Assembly: GCF_001590835.1 (NCBI RefSeq)
Contig: NZ_LTAQ01000034.1
Span: 1,166 to 65,165 of the forward strand
DNA length: 64,000 nucleotides
Source of the DNA: Bacillus gaemokensis
Lineage (GTDB): Bacteria > Bacillota > Bacilli > Bacillales > Bacillaceae_G
Direction of reading: 5' to 3'
A model generated the notes under the pieces. The model searched no databases and was not told where the DNA came from. It saw nothing but the letters and a program-made list of their open reading frames with translations. The translations under genes were made by a program, and so were the position numbers. Positions 1 through 64,000 of the stretch are shown here, in pieces. The first letter of the stretch is position 1. Each line of letters begins with the position of its first letter.

Positions 1-32
1 CGTGCGCAAATATATACAATTTTATAATCACC

Positions 33-241
33 AAAGATTTCAAAAGAAATTAAATAACCTGAGTCCATATAAATATAGAACTCAGGTTGCTTAGTGGCGC
101 TTTTTAAATACTGTCTACTTGACAGGGGTCACTTCAAAAAGATTTCAAAAGAAATTAAATAACCTGAGTCCATATAAATATAGAACTCAGGTTGCTTAGT
201 GGCGCTTTTTAAATACTGTCTACTTGACAGGGGTCACTTCA
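33..241. repeat. Tandem direct repeat, two 104-bp copies, with IS-like end
   Basis: The stretch at 33-136 is repeated at 138-241 with a period of 105 bases and appears identical by eye. Each copy has a 9-bp inverted repeat (AACCTGAGT / ACTCAGGTT) around an AT-rich loop. Each ends in CTGTCTACTTGACAGGGGTC, whose reverse complement resembles the terminal inverted repeats of IS3/IS150-type elements. No transposase is visible, so this may be a duplicated right end of an element lying left of the window. The IS assignment is an inference from the end sequence only. Confidence 0.75.
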
Positions 242-294
242 TTTTGAAAGTCTCTTCTTTAATAAAAATCATAAATCTCACCTTTTACCTATCT

Positions 295-846
295 TCACCT
301 TACTTCCGCATGTAAACAAGACTTAAAATGCCCTAAGGCAAACTCATGTCCTTGTTCATTAAAAGAAGCCACCGCTTTCTCATGTACGACTATATGAAAG
401 CCCTTATTATAAGCATCTACCGCTGTATGAAGAACACAAATATCAGTACATACACCAACAAGGTGAACTTCTTGTATCCCTCTTTCTCTTAGCTTCATTT
501 CTAAGTCCGTTCCGGCAAAAGCACTATAACGTGTTTTGTCCATATAGTATACATTTTCATTATCTTCATATGTTTCATACACATTTTGTAACTCTCCGTA
601 TAAATCTCTTCCTTTTGTTCCAGCTATATTATGCGGCGGAAATAACTGTGTCTCGGGATGATGATAATCATTCTCTTCATGTTTATCAATTGCAAATACA
701 ACATAATCCCCATTCTCAATATATTTCTTCGTTATTTCCACAAGATAGCCCTCAATATCTTGACCTGGCTTTCCACACGTTAGAGCCCCCTCCTCAGCTA
801 CAAAATCATATGTATAATCAATATTTATAAGAGCACGTTTCATCAC
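295..846 (-). CDS. pncA: Nicotinamidase / isochorismatase-family hydrolase
   Basis: This cytosolic cysteine hydrolase probably converts nicotinamide to nicotinate for NAD salvage. The 183-residue length matches the Bacillus PncA (YueJ) type. The expected catalytic triad is visible: Asp in NIDYTYDF near residue 10, Lys in DKTRYSAF near 103, and Cys in the conserved VCTDICVLHTA near 132-137. The start is either GTG at 846 or ATG at 843. The AGGAGG upstream gives a 7-nt spacing to the GTG and 10 nt to the ATG. It is transcribed alone. A related isochorismatase with another amide substrate is possible, but the Bacillus-type length and motifs favour nicotinamidase. Confidence 0.85.
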   Translation of the reverse strand: MMKRALINIDYTYDFVAEEGALTCGKPGQDIEGYLVEITKKYIENGDYVVFAIDKHEENDYHHPETQLFPPHNIAGTKGRDLYGELQNVYETYEDNENVYYMDKTRYSAFAGTDLEMKLRERGIQEVHLVGVCTDICVLHTAVDAYNKGFHIVVHEKAVASFNEQGHEFALGHFKSCLHAEVR

Positions 847-860
847 TCATTCTCCTCCTT

Positions 861-892
861 ACTCGTTTCACGCTAAACAATAAAAAACGAGT
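861..892 (-). other. Inverted repeat in the pncA leader; rest of 893-1120 empty
   Basis: ACTCGTTT (861-868) and AAACGAGT (885-892) form an 8-bp inverted repeat just upstream of the pncA Shine-Dalgarno. It could be a short leader hairpin or an operator. In 893-1120 I see only AT-rich sequence without a convincing gene. Confidence 0.35.
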
Positions 893-1120
893 TTTTACGA
901 CGCAATATATTTCATTCGACACTTTCAAGCAAATCCCCTACGAAATACATTTTAAATTATAGGTATATTTATTTCTATTATCATTTTATAAGAAAATACA
1001 AACCCTAATACATCAATAATCTCAAAACCCGTGCCTTCTCTTCTTTCATACTTTGCGTTTGGAAAAGATAAATCCCTTCCTGCTGTTAATCCATTTATTC
1101 ATTTCACAATAAATCTCAAA

Positions 1121-1154
1121 ATAAAAAGTACATTACTTTTTTCAGCAATGTACT
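1121..1154 (-). terminator. Rho-independent terminator of the lipoprotein gene
   Basis: An 8-bp stem (AGTACATT / AATGTACT) is followed on the minus strand by a TTTTTATTTT run. It lies 20 bases past the stop codon of the lipoprotein gene. Confidence 0.7.
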
Positions 1155-1173
1155 AATTAGTTCATATAACTTT

Positions 1174-1662
1174 TTAAGACGCCGGTTTATTTTCAAATTT
1201 CACCTGCGTAAAGTTAATAACTTTCCCGCTCGGATCATTATTTTCAAATTGAACTGCGGTTACTGTATGATATCCTGTCTCTAACATTTTTTGTTTTAAT
1301 TCTACTGTTGTCTGCGTCACACTAGTCACTTGATGTTTGTCTGCAAATATATGATCTACAAATACAAAAGTTTCTTTATCGTTTTGAAAATCGATAAGTT
1401 CTAATTCGACTTGCTGGATTAAAGTATCCTTCTTTATAAACACAGTTGGTATATTACCATTTTCAGAAGTACCATCTGGAGTAACTACTTTTACCTTGCC
1501 TGCTCCTATTGGCATTACTCCTTCAGGGAAAGAGACTATACTTTCATCACTTGCATTTACAACTTGCTCTTCTTTTGCAGACCTAACTTCTTCTTGTTCG
1601 TTTGGAACGCTACATCCTACTAATAACAAAGCAGACAATCCAGCGATTATGAATTTTTTCAA
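1174..1662 (-). CDS. Small lipoprotein of unknown function, TTG start
   Basis: A 162-residue protein with a lipoprotein signal peptide: Lys-rich N-terminus, hydrophobic stretch and lipobox LVGC with the lipidated Cys at residue 17. It is therefore expected on the outer face of the membrane. The mature part is hydrophilic and beta-rich and I recognise no domain. The start codon is TTG at 1662, supported by a GGGGG-type ribosome site 8 nt upstream; no in-frame ATG fits better. A 19-bp perfect AT palindrome lies 26 nt upstream of the start. It is monocistronic with its own terminator. Confidence 0.8.
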   Translation of the reverse strand: MKKFIIAGLSALLLVGCSVPNEQEEVRSAKEEQVVNASDESIVSFPEGVMPIGAGKVKVVTPDGTSENGNIPTVFIKKDTLIQQVELELIDFQNDKETFVFVDHIFADKHQVTSVTQTTVELKQKMLETGYHTVTAVQFENNDPSGKVINFTQVKFENKPAS

Positions 1663-1687
1663 AATTCATTCCCCCTGTAAATTGATG

Positions 1688-1729
1688 TTTTATTTATTAT
1701 ATAAAAATAATTTTATATAATAAATAAAA
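1688..1729. repeat. Perfect 19-bp AT-only palindrome with 4-nt loop
   Basis: The left arm TTTTATTTATTATATAAAA (1688-1706) is exactly complementary to 1711-1729, separated by ATAA. It contains no G or C. It sits in the 5' region of the lipoprotein gene and could be a cruciform, an operator or a leader hairpin. No known regulator is assigned. Confidence 0.8.
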
Positions 1730-1884
1730 ATTTCAACACTTCCGTGAACAAACCATTTTTTTCACGATTACTGTATCATATTTTCTTTTTAACATCATTC
1801 ATTTTTTAAGAAATAAATAGAAACTCCTCTTTATTTTCTATTTTAGCCCAATATTATTAGAAAATATTCTAGTCTAAAGGCTTT

Positions 1885-2167
1885 TCTTCACCAGAAGGAA
1901 CATCTTTAACTATATTGAATTCGGTACACACAAAGACTATCTAGAATTATCCTATATTCATGTATCTAATAGCTTTAGAAAGAAAAGTATCGCGGAAAGA
2001 CATTGTTTACCTTATGTTGCACGAAAGCAAAAGAGAGGGGCGCTAGAAAACTATATATAACCTCTCATCCTTCCGAAAAAAAACAACATTTTTATAAAAC
2101 AGTTGAAGTCAATCAAAAGATTTATGATAAAGATCCTAGAGATATACACCTAGAGTTCACTTTATGA
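1885..2167 (+). pseudogene. Remnant of a GNAT acetyltransferase
   Basis: Conceptual translation gives two GNAT-like segments in different frames. The first is EFGTHKDYLELSYIHVSN followed by FRKKSIAER, the acetyl-CoA-binding motif A region. The second begins GARKLYITSHPSEK at about 2040 and ends LEFTL at the stop at 2165-2167. A frameshift near 2030-2045 separates them, and the N-terminal third and start codon are missing. The rest of the 1730-2190 interval shows no other gene. Confidence 0.6.
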
Positions 2168-2194
2168 CATTTAGCATGGCTCATCATTTCCAGA

Positions 2195-2229
2195 ATGAAA
2201 AGACATTGACATGTCCAATGTCTTTTCAT
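2195..2229 (-). terminator. Terminator of the nitroreductase gene
   Basis: A 14-bp perfect stem (ATGAAAAGACATTG / CAATGTCTTTTCAT) with a 7-nt loop lies just past the nitroreductase stop codon. There is no long T run beyond the stem, but its position and strength fit termination. Confidence 0.65.
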
Positions 2230-2245
2230 GTTTCTACATAACATC

Positions 2246-2899
2246 CTAAAAAACAAACTTTGTAATATCTTCTACTGCCTTTCGAGCAAGTTTCTTTAGT
2301 TGATCTTTCGGATACCCTAGCGAAATTACCATATTGATTTGTTTCTCAGACTCAATTTGTAAGTATTGTCGCAATTCATCTTGTGCTAATAAAACCGGTC
2401 CTGTCATTGGACAAGTACCAAGGCCTCTAGCATGTGCTGCTAGCATTAAATTTTGTGCCGCTAAACAACTACTTTTAATTCCCTCTTCTTCCCATACTGA
2501 ATCTGGAACAAAGTTAATTGGATCAAATATTTTTTCACGAAACTTTGATTCATAAGGCGTAGCTAAGCATACAATTAACACTGGTGCTTCCGAAAAAGCC
2601 GTTGCATATGGTCCAAATGAACGGGTTAAAAGCTTACCAGCTCTTTCCTCTCCATTCTTTGTTGCTTGTTCAGCTAACGTATGTAATGCATCCCATGTCA
2701 TTTGTTCGATTTCTTTAATTTTATCTCGATTCATAATGACAATAAATTCCCACGTTTGGGAGTTTGTATCGCTTGGAGCATAACGAGCACAATCAATAAT
2801 TTCTTCTATGTCACTAACAGATACTTCTTGTTCTGTAAACTTCCTAACACTACGTCTTCCGTGAATTACCTCTTTAAATGATTCATAATTCATATACAT
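2246..2899 (-). CDS. Nitroreductase-family FMN oxidoreductase
   Basis: A 217-residue flavoprotein of the nitroreductase superfamily. It carries the diagnostic N-terminal RRSVRKF motif that contacts FMN phosphate, the ARYAPSDTNSQTW region near residues 39-51, and the GLGTCPM flavin-binding segment near residues 159-165. Such enzymes are cytosolic dimers that use NAD(P)H to reduce nitroaromatics, quinones or flavins. The natural substrate cannot be read from sequence. It stands alone between two terminators. The first ATG (2899) and the third codon (ATG, 2893) are both possible starts. Confidence 0.85.
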   Translation of the reverse strand: MYMNYESFKEVIHGRRSVRKFTEQEVSVSDIEEIIDCARYAPSDTNSQTWEFIVIMNRDKIKEIEQMTWDALHTLAEQATKNGEERAGKLLTRSFGPYATAFSEAPVLIVCLATPYESKFREKIFDPINFVPDSVWEEEGIKSSCLAAQNLMLAAHARGLGTCPMTGPVLLAQDELRQYLQIESEKQINMVISLGYPKDQLKKLARKAVEDITKFVF

Positions 2900-2951
2900 A
2901 AATCCCCTTTTACAGCGTTTTCAAAAATCACCTTACGCCCGATTATATCAC

Positions 2952-2980
2952 AAAAAAAAAGCTGGAAGAATACCAGCTTC
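2952..2980 (-). terminator. Terminator of dat
   Basis: The stem AAGCTGG / CCAGCTT is followed on the minus strand by nine T residues, 16 bases past the dat stop codon. Confidence 0.8.
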
Positions 2981-2995
2981 TCTTTCCTTATACAT

Positions 2996-3874
2996 TTAAT
3001 GCGTCACTTTTAAAGACGCGATACTTTCTTCATAAGCAACTTGTAGTCTCTTCGTAACTGGTCCACTTTCCCCATTACCAAATGGTTCATCTCCAATTTG
3101 AATGACCGGGAATATTTCAAGAGGCGTAGCTGTGAAGAAGCATTCATCTGCCTCATATACTTCTTGTAGTGAAAACTCTCGCTCTTCTACTTCAATATGT
3201 AGAAGCTTTGCCAATGAAATGACATGATGTCGAGTAATTCCATGTAAAATAAAGTGATCCTCTGGATGCGTAATTAATTTATTATTTTTTATAATAAAGA
3301 AATTTGAGTGGCAACCTTCTGTTACAACCCCATCCCGAACTAAAATCGCTTCCTGATACCCTTTTTCATTAATTTTATTTTTAATCATAATATTCGGAAG
3401 TAGATTTAGAGATTTAATATGACAAAACTTCCAGCGAATATCTTCTTCTACTGTTACTTTTATTCCTTCTTGCATAAGTGTAATTGGTCTTGGAAACGAT
3501 ACAATGTTTGCAAAATATGTTGGCTTTAGATTTGATTCATATACATGATTTCGAGGCTGTTCCCCCCTTGAAATTTGAATATAAACATTCCCATCTTCTT
3601 GGAATTCATTTTTCTCAATTAATTGCTGAATTTGTTCAATCAATTCTTCCTTTGTAAATGGTGGGACGAGATGGATTTCTTTCATTGATGAAAAGAATCG
3701 TTCTAAATGTAAATCTAGTAAGTGAGGTTTTCCATTGTACAAACGAAACACTTCATATATACCATCACCAAATTGTAATCCTCGCTCTTCTAATGCAACC
3801 ATTGGCGGTTCTACCTTCGCATTCAAAATTCTTCCATTAAACAAAATCCAATCTTTATGAGTACCCTTTGCCAT
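2996..3874 (-). CDS. dat: D-alanine (D-amino acid) aminotransferase
   Basis: A class IV PLP-dependent aminotransferase of 292 residues. It interconverts D-alanine and D-glutamate with their keto acids, supplying D-amino acids for peptidoglycan. The family pattern is visible: RGLQFGDGIYEV near residues 31-42, the HIKSLNLLPNIM segment with the PLP-binding Lys near residue 150, and EGCHSNFFI near 187-195. The start ATG has an AAGGAG-type ribosome site. The branched-chain aminotransferase subfamily is less likely because the protein is short and has the Dat-type HIKSLN motif. It is monocistronic. Confidence 0.9.
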   Translation of the reverse strand: MAKGTHKDWILFNGRILNAKVEPPMVALEERGLQFGDGIYEVFRLYNGKPHLLDLHLERFFSSMKEIHLVPPFTKEELIEQIQQLIEKNEFQEDGNVYIQISRGEQPRNHVYESNLKPTYFANIVSFPRPITLMQEGIKVTVEEDIRWKFCHIKSLNLLPNIMIKNKINEKGYQEAILVRDGVVTEGCHSNFFIIKNNKLITHPEDHFILHGITRHHVISLAKLLHIEVEEREFSLQEVYEADECFFTATPLEIFPVIQIGDEPFGNGESGPVTKRLQVAYEESIASLKVTH

Positions 3875-3979
3875 TTCCCCACTCCTTTCCTTATAATAAT
3901 TTCATTTTACAACTCCTCTATCATTAATACAAAGAATTTTCAGTTAATTACCAATGAAACACCCAGTTTAAGTAAATAT

Positions 3980-4012
3980 AAAAAAGCACATCACAATTTA
4001 ATAGTGATGCGC
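3980..4012 (-). terminator. Terminator of the siderophore-binding protein gene
   Basis: A GCATCAC/GTGATGTGC hairpin on the minus strand is followed by TTTTTT, 15 bases past the stop codon. Confidence 0.75.
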
Positions 4013-4026
4013 CTTTTATATTCTAC

Positions 4027-4989
4027 TTACTTCAGAAAATATTTTTCAATATCATCTAACATAAGATTCGCAGCTTTAATACCGCCTGCTGTGTTCCAAA
4101 TAACTTCATCTACATTAAATACTTTATTATCTTTAGAAGCTTGTAGCTGCTTAAAGAGTGGGTCTTCTGTCCATTCTTTCGCTATCGTATTTCCTTCATT
4201 ATTTTTATCAGCATCTTTATCAGATGTGAAATAGAACAAGTAATCTCCATCCATATTCGGAATTTGTTCTTTTGTAATACCTTTTATCGCAAATCCATCC
4301 TTATCTTGAAGTGGTGGTCTCTTAAATCCGATATCTTGTAAAACAGCACCTGAGAATGAATTTTTTTGATAAATACGAACGTCACCTGGAACGAAACGAA
4401 TGATAGAAACTTTAGATGCTAGTTTATCTCCAAGTTTCTCTTTTAATCCTTCAATACGTTTCTTATGGTCATCCAGAGCTTTTTGACCTTCTTTTTCTTT
4501 ATTTACCGCTTTTGTATATAACGTAAAGTTTTCTTTCCAATCTCCACGCAACGTTTCAGCATATACAGTAGGTGCAATCTCTTTTAACTGCTCGTATACT
4601 TTTTCATGACGCATTTTGTTCCCGATAATTAAATCAGGCTTAAGTTTCATGATAGCTTCTAAGTTAATATCACGCTCAGTTCCTACTACTTTAGTATTTT
4701 TCAATTCTTTTGCCAAGTGTGGATACCATTCATCACTTGCTCTTGGCTTTGTAGAACCAACTGGTGTAATTCCGACTGCTAAAAGTGCCTCAGCACCTTC
4801 GTTTGTTAGAACTACAACTTTTTTAGGTGTATCTTTAATTGTTGTTTCCCCCATCGCATGTTTAATTACATACGAACCTTTTCCTTTTGCTGCAGTATTC
4901 GTTTCTTTCTTTTCTTCTTTGTCACACCCTGCAACCATAACCATTAATAGTACAATACAGAGCATAAACATATGTTTAGTTCGAGTCAT
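4027..4989 (-). CDS. Iron-siderophore ABC transporter substrate-binding lipoprotein (YfiY-like)
   Basis: A 320-residue substrate-binding protein anchored by a lipid at Cys (lipobox MVAGC). It shows the helical-backbone binding-protein fold typical of ferric siderophore receptors: a VVVLTNEGAEALLAVG segment, LKPDLIIGNKMRHEK and WNTAGGIKAANLML. These motifs recall YfiY, which binds hydroxamate-type siderophores. The start at 4989 is chosen because AGGAGG lies 2-4 nt before it and the signal peptide begins there; an upstream in-frame Met at 5058 has neither. A Fur-like box lies immediately upstream. There is no permease or ATPase gene beside it, so it must use a transporter encoded elsewhere. 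Confidence 0.85.
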   Translation of the reverse strand: MTRTKHMFMLCIVLLMVMVAGCDKEEKKETNTAAKGKGSYVIKHAMGETTIKDTPKKVVVLTNEGAEALLAVGITPVGSTKPRASDEWYPHLAKELKNTKVVGTERDINLEAIMKLKPDLIIGNKMRHEKVYEQLKEIAPTVYAETLRGDWKENFTLYTKAVNKEKEGQKALDDHKKRIEGLKEKLGDKLASKVSIIRFVPGDVRIYQKNSFSGAVLQDIGFKRPPLQDKDGFAIKGITKEQIPNMDGDYLFYFTSDKDADKNNEGNTIAKEWTEDPLFKQLQASKDNKVFNVDEVIWNTAGGIKAANLMLDDIEKYFLK

Positions 4990-5002
4990 ATTTCCTCCTA
5001 GA

Positions 5003-5017
5003 TGAAATCGATTATCA
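5003..5017 (-). promoter_or_regulatory. Putative Fur box
   Basis: TGAAATCGATTATCA matches the 7-1-7 Fur consensus perfectly in one half (ATTATCA) and partly in the other. It overlaps the leader of the siderophore-binding lipoprotein gene, where iron repression is expected. Confidence 0.6.
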
Positions 5018-5131
5018 TTAACAAGTAAAAGAGTAATGTATATTGCATACGTTGTCAATATATATCAGAAAACCTTTCTAATATATATTTTATTTATTCC
5101 GCTATTCTTGGGCTATAAAATCCCTTACTGA

Positions 5132-5365
5132 TTAAAATTTCACTTTATGAAAATGAAACATTCGAAAAACATATGGACATACAAAGGTGATTGTTATTCC
5201 AATCAACCCTTTTACAATTTGCAACTTTAGTATATTATTTTCTTTCATTTGAATCAGTCGACTTCCTAGCATCATACCGATTTTTGCTCCTGCCACAATA
5301 CCCATAACTTTATAATTATATATTTGGTCCGTAACTTTATATCAATGTACAATATCGTTTCTCAC
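5132..5365 (-). pseudogene. Decayed membrane-protein gene, possibly TauE/SafE-like
   Basis: A GTG at 5365 with a GGGAGG ribosome site starts a frame that stops after seven codons. The same frame then continues from 5305 for 57 codons to 5132. That part encodes a Gly-rich segment GAKIGMMLGSRLIQ and a hydrophobic helix ending in PYVFRMFHFHKVKF. This looks like the C-terminus of a multi-pass permease left after an internal deletion. The family assignment is a guess. Confidence 0.4.
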
Positions 5366-5441
5366 AAAAAAACCTCCCTCTCCGTTCTTCTATTTACAAG
5401 ACATTCAAGGTAGGGCTATCATTCGGTTTTATTAATAACTT

Positions 5442-6434
5442 TTAATATTGATTATATTCGATATACGATGGATCATAATAAATCCATTGATTCCCTCCAA
5501 GATTTAGCCATCCATTTTGGTTTGTGTATACTAAATATGATTCAGGAGCGTTTAGCTTTCGAATAACTGAAGATGATGCTGATGGACCACTTCTTAAATT
5601 CACATTTGTTCCCCGAATATTTGCCACTCCAATTGGACTCCCATCACTATTTCCAGATTTCACATAATCAATATATGAGGGATCATTATATACCCATTGT
5701 CCTGCACCTAAATCTAGCCATCCATTACTTTCCTGATACACTACATACGATTCGGGAGAATTTAACTGACGGATAACTGTGGATGATGTTGATGGACCAT
5801 TTCTTAAATTCACGTTCTTTCCGCGAATATATGCAATACCTTTCGTTTGTGGTTGTGGAATTGGAGGATTAGGATTTACTGCTAACCCAAAAATTGCTGC
5901 AATGCCCCTTGCGTATGCTTGACATAGATCTTCTATAAACTGTTGATTTTTTAATAAATTCGCATCAAAGGTGGTATCAATAAAAGCGGTTTCTGTTAAT
6001 AATGCATCCATTGCTGTCTCTCTTAATACTGCATAATTAGCCTTTTTAGCACCTCTATCACGAAGGCCATATTGTGTTAATACAGAATTCACTGCTGTAT
6101 GCATCTTTTGTTGCTTATTTGCCGCCGAACTACTATCTGATAATCCATTATAAATATAGCTTTCAAAACCCGTTCCACCGCCACTATTAATGTGAAATGA
6201 GATAAAAAAATCTGCTCCAAAAGAATTAGCAATATTTGCACGTTCAGATAATGTAATAAACACATCACTATCACGTGTCATTTTAATATTAATTGTATAA
6301 TTTGCAAGTAAGATATCTCGAACACGCCTAGCAATTTGAAGTGTTAGCTCTTTTTCGATTAAACCGTTTCCAACAGCACCTGAGTCGTATCCACCGTGTC
6401 CTGCATCTATAACAAGCTTCATATGCCATTTCAT
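5442..6434 (-). CDS. N-acetylmuramoyl-L-alanine amidase with two SH3 domains
   Basis: A zinc amidase that cleaves the bond between muramic acid and the stem peptide. Residues 5-190 form an Amidase_3 domain with LVIDAGHGG (zinc His), an early Glu in LIEKELT, SFHIN (second zinc His) and LLTETAFI with the catalytic Glu. Two SH3b repeats follow at about 205-262 and 271-328, each with NVNLR-GPS and a final PSYI-Y; they should bind the wall. There is no signal peptide, as in CwlC-like mother-cell lysins and phage endolysins, so release by lysis is likely. Met1 and Met5 are both plausible starts. Confidence 0.85.
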   Translation of the reverse strand: MKWHMKLVIDAGHGGYDSGAVGNGLIEKELTLQIARRVRDILLANYTINIKMTRDSDVFITLSERANIANSFGADFFISFHINSGGGTGFESYIYNGLSDSSSAANKQQKMHTAVNSVLTQYGLRDRGAKKANYAVLRETAMDALLTETAFIDTTFDANLLKNQQFIEDLCQAYARGIAAIFGLAVNPNPPIPQPQTKGIAYIRGKNVNLRNGPSTSSTVIRQLNSPESYVVYQESNGWLDLGAGQWVYNDPSYIDYVKSGNSDGSPIGVANIRGTNVNLRSGPSASSSVIRKLNAPESYLVYTNQNGWLNLGGNQWIYYDPSYIEYNQY

Positions 6435-6516
6435 TTCCTTTCTTTATTTAGATAGAACATATATTTATGCTCGTCCTATTTTATGCGAGTCATAAAGAAT
6501 CGGTGATAGAAACAAA

Positions 6517-6542
6517 TAAAAACCCCCTTATGTAAGGCGGTT
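6517..6542 (-). terminator. Weak terminator after the small membrane protein gene
   Basis: On the minus strand AACCGCCTT and AAGGGGGTT pair with one mismatch, followed by TTTTATTTG. The hairpin overlaps the last codons of the gene. Confidence 0.5.
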
Positions 6543-6863
6543 TCTATCATCCCGATTTAACCAATTTAAAATAAATATGTACGATTGATAATGAACATGA
6601 CGCATACAAAACAAACTAAATAGAATGATAATCCCAATCCCACTGTAAAGTAAACCAAACTTCAAAAAAATATTTAAAATAGGTGGAAAGTGGATTATAT
6701 TTTGCAAGAAAAACAAAGTCCAAAACAAAATAAAAAATACCGGAATGTATTGCCATTCATACGGTTTACGCTTGTTACGCATTATTTTCCGAATAACAAT
6801 TTGGCATAGTTCTGCTACTACAAAGCAACCTCCAACTAGTAAAAGACCAGACGTCATCGTCAT
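6528..6863 (-). CDS. Small integral membrane protein, unknown function
   Basis: A 111-residue protein with about three hydrophobic helices, at roughly residues 5-25, 40-58 and 67-88, separated by a basic loop (RKIMRNKRKPYEW). I recognise no characterised family. The cytoplasmic loop is strongly positive, so the topology is probably N-out. It is preceded at 60 bp by a GNAT gene on the same strand and may be cotranscribed with it. Confidence 0.65.
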   Translation of the reverse strand: MTMTSGLLLVGGCFVVAELCQIVIRKIMRNKRKPYEWQYIPVFFILFWTLFFLQNIIHFPPILNIFLKFGLLYSGIGIIILFSLFCMRHVHYQSYIFILNWLNRDDRNRLT

Positions 6864-6912
6864 ACATCCACCTACCCTATATTCATTTCTCCCTTACAAT
6901 ATCTTTTCTCTA

Positions 6913-7272
6913 TTAGAACTGTTTTATATACCATTCATTGTTTAGCATACAGCCAAGCCCCTCTATAAATGATCTAGCTTGTTCAGTTAGATTACTTCGC
7001 GATACTTTGATACCCTTAATACTTCTACGCTTCATCATTTCTTCAAATGTAAAATAAGCGTTTGTTCCATATCCATAACCTTGATAATCAAAATGAATAA
7101 TTAAATTAGATAATATAGCGCTCTCTCCTTGAACACTATAATCAATTATACCTATATATGTATCATCTGCCTTTATACAGTATTGAACTTCCTCCATAGT
7201 TAAACTATGGGAAGCAAACATCTCTTCAACAACTTTTTTTGTTTCCACATTCACTTTTTCAAACGTAATCAT
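6913..7272 (-). CDS. Short GNAT-family N-acetyltransferase
   Basis: A 119-residue protein with the core of the GNAT fold. The strand ESAILSNLIIHFDYQG leads into the acetyl-CoA pyrophosphate loop GYGYGTNAY, followed by a helix and a terminal segment RSFIEGLGCMLNNEWYIK. It is shorter than the usual 140-170 residues and lacks part of the N-terminal lobe, so activity is uncertain. The substrate is unknown. Confidence 0.65.
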   Translation of the reverse strand: MITFEKVNVETKKVVEEMFASHSLTMEEVQYCIKADDTYIGIIDYSVQGESAILSNLIIHFDYQGYGYGTNAYFTFEEMMKRRSIKGIKVSRSNLTEQARSFIEGLGCMLNNEWYIKQF

Positions 7273-7324
7273 ATGTTGTCCATCCTTTTATTATTATTGT
7301 ATCAAGTACAATACGTATTTATGA

Positions 7325-7361
7325 AAAAAACCTTAAGATCATATGCAATCTTAAGGTTTTT
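7325..7361 (-). terminator. Terminator of asnB
   Basis: AAAACCTTAAGAT and AATCTTAAGGTTTTT form a strong, nearly symmetric hairpin just after the asnB stop. It can also work on the plus strand. Confidence 0.85.
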
Positions 7362-7365
7362 CTAA

Positions 7366-9267
7366 TTAAACTAAGCTATACGCACGTTTTGTTTCTTCAT
7401 GGAACTCGTTTGTATCGTATTTATGTTCAACATAAATTTGATGCCACACCATAAATGCAAGTACTGTCCAAATTTTACGGCTATAATCGCCTTTATCCGC
7501 ACAATGTGCTTTCAGTAAGTTTAATACATACTGTTTGTCGATTAAATGCTCAGTTTGACTTTCTTTAATAATATTCACAGCCCAGTCATGCATTTCATCT
7601 TTTAACCAATGGCGAATCGGTACTGGGAATCCAAGTTTTTTACGATCTAACACGTGGTCTGGAACGATTCCGCGCACTGCTTCACGTAGGATTGCTTTTG
7701 TTGTTCCGTTTGCGATTTTTAATTCTGTTGGAATTTTAGACGCAACATCAAACACTTCTTTATCTAAGAATGGTACACGAAGTTCTAATGAATTTGCCAT
7801 CGTCATCTTATCAGCTTTTAATAAAATGTCGCCGCGTAGCCATGTATACATGTCAATGTATTGCATTTTGCTTACATCATCGTAGTCTTTAATTTCATTA
7901 TACAATGGCTTCGTGATATCCATATAGTTAACACTTTCATTGTAGTACTTCATTAATTCAGCTTTTTCTTCTTCACGGAAGATTTTCGCATTTCCATAGT
8001 AACGCTCTTCAATTGGTGTGCATCCACGCTCTAAGAAGCTTTTCCCTTTAAATCCTTCTTTAAGTGCACCACTTAATGCTTTTAAAACGCTCTTTCCTGG
8101 AGTAGGAATGTAAGAGAACATTTTTAATGAGTTTGGCTCACGATAAATATTATATCCACCAAATAGCTCGTCCGCACCTTCACCAGAAAGAACTACTGTT
8201 ACATGTTTGCGCGCTTCTTTTGCTACAAAGTACAATGGCACAGCAGCTGGATCAGCTAAAGGATCATCCATGTGCCAAATAATTTTTGGGAATTCATTCA
8301 TGAATTCTTTTGCTGTAATGAAGACACTATGGTTTGTTACACCTAGTTTTTCTGCTGTTTCTTTTGCTACATCAACTTCACTAAAGCCACGACGCTCAAA
8401 ACCAACAGAGAATGTTAGAAGGTTTGGATTCATCTCTCTCGCAATAGAAGCAATGATAGATGAATCGATACCACCAGATAAGAATGATCCTACTGGTACA
8501 TCACTACGCATATGAACTTTTACAGAATCGTATAATACGTCGCGAATTGCTTGAATGTGCTCTTCTTTCGTTGCACTTGAAGCATTGAAATATGGTTTCC
8601 AGTAGCGGTGGATTTCCATCTCTTTACCAATTTCTTTTACGAAATAATGACCAGGCTCAATTTTATTAATATCAGTTGTTAATGTTTCTGGTTCTGGTCC
8701 GTATTGGTACGTAAAGTAATGTTGAAGAGAAGTTGGGTTTACTCCTTTATCTTGCATAACATGCATAATACTTTTCTTCTCAGATGCGAAGAATGTTGTA
8801 TCACCTTGCCTCGCGATGTATAACGGCTTAATACCGAAGTGGTCACGTGCACCGAAAAGTTTCTTTTCTTCACGATCCCAAATCATAAATGCGAACATAC
8901 CACGAAGGTAATCTACACATTTCTCTTTCATATGTGCATACAAAGCAAGGATAACTTCTGTATCAGATTGCGTTGCAAACGTTGCACCTTTCTCAAGTAG
9001 CATTTCACGTAATTCTACATAGTTGTAAATTTCACCATTAAAAATAATTACATATCGATCATTTTCATAAGTTAGCGGCTGATGTCCGGCCTCTAAGTCA
9101 ATGATACTTAAACGGCGGAAGCCTAATTGTACATGTTCATCACGAAAATATCCTTCGTCATCTGGACCACGGTGGAAAATAATCGTGTTCATATTTTCAA
9201 ATTGATGTTTTTCTGTTTCCGAAAACTCTCTAGGGTTTTCACATAAACATCCTACAAAACCACACAT
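7366..9267 (-). CDS. asnB: Glutamine-hydrolysing asparagine synthetase
   Basis: A 633-residue cytosolic enzyme that makes asparagine from aspartate, glutamine and ATP. The N-terminal class II amidotransferase domain (about 1-200) begins MCGFVG with the catalytic Cys2 and has FHRGPDDEG and FNGEIYNY. The C-terminal AMP-forming synthetase domain (about 220-600) contains the pyrophosphate loop SGGIDSS near residue 264 and GEGADELFGGY. Its length matches Bacillus AsnB/AsnO. It is monocistronic with its own terminator. Its presence bears on the Asp/Asn control signal at aspS2, because the cell can make free Asn as well. Confidence 0.95.
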   Translation of the reverse strand: MCGFVGCLCENPREFSETEKHQFENMNTIIFHRGPDDEGYFRDEHVQLGFRRLSIIDLEAGHQPLTYENDRYVIIFNGEIYNYVELREMLLEKGATFATQSDTEVILALYAHMKEKCVDYLRGMFAFMIWDREEKKLFGARDHFGIKPLYIARQGDTTFFASEKKSIMHVMQDKGVNPTSLQHYFTYQYGPEPETLTTDINKIEPGHYFVKEIGKEMEIHRYWKPYFNASSATKEEHIQAIRDVLYDSVKVHMRSDVPVGSFLSGGIDSSIIASIAREMNPNLLTFSVGFERRGFSEVDVAKETAEKLGVTNHSVFITAKEFMNEFPKIIWHMDDPLADPAAVPLYFVAKEARKHVTVVLSGEGADELFGGYNIYREPNSLKMFSYIPTPGKSVLKALSGALKEGFKGKSFLERGCTPIEERYYGNAKIFREEEKAELMKYYNESVNYMDITKPLYNEIKDYDDVSKMQYIDMYTWLRGDILLKADKMTMANSLELRVPFLDKEVFDVASKIPTELKIANGTTKAILREAVRGIVPDHVLDRKKLGFPVPIRHWLKDEMHDWAVNIIKESQTEHLIDKQYVLNLLKAHCADKGDYSRKIWTVLAFMVWHQIYVEHKYDTNEFHEETKRAYSLV

Positions 9268-9484
9268 ACTTCTTACCCTCTTTCAGTTTTCATTCTGATT
9301 CTATACTACTATATCAACCCTATCTATACTAGCATAATCAATGCAATATGGCGACAAAAACTATAAAAAAATCACGCCATTTCACATTTCTAACCTATTT
9401 TTTATGTGAACATGAAAAATAGGCCCTCACATTTGCACACTTTTGTCATATGATATTGCAAATTGATTTCTAGGAGGGCAAAAC

Positions 9485-9952
9485 ATGAGTGATGAAAAAA
9501 AAGAGTCTTCGTCTCGTCCACCCATTCGTAGTTATTTAAAACAAATTGATGATTTCTTTGAACAAACACCACTGCGCGATGTAATTGCTGATATGAATCA
9601 CTTTTTCCAAAAAGGGAATCGATTATTAACATTCCCTGTAGACTTATATGAAACTGGCGAGGAACTTGTTATAAAAGCTGAACTTCCAGGTGTTCAAAAA
9701 GAACAAATTCAAATAGAAATCCAAAGTGAATACTTAAAAATCTCTGTAACAGACGAAATATTAGAAGAAACAGAAGATGAAACTTCACATAATTACTATC
9801 GCCGCGAACGATCTATGTCCGGAGCTTCTCGTATGATTAAACTTCCCTATTTAATTAAGAAAAAAGATGCAAAAGCATCCTATCAAAATGGAATTTTAGA
9901 AATCCGCGCTCCAAAGCTCCCTCAGCAGCATGATATTCTATCCATAGATTAA
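9485..9952 (+). CDS. Hsp20-family small heat-shock protein
   Basis: A 155-residue chaperone of the alpha-crystallin family. The core domain spans about residues 50-145, with FPVDLYETGEELVIKAELPG at its start and NGILEIRAPK, the typical G-x-L motif, at its end. The N-terminal arm is short. Such proteins hold unfolding clients in oligomers, and spore-coat versions (CotM/CotP) exist in Bacillus, so a spore role is possible. AGGAGG lies 7 nt before the ATG. It is divergent from asnB and convergent with sco, with a shared terminator. Confidence 0.9.
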   Translation: MSDEKKESSSRPPIRSYLKQIDDFFEQTPLRDVIADMNHFFQKGNRLLTFPVDLYETGEELVIKAELPGVQKEQIQIEIQSEYLKISVTDEILEETEDETSHNYYRRERSMSGASRMIKLPYLIKKKDAKASYQNGILEIRAPKLPQQHDILSID

Positions 9953-9978
9953 TCCCCAGTATAAAAAATAAAGTTACA

Positions 9979-10010
9979 AAAAAGAAGGATGCTAAAAGCA
10001 TCCTTCTTTT
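9979..10010. terminator. Bidirectional terminator between hsp20 and sco
   Basis: AAGAAGGATGCT and AGCATCCTTCTT form a 12-bp stem with a 3-nt loop, flanked by A and T runs. It serves both convergent genes. Confidence 0.9.
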
Positions 10011-10602
10011 AATCCACTAATCGCTTTATATCACGTAAAATATCCTCATATGGTGTATTGCTAATTCCACTATACTTCTTCATCACTTTTCCATCTTGAT
10101 CGATTAAATAAAACGATGTTCCATGCATAACTTGATCTGTATTATCGGGCTTATCTACAAGCGTTTGGAAGTTATCCTTTGCAAACTTTTTCACATCTTC
10201 TAATGAGTATCCCGTTAACAAATTCCAGTTTTTCGTATCGTCGGTGAATTTTTGTATAAATGCTTTCAAATTCTCTGGCTTATCTACTTCAGGATCTACA
10301 CTAAACGAAACAAATTGAACATCTAACTTTTGTTCCTTTGCCATTTTTTGTAATTTCGTCATATTAGCAGTCATTGGCGGACAAACCGTTTGACAATTAG
10401 TAAACATAAAATCAGCTACCCATACTTTCCCTTTTAAATCTTTTGTTCCAAACTTTTTACCATCTTGGTTTATGTATTGAAAACTTTCTAAATCCCAATT
10501 TAATGGTTTACGGAGTTTTGATCCTGAGTCGCATCCTGCAAGTATAAAGAAGCAAAAAACAACCATGAGACCAATCAGCTTTTGATAACGCTTCATTTTC
10601 AA
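10009..10602 (-). CDS. Sco1/SenC-family copper chaperone lipoprotein
   Basis: A 197-residue lipoprotein (lipobox LAGC, Cys near residue 24) with a thioredoxin-like fold. It has the copper-binding CQTVC motif near residues 70-74 and the distal His in VMHGTSF near residue 160. The family delivers copper to the CuA centre of cytochrome c oxidase on the outer membrane face. It resembles B. subtilis YpmQ, and YpmP is also encoded nearby, supporting conserved local order. It is monocistronic. Confidence 0.9.
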   Translation of the reverse strand: MKMKRYQKLIGLMVVFCFFILAGCDSGSKLRKPLNWDLESFQYINQDGKKFGTKDLKGKVWVADFMFTNCQTVCPPMTANMTKLQKMAKEQKLDVQFVSFSVDPEVDKPENLKAFIQKFTDDTKNWNLLTGYSLEDVKKFAKDNFQTLVDKPDNTDQVMHGTSFYLIDQDGKVMKKYSGISNTPYEDILRDIKRLVD

Positions 10603-10944
10603 ACCTCTCTTCTCTTTCTTTAATTTATGTAATGCTTATCATAACAAAAGTAAACACTATGAGAAAATTGTTTATCCTATTTGTTCACGAAATCGTACGA
10701 ATTTCACTATGTTACTTCCTACTTTTGAGCGGATTACTAGACAAACTTATCTTTATTTACTATTATTATTCCCCTCTTATTTCTTTACATAAGCACCCTT
10801 TCAAAATTTAAACTTTCTACTTTGTAAAGATATACGAACTATTTTTTTTACATTTTTTTAATCGTTAATCAATTTTTTTCACTTTTTCCCTTTACAACCT
10901 TTCGGTACAATATAACTACAATGATTTTAAACGAGGTGACGTTC
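10603..10944. other. Intergenic region, no gene seen
   Basis: A divergent upstream region for sco (minus) and the metallo-hydrolase gene (plus). It is very AT-rich. TACAAT/TATAAC at 10906-10916 could be a -10 element for the plus gene, but no well-spaced -35 was found. Confidence 0.5.
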
Positions 10945-11916
10945 ATGGCACAACGCTATGAAAACATGGATAATATTAGTACAAAAAAAACAATTCGTTC
11001 CTTTTTAAAGTGGCGTAAAGAAAGAAAACAAAGCAAAAAAGATTTTTCTTTTCTAGTGGAACAATCACCTGTTAAACACGCTGATTTTTTACAAAAGAAT
11101 GCAAAAAAAACAACTGTCACATGGGTTGGTCACTCAACCTTCTTAATACAAACAAACGGATTGAATATTTTAACCGATCCGGTTTGGGCAAAAAAACTAA
11201 AGCTCGTTCCTAGATTAACTGAGCCTGGACTTACACTACAAGAATTACCACCTATAGACATTGTACTCATTTCACACGGCCACTATGATCATTTAGACTT
11301 TTCTACCCTTCGGCAGATTAGTTCTGATGTTCTATACTTAGTACCTGCCGGATTAAAAAAATTATTTTTACACAAAAAATTTATGTGCGTAGAGGAATAT
11401 AATTGGTGGGAGTCTACAATAATTGATGAAGTATCCTTTCACTTTGTCCCCGCTCAGCACTGGACGAGAAGATCATTATTTGATATGAACACTTCTCACT
11501 GGGGAGGATGGATCATTGATAATAAAACAACAAGTGAAACTATTTATTTTTGCGGGGACAGCGGTTATTTTCGTGGATTTAAAGAAATCGGAAACCGATT
11601 TTCTATCGATATTGCCTTAATGCCTATCGGTGCATATGAACCTGAATGGTTTATGAAAGTCTCTCACGTTTCACCTGAAGAAGCTGTGCAAGCCTTTTTA
11701 GATGTAAATGCTACCCACTTTATCCCAATGCATTACGGTGCCTTCGCCCTAGCTGATGAGACACCGAGAGAAGCTATAACAAGACTACGTAATAATTGGA
11801 ATTTACGCATGTTGCCATGGGAGCAACTCCATGTTTTATTTCTTGGTCAAACATATATCTCAGAAAAATTCCCTTCTGAAAAAAAAGAGTCTATTAAAGA
11901 ACACGTGAAATTATAA
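10945..11916 (+). CDS. MBL-fold metallo-hydrolase, NAPE-PLD-like
   Basis: A 323-residue protein of the metallo-beta-lactamase superfamily. The metal-binding motif is SHGHYDHLD near residue 110, preceded by VTWVGHSTFLI and NILTDPVW, the pattern of NAPE-hydrolysing phospholipase D-like and UlaG-like hydrolases. Later metal ligands are in PAQHW, CGDSGYF and PMHYGAF. The start at 10945 is preferred because GAGGTGA lies 6 nt upstream; the in-frame ATG at 10921 has no ribosome site. The substrate is unknown; a phospho- or carboxylic diester is plausible. Confidence 0.8.
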   Translation: MAQRYENMDNISTKKTIRSFLKWRKERKQSKKDFSFLVEQSPVKHADFLQKNAKKTTVTWVGHSTFLIQTNGLNILTDPVWAKKLKLVPRLTEPGLTLQELPPIDIVLISHGHYDHLDFSTLRQISSDVLYLVPAGLKKLFLHKKFMCVEEYNWWESTIIDEVSFHFVPAQHWTRRSLFDMNTSHWGGWIIDNKTTSETIYFCGDSGYFRGFKEIGNRFSIDIALMPIGAYEPEWFMKVSHVSPEEAVQAFLDVNATHFIPMHYGAFALADETPREAITRLRNNWNLRMLPWEQLHVLFLGQTYISEKFPSEKKESIKEHVKL

Positions 11917-11946
11917 ATCCATTTTCCCTTTTATGCATATGATGAA

Positions 11947-12084
11947 ATAAAGTGAAACTTTAATCAGTTCCACACTGATTATTAGCCCTCACCAATCAGG
12001 ATTTTACAGGCAGCCCTACCTAACTTCTTTGCTTTCACTGAATTTTGAGGTGAGGGTCTTACTGCCTGCGAATAGCGGGATAAA
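11947..12084 (+). repeat. bcr1-like interspersed repeat with ATAAA target duplications
   Basis: The core (11952-12079) begins GTGAAACTTTAATCAG and ends in TCTTACTGCCTGCGAATAGC-GGG. It is flanked on both sides by ATAAA. It matches the reverse complement of the repeat at 26386-26539 in its start, its GAGGTG-GAGGTCTTACTGCC block and its end. The length, flanking TTTAT-type duplication and internal pairing fit the bcr1 element of the B. cereus group, named from memory. Confidence 0.75.
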
Positions 12085-12128
12085 ATATTCGTCATATAAA
12101 AACCTGTAAGAGGAGAAAGGAATATTAT

Positions 12129-12212
12129 ATGAAGGAGTATTTACAACGGCGCTTTACGATTTCAATAAGTGCTTTCATTACGATCATCATTTTATATTAC
12201 AACCACTTATGA
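12129..12212 (+). CDS. 27-residue membrane peptide
   Basis: A tiny ORF with a clear ribosome site (AGAGGAGAAAGG) upstream of the ATG. The product starts MKEYLQRRF and continues as a single hydrophobic helix ending YYNHL, so a one-pass membrane peptide with a positively charged N-terminus is expected. It begins 44 bases after the end of a bcr1-like repeat. I do not recognise a family. No terminator was seen directly after it. Confidence 0.55.
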   Translation: MKEYLQRRFTISISAFITIIILYYNHL

Positions 12213-12284
12213 TGTTCCGTTTGTTGCACCCACCTCTTTCCTTTAGATATTCATTTCAAAGCGATTTATAATACATCTAAACAG

Positions 12285-12327
12285 ATAAAGTGAACATTTA
12301 ATTACTGCCCGCAAATAGCTGAATAAA
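12285..12327 (+). repeat. Internally deleted bcr1-like element
   Basis: ATAAA is followed by GTGAACATTTAAT, like the bcr1 start, and directly by TTACTGCCCGCAAATAGCTG, like the bcr1 end, then ATAAA again. Both ends and the flanking duplication remain, but the central roughly 95-110 bases are absent. Confidence 0.6.
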
Positions 12328-12359
12328 AAAAGAGCTACCCTCAAAGTAGCTCTTTTTTA
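12325..12359 (-). terminator. Terminator of the first degV gene
   Basis: AAAAAAGAGCTAC and GTAGCTCTTTTTT form a strong hairpin with a 7-nt loop. It overlaps the stop codon of the minus-strand degV-like gene and could act in both directions. Confidence 0.85.
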
Positions 12360-13199
12360 TTCAGCAAAATAAGAAAATCCAATTGCTCCTACACCAGTGT
12401 GTGTACTAATAATAGGCGTTGTGTAAAAAATTTCTGTTTGTGTAAATCCGCTAATTTTCTCAACCGCTTCTTTCATTTTTTGTGCTAGTGGTAATGCTTT
12501 CGCGTGTGGTACAGCTACTGCCTTTACTGTTTTACCAGCTGTATCTTCTTCAAACATCTTCATCAATGTTTTTACAATTTGTCCTTGGCTACGCACCTTT
12601 GCAACAGGGTTGTATACACCGTCATCAATACTTGCAATTGGCTTAATATTTAATAGAGAACCAATCATAGCTTTCCCTTTTCCAATTCGACCACCTTTTA
12701 CAAGGTTTTCTAACGTATCAACAACTACAAATAGACGAGTATTTTTACGAACTTCTTCAACACGCTTTAAAATATCTTCTAAAGACCGTTCTTCCTTTGC
12801 CATTTTTGCTGCTTCAATTACTTGATAAGCTAACGCATGCGTAATAAACAAGGAGTCTACTACTGTAACTTTTGTATCTGTCATTTTTGCTGCAGTATTA
12901 GCTGTTGCAACCGATCCACTTAAACCATGTGTTAGATGGATGGAAAGAACTTGGCTGCCGTCCTCTCCTAAACGATCGTACATTTCAACAAATGATCCGA
13001 CTGCTGGTTGTGATGTTTTTGGTAATTCTTCTGATTTTTGCATTTCTTCAATAAATTCATCCGGCTGTAAATCAACACGGTCTAAGTATGTTTGTCCATT
13101 TACAAAAATGGACAATGGGATAACATGAATATCATATTTTTTAATCACATCTTGTGATAAATCCACAGTTGAGTCTGTAACAATTTTAATTTTTTGCAT
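12357..13199 (-). CDS. DegV-family fatty-acid-binding protein
   Basis: A 280-residue DegV/FakB-type protein. It begins with the diagnostic IKIVTDSTVDLS, has TSQPAVGSF near residue 62, LSGSVATA near 92, VVDTLENLVKGGRIGK near 158 and a C-terminal THTGVGAIGFSY. The family holds a single fatty acid in a deep pocket and presents it to a fatty-acid kinase in phospholipid synthesis. The role here is inferred from family. A second, more divergent DegV protein lies at 62649-63476. Confidence 0.9.
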   Translation of the reverse strand: MQKIKIVTDSTVDLSQDVIKKYDIHVIPLSIFVNGQTYLDRVDLQPDEFIEEMQKSEELPKTSQPAVGSFVEMYDRLGEDGSQVLSIHLTHGLSGSVATANTAAKMTDTKVTVVDSLFITHALAYQVIEAAKMAKEERSLEDILKRVEEVRKNTRLFVVVDTLENLVKGGRIGKGKAMIGSLLNIKPIASIDDGVYNPVAKVRSQGQIVKTLMKMFEEDTAGKTVKAVAVPHAKALPLAQKMKEAVEKISGFTQTEIFYTTPIISTHTGVGAIGFSYFAE

Positions 13200-13301
13200 A
13201 TTTTACTTCTTCCCTTTCCAATACGCTCTCCTTGTTATTATACTAGTATTCACACTGCTTTCAACAGTTTGAAGTGATTTTTGACAAATTTCTTTTATTT
13301 T

Positions 13302-13345
13302 TATGTCCAAAAAAAACGACAGAGCACATTTGCCCTGCCTCTATT
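13302..13345 (-). terminator. Possible terminator after the ypmP-like gene
   Basis: On the minus strand GGCAGGGC pairs imperfectly with GTGCTCTGTC and is followed by eight T residues. The position fits termination but the stem is irregular. Confidence 0.5.
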
Positions 13346-13350
13346 TTGGA

Positions 13351-13602
13351 CTATGCATTTTTTTCAAGCGAATTTTTTTGATACACATTCGAATAATCAT
13401 TCCACTTTAAGCAACTTTGTAAATATTCGCGAAAAGAGTATGAGAATCTCGGTTGTTTTTGTTTTTGAATTTTAGCAATAAATAGTTGAAGACGTGACTG
13501 AATTAGAAATGCTAACGGATGTTGTGCTTGTAGGACAGGGATTTCAAATATTTTGACACAATTCCCTGTTGAATGGGTGAAATAAAAACTTTTCATGATC
13601 AC
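13351..13602 (-). CDS. YpmP-like small protein (DUF2535)
   Basis: An 83-residue protein that resembles B. subtilis YpmP. It has FEIPVLQAQHPLAFLIQSRL near residues 19-38 and a basic C-terminal half with YSFREYLQSCLKWNDY. Its function is unknown. The start is probably GTG at 13602, with GAGGA 8 nt upstream; an in-frame ATG two codons later is less well spaced. In B. subtilis ypmP sits next to the sco homologue ypmQ; here the degV-like gene lies between them. Confidence 0.75.
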   Translation of the reverse strand: MIMKSFYFTHSTGNCVKIFEIPVLQAQHPLAFLIQSRLQLFIAKIQKQKQPRFSYSFREYLQSCLKWNDYSNVYQKNSLEKNA

Positions 13603-13743
13603 GATATCAATCCTCTTTTTTATTGGATTTATAACTTCAGTATAAACTTACAATGGTGAAAAGTTTGTCTAAATTTCGGAGATTCTATATTTTTTTTCTT
13701 CTTTATATTGTATACGATTATAGTCATAGTATAACAAATAAAT

Positions 13744-13775
13744 AAAAAAAGTGCCTTCATAACGAGGCACTTTTT
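13744..13775 (-). terminator. Terminator of tatAC
   Basis: AAAAAGTGCCT and AGGCACTTTTT form a strong hairpin that overlaps the last codons of tatC. Confidence 0.85.
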
Positions 13776-14509
13776 GATTGTATTTCTTCCCGTTTTCTTT
13801 TCCGTTTGCTTACGATCTTGGATAAAGCAATGCTTATTTCATAAATACAAATAAGAGGTACCGCTACTAAACTGTGTGATAAAAAATCAGGTGGAGATAT
13901 ACAAGAAGCTATAACAATCAATATGACATAAGCATATCTCCTTATCTTTTGAAGAAAGTCCGCCGTTAAAAGACCAATACTGGTTAGAAACATAACGACA
14001 ACCGGTAACTCGAATATAACTGCAAATGGAACGGTTAAATTTAATACAAAATGAAAATACTTTTCTGTCGTAAACATTGTATTAAACATTTCATTGCCAA
14101 TGGTCGTTAGAAAATGAAATAGAAACGGCATCACAATAAAATACCCAAAACATAAACCCGCTATGAATAATATACAAAGTACCGGAATGTACATTAACGT
14201 CATCTTTTGTTCGCGTGGATGCAAACCTGGTTTCACAAATAACCAAAGTTGCAGCGCTGCTAACGGAATTGTACACACAATCGCAAACACAGTAGCAATT
14301 GAGAAAAATATCCATAAGACATCACTCGGACCGAGAACTGTCAATTTCATCGGTAAATCTTTTACTAGCCAAAAATAAATATCCTTCGTGAAAACAAAGC
14401 CGATTATTAAAAATACTACGAACGATAAGACCGTAATTATTACACGCTTTCGAAGTTCTACAATATGTTCTACAATACTCATCTCTCGATCTTCCATCTC
14501 GTCCACCAC
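13757..14509 (-). CDS. tatC: Twin-arginine translocase subunit TatC
   Basis: A 250-residue polytopic membrane protein with six hydrophobic segments. It is the receptor subunit for folded proteins carrying a twin-arginine signal. The conserved N-terminal HIVELRKRV precedes TM1, and FVKPGLHPREQ lies in the first cytoplasmic loop. The C-terminus is basic (KRKRKREE). tatA lies 135 bp upstream on the same strand, so the pair forms a minimal TatAC system. The start may be GTG 14509 or ATG 14497. Confidence 0.92.
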   Translation of the reverse strand: MVDEMEDREMSIVEHIVELRKRVIITVLSFVVFLIIGFVFTKDIYFWLVKDLPMKLTVLGPSDVLWIFFSIATVFAIVCTIPLAALQLWLFVKPGLHPREQKMTLMYIPVLCILFIAGLCFGYFIVMPFLFHFLTTIGNEMFNTMFTTEKYFHFVLNLTVPFAVIFELPVVVMFLTSIGLLTADFLQKIRRYAYVILIVIASCISPPDFLSHSLVAVPLICIYEISIALSKIVSKRKRKREEIQSKSASL

Positions 14510-14644
14510 ACTTCTTTCATCCAGTACAACGAAAATCCAACTATTCTTCCCACTATGATTTATAGAAATAAATGATTAACGCTTATACGAAGCGAGAAAA
14601 ATAGATACAAGAAAATTCATTATCTTACATTCAGTCTTATTTAT

Positions 14645-14824
14645 TTATTTATTTTTTTCTTTATCTTGAAACGCATCATCCGTTAATTCTCTTGTAGATT
14701 TTTTGAATTCTTTTAACGTCTCACCTAAAGAACGTCCGATTTCTGGTAATTTTTTAGGGCCAAATAAAATCAGTACAGCTACTAAAATTAGAATTAAACC
14801 TGGAAAACCGATATTTGATAACAT
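14645..14824 (-). CDS. tatA: Sec-independent translocase protein TatA
   Basis: A 59-residue protein: a short N-terminal helix beginning [19 protein letters not shown], the conserved hinge [14 protein letters not shown], then an amphipathic and charged tail ending DKEKNK. TatA oligomers form the protein-conducting part of the Tat system. The start ATG has GGGAGATGGGG upstream. It is the first gene of a tatA-tatC operon. Its small size makes it easy to miss. Confidence 0.92.
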
Positions 14825-15037
14825 TTCCCCATCTCCCTTATAAGTAGATTCCTTGTCCTACTATCCCATAATTTTATTTTGTCAAAAAAGTTTGTAAACG
14901 TCAATGTATCCGTTGTCTTTTGTCGCAAAAATTCAAAAATATAATCAATTATACAAATTTCATTTTCTATTTCTTTTGTATATGATATGGTAAAAGAAAC
15001 TATATCTTATTTCACCATAATGGAGAGGATTCAGATT

Positions 15038-15694
15038 ATGACGCAAAACATAACACGGATGACGAGGTTTGTAAAAGAAGAGATTGCCAACGCGGTTACT
15101 CATGGTATCGGTGCCATTTTAAGTATCCCTGCCTTAATTATATTAATTATTCATGCTTCAAAACACGGTACAGCTTCTGCTGTAGTTGGATTTACTGTTT
15201 ACGGTGTGAGCATGTTTTTACTTTATTTATTTTCCACGTTATTACATAGCATCCATCACCCAAAAGTGGAAAAATTATTTACGATTTTAGATCACTCTGC
15301 CATCTATTTACTAATTGCCGGCACGTATACACCGTTTTTACTCATCACACTGCGTGGTCCACTCGGCTGGACACTTCTTGCAATTATTTGGACGCTAGCC
15401 ATTGGTGGCATTATCTTTAAAATTTTCTTTGTACGCCGTTTTATTAAAATGTCTACACTATGCTACATCATTATGGGTTGGCTCATTATTGTTGCGATTA
15501 AACCACTTTATGAAAACTTAACTGGACATGGATTTTCACTACTATTAATTGGCGGGATTCTATATTCAGTAGGAGCAATTTTCTTTCTTTGGGAAAAACT
15601 TCCCTTCAATCATGCAATTTGGCACCTTTTTGTATTAGGTGGTAGCACAATGATGTTTTTCTGCGTATTATTTTACGTCTTGCCTGTTGCATAA
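15038..15694 (+). CDS. Hemolysin III-family (PAQR-like) membrane protein
   Basis: A 219-residue protein with seven predicted membrane helices, the length known for B. cereus hemolysin III. Conserved polar residues of the family are visible: EEIANAVTHGIGA, STLLHSIHH, LDHSAIYLLIAGTYTPF and, near the C-terminus, FNHAIWHLFV. Homologues are called pore-forming toxins but belong to the PAQR superfamily, so a membrane enzymatic or lipid role is equally possible. The start at 15038 has GGAGAGG upstream; a Met 17 codons earlier has no ribosome site. It resembles YplQ. Confidence 0.88.
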   Translation: MTQNITRMTRFVKEEIANAVTHGIGAILSIPALIILIIHASKHGTASAVVGFTVYGVSMFLLYLFSTLLHSIHHPKVEKLFTILDHSAIYLLIAGTYTPFLLITLRGPLGWTLLAIIWTLAIGGIIFKIFFVRRFIKMSTLCYIIMGWLIIVAIKPLYENLTGHGFSLLLIGGILYSVGAIFFLWEKLPFNHAIWHLFVLGGSTMMFFCVLFYVLPVA

Positions 15695-15731
15695 AAAAAG
15701 TCTCAGCTTGAAAAAGCTGAGACTTTTTTTA
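15693..15731. terminator. Bidirectional terminator between the hemolysin III gene and plsC
   Basis: AGTCTCAGCTT and AAGCTGAGACT pair around GAAA, with A and T runs on both flanks, serving convergent genes. Confidence 0.92.
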
Positions 15732-16451
15732 TTACTTATGTAATTGAGCTGCAATAATATCTTTCGTATATTGTGTTAATTCTTTAACATCCATACTTGC
15801 ATATTGCTCAGGTGTAATTGGTTTTGAAATGGTTACAGTCGCATGGGCTGGTTTCATTTGATTTCCATTAGCTTCGAACATCTTATATGTTCCATCTAAT
15901 GTTACTGGCAATATAGCCACGCCAGATTTTACAGCAAGATGAAAACTTCCAGCTTTAAACTCTCCCATTTCACCGCCCTTACTGCGCGTTCCTTCTGGGA
16001 AAATCACGATAGAATGACCATTCTTTAAAAATCCAATCCCATCTTTAATAGCTTGAAGAGACTGACGACGATCACTACGATCCATAAACACACAATTCAT
16101 CAATTCCATCCACGTTGGCACAAGTGGAAACTTTTTAATTTCCGCTTTTGAAACAAATCCAATGGGCTTATTTAAGTGACCAAGTAAAACTGGAATATCC
16201 ATGTTACTTTGATGATTACTTACAACAAGTACCGGCTTATCTTGTGGCACATTTTCAAGCCCATTCACTTGTACAGTCGAACCTGCTACACGCACCATCT
16301 TCTTGCCAAACCAATTCGTTGTCTTATACACAAGGCGATCTTTTTCTTGTGGTGACATTGTATTTGCTCTTCTTTTTATCCGCCACAGCCTCGGTGTAAT
16401 ACCAATTACGATTAAGATTAAATAAAAAATTTTAAAAAACGTTTGAATCAT
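15732..16451 (-). CDS. plsC: 1-acyl-glycerol-3-phosphate acyltransferase
   Basis: A 239-residue membrane-associated acyltransferase that converts lysophosphatidate to phosphatidate. A hydrophobic N-terminal helix (about 3-18) precedes the catalytic NHQSNMD (HX4D) near residue 81 and the substrate-binding FPEGTRS near residue 153. It is monocistronic, with a terminator shared with the hemolysin III gene. Assignment to phospholipid synthesis rests on family motifs. Confidence 0.9.
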   Translation of the reverse strand: MIQTFFKIFYLILIVIGITPRLWRIKRRANTMSPQEKDRLVYKTTNWFGKKMVRVAGSTVQVNGLENVPQDKPVLVVSNHQSNMDIPVLLGHLNKPIGFVSKAEIKKFPLVPTWMELMNCVFMDRSDRRQSLQAIKDGIGFLKNGHSIVIFPEGTRSKGGEMGEFKAGSFHLAVKSGVAILPVTLDGTYKMFEANGNQMKPAHATVTISKPITPEQYASMDVKELTQYTKDIIAAQLHK

Positions 16452-16512
16452 ACAGAACCCCCACCTATTATCATTCCGTCATTCATTATACTAGACAAAC
16501 GAAGGAAAAAGA

Positions 16513-16550
16513 AGAAAAAATGTCCAAACGATAATCGTTTGGACATTTTC
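16513..16550 (-). terminator. Terminator of azoR
   Basis: ATGTCCAAACGA and TCGTTTGGACAT pair around TAA, with a T run on the plus side and an A-rich/T-rich flank on the minus side, just after the azoR stop. Confidence 0.8.
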
Positions 16551-16562
16551 GAACGTTCTATA

Positions 16563-17198
16563 CTAGAAACGTTTTGCTAGTTCACGTGCATTTGCAATTG
16601 CTGCTTCTTTTATTTCTTGTGCTTTTTCTGGATTTGCATTCATACCTTCAACTGCAAGGTACTCAGCATCAGTTACCCCAATAAATCCTAATACTGCATG
16701 TAAGTGGTTACGACCGAAGTCCATCGCTGCGTATGGCCCTTCAGAATAAATACCACCTGTCGCTTGAATGTGAAGAGCTTTTTTACCTTCTAGTAATCCA
16801 ACTGGTCCATTTTCAGTATATTTAAATGTTTTACCTGCAATAGACAAGTTATCTAAGTATGCCTTTACTACTGGTGGATAGCTAAAGTTCCACATTGGTG
16901 TTACAAACACATAACGATCTGCATTCATAAATGTTTCTAAGTTTGTATTCATTGCTGCGATTTTTTGTTGTTGGCTTTCGCTTAATGATTCAAAACCTTC
17001 ACCTGCTGCAAATTTACCCCAAGCCGCAAATACTTCTGCATCAATTTCTGGTACAGTTGTGTTAAATAGATCGATTGTTACAACTTCATCTTGTGGATGT
17101 TCGTTTTTATATGCTTCGATGAAAGCTTCGCCTACCGCCATACCGAAAGATCCTTCTGCTGAATTTGGATTTGCTGTAATAAATAGTACTTTTGTCAT
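16563..17198 (-). CDS. azoR: FMN-dependent NADH-azoreductase
   Basis: A 211-residue flavodoxin-fold enzyme that reduces azo compounds and quinones by two-electron transfer. It has the phosphate-binding start KVLFITANPNSAEGSFG, the FMN loop TPMWNFSYPP near residue 100 and the GGIYSEGPYA segment near 148. Length and motifs match Bacillus AzoR proteins, which protect against quinone and aldehyde thiol stress. An excellent promoter and an inverted repeat lie upstream, pointing to repressor control. It is monocistronic. Confidence 0.92.
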   Translation of the reverse strand: MTKVLFITANPNSAEGSFGMAVGEAFIEAYKNEHPQDEVVTIDLFNTTVPEIDAEVFAAWGKFAAGEGFESLSESQQQKIAAMNTNLETFMNADRYVFVTPMWNFSYPPVVKAYLDNLSIAGKTFKYTENGPVGLLEGKKALHIQATGGIYSEGPYAAMDFGRNHLHAVLGFIGVTDAEYLAVEGMNANPEKAQEIKEAAIANARELAKRF

Positions 17199-17259
17199 TT
17201 TTGTTCGCTCCCTTTATGGATATTATCTTTAATTTGAGATTTTTATTTTAAAAGTAAAT

Positions 17260-17278
17260 TACTTACCTTATGTAAGTA
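17260..17278 (-). promoter_or_regulatory. Putative operator of azoR
   Basis: TACTTAC-CTTAT-GTAAGTA is a perfect 7-bp inverted repeat starting right after the -10 box, over the expected transcription start. The TACT/AGTA halves resemble operators of YodB-type (HxlR/DUF24) repressors that control azoreductases in B. subtilis. The regulator assignment is an inference. Confidence 0.6.
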
Positions 17279-17306
17279 TAATACAAAAACATCTTTTCTT
17301 TGTCAA
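17278..17306 (-). promoter_or_regulatory. SigA promoter of azoR
   Basis: TTGACA (17301-17306) and TATTAT (17278-17283) are separated by exactly 17 bases on the minus strand, about 80 bases upstream of the azoR start codon. Confidence 0.75.
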
Positions 17307-17397
17307 TAAAAAATAGCTACTTTTTTTTAGTAAGTAAACCTAACCGTTTCACACAGCAAAACTTTAATCCACAGAGATATTATTTGCATATGACTCT

Positions 17398-17436
17398 AAA
17401 AAAACTACCTCCTTTTTCTCATGGAGGTAGTTTTTT
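17398..17436 (-). terminator. Terminator of the PBP gene
   Basis: AAAACTACCTC and GGAGGTAGTTTTTT pair with an 11-nt loop directly after the stop codon. Confidence 0.85.
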
Positions 17437-17442
17437 CATCTA

Positions 17443-19428
17443 TTACTTTTGAAAAATATGTTTCACTTTTTCACCAGGAACGTTGCTTCCACCACGTCCC
17501 TTTACATCTTCAATCATCATTGTAACAATCATATCTGGTGAATTTGCATCAAATGCAGCGAACCATCCTAGTTCTTTTCCATCTGCTTCTTTTGATTCTT
17601 TCAGCTCAGCTGTTCCCGTCTTACCAGCAAGGGTCATTCCATCAATCTTAGCGATTTTCCCTGTACCGTCCGGATCATTGATTACTTTTGTTAACGTATT
17701 TTTTAAAATATCTTGATTCCCTTTAGAAATCACGTTTTCTTTCCAAGGTTTTGCTTGTTTGTCATCTTTAATAAGATGTGGAGACGGAATATTCCCTTCA
17801 TTTACAATCGGTGCATATGTTAATGCCAAATGAAGAGGCGTCATTAACACTTGACCTTGTCCATATCCTGTATCTGCCAATTGAATATCATTTTTCATAT
17901 CATCTTTTGTTATTTTTGAAGTTGGGAATCCATATTCGATTGGTAATTTTTCATCGAATCCAAATTTCTTTGCCTCACTTATAAATTTATCTTTACCAAT
18001 TTTTAAAGCTTGTTGTGCAAAGTAAATATTATCTGAATACTTCATTGCTTTATCAAAATCAATTGGACTTGCATCTTTCACACGTGTTACATAGTAATTT
18101 CCCCATGAAGAATCTTTTGTCCATTGTAATCCTTCAATTTTCAATTCTTCTTTCGGATCAATTGCTTTTGTTTCAAGACCAATTGCACCTGTAATTGCTT
18201 TAAATACAGATCCTGGTACAGTTGCTTGTGTAAATCGATTCGTCATTGGTTTTTTCGGATCATTATTCCATGCTTCACGTTGCGCTTTCGATGCTCCTCT
18301 TACCATTACGTTAGGATTATAGGCAGGGCTACTTACAAGTGCAATTGTTTCACCAGTTTTCGGGTTCACAGCTGCACTTGAACCAGCTTCTCCCTTCATC
18401 TCGTTAAAAGTTTTTTCTTGAATTGTACTATCAATTGTTAACGTAATATTTTCCCCATCTTTTGCTTCTGTTTTTGCTAAATCTTTTTTCTCTTTTCCTT
18501 GTGCATCCTCCATAAAGACACGGCCACCTTTTTTACCGCGTAGCTTATCTTCAAAAACTTGCTCTAAACCAGCTTTTCCAACGGGATCATCCGCCTGATA
18601 TCCCTTTTTCTGCAGGTTCTTTAAATCTTCTGCATTTACTTTACCCATATATCCTGTTAAATGAGCAGCAGCTTCTCCTAATGGATATGTACGGACATTT
18701 ACTTGTCGAGTTGTTACACCGTCTAAAGAAATATAATCATTTTGCGCTGCACCTTCTTGTAAAATTCCAATTGGTACAAATGAATCAGGTTTAATCCATT
18801 TCGCTGCAAGCTTTTGATCAATCTCTTCCACAGATATATTAAGTAGTTTCCCTATTGTTGCTTTTGTCTGTGGCGCAGCCTCGCCTAGTTTACCTGGAAT
18901 AATGCCAATTTCATTTGCTCTTCCGTTCGTTGCAAGTCCTTTTCCATTACGATCATATATCTCCCCGCGCTTCGCTTGAGATGTTTGCATGCGTATTTTA
19001 CTGTCTTTTGTCATACCTGGAAAAATGAAATCTGGAGTCCAATCTATTTTCCAAGATTCTTTATCTCCATCTTTTTCTTTTACAAGCTTCGCTTCATGTG
19101 AGAAGGAAATTTGTCCACCTACAGTATCCATACTCACTTTAAAAGGAACAGGCCCTTTATCTTCTTTACCCTCTTTTACTTTTCCTGTTTCTACTTTCAG
19201 ATTTTTAACTTCAATGCCCTCATAAATCTTTTGATATTTCTCTGTAAAATCTTTTTTCGAAATGGTTTTTTTTGCATTTTCTGATAATTGATCATACATA
19301 TCTGCAAATTTTTGTTTATTCCATGCTTTTGCATATGTATCAAATGCTTGTTCTGGTTTTTCCTCTTTACCGCATCCAACTAATACAAGTACGAGACACA
19401 GAAAAAGCATCCCCCATATTTTTTTCAA
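17443..19428 (-). CDS. Lipoprotein class B penicillin-binding protein (PBP3/MecA-like)
   Basis: A 661-residue transpeptidase that cross-links peptidoglycan outside the membrane. The N-terminus is a lipoprotein signal (LVGC, Cys19), followed by an NTF2-like MecA_N domain (about 25-140), a PBP dimerisation domain (about 150-310) and the transpeptidase domain. The active-site triads are present: S-V-F-K in TVPGSVFK, S-D-N in YSDNIYF and K-T-G in LAGKTGTAEL. The architecture matches B. subtilis PbpC (PBP3) and staphylococcal PBP2a. Low beta-lactam affinity is possible but not shown by sequence. It is monocistronic. Confidence 0.9.
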   Translation of the reverse strand: MKKIWGMLFLCLVLVLVGCGKEEKPEQAFDTYAKAWNKQKFADMYDQLSENAKKTISKKDFTEKYQKIYEGIEVKNLKVETGKVKEGKEDKGPVPFKVSMDTVGGQISFSHEAKLVKEKDGDKESWKIDWTPDFIFPGMTKDSKIRMQTSQAKRGEIYDRNGKGLATNGRANEIGIIPGKLGEAAPQTKATIGKLLNISVEEIDQKLAAKWIKPDSFVPIGILQEGAAQNDYISLDGVTTRQVNVRTYPLGEAAAHLTGYMGKVNAEDLKNLQKKGYQADDPVGKAGLEQVFEDKLRGKKGGRVFMEDAQGKEKKDLAKTEAKDGENITLTIDSTIQEKTFNEMKGEAGSSAAVNPKTGETIALVSSPAYNPNVMVRGASKAQREAWNNDPKKPMTNRFTQATVPGSVFKAITGAIGLETKAIDPKEELKIEGLQWTKDSSWGNYYVTRVKDASPIDFDKAMKYSDNIYFAQQALKIGKDKFISEAKKFGFDEKLPIEYGFPTSKITKDDMKNDIQLADTGYGQGQVLMTPLHLALTYAPIVNEGNIPSPHLIKDDKQAKPWKENVISKGNQDILKNTLTKVINDPDGTGKIAKIDGMTLAGKTGTAELKESKEADGKELGWFAAFDANSPDMIVTMMIEDVKGRGGSNVPGEKVKHIFQK

Positions 19429-19573
19429 ATGGTTCTCCTCCTTTTGTTAAACAAAGAAATTGTAAGTATCGCTATCTGTCAGGAATTTTTTCGATCCTTC
19501 AAAATATCAAACGCATGCTCTCTCATTATACCACCAAGCTAACTCACACATAAAGTTCTATCTAGTTATCTAA

Positions 19574-19612
19574 ATAAAAAGATTGATGTGAACATTCCCA
19601 TTCACATCAATC
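19574..19612 (-). terminator. Terminator of thyA-dfrA
   Basis: On the minus strand GATTGATGTGAA and TTCACATCAATC form a 12-bp stem followed by TTTTTATTT, a few bases past dfrA. Confidence 0.9.
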
Positions 19613-19617
19613 CCTTA

Positions 19618-20103
19618 TTATTGCTTTTCGTATATATGATAGTAATATGTGTACGTATTCTTCTCATCCGTCACACCTTTCTCTACAAATACTTCTTTCC
19701 AATCTTTCATATCAATCTCTGGGAAGAATGTATCTCCTTCAAACGCATAGTGGATTTTCGTTATATACAATTTTTCTACATATGGTAAGAATAACTCATA
19801 AATTTGCGCTCCGCCAAAAATAAAAATTTCTTCTTCATTTTTACAAAGCTCAAAAACTTCTTCTACAGAATGCGCAATTTCACAACCTTCTACATGATAA
19901 TCATCATTACGTGTTACGATAATATTGCGTCTTCCTGGAAGTGGCCTTCCAATTGCTTCGTAATTTTTTCTACCCATAATAAGTGGATGCCCCATTGTTG
20001 TCTTCTTAACATACTGTAACTCGCTTGGCAGACGCCACGGTAACTTATTATCTTTACCGATTACTCTATTTTCATCCATTGCGACCATAAATGAAATAAT
20101 CAT
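19618..20103 (-). CDS. dfrA: Dihydrofolate reductase
   Basis: A 161-residue cytosolic enzyme that reduces dihydrofolate to tetrahydrofolate with NADPH. It begins ISFMVAMDENRVIGKDNKLPW, with the conserved Trp of the Met20 loop, and has GHPLIMGRKNYEAIG and the NADPH-binding IFGGAQIY. The start ATG has AAAGGAGATG upstream. It follows thyA by 20 bases in an operon, which is logical because thymidylate synthase produces the dihydrofolate it recycles. Confidence 0.96.
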   Translation of the reverse strand: MIISFMVAMDENRVIGKDNKLPWRLPSELQYVKKTTMGHPLIMGRKNYEAIGRPLPGRRNIIVTRNDDYHVEGCEIAHSVEEVFELCKNEEEIFIFGGAQIYELFLPYVEKLYITKIHYAFEGDTFFPEIDMKDWKEVFVEKGVTDEKNTYTYYYHIYEKQ

Positions 20104-20123
20104 ATTTTCATCTCCTTTTACGA

Positions 20124-21080
20124 TTACACTGCGACAGGTGCTTTGATTGCCGGATGTGGATCATATCCTTCTAATGTTAAATCTTCCATTTCAAAGTCAA
20201 AAACAGATTTCACATCTGGGTTTAATGTAAGTGTAGGGAATGGACGCGGTTCACGTGCTAACTGCTTTTCCACTTGTTCAAAATGATTTGTATAAATATG
20301 TGCATCTCCAATTGTATGTACGAACTCCCCTACTTCTAGGCCACATTCATGTGCAATTAAGTGTGTTAAAAGAGAATAACTTGCAATGTTAAATGGAATG
20401 CCAAGGAAAATATCACCGCTGCGTTGATACAACTGGCATGAAAGTTTTCCATCTGCTACGTAAAATTGAAATAACGTATGACATGGTGGCAGTGCCATGC
20501 TCGGTACATCTTCAGGGTTCCATGCAGAAACAAGTAAGCGGCGAGAATCTGGTGTTTTCTTAATCATTTCGATTACGTCCTTTAGCTGATCAATCGTCTC
20601 ACCTGCTGTTGTTTTCCAAGCGCGCCACTGTTTTCCGTATACGTCTCCTAAATAGCCGTACTGATTTGAAAACTCATCATCTTCTAATACATTCTTTTTA
20701 AATACTTCCATTTGTTCATCATATTGTTTCTTAAATTCTTCATCTTGCTGCGAGCGAAGTCCAAAGTCTGTCATATCTGGTCCTTCGTACGCATCGCTTT
20801 CTACCCAGCTTTTAAACGCCCATTCATTCCAAATATTATTGTTATTTTGAAGTAAGTAGCGAATATTTGTATCACCTTTCATAAACCAAAGCAATTCACT
20901 TGCTACTAATCGGAATGGAACACGTTTTGTTGTTAATAAAGGAAATCCTTTACTAAGGTCAAAACGCATTTGGTATCCAAATACAGATACAGTTCCTGTC
21001 CCTGTACGGTCTTCCTTTTTCGTGCCATTCTCCATAACGTGGCGGCACAAGTTTAAGTATTCATATTCAGCATGTTTCAT
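20124..21080 (-). CDS. thyA: Thymidylate synthase
   Basis: A 318-residue enzyme that methylates dUMP to dTMP using methylene-tetrahydrofolate. Hallmarks are DRTGTGT near residue 24, the catalytic Cys in [28 protein letters not shown] and GDAHIYTNH. It has the roughly 50-residue insertion (about 90-140) seen in longer Gram-positive ThyA proteins. The start at 21080 fits the conserved N-terminus [14 protein letters not shown] lies 12 nt upstream, a rather long spacing. An upstream in-frame Met at 21149 is not supported. It is the first gene of thyA-dfrA. Confidence 0.95.
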
Positions 21081-21325
21081 ATATAAGAAAAACCCTCTTT
21101 CACATCTATTTCCTATATGGAGTTTATCATACAAAAAACCTCGATGCATAACAAAATGAATAAAAGCTTTTATTTAAACTAATTGTAATAAAAATAAAAT
21201 TCTAAATAAATATTAATTTTAATGATTATTACAAAATTCTTAATTTTTACATATTGAAAGGTTTTTAACCTTCTATCAAAGAAAGTATAGTGCGAAAGAA
21301 TAAATTATATTTGGAGGTTAAAAAC

Positions 21326-22783
21326 ATGTCTAAAATCGAAATCCCTGTTGTTAGTACACTACAAACAACAATGGAAAAAATGATGAAAGATTTACAAGTT
21401 CCAGGAGCTGCTGTCGCAGTTATAAAAGATGGAAAAGTCATTGTTTCAGAAGGTTTTGGATATCGTAATTTAGAACAGAAAGAACTTGTTACACCCCAAA
21501 CACGATTTGCAATTGGTTCTGCAACTAAAGCGTTTGGTACACTCTCTTTAAGCCTATTAGCACAACAGAAACAATTTGATTGGGACACCCCTGTTCAATC
21601 TTATATCCCTACATTCTCTTTATCCAATGTATTTGCAAGCTCACAAATTACAGCGCGAGATTTAGCTTCTCACCGTTCTGGAGTAAGTCGTCATGATACT
21701 CTTTGGTACAACTCTTCCTTAACACGAAAAGACATCGTTGAAAAAATAAAGCATTTATCATTTGATGCACCATTTCGCACAGCTTTCTTATATAACAACC
21801 TAATGTATGCAACAATCAGCTACATTGTAGAAAACATTACAGATCAAACATGGGAACAATATGTAAAAGAACATATTTTAGAACCACTTCAAATGGAACA
21901 AACCAATTTCTCTGTTACAGACTCACAACGTACGAATGACTATGCATTACCTTACGTTGTGAAAGATGGAAAAGTAAGCGAAGTACCGTTCTGTAACCTT
22001 GATACAGTAGGAGCTGCTGGATGTATCAATTCTACAATCGAAGATATGGCGAATTGGGTACTTTTCCATCTTAACCAAGGAAAAACTGGAGATCATGAAT
22101 TACTATCTTCCGAGTTACTACAGCAAATGTATACACCGCACAATACAATTCCTGACCAGCCATTTTTATCAACACCTGAATCTCCATTGAATAGTTATGC
22201 TCTTGGGTGGTTTATTAGCGCCTACCGTGGTTATAAGGTGATTCATCATAGCGGAGGTATTGATGGATTTTCTGCACTTGTCTCATTCATTCCAAAAGAA
22301 AATATAGGGCTTGTCATTTTAACGAACGCTGGAACTACATTACTCCCTATGTATCTCGCAAACCAAATCTATGACGAACTCCTCGGATTAGAAACAATTG
22401 ACTGGCATAAACGAGCTCTAGAAGACACTGCGAAAATAAAAGAAATGATGAAAGAAGGAAACCAATCACTTCCAAAGCAAATAAAAGAGACTGCACCTTC
22501 TCATGCATTAGAAGACTACAGTGGAACATTTGAGCACCCTGCTTATGGAACACTCGAAGTGTATAAACAAAATGAGGAGTTATATTTACAGTTCACGGAA
22601 CTAAAAGTCCAGTTACATCACCATCACTATGATATGTTTTACGCAACATTAAATTTATTCCAAATCGAAATGAATGTGCTGCTTTCTTACGAGATGGATA
22701 CAAGCGGACAGTTCCAAACGATTCAATTACACGTACCTGCTATGTTAAGTACACAACCTCTTACATTTACGAAAGTTAAATAA
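21326..22783 (+). CDS. Serine hydrolase of the beta-lactamase (class C/PBP-like) family
   Basis: A 485-residue enzyme with the serine beta-lactamase/DD-peptidase fold (about 15-360). Ser-x-x-Lys is in IGSATKAFG near residue 61, the Tyr-x-Asn motif in FLYNNLMYA near residue 155 and the H-S-G triad in HHSGGIDG near 312. A C-terminal beta domain (about 390-485) follows. No signal peptide is seen, so it appears cytosolic, and an esterase or peptidase role is more likely than beta-lactam resistance. GGAGG lies 8 nt before the ATG. An inverted repeat AAGGTT-TTT-AACCTT (21258-21272) lies upstream. Confidence 0.82.
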   Translation: MSKIEIPVVSTLQTTMEKMMKDLQVPGAAVAVIKDGKVIVSEGFGYRNLEQKELVTPQTRFAIGSATKAFGTLSLSLLAQQKQFDWDTPVQSYIPTFSLSNVFASSQITARDLASHRSGVSRHDTLWYNSSLTRKDIVEKIKHLSFDAPFRTAFLYNNLMYATISYIVENITDQTWEQYVKEHILEPLQMEQTNFSVTDSQRTNDYALPYVVKDGKVSEVPFCNLDTVGAAGCINSTIEDMANWVLFHLNQGKTGDHELLSSELLQQMYTPHNTIPDQPFLSTPESPLNSYALGWFISAYRGYKVIHHSGGIDGFSALVSFIPKENIGLVILTNAGTTLLPMYLANQIYDELLGLETIDWHKRALEDTAKIKEMMKEGNQSLPKQIKETAPSHALEDYSGTFEHPAYGTLEVYKQNEELYLQFTELKVQLHHHHYDMFYATLNLFQIEMNVLLSYEMDTSGQFQTIQLHVPAMLSTQPLTFTKVK

Positions 22784-22790
22784 GAATACA

Positions 22791-22827
22791 ACAATAGAGG
22801 GAGAACTATGCTTCCCTCTATTGTTTA
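22791..22827 (+). terminator. Terminator of the serine hydrolase gene
   Basis: ACAATAGAGGGA and TCCCTCTATTGT form a 12-bp stem with a short loop just after the stop codon. Confidence 0.8.
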
Positions 22828-23602
22828 TGTGAAAAATATAATCAAGACACACTTTTAATAACATTAACAGACTTTGGGAACGCTGAAGCTATCAATCAGT
22901 TAATTCTTAACTATAAACATGAATTAGATTCTTCTCTAAATTTAATAGTTGACGTTCGGACGAATCGTGGCGGAAGCGATGATTCTTATTTTAAGTTACT
23001 TCCTTACTTATTTGAGGATAAAGAAATAAATCTCTTCGATTCCTCAAATGCTTCAGATACAATGCAACTAAATCATATGAAGCGAAACTATGATTTACGA
23101 ATTAAAGATTTTCAAGTGGAAAGTCAAGAACCTCTAGATGAAGGGTCCAAACTATTTCTTGATATATTTATCCATGATTTAAAAAAGAATTATAATAAAG
23201 GATTCGTTACGTTTGATCCATCTGAACTACCACCAGAACTACAAGTATTAAAAGTTAAGGGGAGAAAGACACCAAGTAAAGTTGTCGTTTTAGCAGATGT
23301 CACAGTCACATGTGGGAGCTCTGGAGATTCCTTTGTAGAAACATGTAAGAAATCTTCTAAAGTAAAAGTAATTGGGCGTCCAACAGCTGGGCTTAATGAT
23401 TACTCTAATTTAGCAATTATGCAATGGAATGACATATTTGAGCTTTGGTATCCTACCTCAAGGCTTTCAAGAGTGGATAAAGGTGAAGGAATGTCTGGAA
23501 TCGGGATACAACCACATATATATTCCATGGACTCCTGAACACATAAAAGAAGATGTCGATTTAAAAGAGGCTTTATATGTGTTAAAACATAGTGAGTGGT
23601 AA
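22828..23602 (+). pseudogene. Truncated, frameshifted S41-family peptidase
   Basis: Translation gives an S41 (C-terminal processing protease-like) domain with no start. It runs LITLTDFGNAEAINQL, then LNLIVDVRTNRGGSDDSYF, then VVVLADVTVTCGSSGDSF, which aligns with the catalytic Ser region, and GRPTAGLNDYSN. The frame breaks near 23510-23530. After a shift it ends with EHIKEDVDLKEALYVLKHSEW at 23602. The N-terminal half is missing because the remnant begins right after a terminator. An internal ATG at 23062 would give only the last 158 residues. Confidence 0.75.
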
Positions 23603-23608
23603 TTTTTA

Positions 23609-23657
23609 ATGGTAGGTATGAGTTCAATCTTATTAAATGGACTCATACCTACCATCT
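23609..23657. terminator. Long-stem bidirectional terminator
   Basis: ATGGTAGGTATGAGT and ACTCATACCTACCAT form a perfect 15-bp stem with a loop of about 17 nt, between convergent genes. Confidence 0.75.
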
Positions 23658-23661
23658 ATTT

Positions 23662-24600
23662 TCAACTATTATTCACACAAAATATTTCCGGTTGAAACCA
23701 TGCCGGCTGCAACAGTTCAAAGTTTTTATGATCCTCTAAAACTATATAAAGACGCTCCAACATGTCATCTAACATGTGTGGCGCTGCCCTTAAAGACCAT
23801 ACTACTGATGAAAAGATGGTCATGCCTACGTAAACAGAATATAGTCGCCAAAACTCTTCTGGAGTGGTTCCATTAAAATAGCCGTGAATTTGTCCAATCG
23901 AATACGGGATACTAATCTCTCTTGCAAATACTGCAATCTTTACAAAATCATGAAGTGGATCTCCCCAATCATACCCGTTGAAATCAATGACTCCTACATA
24001 TTTTTTGTTCTGTACAATAATATTTTCCAAATGAAAATCATCATGTTGAAATTGATTTGGTCGCTTTTTTAAGTACATTTCGTTTCTATCAATAAACTTA
24101 ATAATTTCCTCATCCTTCTTTATTGTAATTCCACAAGTTTTATATGCCTCTAAATAGTTTCTATGCTTTCTCATCGCCCTTTCATACCAAGGCTTTATCA
24201 CCTGAGGTGCCATATATGTATGCATTCTCGCTAAATCTTTTCCTGCCTCTACTCCAATATCGTATTGCTCTTTAGGTGTATACATTGGTAATAATTTCTT
24301 TGCATCTTCCCCTTCTAAATACGAAAAAAGACTATAACATACCCCTTCGTTCTCCAACACCCCTAGTTCAATCGGCCTTTGTGATTGGACATTACGTTTT
24401 TGCATTTCATTTAAGATTTGAAACTCCATTTTCTTTCTTTTATACTCATTTATATCACCAGTTCGTAATAAGTATTTTTCCTGACTAGAAACCGTTACGA
24501 TATATTTTTTATCAGGAGAAAAACCTTTAGATATTTCTTCAATTCGCTTGGCGGATTTTAAAATACCTATTCTATTTTGAAGTAATTCAATACGACTCAT
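23662..24600 (-). CDS. Aminoglycoside phosphotransferase (APH)-family kinase
   Basis: A 312-residue protein with the APH/choline-kinase fold. The Brenner-type catalytic motif is QHDDFHLENIIV near residue 190, followed by the metal-binding IDFNGYDWGDPLHDF near 208. The N-terminal lobe holds the nucleotide-binding strands. Substrates of this family range from aminoglycosides to sugars, choline and fructosamines, so a resistance role should not be assumed. Same strand as the decayed VOC gene and HAD gene upstream, so the three may form one transcript. Confidence 0.8.
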   Translation of the reverse strand: MSRIELLQNRIGILKSAKRIEEISKGFSPDKKYIVTVSSQEKYLLRTGDINEYKRKKMEFQILNEMQKRNVQSQRPIELGVLENEGVCYSLFSYLEGEDAKKLLPMYTPKEQYDIGVEAGKDLARMHTYMAPQVIKPWYERAMRKHRNYLEAYKTCGITIKKDEEIIKFIDRNEMYLKKRPNQFQHDDFHLENIIVQNKKYVGVIDFNGYDWGDPLHDFVKIAVFAREISIPYSIGQIHGYFNGTTPEEFWRLYSVYVGMTIFSSVVWSLRAAPHMLDDMLERLYIVLEDHKNFELLQPAWFQPEIFCVNNS

Positions 24601-24612
24601 CCTGTCGCCTCC

Positions 24613-25023
24613 TCACATTTCTACATTAGGCGTATATGCTACTTCCACTATAAACCCATTTGGATCATAAAAATCTACCGTATAATACCCATCCGAGTAA
24701 TGATTCATCTCAATGGGCCCACGTATAATCTTCGCTTGAACACCTTGTAGAAAACACGCGACTTCATCAACTACCATCCGATTTACAGCCTGTTAACAAA
24801 TATGCCTCGGACCTAATGTCCTTACAATCTTTTCATCTACTTCCTTGAAATATATCTCAACCTTGCCTGTACTAAATGCAGTATCATCCAACTGTTTCCA
24901 ACCGATGATAGCGAATAATCTACTATAAAAATGTATGGATTTCTCTAAATTTTCTACCCAAAACTCAATATGATGAATACCAGGTTCAAACTGTTTAATC
25001 GTCCTTTCCTCCCATTTTTTCAT
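24613..25023 (-). pseudogene. VOC (glyoxalase-fold) protein gene with an in-frame stop
   Basis: The frame from ATG 25023 encodes a VOC domain start (GIHHIEFWVENLEKSIHFY). It is interrupted by TAA at 24793-24795 after LGPRHIC, and continues in the same frame with QAVNRMVVDEVACFLQ and FYDPNGFIVEVAY to a TGA at 24613. A single base change from a Tyr codon would explain the stop. The metal or substrate residue EVAY at the end would be lost. The ATG lies one base beyond the stop codon of the HAD gene, which indicates coupled translation. Confidence 0.75.
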
Positions 25024-25024
25024 C

Positions 25025-25657
25025 TTAATGAACAGATTGTACGATATGCAAAATTTCATTTGGCGTATTCACCATATAATCCGGCGAATCCTCTTTTACC
25101 GTTTCCAACACATCATATCCCCATTCAACCCATATAACATTTACACCAACTTTTTTACAGGCGACAATATCTCGTTGTTCATCACCAACATACAACATAT
25201 CCGCTTCTGTTAATTGTTTCTCTTTTAAAAACTTCTTGATGATTTTATCTTTACCAAACAAATTTTTCGAACAAAATACCTCTTGAATGTTTTCTATTTG
25301 ATTATTATGTAGAAAGGCTCTAATATGTTCTTCTGAATTAGAGGATATTACCGCGATTCCATAGCCATTTCTATGTAATTCATCTAATACGTCCTTCATG
25401 CCATTAAATAAGACTAGATCTTTAATAGCCGGCTGATACAGCTTATAAAACTCTAACGCTAATATAGGCAATTTATAAAGTGGTACGCGAAGCTGTTTAC
25501 ACCTTTCAGGAATAGATAATTTTCGTAAAGGTTCAATATCTTCTTCCCTTACCGTTTCATATCCATGCTTCTCGGCAAGTTGATTATAAATAGGAACAAA
25601 TATATTTTGTGAATCTACTAAAGTACCATCAAAATCAAACACAATATATTTCTGCAT
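25025..25657 (-). CDS. HAD-superfamily hydrolase, phosphoglycolate-phosphatase-like
   Basis: A 210-residue HAD phosphatase. Motif I is DFDGTLVDS with the nucleophilic Asp near residue 8, motif II VISSNSEEH near 106, motif III Lys in FGKDKIIKKF near 136 and motif IV GDEQRDIVA near 159. A helical cap lies between motifs I and II. The start at 25657 has GGGGAG 8 nt upstream; the frame is open further upstream but without a ribosome site. The substrate is unknown. It is followed immediately by the decayed VOC gene. Confidence 0.82.
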   Translation of the reverse strand: MQKYIVFDFDGTLVDSQNIFVPIYNQLAEKHGYETVREEDIEPLRKLSIPERCKQLRVPLYKLPILALEFYKLYQPAIKDLVLFNGMKDVLDELHRNGYGIAVISSNSEEHIRAFLHNNQIENIQEVFCSKNLFGKDKIIKKFLKEKQLTEADMLYVGDEQRDIVACKKVGVNVIWVEWGYDVLETVKEDSPDYMVNTPNEILHIVQSVH

Positions 25658-25738
25658 ACTGAATGCTCCCCTAGCTTCTTTTTTCAAATCTAAACATACT
25701 TTATTCGGCGGTGAACTACATTTCACCTTTAACTTATA

Positions 25739-25774
25739 AAAAACAAAAAGAACAAGATCCTCCTTGTTCTTCTT
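25739..25774 (-). terminator. Terminator of ypjP
   Basis: AAGAACAAG and CTTGTTCTT pair with a 6-nt loop, followed on the minus strand by TTTGTTTTTT. Confidence 0.8.
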
Positions 25775-25776
25775 CA

Positions 25777-26352
25777 TTAAGAAAGCCATTTCGGCGGCAT
25801 ATTCGTATTCCAATAAATATCCCCTAGCTCATGATGTGCTATATATCCATCATCAGAGCGATGGTAATGAAAATTGAAATAATATCCATCTTGTGGTGGA
25901 TGGTCACGTCTTACATGGAAACGTAGCAAGTCATTTCCTGTTTTCGCATCATACACGTGAAAAATCTTTTCGTTATTACCGCCTGTCGGTCTTTGTGAAA
26001 TCGCTAATGACTGTAAAGAATCTTGTGGTACATCCGTTGCAAGTTCTGCAATTGCCTCTTCTATTTTAGGTAAAATAACATCTTTAAACTCATCTTCAAT
26101 GACAGGTCCAATTTTAGAGCCGAATTTTTGCATGGATTGTCTTTCAGCCTCTTGCATCGCATAGGTGAGAAAGGCATCCGATGTTATTTCGTTACGACTT
26201 TCTTCATATGTATAGGACGTTTGCTCCAAATTCTGCTGCCTTGTAGGCTTGTCCGCTTTTGCATTATCAAGCAAAATAGAAGGAGGCGTCACTAAACCAA
26301 ATGTAAACACAGTAATTAATGCAACTAACGTCTTTCTAAACCAATTTGGCAT
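25777..26352 (-). CDS. ypjP: YpjP-like exported protein
   Basis: A 191-residue protein beginning MPNWFRKTLVALITVFTFG, a signal peptide or anchor, with a likely cleavage near NAKADKP. The mature part is acidic, then His/Tyr-rich near the end (FNFHYHRSDDGYIAHHELGDIYW). This resembles B. subtilis YpjP, also encoded near thymidylate synthase and dihydrofolate reductase genes. Function unknown. The start at 26352 is preferred because AGGAGGG lies 9 nt upstream. The frame extends into a bcr1-like repeat that begins 34 bases further upstream. Confidence 0.78.
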   Translation of the reverse strand: MPNWFRKTLVALITVFTFGLVTPPSILLDNAKADKPTRQQNLEQTSYTYEESRNEITSDAFLTYAMQEAERQSMQKFGSKIGPVIEDEFKDVILPKIEEAIAELATDVPQDSLQSLAISQRPTGGNNEKIFHVYDAKTGNDLLRFHVRRDHPPQDGYYFNFHYHRSDDGYIAHHELGDIYWNTNMPPKWLS

Positions 26353-26385
26353 TTTTTTATTCCCTCCTCTTCCACTCATTATATT

Positions 26386-26539
26386 TTTATCCCACATTAG
26401 CGGGCAGTAAGACCTCCACCTCAAGATTCAGAGAGAATTGAAAAAGATAAGTGGAGGATAACTGCCCATAAAAGCCCGATTGGTTCAACTAACCATCAAT
26501 TTGAGCTGAAGCTCCCCACTGATGGAAGTTCCACTTTAT
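26386..26539 (-). repeat. bcr1-like interspersed repeat with TTTAT target duplications
   Basis: The core (26391-26534, 144 bp) is flanked by TTTAT at 26386-26390 and 26535-26539. It carries GCGGGCAGTAAGACCTCCAC near its left edge and CTGATGGAAGTTCCAC at its right edge. The reverse complement matches the repeat at 11947-12084 over its ends and centre. It lies just upstream of ypjP, probably within or beside its promoter. Confidence 0.8.
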
Positions 26540-26620
26540 AACGGTTGTTTCTTCCATTATACAAAATGATGCTAATTTTTGCACTTTACAAATTTATTAA
26601 TGTTCATATTTTTTTCATTT

Positions 26621-26650
26621 GAATATGGAATAGTAAGATTTCATACACTA
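26621..26650 (+). promoter_or_regulatory. Candidate sporulation (SigE/SigK-type) promoter
   Basis: CATACACTA (26642-26650) matches the -10 consensus of the mother-cell sigma factors (SigE CATACA-T; SigK CATA---TA). GAATATG lies 14 bases upstream as a possible -35. It precedes the 25-residue peptide gene by 30 bases. No well-spaced SigA promoter was found there. Confidence 0.4.
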
Positions 26651-26680
26651 TAAATACAACTAAATTGAGGAGGAATTTTA

Positions 26681-26758
26681 ATGACTCTTGATGTCATGTA
26701 CTCCGTCGTGAGCATTTTTGTTCTGTTATATTTTATTTATCAGTCCATTACAGACTAA
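26681..26758 (+). CDS. 25-residue membrane peptide
   Basis: A tiny ORF with a perfect ribosome site (GAGGAGGAATTTTA before ATG) and its own terminator directly after the stop. The product MTLDVMYSVVSIFVLLYFI plus a short polar tail is a single-pass membrane peptide. No family is recognised. The candidate sporulation promoter upstream suggests expression in the mother cell, which is an inference. Confidence 0.65.
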   Translation: MTLDVMYSVVSIFVLLYFIYQSITD

Positions 26759-26783
26759 AAAAGAGCCGTAACGGCTCTTTTTT
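26755..26783. terminator. Bidirectional terminator
   Basis: AAAAAGAGCCGT and ACGGCTCTTTTTT form a very tight hairpin between the small peptide gene and the ABC permease gene. Confidence 0.92.
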
Positions 26784-27978
26784 ATGGCAAGAATACAATC
26801 CACCCTATTACTATTAATAATAAGATTCCAATGATAATAGCCGGTAATAAATAAAACTGCGCAAGTATAACTGTTCCATAAATGAAAACGGCTGGAATAA
26901 ACAAATACATTTTCGCTCTTCCCTTTAGCCATAACAACTTCCCTTGTTCACAATATAATTGCAGAAACATTTTGTTAGCAAATTCATTCCATTGATCACC
27001 TGAGTAACGTGCAATTGCAAAACAAGCAAATACGATAATAATAAGTGCAATCCACCATGGAGTTATTTTCACAGATGCTGCGCTCATGAAAATAATTTTA
27101 ATATAAAAACTTAAAGAGGCACCTGATCGAAAGTACTCCTTTAAAAATGATTCAATAATACGCGAATTAGATTTTTTCCCCAGTATATGCTTCGATCGTG
27201 GAAACAACCATGGCTTCGAACTGTTACTTGGTTTTGTTGCTTGACCGCTGAATTGCATAATTTCCATCGTCCAGCGCATACTCTCTTCCTTTTCTTTTTC
27301 AACTTCTTTAAAAAAGAAACGCTGATAATTCATTTTTTGTTTTATTAATACTACACTAATTATAATACATAAAATGACAAATAGTATTGAATACATTGGA
27401 GTTTTGAAACCTAAAAATACACCACTTCCTAAGCAAATGAAACTAATAATAAATAATATAATTTTTACAATCCATAACGCCCAGCGCTTCCCTCCACGCA
27501 CATCAATATATCTTACCAAAAGTGATAACATGTATCGAAAAGTGGTAAAGGCCAACCAAAATAATACGACTTGTAATAGAGACGCATTCATACTCTTAAT
27601 AAATATAGGTAACATAACCAGCGTCACAATTATATTTGTTATACTCATTCGAATACATGTATACACCATGCCATATTTCATTAACTTTTGCATATGAACT
27701 GGATGCTGAATTAAAAACAGGCTATCCGCTTGCTCAAAGAACGAACGTGCTCCTCTAGAATATGTAACAAAGTAAAATACAAATAGACCTAGTAAAAAAT
27801 AAGCCGGTTCTTCCGCCGATAATTCTCTTTTCCATAATGAATGATAATAGATTCCGCTAAATACAAGTGCTGGAATAATAATATATAAAGCTACCGTCCA
27901 ATCCGTTACAGAACGAATTGATTTCCATTTTCTTTGCAATTCATGACGTAACCTTTTATAAAACTGTTGTTTCATCAT
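26782..27978 (-). CDS. ABC transporter permease, EcsB-like
   Basis: A 398-residue membrane protein with about ten hydrophobic segments. The long basic N-terminus (QQFYKRLRHELQRKWKSI) and ARSFFEQADSLFLIQHPV near residue 76 are typical of EcsB. EcsAB exporters influence protein secretion, membrane proteolysis and competence in B. subtilis. The gene overlaps the upstream ATPase gene by 23 bases. It could equally be the YthQ-type paralogue, since these pairs are similar. Confidence 0.82.
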   Translation of the reverse strand: MMKQQFYKRLRHELQRKWKSIRSVTDWTVALYIIIPALVFSGIYYHSLWKRELSAEEPAYFLLGLFVFYFVTYSRGARSFFEQADSLFLIQHPVHMQKLMKYGMVYTCIRMSITNIIVTLVMLPIFIKSMNASLLQVVLFWLAFTTFRYMLSLLVRYIDVRGGKRWALWIVKIILFIISFICLGSGVFLGFKTPMYSILFVILCIIISVVLIKQKMNYQRFFFKEVEKEKEESMRWTMEIMQFSGQATKPSNSSKPWLFPRSKHILGKKSNSRIIESFLKEYFRSGASLSFYIKIIFMSAASVKITPWWIALIIIVFACFAIARYSGDQWNEFANKMFLQLYCEQGKLLWLKGRAKMYLFIPAVFIYGTVILAQFYLLPAIIIGILLLIVIGWIVFLP

Positions 27979-28681
27979 GTTGTTCCCGCCTTACGATTGC
28001 ATCAAAACAATCTAATAATGGACTTCCCGGCATTTCTGCTAGTAATTGAATCGTTTGTAAGTCACCATTTGCTAATAATGTACCTTGTGAAATAAGTAAA
28101 AATCGTTCACAGATTCTTTCTGCTGTATCAAGTACGTGTGTACAAAGTAAAATACCTGCCCCGCGCTCTTTCTCTTTATATAAGAAATTTAAAAACTCTC
28201 GCGTTGCCACTGGATCTAACCCAATAAACGGTTCGTCAATAATATAAAAGTCCGGTTCTGTTAAGAAAGCTAAAATTAACATCGACTTTTGTTTCATACC
28301 TTTTGAGAACTTCGATAAGTATTCATGTTTATGTTTTTCCATTCGAAACGTATATAATAACTCTCTTGCTCTTTCTTCCCAGCTCCCTACTTCACAACCG
28401 CGTGTAGCCATTAATAATTCAATGTGTTCCCATAGTGTTAAATAATCATAATACGTTGGATGTTCTGGTACATATGCATATGGATTGTCTTTTTCACCAA
28501 ATAAAATTTCACCATCCATATTTGCCAGCAAGCCAAGCATTGATTTAATTGTCGTACTTTTCCCAGCGCCATTTGCACCAATCAAAGCAACCAATTCACC
28601 TTTTTCAATTGAAAATGCTATATCATGGATTGTTTTTTCTCCTATTTCATAACCCGCTGAGCGAATATTGACTTGTAACAA
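27956..28681 (-). CDS. ABC transporter ATP-binding protein, EcsA-like
   Basis: A 241-residue ATPase. Walker A is GANGAGKSTT near residue 35, the signature is SKFSKGMKQK near 120, Walker B is FYIIDEPFIGLD near 143-154 and the switch His is in CTHVLD near 175. It pairs with the overlapping EcsB-like permease. The substrate is unknown; family precedent is EcsA or YthP. Confidence 0.88.
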   Translation of the reverse strand: MLQVNIRSAGYEIGEKTIHDIAFSIEKGELVALIGANGAGKSTTIKSMLGLLANMDGEILFGEKDNPYAYVPEHPTYYDYLTLWEHIELLMATRGCEVGSWEERARELLYTFRMEKHKHEYLSKFSKGMKQKSMLILAFLTEPDFYIIDEPFIGLDPVATREFLNFLYKEKERGAGILLCTHVLDTAERICERFLLISQGTLLANGDLQTIQLLAEMPGSPLLDCFDAIVRREQHDETTVL

Positions 28682-28860
28682 ATCGCTTCCCCTCTTTTCA
28701 CTTACAGTTAACTCCAGGGAAATTATAACATATTTTCTTTTGAAATATTATTCTATATATCTAATTTATCAAACATTGGTTTTACCAGCAGGAAAAAACA
28801 TTTTTTTACAGAATATTTTAAGTTTGAAGTCATTAATTTATTACATATGGAGTTGATTGT

Positions 28861-29292
28861 ATGACATTTTGCATTCGAAAAGCGACTGTAAACGATATAG
28901 AAGCACTATGTTCACTGACAAAAGAATTAAAGGGCTCATCTATTTCTCATAAGGATATGCAAAACCGCTTGCAATTTGTTGAAATGAGCCCGTTTGATTT
29001 CCTATATGTTTATGAAGAGGAAGATAAGATATTTGGATTCCTAGGATTTCGTATACGAGAAAACTTAGAAGACGTAACGCGTTATGGAGAAATTTCAATT
29101 ATTAGCGTTGACCCTACAATACGCCGAAAAGGAATCGGACAAATCTTAATGGATTATGCAGAACAATTAGCGAAAGACCACAACTGTATTGGAACTTGGC
29201 TTGTAAGCGGTATTCAAAGAACAGAAGCTCATCCGTTCTATAAAAAATTAGGCTATGAAGTAAACGGATATCGCTTTGTAAAATACTTTTAA
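28861..29292 (+). CDS. GNAT-family N-acetyltransferase
   Basis: A 143-residue acetyltransferase. It begins with the typical FCIRKATVNDIEALCSL, and motif A ISIISVDPTIRRKGIGQILM (about 78-97) contains the acetyl-CoA loop RRKGIG. The C-terminal YKKLGYEVNGYRFVK completes the fold. The substrate is unknown. It probably forms an operon with the HAD gene 26 bases downstream. Confidence 0.85.
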   Translation: MTFCIRKATVNDIEALCSLTKELKGSSISHKDMQNRLQFVEMSPFDFLYVYEEEDKIFGFLGFRIRENLEDVTRYGEISIISVDPTIRRKGIGQILMDYAEQLAKDHNCIGTWLVSGIQRTEAHPFYKKLGYEVNGYRFVKYF

Positions 29293-29318
29293 TCTACTAG
29301 GTGAAGGGAACTATTATT

Positions 29319-29843
29319 ATGACAAATATTCAAGCAATTTTTATCGATCGAGATGGAACAATTGGAGGAGATACAACCATACATTATCCTGGTGAATTTA
29401 CCTTATTTCCATTTACACCAAACTCCTTACGCGCGTTAAAAGAAGAAAATATAAAACTATTTTCCTTTACAAACCAGCCTGGTATCGCTGATGGAAAAGC
29501 AGCTGCAAGTGACTTTATCCAAGAACTAAAGGCATTCGGTTTTGATGACGTCTACCTTTGTCCACACAGACATGGAGAAGGATGCGAGTGCCGTAAACCA
29601 AGTACGGGCATGCTCCTACAAGCAGCAGAAACACATAGGCTGGATTTAACAAAATGTATCGTCATTGGCGATCGCTGGACCGATATCGTCGCAGGTGCGA
29701 CTGTTCATGCAACAACGATATTAGTTCAAACGGGTGCTGGACATGACGCATTGCATACATATCGCGATAAATGGGCTCACATTGAACCAAGTTATATTGC
29801 AGCGAATTTTGAGGATGCTACAAAATGGATATTGAAACAATAA
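29319..29843 (+). CDS. HAD-IIIA hydrolase, GmhB/histidinol-phosphatase-like
   Basis: A 174-residue phosphatase. Motif I FIDRDGTIGG is at residues 7-16, motif II SFTNQPGIA near 52, and a zinc-binding loop CPHRHGEGCECRKP lies near 88-101, as in GmhB-type enzymes. Motif IV is GDRWTDIVAG. No cap domain is present. The start at 29319 has GAAGGG about 10 nt upstream. The physiological substrate is unknown. Confidence 0.82.
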   Translation: MTNIQAIFIDRDGTIGGDTTIHYPGEFTLFPFTPNSLRALKEENIKLFSFTNQPGIADGKAAASDFIQELKAFGFDDVYLCPHRHGEGCECRKPSTGMLLQAAETHRLDLTKCIVIGDRWTDIVAGATVHATTILVQTGAGHDALHTYRDKWAHIEPSYIAANFEDATKWILKQ

Positions 29844-29882
29844 AAATCGACTTGTTGATTTGAAATAAAGTTGTACTGTTCT

Positions 29883-29914
29883 CCCCCTTTTAAATACAGT
29901 TGTTAAAAAGGGGG
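29883..29914 (+). terminator. Inverted repeat, possible weak terminator
   Basis: CCCCCTTTT and AAAAAGGGGG pair around a loop of about 13 nt past the HAD gene, but no T tract follows. The remaining 29915-30129 shows nothing I can name. Confidence 0.4.
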
Positions 29915-30129
29915 TTACATCCAAAAAAAGGAAGAAAATCTGAATTTAAAAAATGTATTAAAGAATAGTACGGCGCAGGAACAGTATGTTTAACAATGAA
30001 AGCAATACTACAAAAACCCCCTTATACGTGAAGGATATAAATCTGTTTATATTTATAATTAATATGCATTGTTGGCCACATAACAGCCAAAATACTTAGG
30101 CACTATAAGACGTCAAGCACAGAGCTTTG

Positions 30130-31050
30130 TTAGGTTTTATTATGATTCAAAGTTATGACTACATTTCCCTTTTTGTGTCCTTTTTCTACATATCTATGAG
30201 CCTCTGAAATTTGTTCCAGTGAATAGTATCTGTCTATGACCGATTTTATCTTCCCTGTTTCAATAAGCTCTTTGAGGAAAATTAAATCTTCAGTACGTAT
30301 CTTCGCTATTCCTCCTTCAACTGAAATGTATGTCCCGCTTGGATTTAATGCTTTTTTACAATTAGATTTCGAGTTTTTCCCAACTGCATCAAAGATGATG
30401 TCATATAATTCTCCTCTTTTCGTAAAATCCTCTTTCGTGTAATCCAATACCGTATCAGCCCCTAGAGATTTCACCAATTCTAAATTTTTGGTACTGCATA
30501 CCCCAGTAACTTCTGCCCCAAAGTACTTGGCAAGCTGTACAGCGGAAGTCCCTACTGCTCCAGAAGCTCCATAAATAAGAACTTTTTGCTCGTTCTTGAT
30601 ATTTCCTTTTCTCAGAAAATGTAATGCTGAAGTTCCCCCAAAAAGAACAGCCGCAGCTTCCTCATCAGTCATATTGTTCGGTTTTCTTGCCACCAACCCG
30701 TCTTCAGAAAGACATATGTACTCAGCATAAGCACCAAAATTCATCCCCGTAAATGCAAAAACCTGATCGCCTGTCTTGAATCGCTCTACATTTTTTCCTA
30801 CCGCTTCAATTTCTCCAGCTAATTCTGTTCCTAATATAGGTTTTCTTGGTTTTCTAAAACCTAAGATGATTCGCATAGGAATCCAGTACAAAATTGGGCT
30901 TTTAAAACTTCGAACTCTACAGTCCCCAGATGTTACTGTTGTCGCACAAATTTTTATTAGCACTTCATTATCCCTGGGAATCGGTTTTTCTATCTCCTTT
31001 AGTTGAAGAACATCAGGGGATCCATATTTTGTGCATATAATTGCTTTCAT
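30130..31050 (-). CDS. Zinc-independent medium-chain dehydrogenase / quinone oxidoreductase
   Basis: A 306-residue MDR-superfamily enzyme. An N-terminal GroES-like domain with [16 protein letters not shown] leads into a Rossmann domain with [17 protein letters not shown] near residues 150-165, the NADPH-binding pattern of quinone oxidoreductases. The catalytic zinc Cys of alcohol dehydrogenases is not evident. The likely activity is NADPH-dependent reduction of quinones or enones. It is monocistronic. Confidence 0.82.
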
Positions 31051-31133
31051 AAACTATCCTCCCTTACTTCTTTCATTTAAGCTCATGATATAATATACAT
31101 ACTTTAAGAGAATATACCTTGAACAACTCACCA

Positions 31134-31171
31134 ATAAAAAAGCTCAACATACCAATCTGGTACGCTGAGCT
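31134..31171 (-). terminator. Terminator of trmO-GNAT
   Basis: On the minus strand GAGCTCAGCGTACC pairs imperfectly with GGTATGTTGAGC, followed by TTTTTTATT. Confidence 0.7.
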
Positions 31172-31190
31172 CCTAATATATATTTCATTC

Positions 31191-31631
31191 TTAAAAAGTT
31201 AACTCATAATGAAAATAACGATTATCCCTTAAATAGCCATTTTCAGCGTATAATCGCTGTGCTGATATGTTATCAATTTCCGTCTGAAGTTTTAAACCCT
31301 TTGCACCATTTTCTAATGCAAAAGTTCTAGCTGCTTCTAACAATTTCTTCCCAGTACCTGCACCGCGCTTGTTGGCTTGTACAAATAGATCATTTAAAAT
31401 CCATAATTCCTTCATCGAAACAGAGGAGAAAGACGGATATAATTGGGTAAATCCAAGATATTGTCCATCTTCAACGGCTACAAAAATGACAGATTCTTTC
31501 TGCTCTATACGATTACGTAAAAATACCTTTGCTTCTTCTACATTCGATTCTTGTTTATAAAATACGCGATAATTATTAAATACAGCTGCTAATCCATCTA
31601 AATCTGCAATTGTTGCTTCATATATTTTCAC
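31191..31631 (-). CDS. GNAT-family N-acetyltransferase, GTG start
   Basis: A 146-residue acetyltransferase with YLGFTQLYPSFSSVSMKELW, the acetyl-CoA loop QANKRGAGTGKKLL and ENGAKGLKLQTEIDNISAQRLY, where the terminal Y is the usual catalytic Tyr. The start is GTG at 31631. Its last two bases overlap the TGA of trmO (GTGA overlap), and GGAGCGGAG lies upstream, so translation is coupled. The substrate is unknown. Confidence 0.82.
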   Translation of the reverse strand: MKIYEATIADLDGLAAVFNNYRVFYKQESNVEEAKVFLRNRIEQKESVIFVAVEDGQYLGFTQLYPSFSSVSMKELWILNDLFVQANKRGAGTGKKLLEAARTFALENGAKGLKLQTEIDNISAQRLYAENGYLRDNRYFHYELTF

Positions 31632-32101
31632 TTTACTCCGCTCCCTTGCCAATATTGCTTCATAAGATCCGTGGCCCAATCTGGCTGAATAATTCCTTCA
31701 CTTGGTACAAACTCCCTCATAACAGGCTTTATATCCAATATAGGAGTGCCATCAATTGCATCTAATCCTTCAACTACAATTGATTTCCCTTCCCGTCTTA
31801 CAACCTTCGCAATTGTCGCTCCTAATCGGTTCGGACGATTTTTCCCACGCTGCGCAAAAATACCTACTTTCGGATATTCCTTATTATTTCGAGGATGTCT
31901 AGCAGAATATTGAATCTGTTCATCTGTCACTTTATGAAAATAGAAAATCACTTCAATATGCGAAAAACTTTCAATGCCCTGTATACTTTCTTCCGAAAAG
32001 GAATCAGTTAATGTAATAAGAGATTGTACTTCTCCCCATTCGTCATCCATTATCATTTTTCTTTCATTATGTACAAACGCAATTGGCTGAAGTGAAAACA
32101 T
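31628..32101 (-). CDS. TrmO-family tRNA methyltransferase (TsaA/UPF0066)
   Basis: A 157-residue protein with the single TsaA-like domain. Markers are FSHIEVIFYFHK near residues 46-57, RGKNRPNRLGAT near 85-96, which is the SAM-binding region, and DGTPILDIKP near 117-126. TrmO N6-methylates t6A37 of tRNA-Thr in E. coli; Bacillus homologues are shorter and less well studied. It is translated together with the downstream GNAT gene. Confidence 0.82.
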   Translation of the reverse strand: MFSLQPIAFVHNERKMIMDDEWGEVQSLITLTDSFSEESIQGIESFSHIEVIFYFHKVTDEQIQYSARHPRNNKEYPKVGIFAQRGKNRPNRLGATIAKVVRREGKSIVVEGLDAIDGTPILDIKPVMREFVPSEGIIQPDWATDLMKQYWQGSGVK

Positions 32102-32201
32102 TCATACTCCCCCTTTTTGTAACCACTTACATTATAAAGTATTTTCTGAATGTTTTCCATCTATAATACCAAATATTGTTTACATAATAAAATTATAGTC
32201 G

Positions 32202-32848
32202 TTATTCTAAAGATGTATTCACAGCTTCAACAGCATGTATAATCGTCGTATCAAATAATGGAACTTGAGAATCTTCTTGTTTTACTAATAGTCCTATTTC
32301 CGTACATCCTAATATAATTCCTTCTGCTCCATTTTGTACTAGAAGATCTATTATCTTCTTATAGGAATCTCTTGATGTTTGATTAATCTTTCCTAAACAT
32401 AACTCGTTATACATGATTCCATTTACTATTTCTCTATCCGATTCATTTGGTACAATTACTTTTATTCCATTCTCTTCTATGCGGGATTTGTAAAAATCCT
32501 GTTCCATCGTATATTTCGTTCCAAGCAAACCAACTGTTCGAGTGCCTTGTTTTTTTATTTCCTTGGCTGTCGCATCAGCAATATGTAAAATAGGAATATT
32601 TACTTTCGCTTTTATATTACGAATAACTTTATGCATTGTATTTGTACAAATCACAATGAAGTCTGCTCCACCTTTTTCAAAAGAATATGCAACTTCCCCT
32701 AATACTTTTCCCGCCTTTTCCCAATCACCTTCAGATTGGTAGCGTTCAATCTCTTCAAAATTAACACTATACAATAGACACTTTGCTGAATGTAATATTC
32801 AGATGATGATTCCCAACTCATCCCACCAATAAGTCCTACCGTTTTCAT
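32202..32848 (-). pseudogene. Aspartate/glutamate racemase-family gene with frameshifting deletion
   Basis: ATG at 32848, with GGGGAATG upstream, starts MKTVGLIGGMSWESSSEYY, the family N-terminus. The normal frame is lost near 32788-32796, and the protein resumes in another frame with HSAKCLLYSVNFEEIERYQ to 32202. About 12-16 residues appear deleted between the two parts. Both catalytic Cys regions (VICTNTMHK and LGCTEIGLL) survive downstream. An internal start at 32774 would give a 190-residue protein lacking the first strand and substrate loop. Confidence 0.75.
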
Positions 32849-32913
32849 CTTACATTCCCCATCTAATAATTATTATAGAATTATCTTATTATATAATTTT
32901 AATACAATAAACC

Positions 32914-32944
32914 AAGACTTTATCCAAATAATATAAAGTCTTGT
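32914..32944 (-). terminator. Terminator of the GntP cassette
   Basis: CAAGACTTTAT and ATAAAGTCTTG form an 11-bp stem with a 9-nt loop 30 bases past the permease stop; the T run is weak. Confidence 0.55.
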
Positions 32945-32973
32945 TCCCTACTACCCCTACTACTACTATTCCT

Positions 32974-34413
32974 TTATACAATCCCAGTCAAACTATAAAC
33001 ACTAATCACCACAAACACAGCTAACGTTTTAATAATCGTAATCGCAAAAATATCACGATACGATTGTTTGTGTGTTAATCCTGTTACTGCTAATAAAGTA
33101 ATAACTGCACCGTTATGTGGTAATGTATCCATTCCTCCTGATGCCATTGAAATCACTCTATGCATTACTTCAAATGGGATATTATATTGTTCGGCAGCTG
33201 CAATATATTTCTCTGACATTGCACTTAAGGCGATTCCCATACCTCCTGATGCCGAACCAGTAATTCCAGCAAGGACGTTTGTTGTAACTGCTCCATTTAC
33301 AAGTGGGTTTGTAAATGTTGTGGAGATACCATCTCGAATAACGCCAAATCCTGGAAGTGCTGCAATAACTCCTCCAAAACCATATTCCGCTCCAGTATTC
33401 ATCGCCGCTAGTAAAGCACCACCAATACTTGCATTTAAACCAGCTTGAAACCCTGTAAATAAACGTTTCCAATTTAAGATTATCGTTGTAATAATTCCAA
33501 TTAAAAGTGCCAGTTCTACAGACCATACCCCTAATACACCCGAAAGTTCTACTTTTCCAAACGTTTTTAGTCCAATCGATGAAAAATCAAATCCCTTTGG
33601 ATACCATGTGGGAATTGCCACTGTAAATATTTTATTCATTACCCCTACTAAAATAAGTGGTACAAAAGCAAGCACTTGGCGAAGTGGTGTAATTTTAGGA
33701 GTACTTATAATCGGCTTTATATTTTGTTCTGTTTCAGTTGTAGCTGCCATTTCATGATTTTCATTTTCAAATCCATAGTACCCTTCGCCATTTGCTTCGG
33801 CTTTTTTTCTTCGACTTTCTAAATAGAACATACCAACAAGAAACACAAAGATTGCCCCGATGATTCCAAGAAATGGCGCTGCATAAATGTCTGTTTTAAA
33901 AAATGTTGTCGGAATTACATTTTGAATTTGCGGAGTTCCTGGAAGAGCATCCATTGTAAACGTAATCGCTCCAAGAGCAATCGTTCCAGGTATGAGCCGT
34001 TTTGGAATATTCGCTTCTCTAAATAAATTAGCCGCAAATGGATATACCGCAAAAGCAACCACAAACAAACTGACGCCGCTATAAGTCAAAATTGCTCCCA
34101 TAAGAACAATTGCTAGCATAGAGCGTTTAACACCAACAAGCTGAATAATTGTTTTTGCGATAGACTCGGCAATACCGGACATTTCTACTACCTTACCAAA
34201 AATTGCTCCAAGTAAGAAAACAGGGAAATATAATTTAATAAAACCAACCATCTTTTCCATAAAAATATTTGAGAAAAACGGTAATACATGACTTGGTTCC
34301 GTTAATAAAACAGCAAATAGCGCACAGATTGGAGCGAATAATATAACTGAAAAACCACGATAGGCAACAAACATCAGCATACAAAGAGCTAATAAAATAA
34401 TTACTAATTCCAT
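32974..34413 (-). CDS. GntP-family permease (copy 1)
   Basis: A 479-residue polytopic permease of the gluconate:H+ symporter family, with about 12 hydrophobic segments. Family landmarks include ELVIILLALCMLMFVAYRG at the N-terminus, TMDALPGTPQIQNVIPTTFF near residue 153 and ASGGMDTLPHNGAVITLL near 430. It shares the same length and most residues with the copy at 35780-37219. The substrate is an organic or sugar acid. Pairing with an alcohol dehydrogenase suggests a hydroxy acid such as hydroxybutyrate, by inference only. Confidence 0.88.
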   Translation of the reverse strand: MELVIILLALCMLMFVAYRGFSVILFAPICALFAVLLTEPSHVLPFFSNIFMEKMVGFIKLYFPVFLLGAIFGKVVEMSGIAESIAKTIIQLVGVKRSMLAIVLMGAILTYSGVSLFVVAFAVYPFAANLFREANIPKRLIPGTIALGAITFTMDALPGTPQIQNVIPTTFFKTDIYAAPFLGIIGAIFVFLVGMFYLESRRKKAEANGEGYYGFENENHEMAATTETEQNIKPIISTPKITPLRQVLAFVPLILVGVMNKIFTVAIPTWYPKGFDFSSIGLKTFGKVELSGVLGVWSVELALLIGIITTIILNWKRLFTGFQAGLNASIGGALLAAMNTGAEYGFGGVIAALPGFGVIRDGISTTFTNPLVNGAVTTNVLAGITGSASGGMGIALSAMSEKYIAAAEQYNIPFEVMHRVISMASGGMDTLPHNGAVITLLAVTGLTHKQSYRDIFAITIIKTLAVFVVISVYSLTGIV

Positions 34414-34456
34414 TTCCTACCCCCTTTTCATTTCCACGGAAATATTTGAAGAATAT

Positions 34457-35662
34457 TCAGAATTTTAATGAGGTACTTATAGAAGTTTCATATTGATAAT
34501 CAAAGCATATACGATATAATTTTTTCACTTCATGATAAGACGGAATGCGCGGGTTATTACTAGGACTTCCACTAGCAAGTGCATCTTTCGCCATCTTTGA
34601 AAGGGCATTTTCAAATTCATTCTGATCAATTCCGTATCCTCTGAGATTAGGAATCTTAAGATCAAAACAAAGCTGCTTTATTTCAAGAATTATCTGATTG
34701 GAAACTTCTTCATCAGATAGCGAATATAAATCTGGATTTATGTGCCGTCCGATATCTGCAAGTCGTTTGACTGAAGAAACTTTTGTAAAATCTAAAACAG
34801 CCGGTAATAACATCGCATTTGATATGCCATGAGGTACATGAAATAACGCTCCAATTGGTCGAGACATCCCATGAACTAATGTAACGGATGCATTTGAAAA
34901 GGCGATACCAGCTTGTAATGAAGCAATCATCATCGCTTCTCTTGCTTCCATATTATCTCCATCTTCATAAGCAATGCGTAAATATTTTATGATGCTTCCA
35001 ATTGCAGAAAGCGCGAGTACATCGGTGAGTGGTTGTGAAAACCTAGAAATATAAGCTTCAATCGCATGACATAATGCATCTACTCCTGTTGCTGCAGTAA
35101 TATGAGGTGGTACAGAACGCGTCAATACTGGGTCAATAATCGCTATCTGGGGAGTAAAGCTTGGGTGCTTAATCATCGTTTTTATATCAGTTTTTTTATT
35201 TGTAATAACAGCAACACTAGTCACTTCCGATCCCGTACCAGATGTTGTTGGGATTGCAATGAGCGGTAATGGTTGCTTTTCTATTTCTATATGATTTTGA
35301 GCATACTTTCCAATCTCTCCTCCGTTTGTAAACAGAACTGCTACTGCTTTTGCCACATCAATACAACTTCCTCCGCCAATTCCAATGATGAAATCACATT
35401 TTGATTCTGCACAAAGTGTTAACGCTTCCAAAACATGAATATTTGTTGGTTCCGCATTTACCTCTTCATATGTGATAACATCTATTCTTTTCGCCCTCAG
35501 TTGCTTCACACATGCATCAATGTAGCCAAGCTTCTTCATAATAGAATCACTAATAATGAAAGCTCTCTTTCCTAATTTACTTGCTTGTTCCCCTAATTTT
35601 TCAAGTGAGTTCCTTCCATATAATACGGTCTTTGGCATACGAAACTCCGCGATTTCTTGCAA
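34457..35662 (-). CDS. Iron-containing alcohol dehydrogenase
   Basis: A 401-residue group III dehydrogenase. The NAD-binding GGGSCIDVAKA lies near residue 97, and the metal ligands in DALCHAIEAY and HGMSRPIGALFHVPHG lie near 200-285. TTG at 35662 is preferred as start because AAGGGGTG lies 6 nt upstream; the frame continues upstream without a better signal. It is flanked by two paralogous GntP permeases on the same strand, so it probably oxidises an imported hydroxy compound. Confidence 0.85.
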   Translation of the reverse strand: MQEIAEFRMPKTVLYGRNSLEKLGEQASKLGKRAFIISDSIMKKLGYIDACVKQLRAKRIDVITYEEVNAEPTNIHVLEALTLCAESKCDFIIGIGGGSCIDVAKAVAVLFTNGGEIGKYAQNHIEIEKQPLPLIAIPTTSGTGSEVTSVAVITNKKTDIKTMIKHPSFTPQIAIIDPVLTRSVPPHITAATGVDALCHAIEAYISRFSQPLTDVLALSAIGSIIKYLRIAYEDGDNMEAREAMMIASLQAGIAFSNASVTLVHGMSRPIGALFHVPHGISNAMLLPAVLDFTKVSSVKRLADIGRHINPDLYSLSDEEVSNQIILEIKQLCFDLKIPNLRGYGIDQNEFENALSKMAKDALASGSPSNNPRIPSYHEVKKLYRICFDYQYETSISTSLKF

Positions 35663-35779
35663 GTCATTCACCCCTTCTTGTTCTATTAAATATTTTATAA
35701 CGTGAAGTTTACACTGCATAAATTATCAAATTAAGCATTCCACTACAATTACTTATTCCTTCTCATACTACTAAAATTA

Positions 35780-37219
35780 TTAGTATATTCCTGTAAACGT
35801 ATAAAATGCAATTACTAAAAATACAGCAACCGTTTTCAAAATTGTAACCGCAAATATATCACGATACGACTGTCTATGTGTTAACCCTGTTACTGTCAGA
35901 ATCGTAATAATTGCACCATTATGAGGTAATGTATCCATTCCTCCTGATGCCATTGAAACGATGCGATGCATGACTTCAAGTGGAATGTGATATTGTTCAG
36001 CAGCTGCAATAAATTTATCCCCCATAGCACTTAAAACAATTCCCATTCCTCCCGATGCTGAACCTGTAATACCAGCAAGAACATTTGTTGTCACCGCCCC
36101 ATTTACTAATGGATTTGTAAAAGTTGCAGAAATACTATCTCTCATAATTGCAAATCCTGGAAGTGCTGCAATCACACCACCAAAGCCAAATTCAGCTCCA
36201 GTATTCATTGTTGCAAGCAACGCGCCTCCAATACTTGTATTCAATCCCGCTTGGAATCCTGTCACAACACGCTTCCAATATAATAAAAGCGTCGTTATAA
36301 TGCCCATAATGAGTGCTAATTCTACTGACCAGATGCCAAGTACTGCACTTAACTCTACCTTACCAAATCCCTTCATTCCAATTGAAGAAAAATCAAAACC
36401 ATTTGGATACCACTTCGGTATAGTCATCGTAAAAACTTTGTTCATAACCCCTACTAAAATAAGAGGCACAAAAGCAATCACTTGCTGCACCCTCGAAATT
36501 TCAATGTTTTGAAGAATTACATTTCCCTTCTTCTCTAGCTCTAGAGATGCTGCCATTTCAGAATTTACATCTCCAAAACCAAAATACCCTTCTCCTGCCG
36601 CCTTTGCTTTCTTACGCCGACTCTCTAAATAGATTAATCCTAACGTTAAGACAAAAATAGCTCCTATAATACCCAGTATAGGTGCCGCATAAATATCTGT
36701 TTTGAAAAATGTCGTCGGAATTACATTTTGAATTTGCGGTGATCCTGGCAGTGCATCCATCGTAAAAGTTACAGCACCAAGTACAATCGTTCCCGGTATT
36801 AAGCGTTTTGGAATATTTGCTTGTCGAAACAGTTTTGCTGCAAATGGATATACTGCAAACACAACAACATAAACACTTACACCGCTATACGTTAAAATAG
36901 CGCCCATTAAAACAATTGCTAAAATCGTTCGTTTTTCACCGACTAATTCAATAATCGTTTTAGCAATAGAATCTGCAATCCCTGACATTTCTACAACCTT
37001 ACCAAAAATCGCTCCAAGTAAAAATACTGGGAAATATAGCTTAATAAATCCGACCATTTTCTCCATAAAAATATTTGAAAAGAAAGGCAGCACAAAACTA
37101 GGTTCCGTTAAAAATACTGCAAAAAGAGCAAAAATTGGGGCGAATAATATAACAGAAAATCCCCTATAAGCAACAAACATAAGCAAACTAAGTGCTAATA
37201 ATATAATAACTAGCTCCAA
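35780..37219 (-). CDS. GntP-family permease (copy 2), TTG start
   Basis: A 479-residue paralogue of the permease at 32974-34413, equal in length when started at the TTG at 37219. That TTG has GGGGGAGG 5 nt upstream and aligns with the first codon of copy 1 (ELVIILLAL). An ATG 21 codons upstream is not supported. Landmarks are as in copy 1 (TMDALPGSPQIQNVIPTTFF, ASGGMDTLPHNGAIITIL). The two copies differ mainly in the central cytoplasmic loop, which suggests an old duplication with possibly different substrates. Confidence 0.88.
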   Translation of the reverse strand: MELVIILLALSLLMFVAYRGFSVILFAPIFALFAVFLTEPSFVLPFFSNIFMEKMVGFIKLYFPVFLLGAIFGKVVEMSGIADSIAKTIIELVGEKRTILAIVLMGAILTYSGVSVYVVVFAVYPFAAKLFRQANIPKRLIPGTIVLGAVTFTMDALPGSPQIQNVIPTTFFKTDIYAAPILGIIGAIFVLTLGLIYLESRRKKAKAAGEGYFGFGDVNSEMAASLELEKKGNVILQNIEISRVQQVIAFVPLILVGVMNKVFTMTIPKWYPNGFDFSSIGMKGFGKVELSAVLGIWSVELALIMGIITTLLLYWKRVVTGFQAGLNTSIGGALLATMNTGAEFGFGGVIAALPGFAIMRDSISATFTNPLVNGAVTTNVLAGITGSASGGMGIVLSAMGDKFIAAAEQYHIPLEVMHRIVSMASGGMDTLPHNGAIITILTVTGLTHRQSYRDIFAVTILKTVAVFLVIAFYTFTGIY

Positions 37220-37408
37220 TTTCGCCTCCCCCTTTGACCGAAAATTCAATCTTTTATCCCTAGAGTTATTCCAACGCATCACAAAAACTTTTCTATGTAT
37301 TCTAGAACATATCCTACCTACATAGATTCAAATACTTACATCTCTCCTCCTTTTATAACAAAGTTTTCATAACAATAAAGTATAGTTATTATTATTCTAT
37401 TACATACG

Positions 37409-37465
37409 AAAAATCCCTTTAAACGAAAACAAATTAGCTATTGCTCGTTATAAAGGGATTTTTTT
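37409..37465. terminator. Bidirectional terminator with long loop
   Basis: AAATCCCTTTA and TAAAGGGATTT are complementary across about 30 bases, with A and T runs outside. It lies between the GntP promoter region and the end of the HAD gene. Confidence 0.6.
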
Positions 37466-37473
37466 CTTTTATT

Positions 37474-38141
37474 TTATATTGTTAAACTTTTATCTTTTGT
37501 ATACAAGCTACGTAACTCTTCGACATGTTTCACGACATACGTCGCTCCAGCCTCTTTTAGCTCCACTTCACTTCCATATCCATATACAATACACCGATCG
37601 AATCAATTCCATTGCACGTAGCTCCAATAATATCCTGCTTCCGATCCCCAATCATTACTACCTCATCTTTTTGCAACTGAGGATTTGTATGTAAAATATG
37701 CTCAATTATTTCATCTTTCTTTATTCTAGTTCCATCTAAATTACTACCTATAATTTGTTCAAAAAAGTGATTTAAGTTAAAGTGTTCTAAAACTTGCCTC
37801 GCAAATACAGTTGGCTTTGAAGTTGCCACAAATAAACGTTTTCCCTCATCCTTTAATTCTTTTAAAATATGAGGAATCATCTCATATACTCTATTCTCAA
37901 GCAGACCACTTTGCTGCAAATATTCCCGAAAATACGCAACAGCTTCTTCTACTTGTTCTTCGGTCATTCCATACCTATTTGCAAATGAATGTTGAATCGG
38001 AGGACCAATAAAAGATTCTAACTCTTTTTGATTAGGTTCATCTATTCCCATTTTTCGCAATGCGAATAAAACAGAATTTATGATTCCTTCTTTCGGATCA
38101 GTTAATGTGCCATCTAAATCGAATAGAAATGTTGTATACAT
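37474..38141 (-). pseudogene. HAD phosphatase (GPH/PpaX-like) with 3' frameshift
   Basis: The N-terminal part is a normal HAD phosphatase: DLDGTLTDPKEG, VATSKPTVFA, Lys in IKKDEII and GDRKQDIIGA. After GIDSIGVLY the frame shifts. A 2-base AT insertion near 37582-37586 (TATAT instead of TAT) sends it to an early stop at 37557. The intact frame would read GYGSEVELKEAGATYVV and end at 37474. The truncated 194-residue product keeps all catalytic motifs but lacks about 30 C-terminal residues, so partial function is conceivable. Confidence 0.7.
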
Positions 38142-38341
38142 TTCACTCCTCCGCTCATTTTAATTTATCAGAAAAATCGCTATATTTTTCTGTATTATCA
38201 TAATTTCCTTTTATTTAGAATTTTATATTACATTTCACAACTCTCTTCTTCTCTACCAAGGCCTAAGTCATGAATAGATATACCAAAAAATGTGTTCCTG
38301 TTGTATTATAAATATAATTTAAAAGAAAAATGGTGAAACAA

Positions 38342-39139
38342 ATGACGACAACATTAATTTTCATAATGGCTTTCACGATTATCATCCATGCAGTCGAAAC
38401 AAGTTCTTATAGTATTCGACTAGCTGGTGTTCGTTTAAAAAGGATTGCCGTTGCCTTATCCGTAGTTGGAATGGTATTACTCATTTCACGAACATCTAAC
38501 TTACTACAAGCTTTTTTAATCGGTGGGATTGTTGATCAAGCTAAACTAGATTCTTCTATTGATTTAGAAAGAATCATCCGCCTTGTCTTATTATCCGCTT
38601 CTATCGGTACACTGCTTGCAATTATTCTATATCCAACCTTAACGAAGTTATTTGGATATGTAATTCAAAACTTTGAAACAGATGGTTCATTCATCCGAAT
38701 GATGAAAACAAATAATATACAAAAATTGAAGTATACAAAAAAATATATCCGCTTTCCTAAATTTGAAATGATTCATCGGATGAGGATTGGTGGTATTCCA
38801 AAACGTATTATGCTCATTAATATGTTCGCAACTGCCATCTATACAGCGGGTGTTCTTTCCGCCTTGTACGCTTCCTTTTTAAATCCAATGTATGCGACGA
38901 ATGCGAGCACAGCTTCCGGACTCGTTAATGGATTTGCCACAATCTTATTAACTGTACTATTAGATCCGCGTATCGCCCTTTTAACAGAGCGTGCTCTTCA
39001 ATCAGAAAATGGCGCTGATACAATGAGTAAAATGTTTGGTTGGCTTATGATTTCAAGATTTCTCGGCACATTATTAGCACAGCTCTTATTTGTACCTGGT
39101 GCACATTGGATTTTATGGATTATTAAGCTCATGCATTAA
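38342..39139 (+). CDS. amj: Amj (YdaH)-like alternate lipid II flippase
   Basis: A 265-residue membrane protein with about six hydrophobic segments. It begins TTTLIFIMAFTIIIHAVETS, followed by SIRLAGVRLKRIAVALS and later FLNPMYATNASTASGLVNG. The length and motifs resemble Amj (YdaH), which flips lipid II in B. subtilis when MurJ is absent and is induced by envelope stress. ATG at 38342 has a GGTGA-like site; ATG at 38330 in the same frame is the alternative. Confidence 0.75.
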   Translation: MTTTLIFIMAFTIIIHAVETSSYSIRLAGVRLKRIAVALSVVGMVLLISRTSNLLQAFLIGGIVDQAKLDSSIDLERIIRLVLLSASIGTLLAIILYPTLTKLFGYVIQNFETDGSFIRMMKTNNIQKLKYTKKYIRFPKFEMIHRMRIGGIPKRIMLINMFATAIYTAGVLSALYASFLNPMYATNASTASGLVNGFATILLTVLLDPRIALLTERALQSENGADTMSKMFGWLMISRFLGTLLAQLLFVPGAHWILWIIKLMH

Positions 39140-39191
39140 ATTAACTACATAGCACTTTCTAAAATAATAGGTAAAAAAGGCGGAATTAAAA

Positions 39192-39767
39192 ATGCATATC
39201 AAAACAGAACAAGATATTATTGGGCTTATACAAAACGATACTTGGATGATGGAAATATTACAGACAGCAAAATCTTTACAACTACCTGACTGGTGGGTTT
39301 GCGCCGGATTTGTTCGTTCTAAGATTTGGGACGTTCTTCACGGATATGAAGAACGAACTACACTACCAGATGTCGATATCGTCTATTTTGATCCTATAAA
39401 TCTTGACGAATCAGCAGAGAAAACGCTAGAGAATAAGCTTAAAAATATAGATTCTATTATTCCATGGTCAGTGAAAAATCCGGCCCGCATGCATGTAATA
39501 AACAACATGCCACCCTATTCATCTTCAGTTGATGCAATTTCTAAATTTCCAGAAACAGCGACTGCTCTTGGAGTTACATTAGATAAACAAGATAATGTTG
39601 TGTTAACCGCCCCTTGCGGAATAGAAGATGTTCTCACGTTACAAGTGAAGCCAACACCTCATTTCCTCGAAACGAAAGAGCGCACTACTATGTATGAAAA
39701 AAGATTACAAAAAAAGAACTGGCAAAGTAAATGGCCTAACATTACAATCTTTCATCCTGAAAATTGA
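39192..39767 (+). CDS. Nucleotidyltransferase-fold protein (DUF925-like)
   Basis: A 191-residue protein. CAGFVRSKIWDVLHG near residues 37-51 and LPDVDIVYFDP near 58-68 form a nucleotidyltransferase-like core with paired acidic residues. The family is uncharacterised and sometimes annotated as nitrate reductase-associated. It lies 52 bp after amj and shares its terminator, so the pair may be one transcript. No substrate can be assigned. Confidence 0.72.
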   Translation: MHIKTEQDIIGLIQNDTWMMEILQTAKSLQLPDWWVCAGFVRSKIWDVLHGYEERTTLPDVDIVYFDPINLDESAEKTLENKLKNIDSIIPWSVKNPARMHVINNMPPYSSSVDAISKFPETATALGVTLDKQDNVVLTAPCGIEDVLTLQVKPTPHFLETKERTTMYEKRLQKKNWQSKWPNITIFHPEN

Positions 39768-39773
39768 ATACAG

Positions 39774-39812
39774 AGAAAAAGGCGCTTCTCATTGTGTGAA
39801 GCACCTTTTTCC
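39774..39812. terminator. Bidirectional terminator
   Basis: AAAAAGGCGCTTC and GAAGCACCTTTTT pair with one mismatch between convergent genes. Confidence 0.8.
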
Positions 39813-39816
39813 TATT

Positions 39817-40731
39817 TCATTTCAAAAAATCAATCACAACTTCTGCAAATCGATCTGCTGCTTCATAGTGCGGTGTATGACCACTCTCTTCAAAGACAAT
39901 CAGTTTACCATTTTGAGCATCTCTGTTAAATGTTTGAATTTGTGTTTCACAAGTTACAACATCATGCTTCCCTATGATTAGCAACATCGAATTCTTCACA
40001 TCTTTTAATTTTGATAATAACGATTGATGAACTGCTCCTTCCTCTTTCAACCTTGTAAAATGAGTATCGGAACGATCATAAAACTCTTCCCACTCCTCGT
40101 CACTATATAAACTATAATCCGTTTCATCCTCAACGTAATTATAAATTTCCATTCTTTTTTCTTCTAATCCATCCCTTAATTTCAAATAAGCTTCTAGTAA
40201 TTCCGCTGAGTTCGCATCACTTTCTGCAATAGCTATACATTCGTTCCCCTGCTGTTTTTTTCCGTACTCCTTTAATAGAGCACCTGTCTTTTTTAATAAA
40301 GCTCTGCTTGTTAATGCAAAATCAAAAGTAGGCCCTTCAAAAATAATCTTTTGAATAGATTGTGGATACATTATTGAATATAACAATGCTAAGAACCCAC
40401 CAAAAGAATGCCCAATAACAGACCATTTTTCAATTTGTAACATCTTCCTTAATTCTTCGCAGTCCTCAATAATATCTCGTAATCCAAATTGCTCCTCTTG
40501 CCTAATTTCCTCCGAACGTCCTACTCCTCTTTGATCAATCGCAATGAGTCGAAAGAAATCTTGTAATTTATGTGCTTGATGATAGGAAAAATCAAAACAC
40601 ATCTCACCAGGACCTCCGTGAAGAAACAATACAGGATGATTTTTTAATGATCCATACATCTCAACATACAACTTTTTCCCGCGCACCTGCACCATTTTCC
40701 CCTGTGGTAACAATTCATTTTTCTGTTTCAT
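39817..40731 (-). CDS. Alpha/beta hydrolase, proline iminopeptidase-like
   Basis: A 304-residue alpha/beta hydrolase. The oxyanion motif HGGPGEMCFDF near residue 38, DQRGVGRSE near 64 and the nucleophile elbow WSVIGHSFGGFLAL near 104 match the S33 peptidase group. The catalytic Asp is probably in IGKHDVVT and the His in SGHTPHYE near the end. The start at 40731 has GGAGGGG 4 nt upstream. No signal peptide. Activity on N-terminal proline or on esters is possible. Confidence 0.82.
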   Translation of the reverse strand: MKQKNELLPQGKMVQVRGKKLYVEMYGSLKNHPVLFLHGGPGEMCFDFSYHQAHKLQDFFRLIAIDQRGVGRSEEIRQEEQFGLRDIIEDCEELRKMLQIEKWSVIGHSFGGFLALLYSIMYPQSIQKIIFEGPTFDFALTSRALLKKTGALLKEYGKKQQGNECIAIAESDANSAELLEAYLKLRDGLEEKRMEIYNYVEDETDYSLYSDEEWEEFYDRSDTHFTRLKEEGAVHQSLLSKLKDVKNSMLLIIGKHDVVTCETQIQTFNRDAQNGKLIVFEESGHTPHYEAADRFAEVVIDFLK

Positions 40732-40863
40732 TATTCCCCTCCTACTTTTATATTTTAACCTCTTATACAAATAGGAGGACCACGAATACGTACACGTTAT
40801 ATATCCGTAATATAATAATACATTTGCTCACCTCTTCAATTCAGAATATTATAACATTTCATG

Positions 40864-42204
40864 TTAAATAATCCCAATCACATTCAAAAATACAATAACA
40901 ATCGCAATCGGAGCGACAAATCGAAGCAAGAATACCCAACAAGTAAATAACGACTTTCCGTAATTCCCACCAACAAAAAACTCAGCTTCTAGCACTTTTT
41001 TCTCCATTTTAAATGATACGAAAATGCTAATAAATAACGCTCCAAGCGGCATTAAAATATTACTAGATAAGAAGTCTATCGCATCAAAAATATTTTTACC
41101 AAAGATCGTGATGTCACTCCATACCCCAAATGAAAGTGCAGATGGAATACCTACTAGGAAAATAAAAAATCCAATTACCCATGACAATTTCTTTCTTCTT
41201 TCCTGTTGTCCATTCGCTAAAGCTGAAACAACCGTTTCAAGTAGAGAAAACGCAGATGTTAACGTTGCAAATGTGAATAGTGCAAGAAATACCGTTAAGA
41301 AGAAGCTTCCAAATGGGATTTGACTAAAAACGGATGGCAGGACGATAAATAATAATCCTGGTCCTTCTGTCGGCTCCATGCCTAGTGAAAATACTGCTGG
41401 AAAAATAGCCAGCCCAGCAAATAGAGAAACAAATAGATTCAATCCAACAATGGTTACCGCTGAACGTGGTAAACTTTCTTTTTTATTTAAGTAAGAACTG
41501 TACGTAATCATAATAGAAATCCCAATACTAATCGCAAAGAATGATTGTCCCATTGCAAACAAAATACTTTCTGCTGTAATCTTTGAAAAATCAGGTTGTA
41601 GGAAGAATTTGACCCCTTTCATTGCATCGTCAAGTGTTAATGAGCGAACGATAAGAGCGACAAATAAAACAAACAATGCTGGCAACATATATTTACTCGC
41701 TTTTTCAATTCCATTTTGTACCCCTTTTGATACAACCCAAATCGTAATAAACATAAAAGCAAAATGCCCTACAATTGCCCAGATTGGATTTCCAATTGTT
41801 TCTGTAAATAGTGAGCTATAATTTTGCTGCGGTGTAATAAGTTGTCCAGTTATCCCTCTGAATAAATAGATTAATACCCAGCCACCAACAACACTATAAA
41901 ATGATAGTAAAATAAAACAAGTTCCAACACCAAGACGTCCAATCCAATGCCAACTTGTATTCGGTGCGATACTTTTAAATGCTCCAATTGCTTGTTTTTG
42001 TGTACTACGCCCTACCATAAACTCAGCTAATAATAGCGGAAGACCTATTAATACCGTAAACAATATAAAGATTAAAAAGAACGCTCCTCCCCCGCTCTTT
42101 CCAGCAATATAAGGAAACTTCCATATTGCTCCAAGGCCAATTGCTGATCCTGCTGCCGCCATGATAAAACCTAATTTCGAAGTCCATTGCTCCGTCTGCT
42201 TCAT
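40864..42204 (-). CDS. NSS-family Na+-dependent amino acid transporter, under a Leu T-box
   Basis: A 446-residue LeuT-fold transporter with about 11 helices. TM1 [26 protein letters not shown] carries the unwound substrate and sodium site ([10 protein letters not shown]), here given as [19 protein letters not shown], and TM6 is around [18 protein letters not shown]. Family members import hydrophobic or aromatic amino acids. The T-box upstream has the specifier CUC, so leucine or branched-chain uptake is the best guess. AGGAGG lies upstream of the ATG. Between T-box and gene sits a short Leu-rich ORF. Confidence 0.88.
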
Positions 42205-42229
42205 CCTATTTTCCTCCTAATAAATCGTT

Positions 42230-42277
42230 TTATATTAATAAACAAATATTATTGAGCAATCCAAATAAAACCTCCAT
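42230..42277 (-). CDS. Putative 15-residue Leu-rich leader peptide
   Basis: The ORF MEVLFGLLNNICLLI has an AGGAAG site 4 nt before the ATG. Five of 15 codons are Leu (TTA, TTG, CTC, TTA, TTA) and two are Ile. It lies between the T-box terminator and the transporter start, ending 25 bases before the transporter ATG. Expression is unproven; TTA codons are common in AT-rich DNA, so chance cannot be excluded. Confidence 0.4.
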   Translation of the reverse strand: MEVLFGLLNNICLLI

Positions 42278-42294
42278 TTCTTCCTATATATAAT

Positions 42295-42600
42295 AAAAAA
42301 TGGCCCAGCATCTCTTTATATAAAGAGACGCTAAGCCATTTGCTTAACGCGGTACCACCCTTATTGATTCCATTATGAATCCACCTTAGTAGTAATCGTT
42401 TGATTACAAACCTGATATCGAAGGTTAATCGTTAAGATTTACTAAGAATTAGACTTCTGTTCCACCTTACTGCTCCTAGGCGAGTTCAGGATGTCATTTG
42501 ACTATGTCACACCAACCCATAGCTCTCTGTACAAATACATGACCTTACTACTCCTATTCAACGCATTCCAATATTCTGAATATAACTTCTTTTGAAATTA
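42295..42600 (-). promoter_or_regulatory. T-box riboswitch, Leu specifier (CUC)
   Basis: The T-box core GGGTGGTACCGCG is at 42348-42360. The terminator hairpin (AGCGTCTCTT / AAGAGATGCT then TTTTTT) lies at about 42295-42338. In stem I the helix UAGG/CCUA below and GG..AUGU/ACAU..CC above enclose the loop UGAACUCG, which places the specifier CUC at 42482-42484. The AG-bulge sequence CAGAGAG is present near the top of stem I. It senses uncharged tRNA-Leu(GAG) and controls the NSS transporter. Confidence 0.9.
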
Positions 42601-42606
42601 CTACGA

Positions 42607-42635
42607 ATTATATAGGTTTTATTTATAACTGTCAA
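42607..42635 (-). promoter_or_regulatory. Consensus SigA promoter of the Leu T-box transcript
   Basis: TTGACA (42630-42635), a 17-base spacer and TATAAT (42607-42612) on the minus strand form a perfect vegetative promoter. Confidence 0.9.
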
Positions 42636-42725
42636 GAAAGATATTTATTTTTTGTCGAAAAAGAGGGGGTTTTTGATTTTATAGAAAATATTTACAAAAA
42701 TTAAAAATATAAGGAGTTCATTCGT

Positions 42726-43313
42726 ATGATATTTTTTAAAAACTTATGTTTCTTTATTGTTCGTTCTATTTTTATTATCCTCGGAATTATTTTTATTTGT
42801 TGTTTACCGAAGTTATTTTTAGGTGTTTCTCAAAATTCATCAACTACGCCGAGCGTTAAAAACACTTCCGTATTACAGTTTAATATAGACCAATATATAG
42901 ACTCCATAGCAAGTGTCATTTCTTCCTTATTTACTCCTACTAAAATAACTTATAAAGTAAATTCTGCCTTTCAATCACCTGACCGTGATTTATTTCCGTA
43001 CTTACTTGATTCTTATGTACATACGTTAACAATCATGATTGGTGCTTTCCTAGTCGCAATACTTCTTTCTACTACTCTAACAATTCTTACATTCTATTTT
43101 TCAAAAAGAGTACAGTCTCTTATTATTAAAGGCTTGCACGTACTAGAAGCATTACCTGATTTATTTTTTGTGCTCTGTGTGCAATTAATTGTGATTTGGA
43201 TCTATAAAAATACGAATTTACTTGTGACAAAACCATTTTCAACAATGCCATTTTATTTTTCATTTGAATTATTAAAATGGATTTTGCCAGGAAGAAGGGA
43301 CCTACATGTTTAA
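42726..43313 (+). pseudogene. Truncated Opp/Dpp-type ABC permease (OppB-like)
   Basis: A 195-codon frame with a good ribosome site (AAGGAG). It encodes TM1, an extracytoplasmic loop and the start of the permease domain (LLDSYVHTLTIMIGAFLVA, then LEALPDLFFVLCVQLIVIW). It ends abruptly after FSFELLKW with the unrelated tail ILPGRRDLHV. A full-length OppB-type permease should continue for about another 100-120 residues with the EAA loop, so an internal deletion is likely. Confidence 0.65.
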
Positions 43314-44260
43314 AGAAATACTACTCAATAAACGTTTTTTAATCGGACTATGTATTGAGTTATATCGTAGAAAATAAGGCGAGATCCGGTCAAATAAAGC
43401 CCATATCTACCTTTCAATATATAGATGGAAAAGCGATTTCTACTGCTCCAGCGCCACCATCTTTTTCGCATCCTCTCGGTGTAGATCAAAATGGTTATGA
43501 TGTTTTAATTACCGTTCTTTTAGATGCAAAAAAGCCCATTTTTTATGCTGTTTTAATTAGCTTTTTCCGCACCCTTCTCTCACTTATATTTGGTTTTGTG
43601 CACGCCTATTTTTATCGATATACAAAATGGTTAGAATTTGCATTTGAAACGTTCCAATATGTACCGACTACTTTATTAGCAATTTTCTTATTATCAGCAA
43701 CAAACACCTTCGCTATTGCACGAGAAACGCAATGGGCTCTTTATACGATTACGGTACTTACCCTAATCGGAATCCCCAATTTAACTCAGCTCATTAGTAA
43801 TGAACTCCGCTTACTATTACAACATGAATTTGTAACAAGCTCTAAAACACTTGGTGGAGGATTTTTTCATATATGCAAATTGCATTTGAAACCATACCTA
43901 CTTCCAAAGGCTTTTATTTGGCTGAATCAACAAATGCTACAAGTTTTAGTTTTATTGATGCACTTAGCATTATTCGAGGCTATCTCACATAACATCGTCG
44001 AAACACTCTTCTTTATTGGTCCTAGTAGCAAACTTTTACCAGTTTTACCTTGGGTAGCCTTTGGTCCTGTTTTGTTATTTACCATTGCCATCTTAGCTCT
44101 GTATATGATGATGTCAGGCATGAAACATATATTAGAAAAAGACATTGATTATACTGCAAACTCACTACTCTTAAGCATTTTAGCAAAAGAGAAAATGGAA
44201 AAAAAAAAAAAAATACGTTTTTCACATTTCAAACAAAGAGCTAACTCGAAAGAGACTTGA
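43306..44260 (+). pseudogene. Opp/Dpp-type ABC permease (OppC-like) with frameshifting deletion
   Basis: ATG at 43306, with AGAAGGGA upstream, starts MFKEILLNKRFLIGLCI, the usual cytoplasmic start and first half of TM1. The frame then stops at 43377. From about 43355 a +1 frame continues SYIVENKARSGQIKPIS through the permease domain (HPLGVDQNGYDVL; EAA-like SSKTLGGGFFHICKLHLKP) to 44260. A short TM1 segment appears deleted. A run of 15 A residues at 44199-44213 lies in the C-terminal coding region. No ATPase or binding-protein gene is adjacent. Confidence 0.65.
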
Positions 44261-44277
44261 CTATACAAATCTGCATA

Positions 44278-44325
44278 AAAGAAAAGAATCTTCGCGACCG
44301 CTACGAAGATTCTTTTCTTTTTTAT
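44278..44325. terminator. Bidirectional terminator
   Basis: AAAAGAATCTTCG and CGAAGATTCTTTT pair with a 9-nt loop between the permease remnants and aspS2. Confidence 0.9.
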
Positions 44326-45620
44326 GGTATAAGACGCGTACAATCTCTCGGAAATGCACTTGCTTCTCGAACATTCGATAGTTCTAAGAACTTATATACG
44401 AGTCTTTCTAATCCAATCCCAAAGCCACCATGCGGTGGACATCCGTATCGGAATGTATCCATATAAGACTGAAAATTTTCCGGTTGTAACCCTTTTTCTT
44501 TAAAAGAAGCAAGTAACATATCATACTCATGAATACGCTGTGCACCTGACGTAATTTCTAATCCTTTATATAATAAGTCAAAAGAGTCTGTAATAGCTTG
44601 ATTTTCTTTATTTGGCATCGTGTACATCGGTCTCGCTTCTTTCGGATAATGTGTGATGAAAACAAAATCACTATTATATGTTTCCTTTACATACTTTCCA
44701 AGTAACTTTTCTCCTTCAGTATCTAAATCCCCTACTGGTGATTCTTTTCGATACTTTGTTTTTAAAATACGCTGAGCCTCTGCCAGCGTAATCTTCGGAA
44801 TTTCTGTCATTACAGGAACTGTAACTTGTAAGAGATTTAATTCTTTTTCACATTTCTGTCCTACCTTTTCAAACATATAGCGTAAAACATCCTTCTCTAA
44901 TGCCATCACTTCATGAAAATCTTCAATAAATCCGACTTCGACATCTAGTGATATATATTCATTCAAATGACGAGAAGAGTTATGATGTTCTGCTCGATAA
45001 ACAGGAGCAATTTCAAAAACACGTTCCAATCCTCCGGCTACCATCATTTGTTTATAAAACTGTGGAGATTGAGCTAAATACGCTTCTTTTTGAAAATATG
45101 GGAGTTTAAAAACATTCGCTCCCCCTTCAGCTCCTTGTGAAACAATTTTCGGTGTAAATATACGTGTGAAATCGTTCTCTATAAGGAATTCACTAAATGC
45201 CTGTACGAGTGTAGATTGAATCGTGAAAATTGCTTGTATCCGTTCATGTCGAAGTGATATGACACGTTCATTTAACATTTGGTCTAAACCAACTTGCAAG
45301 TTTCTTTTATTCACTTCAAAAGGGAGTGGCTCTGAAGTATTTAATATTTGCACCCTATCTACAAGCACTTCCACACCTAATTCTGTCTTTGTAGTCTCCA
45401 CAAGTTCGCCGATAATTTGAACTACACTTTCCACGTCTACTTTATATCCAGCTAATTCTTTTTCTAATACGCATTGAATGACACCCGTTCGATCACGTAA
45501 TAATAAAAAACTAAGATTTCCTAGATGACGAATTTTCTTCACCCAACCTTGCAGTAAAACCACCTTTTTACTAGACGCCTTACATTCACGAATGAGCGAC
45601 CGCTTCATTGTTTGCCCCAT
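44322..45620 (-). CDS. aspS2: Archaeal-type aspartyl-tRNA synthetase (AspRS2), under an Asp T-box
   Basis: A 432-residue class IIb synthetase: an N-terminal OB-fold anticodon-binding domain (about 15-105, LLQGWVKKIRHLGNLSFLLL) and a catalytic core without the GAD insert of bacterial AspRS. The flipping loop FQKEAYLAQSPQFYKQ is of the AspRS type rather than the AsnRS type. Motif 2 is YRAEHHNSSRHLNEY and motif 3 FGIGLERL. Many enzymes of this type charge both tRNA-Asp and tRNA-Asn with Asp; whether this one does is not shown here. The T-box specifier GAC supports Asp. AGGAGG precedes the ATG, and an Asp/Asn-rich leader ORF overlaps this start. Confidence 0.9.
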   Translation of the reverse strand: MGQTMKRSLIRECKASSKKVVLLQGWVKKIRHLGNLSFLLLRDRTGVIQCVLEKELAGYKVDVESVVQIIGELVETTKTELGVEVLVDRVQILNTSEPLPFEVNKRNLQVGLDQMLNERVISLRHERIQAIFTIQSTLVQAFSEFLIENDFTRIFTPKIVSQGAEGGANVFKLPYFQKEAYLAQSPQFYKQMMVAGGLERVFEIAPVYRAEHHNSSRHLNEYISLDVEVGFIEDFHEVMALEKDVLRYMFEKVGQKCEKELNLLQVTVPVMTEIPKITLAEAQRILKTKYRKESPVGDLDTEGEKLLGKYVKETYNSDFVFITHYPKEARPMYTMPNKENQAITDSFDLLYKGLEITSGAQRIHEYDMLLASFKEKGLQPENFQSYMDTFRYGCPPHGGFGIGLERLVYKFLELSNVREASAFPRDCTRLIP

Positions 45621-45687
45621 TATTCTTTCCTCCTATGTTTTCATATTTTTTCACATTATTGTTGTCATCGTCATCATCCACGGTCAT
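45586..45687 (-). CDS. Putative Asp/Asn-rich leader peptide overlapping the aspS2 start
   Basis: A 33-codon ORF following the perfect site AAGGAGGTGA. It reads MTVDDDDDNNNVKKYEN and continues IGGKNNGANNEAVAHS. Codons 4-8 are Asp (GAT GAT GAC GAT GAC) and 9-11 Asn (AAC AAT AAT). ATG at 45687 is only 3 nt from GGAGG, whereas GTG at 45681 in the same frame is at an ideal 9 nt. Codons 18-21 cover the aspS2 ribosome site, and the ORF ends 35 bases into aspS2 in another frame. A role in translational control is inferred. Confidence 0.6.
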   Translation of the reverse strand: MTVDDDDDNNNVKKYENIGGKNNGANNEAVAHS

Positions 45688-45707
45688 TCACCTCCTTCAA
45701 AGAATAC

Positions 45708-45945
45708 AAAAATCCGCCCCTATAAATAGGGACGGATTTTTCCGCGGTACCACCCAAATTGTCATACTGACCATCTTAGACCTGATAACGGTAGGTACCG
45801 TTCGCTTTTACTAATAATCACGTTCAAAGCAACACTCACAGGTGTCTTTCCATCATGCAGTATCGCAATCTTTCCAGCAGCCGATTGCTCTCTGTAGACC
45901 CTTGCATCATGTACTTTTCCTGTTCATCACTTTTTATATTTACAG
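45708..45945 (-). promoter_or_regulatory. T-box riboswitch, Asp specifier (GAC)
   Basis: The T-box GGGTGGTACCGCG is at 45743-45755. The terminator AAAAATCCGTCCCTAT / ATAGGGGCGGATTTTT is at 45708-45741. In stem I, helix ACAGG/CCUGU below and CAUGAUGC/GCAUGAUG above enclose the loop GAAAGACA, so the specifier is GAC at 45844-45846. It senses uncharged tRNA-Asp and controls aspS2. Confidence 0.9.
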
Positions 45946-45948
45946 AGT

Positions 45949-45977
45949 ATTCTATTCCTTTACAAGAAAAAACGCAA
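45949..45977 (-). promoter_or_regulatory. SigA promoter of the Asp T-box transcript
   Basis: TTGCGT (45972-45977), a 17-base spacer and TAGAAT (45949-45954) on the minus strand, directly upstream of stem I. Confidence 0.65.
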
Positions 45978-46007
45978 GTGTTTTTTCTTTATTTTCTGAT
46001 TTTTATT

Positions 46008-46176
46008 TCATGTCCATTCCAAAACAATTTCTTCCAGAGCCATTCCTCGCGATCCTTTCACTAAAACATCATCATTTTGATTTGCGATTCCTTCAATTTC
46101 TTTTACTATATTCTCTTTATTCCAAAACATCTCCATTTATAATTTGTTCAATCTCTTGTAAATTCTTTTGAATCAT
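46008..46176 (-). pseudogene. murF-like scar: both ends of the gene joined
   Basis: ATG at 46176 has a good site (AGGGGATGGGGAG) and starts MIQKNLQEIEQIINGDVLE, which resembles the MurF N-terminus. It stops at once, but a shifted frame continues ENIVKEIEGIANQNDDVL and VKGSRGMALEEIV, which is the C-terminal signature of MurF ligases. About 400 internal residues are missing. MurF adds D-Ala-D-Ala to the muramyl tripeptide; the functional copy must be elsewhere. Confidence 0.6.
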
Positions 46177-46270
46177 GACTCCCCATCCCCTTGAATATTT
46201 TTCTATTTATCTACATAACACCTTACTTTTTCACGCATATTATTAGTAAATTTATCTTGGAGGTCTATAG

Positions 46271-46750
46271 ATGAAAAAGATTGTAAGTTTCTCACTATTA
46301 CTATTATTCATGATACTGACAAATCAAGTATACGCTTATTCCCCACAATCATTACCTGTCTCACAACATTCAAAACAATGGAAAGTCAATATTGACGAAG
46401 TAAATAAAACAGACAAAGATATGTTACAACCTAAAAAAGATGTTTTTCACACGTATCACTTCTCAGTACAAAACATTGGAAAAGATGAAGTATATAACGT
46501 CCAAGTAGAAGTATTCCGAAATGAACCAAACACAAAAACAAAATATGAACTCTTTTCTTTAAAAGAAGGTCGATTAGCAAGCGGGAAAACAGGATTTGAA
46601 CATGCGAATTTTCCTGTTTCCGTAAAAGCAGACGAAGTGGATGTAATGGTTACATGGCAAGAACATCCTTTCCGTGCAATGAGAAATGGTCAGAAGGTTG
46701 AAGGAAGAAAGTTTAAAGAGCATTTTGTTTTTAAAGAAGCACAAAAATGA
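46271..46750 (+). CDS. Secreted protein of unknown function
   Basis: A 159-residue protein with a classical signal peptide (MKKIVSFSLLLLFMILTNQ) and likely cleavage after VYA near residue 22. The mature part is a soluble beta-rich domain with FHTYHFSVQNIGKDEVYNVQ, reminiscent of immunoglobulin-like repeats, and many Lys residues. No family is recognised and there is no lipobox. GGAGG lies upstream of the ATG. It is monocistronic. Confidence 0.7.
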   Translation: MKKIVSFSLLLLFMILTNQVYAYSPQSLPVSQHSKQWKVNIDEVNKTDKDMLQPKKDVFHTYHFSVQNIGKDEVYNVQVEVFRNEPNTKTKYELFSLKEGRLASGKTGFEHANFPVSVKADEVDVMVTWQEHPFRAMRNGQKVEGRKFKEHFVFKEAQK

Positions 46751-46867
46751 AATTCTTCTACAAGATGTGGAAAAAATTTGATCCGTCACGCAACTAAACA
46801 TATATTATAATCAGCATTCCCCCTCATCATTTTTCAACTTATTAAACAAATATATCAAATGCAAAAT

Positions 46868-46908
46868 TGCGTTGTTCTTCTTAGAAAAGAACAACGCTTT
46901 TTTTATAT
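46868..46908 (+). terminator. Terminator of the secreted-protein gene
   Basis: GCGTTGTTCTT and AAGAACAACGC form an 11-bp stem followed by TTTTTTTAT. The remaining 46909-47083 shows no gene. Confidence 0.85.
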
Positions 46909-47083
46909 AATTTTTTCTCAAAAAATAACTGCTGTTCAGTTTTCAAATATAGTCTCATCAACTAACTTTAGTGCAGAATATTTTATTTAGCATGCAGGAA
47001 AAAGCTAATTCAATCACTAATACTCATTGTGGAATGAAAAGATATTGATTAAAAACTCACTTTATGAATGGGAGATTAAGATT

Positions 47084-48577
47084 ATGACTCATACCAATTA
47101 TGCACTTTCAAAAGGAAAAACAGAGCGCGCCATTATCATTGGGGGCGGTATTGGCGGTTTACTAACTGCAAGGGTGCTTTCTGACTATTATAAAGAGGTA
47201 CTTATAGTCGATAAAGATAATTTTCCAGAAACACCTGACAATCGTCCTGGCACGCCACAAGCTTTTCATCCACATCGTTTTACCCCACGAGGTAAATTAA
47301 TTACAGAAAGACTTTTTCCAGGATATGAAAGTGAATTGGTAGCACAAGGGGCGCCTTCAGCTCTGAATAAAATCATCCAAAACATGAATCAATACGGCAC
47401 GATAGAGATGCAATATCCACGAAATGATGTCAAATTTAGTAGAGCTTTGCTTGAATGGGCACTTCGAAAACAAGTACAAAAAATTTCTAATGTTAGTTTT
47501 CTCACAAATCATAACGTAATTGATTTGTTAATGACGATTGATCAGACAACTGTTACCGGAATTCAATTCTTCGAACGTGGAAAATCTGAACAAGTACGAA
47601 CACTGCATGCTGATTTAATAATTGATACAAGTGGTCGTTCTTCTAAACTAGTAAATTGGCTTCAAGATTACGGCTATGATGTACCGGATTCAGATCGTTT
47701 GAGAGTCTCTCTTGGATATAGTACCCGTCGTTATAAAGTCCCTACCCATCTGTCACATCTCACAGAAAAATGGGACACAATTAACATTGCAGGACAGCCT
47801 ACCAATGAAACTTTTACAGGAGTCTTTTCCTTTATTGAGAATAATATAGCTGAGGTATTACTCTATCGTCCAGGTGGTCATTATCCTCCTACAAATGCCG
47901 AAGAGTTTGAGCAGGCTATTGCCCAGCTCCCAAGCCCGATAATTAGCGAAATCTTGCACGGATTTGAACCAATATCCTCCCCAAAAAGTTATCGTGTTCC
48001 AGAACTATTTCGCCATCACTTTGAACAAATGAAAAGGTGGCCTTCTGGATTGTTAGTCTTGGGAGATGCATTCTGTATTTACGATCCAATTTTTGGCCAA
48101 GGAATGACCGTTGCTGCGATTGAAATAGAAGTGCTTGAGGCCTGTTTGCAGGAACAGCACAATAATCCTACTCCCCATTTTGAACAAAGTGTTCTCAAAA
48201 AGATGCAAGATGTAATCGAACCAGCTTGGTGGCTCAATTGTGCTACAGATTTACAATGGAAAGGTGTCGAATACGTAAGCTCACAACAATTAAAGGGTAT
48301 TTCTTTTGGTCAAAAATATATGGATTTATTTCTCAAATATGCAACAACCGAGCGTGATTTCAAACTATACGGAATGTATTGGGCTGTAAACTCATTAGCA
48401 ATCTCACCACATACTATATTTGATCCACAACTAGTAAAGACCATTCTCACTTCATCCAATGAAGGGCAACACTTCCTCGATGAACTTTTACTCACCTATA
48501 GTCAATCGTTAGAGGGCGTATTAAATCAGATTGTACCTAGTTTCTCTCAAACAGCCTTTGCGCCAGTAAATCTGTAA
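47084..48577 (+). CDS. FAD-dependent monooxygenase/oxidoreductase
   Basis: A 497-residue flavoprotein. The Rossmann dinucleotide motif AIIIGGGIGGLLTARVLSD is near residue 14 and ends with the acidic LIVDKD. The FAD-ribityl motif is VLGDAFCIYDPIFGQGMTVAA near residue 325, typical of PHBH-fold hydroxylases and tryptophan-halogenase-like enzymes. The start at 47084 has GGGAG about 9 nt upstream; an in-frame Met at 47027 is less likely. The substrate is unknown, and no partner gene is near. Confidence 0.82.
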   Translation: MTHTNYALSKGKTERAIIIGGGIGGLLTARVLSDYYKEVLIVDKDNFPETPDNRPGTPQAFHPHRFTPRGKLITERLFPGYESELVAQGAPSALNKIIQNMNQYGTIEMQYPRNDVKFSRALLEWALRKQVQKISNVSFLTNHNVIDLLMTIDQTTVTGIQFFERGKSEQVRTLHADLIIDTSGRSSKLVNWLQDYGYDVPDSDRLRVSLGYSTRRYKVPTHLSHLTEKWDTINIAGQPTNETFTGVFSFIENNIAEVLLYRPGGHYPPTNAEEFEQAIAQLPSPIISEILHGFEPISSPKSYRVPELFRHHFEQMKRWPSGLLVLGDAFCIYDPIFGQGMTVAAIEIEVLEACLQEQHNNPTPHFEQSVLKKMQDVIEPAWWLNCATDLQWKGVEYVSSQQLKGISFGQKYMDLFLKYATTERDFKLYGMYWAVNSLAISPHTIFDPQLVKTILTSSNEGQHFLDELLLTYSQSLEGVLNQIVPSFSQTAFAPVNL

Positions 48578-48626
48578 CACTCCTAGATTAACAGGTTGGT
48601 AAACTTATATTTTTAATATCAGGTAC

Positions 48627-48682
48627 GAATAAGAATAAGCCCTCAACATAATATCAGTTATGACAGGGGCTCATTCTTATTC
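48627..48682. terminator. Bidirectional terminator
   Basis: GAATAAGAATAAGCCC pairs with GGGGCTCATTCTTATTC with a small bulge and a long loop, between convergent genes. Confidence 0.7.
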
Positions 48683-48692
48683 ATTCATATTC

Positions 48693-50210
48693 TTAATTTG
48701 TACTAATTCCTCTCGCCGACCAAATCCGATCAATTTCAGCTGCGTGCTGTCCGCCATATAGAAGAGCATCTGCTTGTTTAATCGCTTTTGCCCCATCACG
48801 GAATTTCGCATTTGGAGTTAATGACCAATGTGATTGTAAAATGATTTTTGTAGCTACATCACGTCCAAAGGATTGTGCCATTTCATACTCTCCTTGCGCC
48901 CAAATTTCTCCATCTGCATGCACTTCATTTTGCACATCTCTTGGGTACACCTTATTATTATCTAATCGACGCAAACATGTTGGATTCGAACTTGAATAAG
49001 CAGTCGCGTCCCATTCTCCGACGCATGCTTTTCCATATCCTGTCGTTGATACGGCATCTTCATAAGTTGCACCTAAGAAATCACCAAATCCCTCTCCCAT
49101 CGCTCCGCCTTCTGCAGAATTTCCGAAGCCAGGAACTTGATTATCTTGAATAGAATGTCCATATTCATGCGCGATGATTCCCGCATCCTCTGCATCATCT
49201 ACTCCCCCAGTCCCGAATGTTAAAGCTTTCGTTGATGGAGAATAGAAAGAATTATCGTCCGTTGTTCCATTTACATTTACTTTTATAGAACGATTGTTAA
49301 TATTTTTGAAGCCTAATTGTTGTATATAACGTTGGAGAGTATCAATATGGTAGTATGACATCACATCTTCAAAACTATCATTCGCACGTGTGTAATTAAA
49401 TTGGAGAGATGTAGATTTTGTATTTGCTTTTGAAGAAATCGTGACATAGTCTCCAATTAAAAAGCCAGTTCCATTTAAACCTTTTAACGTAACTGTTTTT
49501 AATTGATTCGTTAATGCTGTAGAATCTGCATCTTTATTATCCTTTAACCCAGTTAAACTACCACTTGATACGACAGGATTAGGTAAGAATACTTTCCCTG
49601 TTCCCTCTGCTTTACGGTTTATATCTACTTTTTTTAGTAACTTTCCACTTTCAGCGTCAATGAATGTTTCCCATGCACCAAATGGTTGATTGGAGTGGAC
49701 TACAACTCGGTATACCGGTATAGCAACCCCATCTTCAATCATATATCCAAATTCCTGCATCGTCGGTGCCCATAAATTATTTTCATTTGCTGTTCCAGCA
49801 ACATAGGACTGGGATTTCTGTTCCGCTTCTTTTCCAGTAATCTTTTGTTTTATTTCTTTCACATTCTGAACAGGCTGATAATCAGAGACTGCAAGCAAGC
49901 CTTGTCCTTTACCGTTAAGAGTCACCGTTACTTGCCTTGAAAATACAGGGGCACCATTTACTACTTGTTGAAATCTAACATATGAGGCTACTTGTGTATC
50001 AGTTGTTGAAATATACTGTAAGTCTGATAGATCTGCCTTTAATGCGTATTGCTCAGCATTCGCTTTTAAATATTCGGCCGCTTTTTCCTGAGGAGAATAC
50101 CTGTCTATCTTTACTTGTACCTGTGTCTCTTCTACCGCTGAAACAGTAGATATTGTACCTAATACTAATGGTATTGCTGTAGCAATTGCTACTACTCTTT
50201 TTTTGAACAT
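48693..50210 (-). CDS. Secreted M36 (fungalysin-like) zinc metalloprotease
   Basis: A 505-residue preproenzyme. A signal peptide (FKKRVVAIATAIPLVLGTIS, cleavage near VSA) is followed by an FTP propeptide (about 45-100), a PepSY-like segment (about 110-195) and the catalytic domain. Zinc ligands are the HEYGH motif near residue 350 and the downstream Glu in GEGFGDFLGA, the fungalysin arrangement rather than the HExTH of thermolysin. ATG at 50210 has GGAGAGTGA 7 nt upstream. It should be exported and self-activated. Confidence 0.88.
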   Translation of the reverse strand: MFKKRVVAIATAIPLVLGTISTVSAVEETQVQVKIDRYSPQEKAAEYLKANAEQYALKADLSDLQYISTTDTQVASYVRFQQVVNGAPVFSRQVTVTLNGKGQGLLAVSDYQPVQNVKEIKQKITGKEAEQKSQSYVAGTANENNLWAPTMQEFGYMIEDGVAIPVYRVVVHSNQPFGAWETFIDAESGKLLKKVDINRKAEGTGKVFLPNPVVSSGSLTGLKDNKDADSTALTNQLKTVTLKGLNGTGFLIGDYVTISSKANTKSTSLQFNYTRANDSFEDVMSYYHIDTLQRYIQQLGFKNINNRSIKVNVNGTTDDNSFYSPSTKALTFGTGGVDDAEDAGIIAHEYGHSIQDNQVPGFGNSAEGGAMGEGFGDFLGATYEDAVSTTGYGKACVGEWDATAYSSSNPTCLRRLDNNKVYPRDVQNEVHADGEIWAQGEYEMAQSFGRDVATKIILQSHWSLTPNAKFRDGAKAIKQADALLYGGQHAAEIDRIWSARGISTN

Positions 50211-50528
50211 TAGAATCACTCTCCATTCTCATAATAAATTTTGAATGTACGAGTAATTCTATAAGATTGATTATATTCCCTTTCTCTTTTTCACATAAAT
50301 ACGTAAAGTAATATTTTCTCAATATTTTTGTATCAAAATGATAAATACTTTCGAAACATATTATTCATTATGAGTATTACGTAGAAATATCTGTTTTTCG
50401 TTAAATAATAACTAGTCGTAATTTATATGGAGGAAATAAAAAACGGGATTTTTTTACCTAACGATATGTTGAAAAAATTTTAATGCATGCTACTCTGAAT
50501 ATGATCTTATATTTTAGGAGGCTTAATG
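50211..50528. other. Divergent intergenic region between the M36 protease and tetR
   Basis: It holds the promoters of two divergent genes. A TATAAT on the minus strand near 50270-50280 with a weak TTATGT 17 bases upstream may serve the protease. TCGTTA (near 50398) and TAACGA (near 50460) form a distant inverted pair that could bind the TetR protein. No ORF with a ribosome site was found. Confidence 0.4.
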
Positions 50529-51125
50529 ATGAGTAAAAGTGAGGAAACTCTTTCTGCAATAATCGAGGCAAGTTATCGTTTATTCGCAGAGTACGGAATT
50601 GCCAAAACAACATATACAATGATTGCCGAAGAAGTCGGAATAGCAAAACCCTCTATTTATTATTACTTCAAATCTAAAGATGCGTTAATTGAAGGTTTAT
50701 TTGATGAACTATGTCAGGCAATTCAATTTTCAACCTTCTTTAAAACGGAAGAATTTACACAGGATAATTTTATTGAGAAATGTATTGAAATTGGTTTAAA
50801 CATGATTGACGAACAAAATAAGGATCCTTATTTTAATCGTGTCTTACAAGAATATATGTTACTTGCATCTAGAAACAACATGTACAGCGAGCGATTTTTC
50901 GCCATACAAAGAGAGTATTTAAATGGTTTTGAAGCTCTCCTTGCGAAAGCGAGTTCATTACAACTAATTGAAGATAATAACTGGTCCTCAAAAGCTCATA
51001 TGCTTGCATTGGTACTTGATAATATAGGAAACTTCATGATGTTTGATACAAACATGAATTATAAACAAATATGGATTGAAGCTGTTCGCAGCATATTTAA
51101 AGAGCGTGATCCCCATGGAAATTAA
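50529..51125 (+). CDS. TetR-family transcriptional regulator
   Basis: A 198-residue regulator. The N-terminal helix-turn-helix is ASYRLFAEYGIAKTTYTMIA and EEVGIAKPSIYYYFKSKD (about 13-52), with the classic YYYFKSKD end. The C-terminal ligand domain is variable. AGGAGG precedes two consecutive ATGs (50526, 50529). It overlaps the downstream DUF418 membrane-protein gene by 11 bases, so it probably controls that gene and itself. Confidence 0.88.
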   Translation: MSKSEETLSAIIEASYRLFAEYGIAKTTYTMIAEEVGIAKPSIYYYFKSKDALIEGLFDELCQAIQFSTFFKTEEFTQDNFIEKCIEIGLNMIDEQNKDPYFNRVLQEYMLLASRNNMYSERFFAIQREYLNGFEALLAKASSLQLIEDNNWSSKAHMLALVLDNIGNFMMFDTNMNYKQIWIEAVRSIFKERDPHGN

Positions 51126-52176
51126 AAGACGGATTATTGGATTAGATTTTGCCAGAGCATGGGCTATGTTTGGAATGTTAATTGTGAATTTCATGGTTAT
51201 AACGGGGGCTGAAGGTAACGGTCCCCCGTGGTTAATCACTTTTATGTCTCTATTTGAAGGTCGCGCTTCTGCTTTATTTGTTATCCTTGCAGGTATCGGT
51301 ATTTCCCTTATGACGAAATCCTCTATTATCAGTGATGATCAAATAAAAATTATGGCCAGTCGAAAAATGATATGGAAACGGTCACTATTCTTGTTTGTAT
51401 TAGGCTTATTGTTATATACAATCGACTGGACAGGTGATATATTACACTACTACGGCGTTTACCTCTTTATTGCATCCTTATTCATTACAGTAAATAAAAA
51501 GATATTGCTTTGGTTATCGATACTCATTTTACTTATTGCACAATACCTTCAATTAACCTTTAATGCCTTTGAAGATTGGGGAGGTCCTATCCCATTTATA
51601 AACTACGTAGATTTTTGGTCAGTAGAAGGATTTCTTCGCAATTTATTCTTTAACGGCTACCACCCTATTTTCCCATGGTTCTCTTTCTTCTTAATTGGCA
51701 TGTTGATTGGACGAATGGATCTTCATAATAAAAACATTAGAAACAAACTACTAATAATTAGCCTAATCATTACAACAACTACTGAATTGTTGTCAAAAAC
51801 ATTGACTCATTTTTTCATCCCCTATATCGGAAAAGAAGCTTCTATCTTTTTATTTAATACAGGACCTATTTTACCGAACGTTTTATACATCTTATCTGCC
51901 ACAGGTTCTGCTTTAATACTCTTGATCCTTTGCTTATATATTACTGAAAGGTATGAAAAAAGTTGGTTTATTGAGTCAATCATTAAAACCGGACAATTAA
52001 CTTTGACTCATTATGTAAGTCATGTCATTTTAGGTATAGGAACATTGATTCTCTTAAACAGACTTGAAAATCAATCTTTAATTTTCGTATTAACCTTCGC
52101 CATTTGTTTTTTCATTTTTAGTATATTATTCAGTGTTTTATGGAGAAATAAATTTTCTAGAGGACCTATAGAGTAG
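51115..52176 (+). CDS. DUF418 (YeiB-like) membrane protein
   Basis: A 353-residue polytopic protein with about ten hydrophobic segments. It begins RRIIGLDFARAWAMFGMLIVN, the conserved start of the YeiB/acyltransferase-3-related family, then FEGRASALFVILAGIGIS. The C-terminal region TGQLTLTHYVSHVILG is typical of DUF418. The role is unknown; membrane acyl transfer or small-molecule efflux is discussed for relatives. ATG 51115 lies inside the end of tetR, giving coupled translation. Confidence 0.8.
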   Translation: MEIKRRIIGLDFARAWAMFGMLIVNFMVITGAEGNGPPWLITFMSLFEGRASALFVILAGIGISLMTKSSIISDDQIKIMASRKMIWKRSLFLFVLGLLLYTIDWTGDILHYYGVYLFIASLFITVNKKILLWLSILILLIAQYLQLTFNAFEDWGGPIPFINYVDFWSVEGFLRNLFFNGYHPIFPWFSFFLIGMLIGRMDLHNKNIRNKLLIISLIITTTTELLSKTLTHFFIPYIGKEASIFLFNTGPILPNVLYILSATGSALILLILCLYITERYEKSWFIESIIKTGQLTLTHYVSHVILGIGTLILLNRLENQSLIFVLTFAICFFIFSILFSVLWRNKFSRGPIE

Positions 52177-52253
52177 GTTATGAGAAAGATAAGTGGATAA
52201 GTTATTAATCTATTACAAAGATTGACTATATCACTCTATCTCCCGCACGATAA

Positions 52254-52287
52254 AGAAAGTTCGAATCGTATATGATTCGAACTTTCC
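52254..52287. terminator. Bidirectional terminator
   Basis: GAAAGTTCGAATC and GATTCGAACTTTC form a 13-bp stem with a 6-nt loop between convergent genes. Confidence 0.88.
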
Positions 52288-52296
52288 ATCTACATA

Positions 52297-55200
52297 TTAT
52301 TTTGCTGGGCTCAACTTAATCCGAACCTTTTTCTCACCTAAAGGAATTTCATCGTCTTCTTGTGACAATGCTTCAAACGTAAATTGTTTTACTAATAGGT
52401 TTTCTTCTAATAAACCTTTATGCTTCGTTAAGGTGTTTTGTAATTCATCTTCTGTGTCAACAATGATATCTACTCGTAAGTTCACTGGTAAATTCAACTG
52501 TTTTCGATACTCTTGAACCGCTCGAATAAATTCACGTGCTACTCCTTCTTGGAACAATTCATCAGTAACATTCGTATCTAACATAACTGTATATTTTCCA
52601 TTTGTAGTGTTAGAAAAGCCTGCTTGCGGTACTTGTTCTACTAATACATCTTCAAGTGTGATTACAACTTCTTCTCCTGCTCCAAGCTGATACAATGCTT
52701 TCTCAGCCCCAACAAATCTTTGTACTTCCTCTTGCGATAATTGCTTTAACCACTGATTTATAGCATTAACACTCTTTCCAAATTTCGGTCCTGCTGTTTT
52801 AAAATTCAACTTTAGCTGATACGTTGTATACTTTGTTTCATCTAATTCTACATGAAATTCTTTTACATTTAGCTCATCCATAACAATATCACGATAGGAT
52901 CTCCAATCTACGCTTTGCTCATGATGCTGGAGTAATACGATTTCTGCTAATGGCTGTTTGACTTTTAATGAATGTTGATTTCGATTGCTACGCCCAAGCT
53001 CAACAACTTGTAAAACAGCATCCATTTCTTCTTCTAACTTTGTTTGAATAAGTGTTTCATCTGCTATTGGATAATCTGTTAAATGAACACTGTTTCCTTC
53101 TAAATTAAGATGAATGTCTTCCGCGACAAACGGAGTAAACGGAGCAAGCAACTTACTAACTGTAACAAGTACTTCGTGAAGAGTTGCATATGCAGCTGCT
53201 TTCTCAGGATTCATGCCAGACTCCCAAAAACGATTACGCGAACGTCTCACATACCAGTTACTTACCTCATCTACAAATGCTGCAATTTCACGAGCTGCAT
53301 TTGTAAATTGATACTCATCGAGTGCATTTCTTACTTTCTTCGTCGTGCTATGAAGACGTGATAACATCCACTCATCCAACTTTGTGCGCGTTACTTCATG
53401 TGTCTTTTGCGGATCATACTTATCTAAATTTGCATATAACACATAGAAACTGTATACATTTACAAGTGTATCAACAAGTTTAGATTTCGCCTCTTGTACC
53501 GTTCTTTCAGAAAAACGTTTTGCATTCCAAGGTGCACTATCGACAAGAAGAGCCCATCTTAATGCGTCCGCACCAAATTTCTCGACTAAATCTACTGGGT
53601 TTAATGCATTCCCTTTACTTTTAGACATTTTCTGTCCTTGTTCATCTAACACATGCCCAAGTGATAACACACGTTTGTACGGTACTTTTCCTGTGTATAA
53701 AGCCGCTACTGCTAATAAGCTATAAAACCAGCCACGCGTTTGGTCAACACCTTCAGCAATTACATCCGCTGGAAATTGTTCCTCAAATAATTCTTTATTT
53801 TCAAATGGATAGTGGTATTGCGCAAATGGCATCGAACCGCTATCAAACCAAACATCGATTACTTCCGGCGTACGAGTCATCGCGCCCCCGCATTTTTCAC
53901 AGCATACCTTCACTTCATCTACATATGGTTTATGCAACTCTAAATTTTCTTCTGCACGACCCGTGCTATGCTCTCTTAATTCATCAATACTTTTCGGTGA
54001 AAATTGATGATCACAGCTTTCGCACTCCCATACATTTAACGGCGTTCCCCAGTATCGTTTCCGGCTAATATTCCAGTCCACCATATTCTCTAAAAACTTC
54101 CCAAATCGCCCATGTTTCATGTGATCGGGATACCATGTGACCTCATCATTATTCTTCAAGAAAGTCTCCTTGATTTCAGTCGTTCGAATAAACCAGCTTT
54201 CTCCAGCATAGTAAAGCAATGGCGAATCACAGCGCCAGCAGTGCGGATAGCTATGTTCATATTTCTCTTTTGAATACAGCAATCCTTCCTGCGCTAAATA
54301 ACGGACGATGTCAACATCACATTCTTTCACAAACTTCCCTTGTAAGAATGGTACAGCTTCCGTATATTCACCTTTTTCATCTACAACATGAAGAAACGAC
54401 AAACCTTGGTTCTGTACCACTTTATAATCATCTTCTCCATAAGCTGGCGCGATATGAACAAGCCCAGTTCCGCTATCTCCCGTAACAAAGTCTGCTGGAA
54501 TAACACGATATCCATTCGTAACTTCATCCATAAGAAATGGTGCTGCATAGGAAGTACCTACCAATTCTTCTCCTTTATGAACAGACAATACTTGATAGTC
54601 TTCTTTTAAAACGTCCTGCGCACGTTCTTTTGCAACAATATAAACAGAATCAACTTGCTTTACTTTTACATATTCCATATCCGGATGAACCGCAAGTGCT
54701 ACATTGGCAGGAAGCGTCCATGGCGTTGTGGTCCATCCAAGAAAATATTCATTTTCACTATTTAACACTTTAAACTTTACCGTTGCACTTAAATCTTTTA
54801 CCGTTTTATACCCTTGAGCTACTTCATGCGAACTAAGTGATGTTTGGCAACTTGGGCAGTATGGTGAAACTCGATGGCCTTTATATAGCAATCCTTTTTC
54901 ATGAATCGTCCCAAGAATATGCCATACACTCTCGATATAAGGGTTCTGCAAAGTTACGTACGGGTCATCCATATCAACCCAATATCCGATACTCTCCGTA
55001 AATTCACGCCACTGCTTCTCATACGTAAATACACTTTCTTTACATTTTTTGATAAATGGTTCAATTCCGTATTCTTCAATCTCATGTTTACCAGAAATGC
55101 CAAGTTGCTTTTCAACTCCTAATTCTACCGGTAATCCATGTGTATCCCATCCTGCTTTTCGAAGTACTTTATATCCTGTCATTGTTTTGTATCGCGCTAC

Positions 55201-55398
55201 TAAATCTTTAATCGTCCGTCCTAGTGCATGGCCAACGTGTGGTAATCCATTTGCAGTTGGCGGTCCTTCATAAAAAACGAAAGATTGTGCGCCTTCACGA
55301 TTTCGAATTGATTGCTCAAAGATATGTTGCTGGTTCCACTGCTTACGAATTCGTGTTTCTCTCCCTACAGCTGATTCTTTTACGTCTACCTTTTCCAC
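52297..55398 (-). CDS. ileS2: Isoleucyl-tRNA synthetase, type IleS2-like
   Basis: A 1033-residue class Ia synthetase that charges tRNA-Ile. The HIGH-type motif is [10 protein letters not shown] near residue 50 and the KMSKS loop is near residue 595. The editing domain lies between them, with [11 protein letters not shown] and [15 protein letters not shown]. The length and motif forms match the eukaryote-like IleS2 class, whose members are often mupirocin-resistant; B. cereus-group strains usually also have IleS1. The start is GTG at 55398 with AAAGGAGTGA upstream. An Ile T-box precedes it. Confidence 0.93.
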
Positions 55399-55433
55399 TT
55401 ACAATCACTCCTTTGAAATTTTGTAAAAGCACA

Positions 55434-55700
55434 CAAAAAACCCGTCCCTATCAAGTAGGGACGGGTTTACCCGCGTTACCACCCTAATTCTATTAGCATC
55501 TCAACTAATAGCACTTAGCAACGTACTAACATACGCGTTCTTTGTAACGGTAGACATCCGTCCGAGCTTACTCTATTCAGCCACGGCTCCTCGGAGATGA
55601 TTTTCAAATAAAGTCTGTACACCGGCTTTCAGCAGTTTGCCGACTCTCTGGAGAACAGTACGATATTTTACTCTTTCTCGTCTTCAGATTTGTATACTTT
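55434..55700 (-). promoter_or_regulatory. T-box riboswitch, Ile specifier (AUC)
   Basis: The T-box AGGGTGGTAACGCG is at 55472-55485. The terminator AAACCCGTCCCTA / TAGGGACGGGTTTTTT is at about 55434-55468. The loop GAAAAUCA in stem I places the specifier AUC at 55599-55601, which agrees with control of ileS2. Confidence 0.92.
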
Positions 55701-55711
55701 TATTAACAGTT

Positions 55712-55741
55712 ATTTTATTCCATTACACAACGAATTGTCAA
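55712..55741 (-). promoter_or_regulatory. SigA promoter of the ileS2 T-box transcript
   Basis: TTGACA (55736-55741), an 18-base spacer and TAAAAT (55712-55717) on the minus strand. Confidence 0.7.
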
Positions 55742-55808
55742 TCAATTCGAAAATATATTTTTATTTATATCCTACTTCTCGAAATTTATACATCACGAAA
55801 AGTTCCCA

Positions 55809-58800
55809 TTACTTTATCGTTTCCCATACTACTTCTAAATCTTCATCTTCTTCCGCCAGCTCTGCAAAAAAGCCAGTTTCATCTTCATGAAGAATGATTT
55901 CAAGTTCTGCTTTCGCCTCTGCATTTCGATTTAATACAGCTAAGTAACATACCCGGTTGTATCGAGCTAACAAATCTGAAGAATCGAAAAATAGTATATG
56001 GTTTGTTAGTTCTTCTGCCTTTTCTGTTCTTCCTATTTGATGATAAGAATCCGCTAAAGCAAGCCACATCGCATTCTCTTTTGGATGATGTGAAATTCCG
56101 TTTTCCAACATAGAAATAGATTCTTCAAACCTTTCTTCACTTTGATATATTTCTGATAAGCTAAGAAATCCTCTACTCACAAAAGGCATTCTTTCGATTA
56201 GTTGCAAACAGATTTTTTCTGCCTGCTTCTCTTGCCCTAACATAACTAAAACATTTGAATGTAATAACAAAGCATCATAATGATTCGGTCGCTCTCTAAG
56301 CATCTGCTTTATTAATTCGAGGGCATCTCTTAACATCGCTTCATTTTCATCACTATGATTAAGTAATAGATTCACAGATTGCTGAGCCGTATCAAAATCC
56401 CACTTGTTTTCTAATGATGTTTGTAATACCTCTATTGCTTCTGTAATCATATTTCCATTTTCGTAAAACGTCGCCAAACGCTGTGCTGCCAGACTATTTT
56501 TGGCATTTAATTTTAAGGATATTTCAAATAAATCAATAACAATCGTAATTAATGAAATTTCTTGCGCACGGTTTTTCATTCGATAAAATGCTCTTGTAAA
56601 GATTGATCTCTTCGGCTGCTCATTTTGTTGTCTCTCAGCTAGTCTCTCAGCGATTACAGATGCAGCATACATAAATGCAATACTTCTTTCCTTTTTCTTA
56701 ATTGGCAGCAGATGAAGAGAATCCCGTATTTGAGATACCTTTCGCTGTTGTTCCATCGCTTGAACATACACATCAAATACACGTTCACTTTCAATATCTC
56801 GCTTTATTAAGTTTGTAACAATCGACATCGCTTCCGAGTTTCGTTTCTTAACAAGTACTTTTGCATAATGATATTGTACCTCTACATGTTCTTCATCCAT
56901 TTGCAAAGCTTCTTCAATCAGTTCTTGTTCCTTATCCATATCTTTCATGGCACCATATACATATGCAAGAGAGTCTAAACGCCACATTTCATTCACTTTG
57001 TCAGCTAATTTTTCTAACTCAAATACAAGCTCTTTATGAAGAGAATTTTCTACCGAAAGCTCTGCTAAATACTCCATATTTACGATCATCGGTTCTTGCT
57101 TCATTGCTTGAAGCATATGATATTGTTCTTTCAAGGCATTTTCTTCTTTTTCATATATCTCCGCTAATTTCACGTGCACTCCTGTAAAATTTGAATCTAT
57201 TTCTAAGCAAGATTCATATGCCCTTTTTGCTTCTTCCAACTCCCCTAAGATCATAAAAGATTCCCCAATGCGGAAATATGGAAGAGCGCTCGGCCTGTGC
57301 TTGATTACTTGAGTATATCGCTTCATTGCTTGATCATATTGCTCAAGCGATTCATATAAGATACCTGCATAGCAGCCATACTCTGTATAATCTGTTCGCT
57401 CTTTTTCTAGTTTTCTTAAAAATGCAATACCACGCTGTACAAATGGTGTTCCTTCAATTCTACTCACATACTCTTCTAAAACATTTGCTATATTATTTTT
57501 CAAACATCGAATGCCATTTTCTAATTTAGAGAGAGCTATCTTTAATTGGTCTTCATTTGCTCCTAGCTCATTTTCTACGTCCCACAACACCATTCCCGCA
57601 TTCATTAGAAATTCTTGATTTTGTTCAAATTGCTCTTCTACATCTAAAATATATTGTTTTGCAGTCTCATACTGTTCTTTCGCCATATAAATTTGTACCA
57701 AACCGAAATGTGAATACACATCTTCATCATTTTTTTCTAAAGAACGCTTATATATTTCTTCAGCTTTTTCAAACTTATCATTCTGAAAATGTAAATCTCC
57801 TAACCGAACATATAATGACGATGGATCCTCACAGTTTTCGATGCCCTGCAATAAAATTTCTTCTGCCTTCTTCTCATCCTCTACATCCGTTTCATATATT
57901 TCTGATAGTTTCACATATGGATATGGTTCTGCCTTTTCTAGCTGGCTTGCTATACGTAATCCTTTTATCGCTAAATGCAATTTCCCCATTAGATGTGCAC
58001 ATCTAGCTCTTTCATACCATATATGAGCTTCATACTTGTAATCTTTCAATAAATCATTAAAAACTCGATACGCTTCTTCATAACGTTCTAAATCCATTAA
58101 TATCAAACCGTGATTTACGAGAACAAATCTTTCAGGATGACGTTGTATAGCAATATGTGACATCTCTATTCCTTTTTCAGGCTGATCCATATACATATAT
58201 GATAATGCTAGAAAACTCCATGCTACCGATTGATCCGCATCCAATTGTAATGATGATTGAAAACTTACAATCGCTTCTTCATACTCTTCCATTTCTAAAG
58301 AATATCGTCCATTTATAAAATAATACAATGCTTGATGATTCTTTTTCTTTACATTTTGTAATATATCACCAGCTCGTTTCATATCCCGAAGACGAATAAA
58401 ACATTGCGCGCTGTGTAACTTTACAAAATCTGAATCTGGGTATCGCTCCATTAACCTTTCGGCACAAGTAAGAATAAATTCTTGATCTACTTCGACATCC
58501 AAATGTTTAATTGTGTATAGCCATGTATAGGGGTTCTCCTTATGTGCTTGTAAAAATGATACAAGCTTTTCAATCCCCTTTTTATCTTGCTCTTCCAAGT
58601 GATCTGTAAGAGAAAATAATGCTCTGAAATATGCATTTTCTTCTTTTGATAAAAATGACAATCGTTCCTCTTTTTCTTTCGATACAAAAACGATAGATAA
58701 ACAGTCTGTATAACGATATCTCTCCTGCAACTTGTCATATTCAACGAAAAGTGGCTCTAGAAAATTGGGATCTTGAATAATAAACGATTGTAACTGCTCA

Positions 58801-60017
58801 TCATACCCAGAAAGAACTTGAACATGAGACGCATGTTCTATATCTAGACTGAGTAGTACTGGAATATTGTGATCGAGCAATTGCTTATAATTTTTTTCTG
58901 TTCCTTTAAAATAACGACAAATATAACCTATTTCTTCCAAATAAGTAACCGTGTCTGAAAACTTTGATCCAGTTACATCAAATATATGATTTGCCACTTC
59001 ATCTTGCGTACGGTTTTCTCCCCATACTCGGAGCATCATTTCTAAACTTGCTGGAACACAATAATTATCTTTCTGAACGATTGGAACTAATGGTAGCCGA
59101 ACCTTTTTTCCGTTAAGATATTTTTCTACATTATGATATATTGAGCCTTTTAAACATACTTCCTTTTTTAATAAAGCAAGTAATTCCTCCATCTTATTCA
59201 TTTTATACAATGCTTCTGCACGTAAATGTGTAAAATAAGCTTTATACGAATGATGTGGTAACATTTGATCGATTTCATCTATCACTGCAACCATTTCTTC
59301 ATAATGATGTAAATCTAGTAAATTCTTCACCTTTTCAAAATGGAAATACGGTACTTGCGGAAACTTTTCGATTGCATGATTGATGAATTGTAGAGCTTGT
59401 TTCTGTTCCCCTTTATACGCATATAGCTGTGATAATAAATAGATTGCTAACTCTTCACTTTCTTCATATTCTATCCCAGATAAGAGCGACTGCTCTGCCT
59501 TCTCCCATTCTCCTGTTTGTATATAAAAATATCCCCATTTATCAAAAACTGGACGTGTGCTATAATGTTCCGCTTTTTTCATATATAATTCTGCTTCTTC
59601 ATTTCGTTTCATTTCTAGAAGACATCTTCCCAATGTAAAATAAGCTTTAGACAAAATATCGCCATCTAATTGATCTTCCTCTATATCTTGCAAAGCATCT
59701 TTTAGTAATTTTTCAGCATCAAGTACTTTTCTATCATCAATTAGCTCATCACAGTATAAGGAGAGCGTTCTCATATTTGGAGATTTTTTATAAAAATATC
59801 GTATTAAGAACCCACTATATTGATGCATAAGTCCTTCATCTGTTAGACGAACCAGTGTATCAAACGCCTCAGTTGATGAAATTGAGAAAAGCCACTCTTT
59901 CACATAAGAAAGCCTATTCATCTCTTTTATACGATCAATTTCTTGATTTACCTCCTGTAATCCATCTACAAATCTTTTCTCTTTCAAACACATTTCTAAC
60001 CGCCTAAATTCTAACAT
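55809..60017 (-). CDS. Giant TPR protein with an internal C39-type peptidase domain
   Basis: A 1402-residue protein without signal peptide or membrane helices. Residues 1 to about 300 are TPR-like helical pairs (AEALYKMNKMEELLALLKKE; LGRCLLEMKRNEEAELYMKK). Residues about 305-455 form a papain-like C39 domain: VPIVQKDNYCVPASLEMML with the likely catalytic Cys near 320, and ASHVQVLSGYDE with the likely His. Residues about 470-1390 are some 20 further TPRs (for example VAWSFLALSYMYMDQPEKGI). It seems cytosolic; substrate and partners are unknown. GAGG lies 7 nt before the ATG. No neighbouring bacteriocin exporter is present, so a leader-peptidase role is not supported. Confidence 0.8.
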   Translation of the reverse strand: MLEFRRLEMCLKEKRFVDGLQEVNQEIDRIKEMNRLSYVKEWLFSISSTEAFDTLVRLTDEGLMHQYSGFLIRYFYKKSPNMRTLSLYCDELIDDRKVLDAEKLLKDALQDIEEDQLDGDILSKAYFTLGRCLLEMKRNEEAELYMKKAEHYSTRPVFDKWGYFYIQTGEWEKAEQSLLSGIEYEESEELAIYLLSQLYAYKGEQKQALQFINHAIEKFPQVPYFHFEKVKNLLDLHHYEEMVAVIDEIDQMLPHHSYKAYFTHLRAEALYKMNKMEELLALLKKEVCLKGSIYHNVEKYLNGKKVRLPLVPIVQKDNYCVPASLEMMLRVWGENRTQDEVANHIFDVTGSKFSDTVTYLEEIGYICRYFKGTEKNYKQLLDHNIPVLLSLDIEHASHVQVLSGYDEQLQSFIIQDPNFLEPLFVEYDKLQERYRYTDCLSIVFVSKEKEERLSFLSKEENAYFRALFSLTDHLEEQDKKGIEKLVSFLQAHKENPYTWLYTIKHLDVEVDQEFILTCAERLMERYPDSDFVKLHSAQCFIRLRDMKRAGDILQNVKKKNHQALYYFINGRYSLEMEEYEEAIVSFQSSLQLDADQSVAWSFLALSYMYMDQPEKGIEMSHIAIQRHPERFVLVNHGLILMDLERYEEAYRVFNDLLKDYKYEAHIWYERARCAHLMGKLHLAIKGLRIASQLEKAEPYPYVKLSEIYETDVEDEKKAEEILLQGIENCEDPSSLYVRLGDLHFQNDKFEKAEEIYKRSLEKNDEDVYSHFGLVQIYMAKEQYETAKQYILDVEEQFEQNQEFLMNAGMVLWDVENELGANEDQLKIALSKLENGIRCLKNNIANVLEEYVSRIEGTPFVQRGIAFLRKLEKERTDYTEYGCYAGILYESLEQYDQAMKRYTQVIKHRPSALPYFRIGESFMILGELEEAKRAYESCLEIDSNFTGVHVKLAEIYEKEENALKEQYHMLQAMKQEPMIVNMEYLAELSVENSLHKELVFELEKLADKVNEMWRLDSLAYVYGAMKDMDKEQELIEEALQMDEEHVEVQYHYAKVLVKKRNSEAMSIVTNLIKRDIESERVFDVYVQAMEQQRKVSQIRDSLHLLPIKKKERSIAFMYAASVIAERLAERQQNEQPKRSIFTRAFYRMKNRAQEISLITIVIDLFEISLKLNAKNSLAAQRLATFYENGNMITEAIEVLQTSLENKWDFDTAQQSVNLLLNHSDENEAMLRDALELIKQMLRERPNHYDALLLHSNVLVMLGQEKQAEKICLQLIERMPFVSRGFLSLSEIYQSEERFEESISMLENGISHHPKENAMWLALADSYHQIGRTEKAEELTNHILFFDSSDLLARYNRVCYLAVLNRNAEAKAELEIILHEDETGFFAELAEEDEDLEVVWETIK

Positions 60018-60180
60018 GCATTCACCTCAAGTGATTATTTTTACTTCGCACCTGGAATTCATATTCTTATTTACTTGCTTAGATTTTACACAGCTTATAG
60101 TATGTATTCAACAAAAATCTTATATCTCTCCCGATAATAGAAAATAATATTTAAATATCTGCTCAATAATATTGAACTGT

Positions 60181-60213
60181 CCCCACCTACCTCTACATGA
60201 GCTTAAGGTGGGG
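60181..60213 (-). mobile_element. Hairpin at the right end of an IS200/IS605-like remnant
   Basis: CCCCACCT (60181-60188) and AGGTGGGG (60206-60213) form a stem beyond the 3' end of the TnpB remnant, where the right end and guide-RNA region of such elements lie. No other gene is visible in 60018-60297. Confidence 0.55.
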
Positions 60214-60297
60214 GATTCATATGTTTCTGCCCAAACAAAAAACACTTCCTCTCGTTCAACAAAGAGGATACAACGATATAGAAATTCGGTAGTGTCC

Positions 60298-60651
60298 TTA
60301 GGCAAGACGACCAATTGTAAAGGCGGCAGATTGATGGATTGAGATCCCAAATTTCCGCATATATTTCATCTTCCCTGAGATCGAAGTGTAAGATGGATTG
60401 ACTTGAAAGACAGCCACGCCCCTTTTATCCGCACGACCCAGAATCGCACTTGTCATCTTCTGATAAGCGAACAGACTCTTCATTCGATTCGCTCGCTTAT
60501 TTCCGTATCGATCACCTGCCCTTGATTGCGTGGTATCTAACTTCTCTATTACAATCGGCTTGTTATACCGCTCTGCTAAGTCAACTAAGCGAATGGCTTC
60601 CGCTTCAATTATCTTTGTGATTTGTCCAGAGGAGGGAGTCTTCTTGGTTAA
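60298..60651 (-). pseudogene. TnpB (IS605 OrfB/IS1341) remnant
   Basis: The C-terminal third of a TnpB-like protein. PIVIEKLDTTQ contains the RuvC-II catalytic Glu, followed by KSLFAYQKMTSAILGRADKRG, VFQVNPSYTS and a final SIHQSAAFTIGRLA. The zinc-finger Cys pairs and the N-terminal RuvC-I Asp are missing. The segment begins without a start codon. It is therefore inactive. Confidence 0.8.
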
Positions 60652-60725
60652 AATGGTAAAAATGATTATTTTTTGATATAGGAATCTTACTAAACTCAAA
60701 CAATAAAATAAATACCATCCTTTTA

Positions 60726-60754
60726 TTGACAAAACAAATATTTCCACATACATT
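60726..60754 (+). promoter_or_regulatory. SigA promoter of padR
   Basis: TTGACA (60726-60731), a 17-base spacer and TACATT (60749-60754). The large palindrome begins at the end of the -10 box. Confidence 0.6.
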
Positions 60755-60789
60755 TCAAATAAATACTAAACGTTTAGTATTTATTTGAA
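60754..60789 (+). promoter_or_regulatory. 36-bp perfect palindrome, probable PadR operator
   Basis: The arm TTCAAATAAATACTAAAC (60754-60771) is followed directly by its exact reverse complement (60772-60789). It covers the expected transcription start and lies just before the CGGAGG ribosome site of padR. Autorepression by the PadR protein is the obvious inference. Confidence 0.75.
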
Positions 60790-60801
60790 CGGAGGATATA
60801 C

Positions 60802-61368
60802 ATGACACGATTAATGGTACTAGGTTTACTCATGCAATATGGTCCAATGTCTGGATATGAATTACAACAAGCTATGCAATCGGCACAAACTGATACTTGG
60901 GCAGGTGTTTTTCCCGCTTCGATTTATCATGCTTTAAAAAAAATGGATAAAGAAAGATTGGTAGAGCTTGATGCTGTTGAAAAAACAGGTAATCGCTCCA
61001 AAGCAATTTATAGTATTACGCCTGCTGGAAACGATGAGTTCCTTATACTCATGCTTCAGTCATTCCAACAATCTTCAGTCGCTTTCCCAACAGAATTATA
61101 TACCGCACTCACTTTTTTCAACGAGAATACTGTTTCTGTGGATCACATTTCATCCGCCTTACAAGATCAAAAAAAGACAATTATAGAGATGTACGAAAGT
61201 ATGAAAGCTGGACAATCTATTAAAGAAAAAATGATAGAAATTCCAGAACATGTAAGCCTTATTTTTGAGAATATTTATGAACAGTGTGACGTGCAGCTAC
61301 GCTTTATTGAAAAGATGGAAAAAATGTTGTCTCGATTAGAAGATAAGAAGCACATGGAAGGAAAATGA
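60802..61368 (+). CDS. PadR-family transcriptional regulator
   Basis: A 188-residue regulator of the Vir-like PadR type. The winged helix (about 1-80) has LGLLMQYGPMSGYELQQAM and FPASIYHALKKMDKERLVEL, with the usual wing NRSKAIYSITPAG. The C-terminal part (about 95-180) is helical and dimerising. Such proteins repress drug exporters and are released by ligands. CGGAGG lies 6 nt before the ATG. Its stop overlaps the start of the MFS gene, forming an operon. Confidence 0.88.
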   Translation: MTRLMVLGLLMQYGPMSGYELQQAMQSAQTDTWAGVFPASIYHALKKMDKERLVELDAVEKTGNRSKAIYSITPAGNDEFLILMLQSFQQSSVAFPTELYTALTFFNENTVSVDHISSALQDQKKTIIEMYESMKAGQSIKEKMIEIPEHVSLIFENIYEQCDVQLRFIEKMEKMLSRLEDKKHMEGK

Positions 61369-62546
61369 TGGGAACTGGGTTAAAAATGTCTCGCGTACAA
61401 AAAGCTTCTTTATGAGTTGTTGCAGTAGCTGTCTTTACAGATATGCTAATCTACGGAGTGATTGTTCCAATCTTACCAAGTTACGCAGAAACGCTAGGTG
61501 CTTCCCAAGCAGAAATTGGTTTCTTATTCGGAAGTTACGCTATTACTCTACTTTTCTTTACTCCTATTTTAGGAGTTGTTTCTGATAAGTTTGGAAGACG
61601 TCTCCCTATGATTCTAGGCTTATTTGGACTTGCAGCTGCAACTATATTATTTGGACTCGCCGATAGCTTCTGGTTACTCGTGCTCGCAAGGATGCTACAA
61701 GGCGTATCTGCTGCTGCAACATGGACAGCTGGTTTAGCACTTCTCGCAGATGTATTCCCCTTGCAAGAACGTGGAAAAGCGATGGGGCTCGCTTTATCTG
61801 GCCAAGCAGCTGGAATGCTCCTTGGTCCAACAATCGGCGGGGTACTTTATCAATGGGGTGGTTATCATCTTCCTTTCATCGTAGCTGCAACTATTGCTTT
61901 CGTCGATGGTATATTGCGAATCACATTGCTTCGTGATGAACCGAAATACGATCCAGATCCACAAATTCCCTATCGATCTATCTTTAAGATGCGCTCCCTA
62001 TTTATTATCATTGGCATTATTATTCTGGGGTCAACCTTACCTAGTGCTTTAGAACCAACTCTTCCTCTCTACTTACAAGACATCTTGCAGCTTAGCCCTG
62101 GAACAATTGGACTATTATTCGCTGTCCCAACTCTAGCATATGGTTTTACCGCTCCAATCATTGGAACACTTTCAACTAAAATTGGTAGAAAACAAACAAT
62201 GGCAATTGGTATAGCTTTAGCTGCTTTATGTTTCCCATTTACAGCGATTGTTTCTCATACCAGCCTTGAAATATTCGTACTTGCTATACTAGGAATCAGT
62301 TTTAGCCTTCTTCTAGCACCCGCCTTGCCAGAACTCACATACCTTGCAGACCAAAAAGGAATTCGTGCTTATGGCATACTTTTTGCTATCTATAATATGG
62401 CCTACTCAATTGGTATGTTTTTCGGGCCGATATTAAGCGGAAGCTTATCAGATTTATTTGGATTAACAAACGCTTTCTACATATTTAGTATTTTTCTTTT
62501 AGGTTACCTTTGCTTGTTTTTATGGAAAATGAAAAAACAGCATTAA
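61368..62546 (+). pseudogene. MFS drug-efflux-type transporter with an in-frame TGA in TM1
   Basis: The frame from ATG 61368 (overlapping the padR stop) reads MGTGLKMSRVQKASL, then TGA at 61413-61415, then VVAVAVFTDMLIYGVIVPIL and on to 62546. A change of Trp TGG to TGA would explain it. The rest is an intact 12-helix DHA1-type transporter with motif A GVVSDKFGRRLPM and motif C GMLLGPTIGGVLYQWGG. Restart at ATG 61443 would give 367 residues lacking half of TM1. It may be non-functional unless read-through occurs. Confidence 0.75.
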
Positions 62547-62633
62547 ACTATAATCACTTGCTTATTACTAAAATAACTCATCTCTCACTCTCTGAATTAT
62601 TTCCATCAACACAGAAACTAAGAACTAGAAAAT

Positions 62634-62665
62634 CAAAAAACCCGTGAATTATTCCCGGGTTTTCC
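62634..62665 (-). terminator. Terminator of the second degV gene
   Basis: AAAACCCG and CGGGTTTT pair, followed by TTTTTTGATTTT on the minus strand, overlapping the stop codon. Confidence 0.75.
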
Positions 62666-63476
62666 CTTTCGAAAAGCTAATCGCAATTGTTCCAGCTCCT
62701 GCATGAACAGCAAAAGATATAGGGATTGGGTAAAGTAGAAAAGTCATTTCAGGAAATACTTTTCTAAAATCGGCAATCCATTCTTCTGCACCTGCTTCAT
62801 CATTAGCGTGGAAAACATGTACTACGTTCGGAGTTTCTTTTTCAAGTTCATTTTGTATATATTCTTTACATTTTTGTATTTTACGAACCTTCTTTTTCAA
62901 CACAAGTTCGCCATGTTGTACTTCTAGAATTAGGTTTACGCTTAGTAGACTGCCTAATATAAATTGCACACCCTTCACACGTCCACTTGCATATAGACCT
63001 TTCAGATCTTTTGGAAATACATAGTAAGGACTACGTTCAACATGCTGTATTGTTTTTTGTATATCTTGTAAAGTCATACCCTCACGGTATAACGTTTGAG
63101 CTTTTATTAAAAGTTCATCCATTGGATAACTTGTTGTTTCACTATCTATTACAATTAAGGGAAATCCCGCCATCCCTGCTGCGAGCATCATATTTTGATA
63201 GGTACCACTTACTTTCCCACTAATTGTGACCGCAAATCCTTCTTCATATTCTTCTTTACATTTAGAAAAGAGTGCAACCATCTCTCCTAAATTAGGTTGT
63301 GACGTAGTTACGGTTACTCCTTCTTTTAACGCATCGTAAACACGTTCACGAACACCTTCCTCACAGTCTTTATAGGCCGTTCCATTAATAACAATTTCAA
63401 TAGGTATAATAAAATTATCTTCACTTGTTGTAAAGCTTGCAGTTGTACTATCAGTAAACCAAGCAACTCGCTTCAT
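62649..63476 (-). CDS. DegV-family fatty-acid-binding protein (second copy)
   Basis: A 275-residue DegV protein, divergent from the one at 12357-13199. It keeps AWFTDSTTASF at the start, TTSQPNLGEMVALF near residue 56, SGKVSGTYQNM near 85 and HAGAGTIAISF at the end. The central LVKGGRIGK of the first copy is here LYASGRVKGVQ. It probably binds a fatty acid for the Fak kinase. Monocistronic. Confidence 0.87.
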   Translation of the reverse strand: MKRVAWFTDSTTASFTTSEDNFIIPIEIVINGTAYKDCEEGVRERVYDALKEGVTVTTSQPNLGEMVALFSKCKEEYEEGFAVTISGKVSGTYQNMMLAAGMAGFPLIVIDSETTSYPMDELLIKAQTLYREGMTLQDIQKTIQHVERSPYYVFPKDLKGLYASGRVKGVQFILGSLLSVNLILEVQHGELVLKKKVRKIQKCKEYIQNELEKETPNVVHVFHANDEAGAEEWIADFRKVFPEMTFLLYPIPISFAVHAGAGTIAISFSKGKTRE

Positions 63477-63554
63477 GCTGTTCCTCCCTTGTATGCATCC
63501 TTTTCTTAAACTTCTCTCATCATTCTATCCATGTGAGTTATAAAAAGGACTATG

Positions 63555-63571
63555 CTTGTTATCATAACAAG
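63555..63571. repeat. 17-bp perfect palindrome in an otherwise empty region
   Basis: CTTGTTAT-C-ATAACAAG lies 79 bases upstream of the second degV gene and could be an operator for it. The rest of 63477-63787 has no gene I can support. Confidence 0.5.
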
Positions 63572-63710
63572 ACTGTGTCTGTTTTTCTATAGGAGATGGA
63601 TGGTTTGGGTAAGTTTTTTGCTTCAGTACATAATTACTATCGAATCTATTCGAATTTGTACACTATTTCTACATATTTATCGTTCTTCTTTTAGTCCATA
63701 CTATTAAACT

Positions 63711-63750
63711 AAAAAAGAAAACCTCTAACATGTATACGAAATTAGAAGTC
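63711..63750 (-). terminator. Probable terminator of the last gene
   Basis: On the minus strand CTTCTAA and TTAGAGG pair with one G-U or mismatch and a long loop, followed by TTTTCTTTTTT. Confidence 0.55.
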
Positions 63751-63787
63751 TTATTTCGTTGCTTTATTTATAATTCAAAAATTTACG

Positions 63788-64000
63788 TTACTTATTTTTT
63801 ACTATTCCAAAAGTGATTTTCATACTTGGAGCGTAGACTAAAGAAGAATTTATAGTGAATTCTTTAGAAAACTGTAATTCTGCTTCGTACTGCGTCATCG
63901 CATCATTACATGTCAGCCCTCGGTTTATTAAACGTTCAATGAACGCTTCCTTTTCAGCAGGCGTGTTACCGATTCCCTCTTCCTTGAGTGAATGATACAA
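63788..64000 (-). CDS. 3' end of an unidentified gene cut by the window edge
   Basis: Seventy codons are visible, open to the right. The segment AEKEAFIERLINRGLTCNDA and AMTQYEAELQFSKEFT is helical and acidic, ending APSMKITFGIVKNK. I do not recognise the family. The true start lies beyond 64000; no ribosome site can be judged. Confidence 0.55.
   Translation of the reverse strand: MYHSLKEEGIGNTPAEKEAFIERLINRGLTCNDAMTQYEAELQFSKEFTINSSLVYAPSMKITFGIVKNK

What the first reader, a model, noticed from the sequence alone, without database searches (positions are those of the whole stretch)
45586..45687. Asp5-Asn3 leader ORF behind an Asp T-box and across the aspS2 start
Directly seen: a near-perfect Shine-Dalgarno (AAGGAGGTGA) followed by an ORF whose first codons are M-T-V, five Asp and three Asn, with eight Asn in total among 33 residues. 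It lies between the T-box terminator and aspS2, and continues out of frame over the aspS2 ribosome site. Known: T-boxes sense uncharged tRNA at transcription, and leader peptides sense it by ribosome stalling. Inferred: when Asp-tRNA or Asn-tRNA is scarce, ribosomes stall on the run about 20 nt before the aspS2 ribosome site and leave it free; when charged tRNAs are abundant, leader translation masks it. An enzyme possibly serving both tRNA-Asp and tRNA-Asn would be read out by exactly such a mixed run. A T-box plus a stalling leader on one mRNA would be a two-step circuit I do not know to be described.
Basis: partly seen in the sequence, partly recalled or inferred. Interest (0 to 1): 0.88.

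Follow-up and report, generated by a model that had tools for sequence, protein, structure and literature searches.

The report
Asp/Asn-sensing leader behind a T-box
A tiny reading frame packed with aspartate and asparagine codons sits between an aspartate-sensing RNA switch and a spare aspartyl-tRNA synthetase gene, and comparison of bacterial relatives suggests that it acts as a second, translation-level sensor of whether those amino acids are loaded on their tRNAs.

Summary
Between an Asp (GAC) T-box and aspS2 lies a leader ORF with a strong SD and an Asp5-Asn3 run; the likely start is GTG 45681, not ATG 45687. The leader is at 25 of 25 distinct Bacillus/Paenibacillus-type aspS2 loci found and at none of 64 other, mostly clostridial, loci. 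It was seen at no other gene among 81 T-box loci examined. The run is Asp/Asn-specific: residues 2-10 are D160, N30, E2 of 225.

Native codons pair better than synonymous recodings in 21 of 25 loci, against 0-2 in seven other stretches. The window's own helix is weak (p=0.18).

Best reading: T-box control of transcription plus translational attenuation, ribosomes stalled on Asp/Asn codons keeping the helix open. That design is known for B. subtilis rtpA, so the circuit type is not new; the enzyme, the two-amino-acid run, the overlap and the helix are the new features. No expression data were available.

The parts
45725..45936 (-). T-box leader RNA (RF00230), full length
   Evidence: cmscan 140.6 bits; RF00230 over its gathering score upstream of aspS2 in the 24 relatives too (20, 4)
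45844..45846 (-). T-box specifier codon GAC (Asp)
   Evidence: my reading of the Rfam alignment; GAC in 23 of 24 loci by pattern, L010 and L218 read by eye
45708..45741 (-). T-box intrinsic terminator hairpin and T run
   Evidence: direct reading of the sequence
45688..45697 (-). Leader Shine-Dalgarno AAGGAGGTGA
   Evidence: GGTGA kept before the leader start in relatives
45586..45681 (-). Leader ORF from GTG 45681 (31 residues), overlapping aspS2 out of frame, stop TGA 45588-45586
   Evidence: between run end and aspS2 start the leader frame has a stop in 1 of 24 loci, the other two frames in 20 and 9 of 24
45655..45678 (-). Sensor run: five Asp then three Asn codons
45680..45692 (-). 5' arm of the long-range helix (end of leader SD through start codon)
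   Evidence: in the window 12 pairs and one A-C mismatch
45591..45603 (-). 3' arm of the long-range helix, inside aspS2 (end of codon 6 to codon 10, K-R-S-L-I)
   Evidence: synonymous-codon test p<0.05 in 21 of 25 loci, window p=0.176
45629..45634 (-). aspS2 Shine-Dalgarno AGGAGG, inside the loop of the helix
   Evidence: fold
44322..45620 (-). aspS2: 432-aa archaeal-type aspartyl-tRNA synthetase, aspartate--tRNA(Asn) ligase family
   Evidence: NCBIfam NF003483 617.1 bits (cut-off 353) and TIGR00458 454.6 bits (cut-off 368.4); best solved relative 1n9w, non-discriminating archaeal-type AspRS

Best explanation
The aspS2 mRNA carries two sensors of tRNA charging in series. Gate 1: an Asp T-box lets transcription pass its terminator when uncharged tRNA-Asp binds (known mechanism; specifier read here). 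Gate 2: the read-through mRNA begins with a strong ribosome site for a short leader ORF whose first codons are Asp and Asn. A long-range helix joins the leader SD/start to aspS2 codons 6-10 in the window (as far as codon 19 in L093), with the aspS2 ribosome site in its loop. If charged Asp- and Asn-tRNA are plentiful, ribosomes run through the leader, pass over the aspS2 start and let the helix close behind them, so aspS2 stays low. If either charged tRNA is scarce, ribosomes wait on the run. A ribosome there covers or separates the 5' arm, the helix cannot form, the aspS2 ribosome site (20 nt past the run in the window) is free, and the spare synthetase is made. Shown by comparison and folding: anatomy, conservation, Asp/Asn specificity and arm pairing. 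Inferred: translation of the leader, stalling, the direction of control and the effect of the helix.
For: Leader at 25 of 25 loci (24, L218); T-box at the same 25. In 392 genomes of one order the leader pattern hits the same 10 genomes that carry aspS2. Pairwise differences by codon position 599/297/1280 in run columns, 1457/1689/1840 in the others (24 loci). Codons 2-10 of 25 leaders: GAT107 GAC53 AAC19 AAT11 against AAA4 GAG1 GAA1. Leader frame closed before aspS2 in 1 of 24, other frames in 20 and 9. Helix: recoding p<0.05 in 21 of 25 loci at codons 2-25, in 0-2 of 24-25 loci in seven later stretches. Own arms -22.7 kcal/mol against -18.8 (sd 0.65) for arms permuted among all loci; 0 of 20000 permutations as low. 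RNAalifold finds this helix and no other in two groups, 7 and 13 loci. Keeping leader start and run unpaired lowers the modelled cost of opening the aspS2 site from 12.6 to 8.3 kcal/mol on average, by 2 or more in 20 of 25. Precedent: rtpA.
Against: No ribosome profiling, reporter or starvation data. The window's own helix is the weakest of the 25 (-15.3 kcal/mol, one mismatch, recoding p=0.176); L009, L090 and L093 also miss p<0.05. Total fold stability of the region is not unusual in the window (z 0.0), L001 (-0.4) or L093 (+0.6), though it reaches -4.2 elsewhere. Arms swapped within a clade pair as well as own arms (Paenibacillus type -23.6 against own -24.2; window and Lederbergia type -21.6 against own -21.2), so the arm-swap signal is between clades. 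RNAalifold covariation is slight: 2 compensated pairs in each group, terms -0.75 and +0.08. The register differs by two bases between the groups. Opening cost does not fall in L004 and L008 and falls by less than 2 in L010, L012 and L093; one search had no shuffled control. L005 and L006 are in frame with aspS2, and L098 has a patchy run.
Confidence: 0.7

Rival explanations
1. Masking only: leader translation covers the aspS2 ribosome site, a stall upstream uncovers it, and the helix matters little.
For: The leader frame passes the aspS2 start in 23 of 24 loci tabulated, 2 of them in frame; rtpLP precedent; the window's own helix is the weakest of 25.
Against: Synonymous-codon and arm-swap tests point to selection for pairing of these arms, which masking alone does not need.
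Confidence: 0.12
2. Translational activation: each leader ribosome melts the helix and so raises aspS2 translation; the run only sets the dwell time.
For: The leader SD and start lie in the helix, and the leader ORF runs into or past the 3' arm in most loci.
Against: Stops lie at +32 to +191 out of frame in 21 of 24, too far for ordinary termination-reinitiation (the distance limit is recalled). It does not by itself explain Asp/Asn specificity.
Confidence: 0.1
3. Acidic-run effect: Asp residues near the N-terminus pause or destabilise the ribosome by themselves (intrinsic ribosome destabilisation, as in MgtL), without sensing tRNA.
For: Early acidic residues pause or release E. coli ribosomes (passages of PMC11282234).
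Against: Glu would serve as well but is 2 of 225 residues at positions 2-10, while neutral Asn is 30 of 225; [quoted passage not shown] There is already an Asp T-box on the mRNA.
Confidence: 0.05
4. The run is an Asp-rich N-terminal extension of AspS2, read in frame or by frameshift.
For: L005 and L006 are in frame with aspS2.
Against: Of 24 tabulated loci 21 pass the start out of frame, in either register, and one stops before the gene.
Confidence: 0.02

Closest known systems
B. subtilis rtpA (yczA, anti-TRAP) leader: Trp T-box plus rtpLP leader peptide
   Same: T-box for the same amino acid in front; leader ORF with cognate codons upstream of the gene; complete leader translation prevents translation of the gene in rtpA
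   Different: Here the gene is a tRNA synthetase; two amino acids are read; the leader usually passes the gene's start instead of stopping before it (the rtpLP stop position is recalled); a long-range helix joins leader start and gene
Translational attenuators such as ermC/ermCL
   Same: A ribosome stalled on a short leader changes RNA pairing and frees the downstream ribosome site (recalled)
   Different: Sensor would be codon-specific tRNA charging rather than a drug; the leader overlaps the gene; a T-box gates transcription
Other T-box controlled genes
   Same: RF00230 T-box with terminator
   Different: Of 81 T-box loci examined with a recognised motif, only the two aspS2 ones had an Asp/Asn-run leader, and no other had a clear cognate run
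MgtL-type intrinsic ribosome destabilisation leaders
   Same: Acidic residues at the start of a leader peptide
   Different: Asp/Asn with hardly any Glu; no Pro at positions 2-10 of the 25 leaders

Membership tests
T-box (RF00230) | Match over the curated covariance-model score | tested here: met
   140.6 bits, cut-off 93
T-box (RF00230) | Specifier codon cognate to the gene | tested here: met
   GAC in 23 of 24 by pattern; L010 and L218 by eye
Tandem T-box plus leader-peptide control (rtpA type) | Leader ORF with SD between terminator and gene | tested here: met
Tandem T-box plus leader-peptide control (rtpA type) | Run of codons for the T-box amino acid in the leader | tested here: met
   Asp5 in the window; Asp 160 of 225 at positions 2-10 of 25 leaders
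Tandem T-box plus leader-peptide control (rtpA type) | Leader stop just before the gene's SD (recalled feature) | tested here: not met
   Stop 32 nt inside aspS2 in the window; of 24 loci only L093 stops upstream, at -17
Tandem T-box plus leader-peptide control (rtpA type) | Gene translation rises when cognate tRNA is uncharged | not testable with these tools
   needs reporters or ribosome profiling
Translational attenuator | RNA pairing that closes the gene's start region and is disrupted by a stalled leader ribosome | tested here: inconclusive
   Pairing supported across loci, weak in the window; disruption only modelled, without a shuffled control
Non-discriminating aspartyl-tRNA synthetase (aspartate--tRNA(Asn) ligase) | Passes the curated family scores | tested here: met
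   best solved match 1n9w
Non-discriminating aspartyl-tRNA synthetase (aspartate--tRNA(Asn) ligase) | Charges tRNA-Asn as well as tRNA-Asp | not testable with these tools
   gatB is present in 9 of 9 carrier genomes tested, so Asp-tRNA-Asn could be amidated; charging itself was not tested

The most novel reading that the evidence does not exclude
A kinetic, one-shot decision on each mRNA. The leader ribosome site emerges from the polymerase before the aspS2 arm is made, so the first ribosome decides: if it stalls on Asp or Asn the mRNA stays open and yields the spare synthetase; if it runs through, the helix locks both start sites for the life of the message. The run would read charging of both possible substrates of one enzyme, tRNA-Asp and tRNA-Asn, while the T-box reads only tRNA-Asp. 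Modelled opening of the leader site costs 6.4 kcal/mol in a nascent leader (transcript to 45 nt past the leader start) and 12.7 in the full one on average over 25 loci; L003, L004 and L093 go the other way.
Probability: 0.35. Interest if true: 0.82.

Novelty: new variant of a known kind. Interest (0 to 1): 0.7.

Why it matters
The only T-box-plus-leader circuit known to me is rtpA (described in passages seen). A second one in front of a tRNA synthetase, kept across Bacillus- and Paenibacillus-type genomes, would show that stacking a transcriptional and a translational charging sensor on one mRNA is a recurring solution. It would also give a system with a clear logic (two amino acids, one enzyme) in which the two gates can be separated. 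An enzyme that may mischarge tRNA-Asn is a plausible reason for a double lock (inference).

Tried and rejected
Acid-only (destabilisation) reading: disfavoured by near absence of Glu. N-terminal extension: in frame at only 2 of 24 tabulated loci. Run as a bare RNA repeat: disfavoured by T/C drift at a third base that is almost always a pyrimidine (190 of the 196 GAN or AAN codons at positions 2-10). A general habit of T-box genes: 83 T-box loci tested, 80 fetched out of 260 matches counted in eight carrier genomes plus 3 in the window; 81 had a recognised motif, 14 had any SD-led ORF of 10 or more codons, and only the two aspS2 ones had an Asp/Asn run. L195, before a gene that looks like trpS (by recall), had five Phe of 13. 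Leader elsewhere: one extra pattern hit (G537/L226) lies inside an ordinary coding sequence, and one carrier (G451) has a leader too divergent to match. Local SD sequestration: not general; in the 12 Bacillus-type folds the aspS2 SD is unpaired with probability 0.41-1.00, but in the 12 Paenibacillus-type folds 0.01-0.50, so it may add to the lock there; not followed up. Plasmid aspS genes: no such leader by reading in L220 (300 bases read) and L221.

Rows dropped: L081-L085, L087-L089, L095 and L097 are re-fetched copies of other loci; L086 begins at the aspS2 start and was replaced by L218 (same genome); L212 is a degenerate second copy and was not counted. The 64 other loci were scanned only with the count (best score 5, against 7 or more in the 16 with leader); a few have less than 500 bases upstream. 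picked, for each locus, the SD-led start with most Asp/Asn, so its table leans towards finding a run. One of the 11 'run' columns (column 22) lies beyond the run.

Papers: PMC2311275, PMC2494555, PMC2916919, PMC11282234 and PMC11255114 were seen as passages; the others as search listings. Searches in which a paper on this leader could have appeared: no hits; 20 of 48 papers listed; 9 listed; 1 listed; none of the listed titles or abstract openings describes it. Subscription papers are mostly not held.

Full report
WHAT IS THERE. On the minus strand the order is: T-box (45936-45725, RF00230, 140.6 bits), its terminator (about 45741-45708), a strong SD (45697-45688), the leader ORF, and aspS2 (45620-44322). 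The specifier position reads GAC, Asp. aspS2 encodes a 432-aa archaeal-type aspartyl-tRNA synthetase that passes the NCBIfam cut-offs for aspartate--tRNA(Asn) ligase. Its best solved relative is the non-discriminating AspRS of entry 1n9w. Whether this enzyme charges tRNA-Asn was not tested.

RELATIVES. The 16 from Bacillus- and Paenibacillus-type organisms (L001-L015, L019) have the Asp/Asn leader (score 7 or more); the other 64, mostly clostridial by title, scored 5 or less. Searches by genome order found aspS2 in 10 of 392 genomes of the order of a Paenibacillus (G005) and 6 of 397 of the order of a Cytobacillus (G003), with overlapping draws of 2 of 19 and 3 of 299. After removal of duplicates, 24 loci including the window were tabulated, and L218 made 25. 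These 25 have the leader, and a T-box over the Rfam cut-off. No whole genome is held for the window. That it belongs to the B. cereus group is my inference from gene content, not a tool result.

THE LEADER IS A CODING, ASP/ASN-SPECIFIC ELEMENT. Typical peptides are V-DDDDDNDN (Lederbergia) and M-DDGDDDDDDNNNF (Paenibacillus). In 24 aligned leaders, pairwise differences by codon position are 599/297/1280 in the run columns and 1457/1689/1840 in the rest. In codons 2-10 of 25 leaders there are D160, N30, G15 and only E2 of 225; GAT107, GAC53, AAC19 and AAT11 against AAA4, GAG1 and GAA1. A purely acidic function would accept Glu; a bare RNA repeat would not be expected to keep a third-base pyrimidine while letting T and C drift. 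Between run end and aspS2 start the leader frame has a stop in 1 of 24 loci, the other two frames in 20 and 9 of 24; the loci are related, so these are not independent counts. The leader passes the aspS2 start out of frame and stops at +32 to +191 in 21 of 24, is in frame in L005 and L006, and stops at -17 in L093.

SPECIFICITY TO ASPS2. In the 392 genomes of the Paenibacillus order the leader pattern hits the same 10 genomes that carry aspS2. One of them (G174) has a second, degenerate aspS2 copy that also keeps a leader (L212). In the 397 genomes of the Cytobacillus order, 5 of 6 carriers match, the sixth (G451) has a diverged leader, and one extra hit is inside an unrelated coding sequence. 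Among 83 T-box loci tested (80 of 260 matches in eight carrier genomes, plus 3 in the window; 81 with a recognised motif), only the two aspS2 ones had an Asp/Asn leader.

A LONG-RANGE HELIX. Folding each of 24 loci from the leader SD to 45 nt inside aspS2 gave, in most, a closing helix between the leader SD/start and early aspS2 codons, the aspS2 ribosome site lying in the loop. Three tests follow. (1) Against 500 synonymous recodings of aspS2 codons 2-25, the native codons pair with the leader start better than 95% in 21 of 25 loci (median p 0.008). The four others are the window (0.176), L009 (0.112), L090 (0.384) and L093 (0.160). Seven later stretches of the gene give 0 to 2 of 24 or 25 (150 recodings each). 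(2) Own arms average -22.7 kcal/mol against -18.8 (sd 0.65) when 3' arms are permuted among all loci; 0 of 20000 permutations reach the observed value. This signal is between clades: arms swapped within a clade pair about as well as own arms (-23.6 against -24.2 for 13 Paenibacillus-type loci, -21.6 against -21.2 for the window and 4 close loci). (3) RNAalifold predicts this helix and no other for 7 Bacillus-type and for 13 Paenibacillus-type loci (13 and 15 pairs). Against it: only 2 compensated pairs in each, covariation terms -0.75 and +0.08, a register that differs by two bases between groups, fold z-scores near zero in the window, L001 and L093, and a weak helix in the window (12 pairs and one mismatch, -15.3 kcal/mol).

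MECHANISM. Keeping the leader start and run unpaired, as a parked ribosome would, lowers the modelled cost of opening the aspS2 ribosome site from 12.6 to 8.3 kcal/mol on average, and from 4.7 to 1.7 in the window. The fall is 2 or more in 20 of 25; L004 and L008 do not fall. No shuffled control was run for this number. The run ends 16 to 46 nt before the aspS2 start by the rule (34 in the window; L098 gave 65 because the rule failed on its patchy run). Hence the reading: T-box first, then translational attenuation by ribosomes waiting on Asp or Asn codons. Steps shown: anatomy, conservation, codon specificity, pairing. Steps inferred: leader translation, stalling, direction of control, role of the helix.

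WHAT IS KNOWN. The design is not new in kind. rtpA of B. subtilis has a Trp-specific T-box and the leader rtpLP with three Trp codons, and complete translation of rtpLP prevents translation of RtpA (passages of PMC2311275). The primary papers by Chen and Yanofsky (2003, 2004) were seen only as references; the 2003 paper is not held and the 2004 one was not asked for. No paper on an aspS2 leader of this kind showed among what searches listed, in an open-access library. Features that differ from rtpA are the target gene, the mixed Asp/Asn run, the overlap with the gene, and the helix.

VERDICT. Observation confirmed with a corrected start. Interpretation partly supported. A conserved new variant of a known two-gate design, awaiting a direct test.

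Noticed in passing
   Followed up: partly
L220, 2565-3848: Plasmid-borne aspS of Macrococcoides caseolyticum lies in a row behind a methyltransferase, an MFS transporter and an unknown protein, with no T-box or Asp/Asn leader seen in the 300 bases read upstream; possibly a self-protection synthetase.
   Followed up: partly
L221, upstream of 2637: Plasmid-borne aspS of Paraclostridium bifermentans seems, by reading, to have two T-box-like antiterminator/terminator units in tandem.
   Followed up: no
window 42321-42570 (-) and 55454-55693 (-): Two further T-boxes, in front of an NSS-type transporter gene (40864-42204) and a long ileS-like gene (52297-55398); no SD-led leader ORF of 10 or more codons was found behind either. 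Gene names are by recall.
   Followed up: partly
window 46008-46136 (-): A 42-residue ORF just upstream of the T-box resembles the C-terminal end of MurF (recalled, not tested); perhaps a gene remnant.
   Followed up: no
L010, 5176-5280 (-): Guanidine-I riboswitch near the aspS2 locus of Paenibacillus solanacearum.
   Followed up: no
L005 and L006, upstream of aspS2: The leader is in frame with aspS2 and has one Asn among residues 2-14, so leader initiation there would give an Asp-rich extended synthetase.
   Followed up: partly
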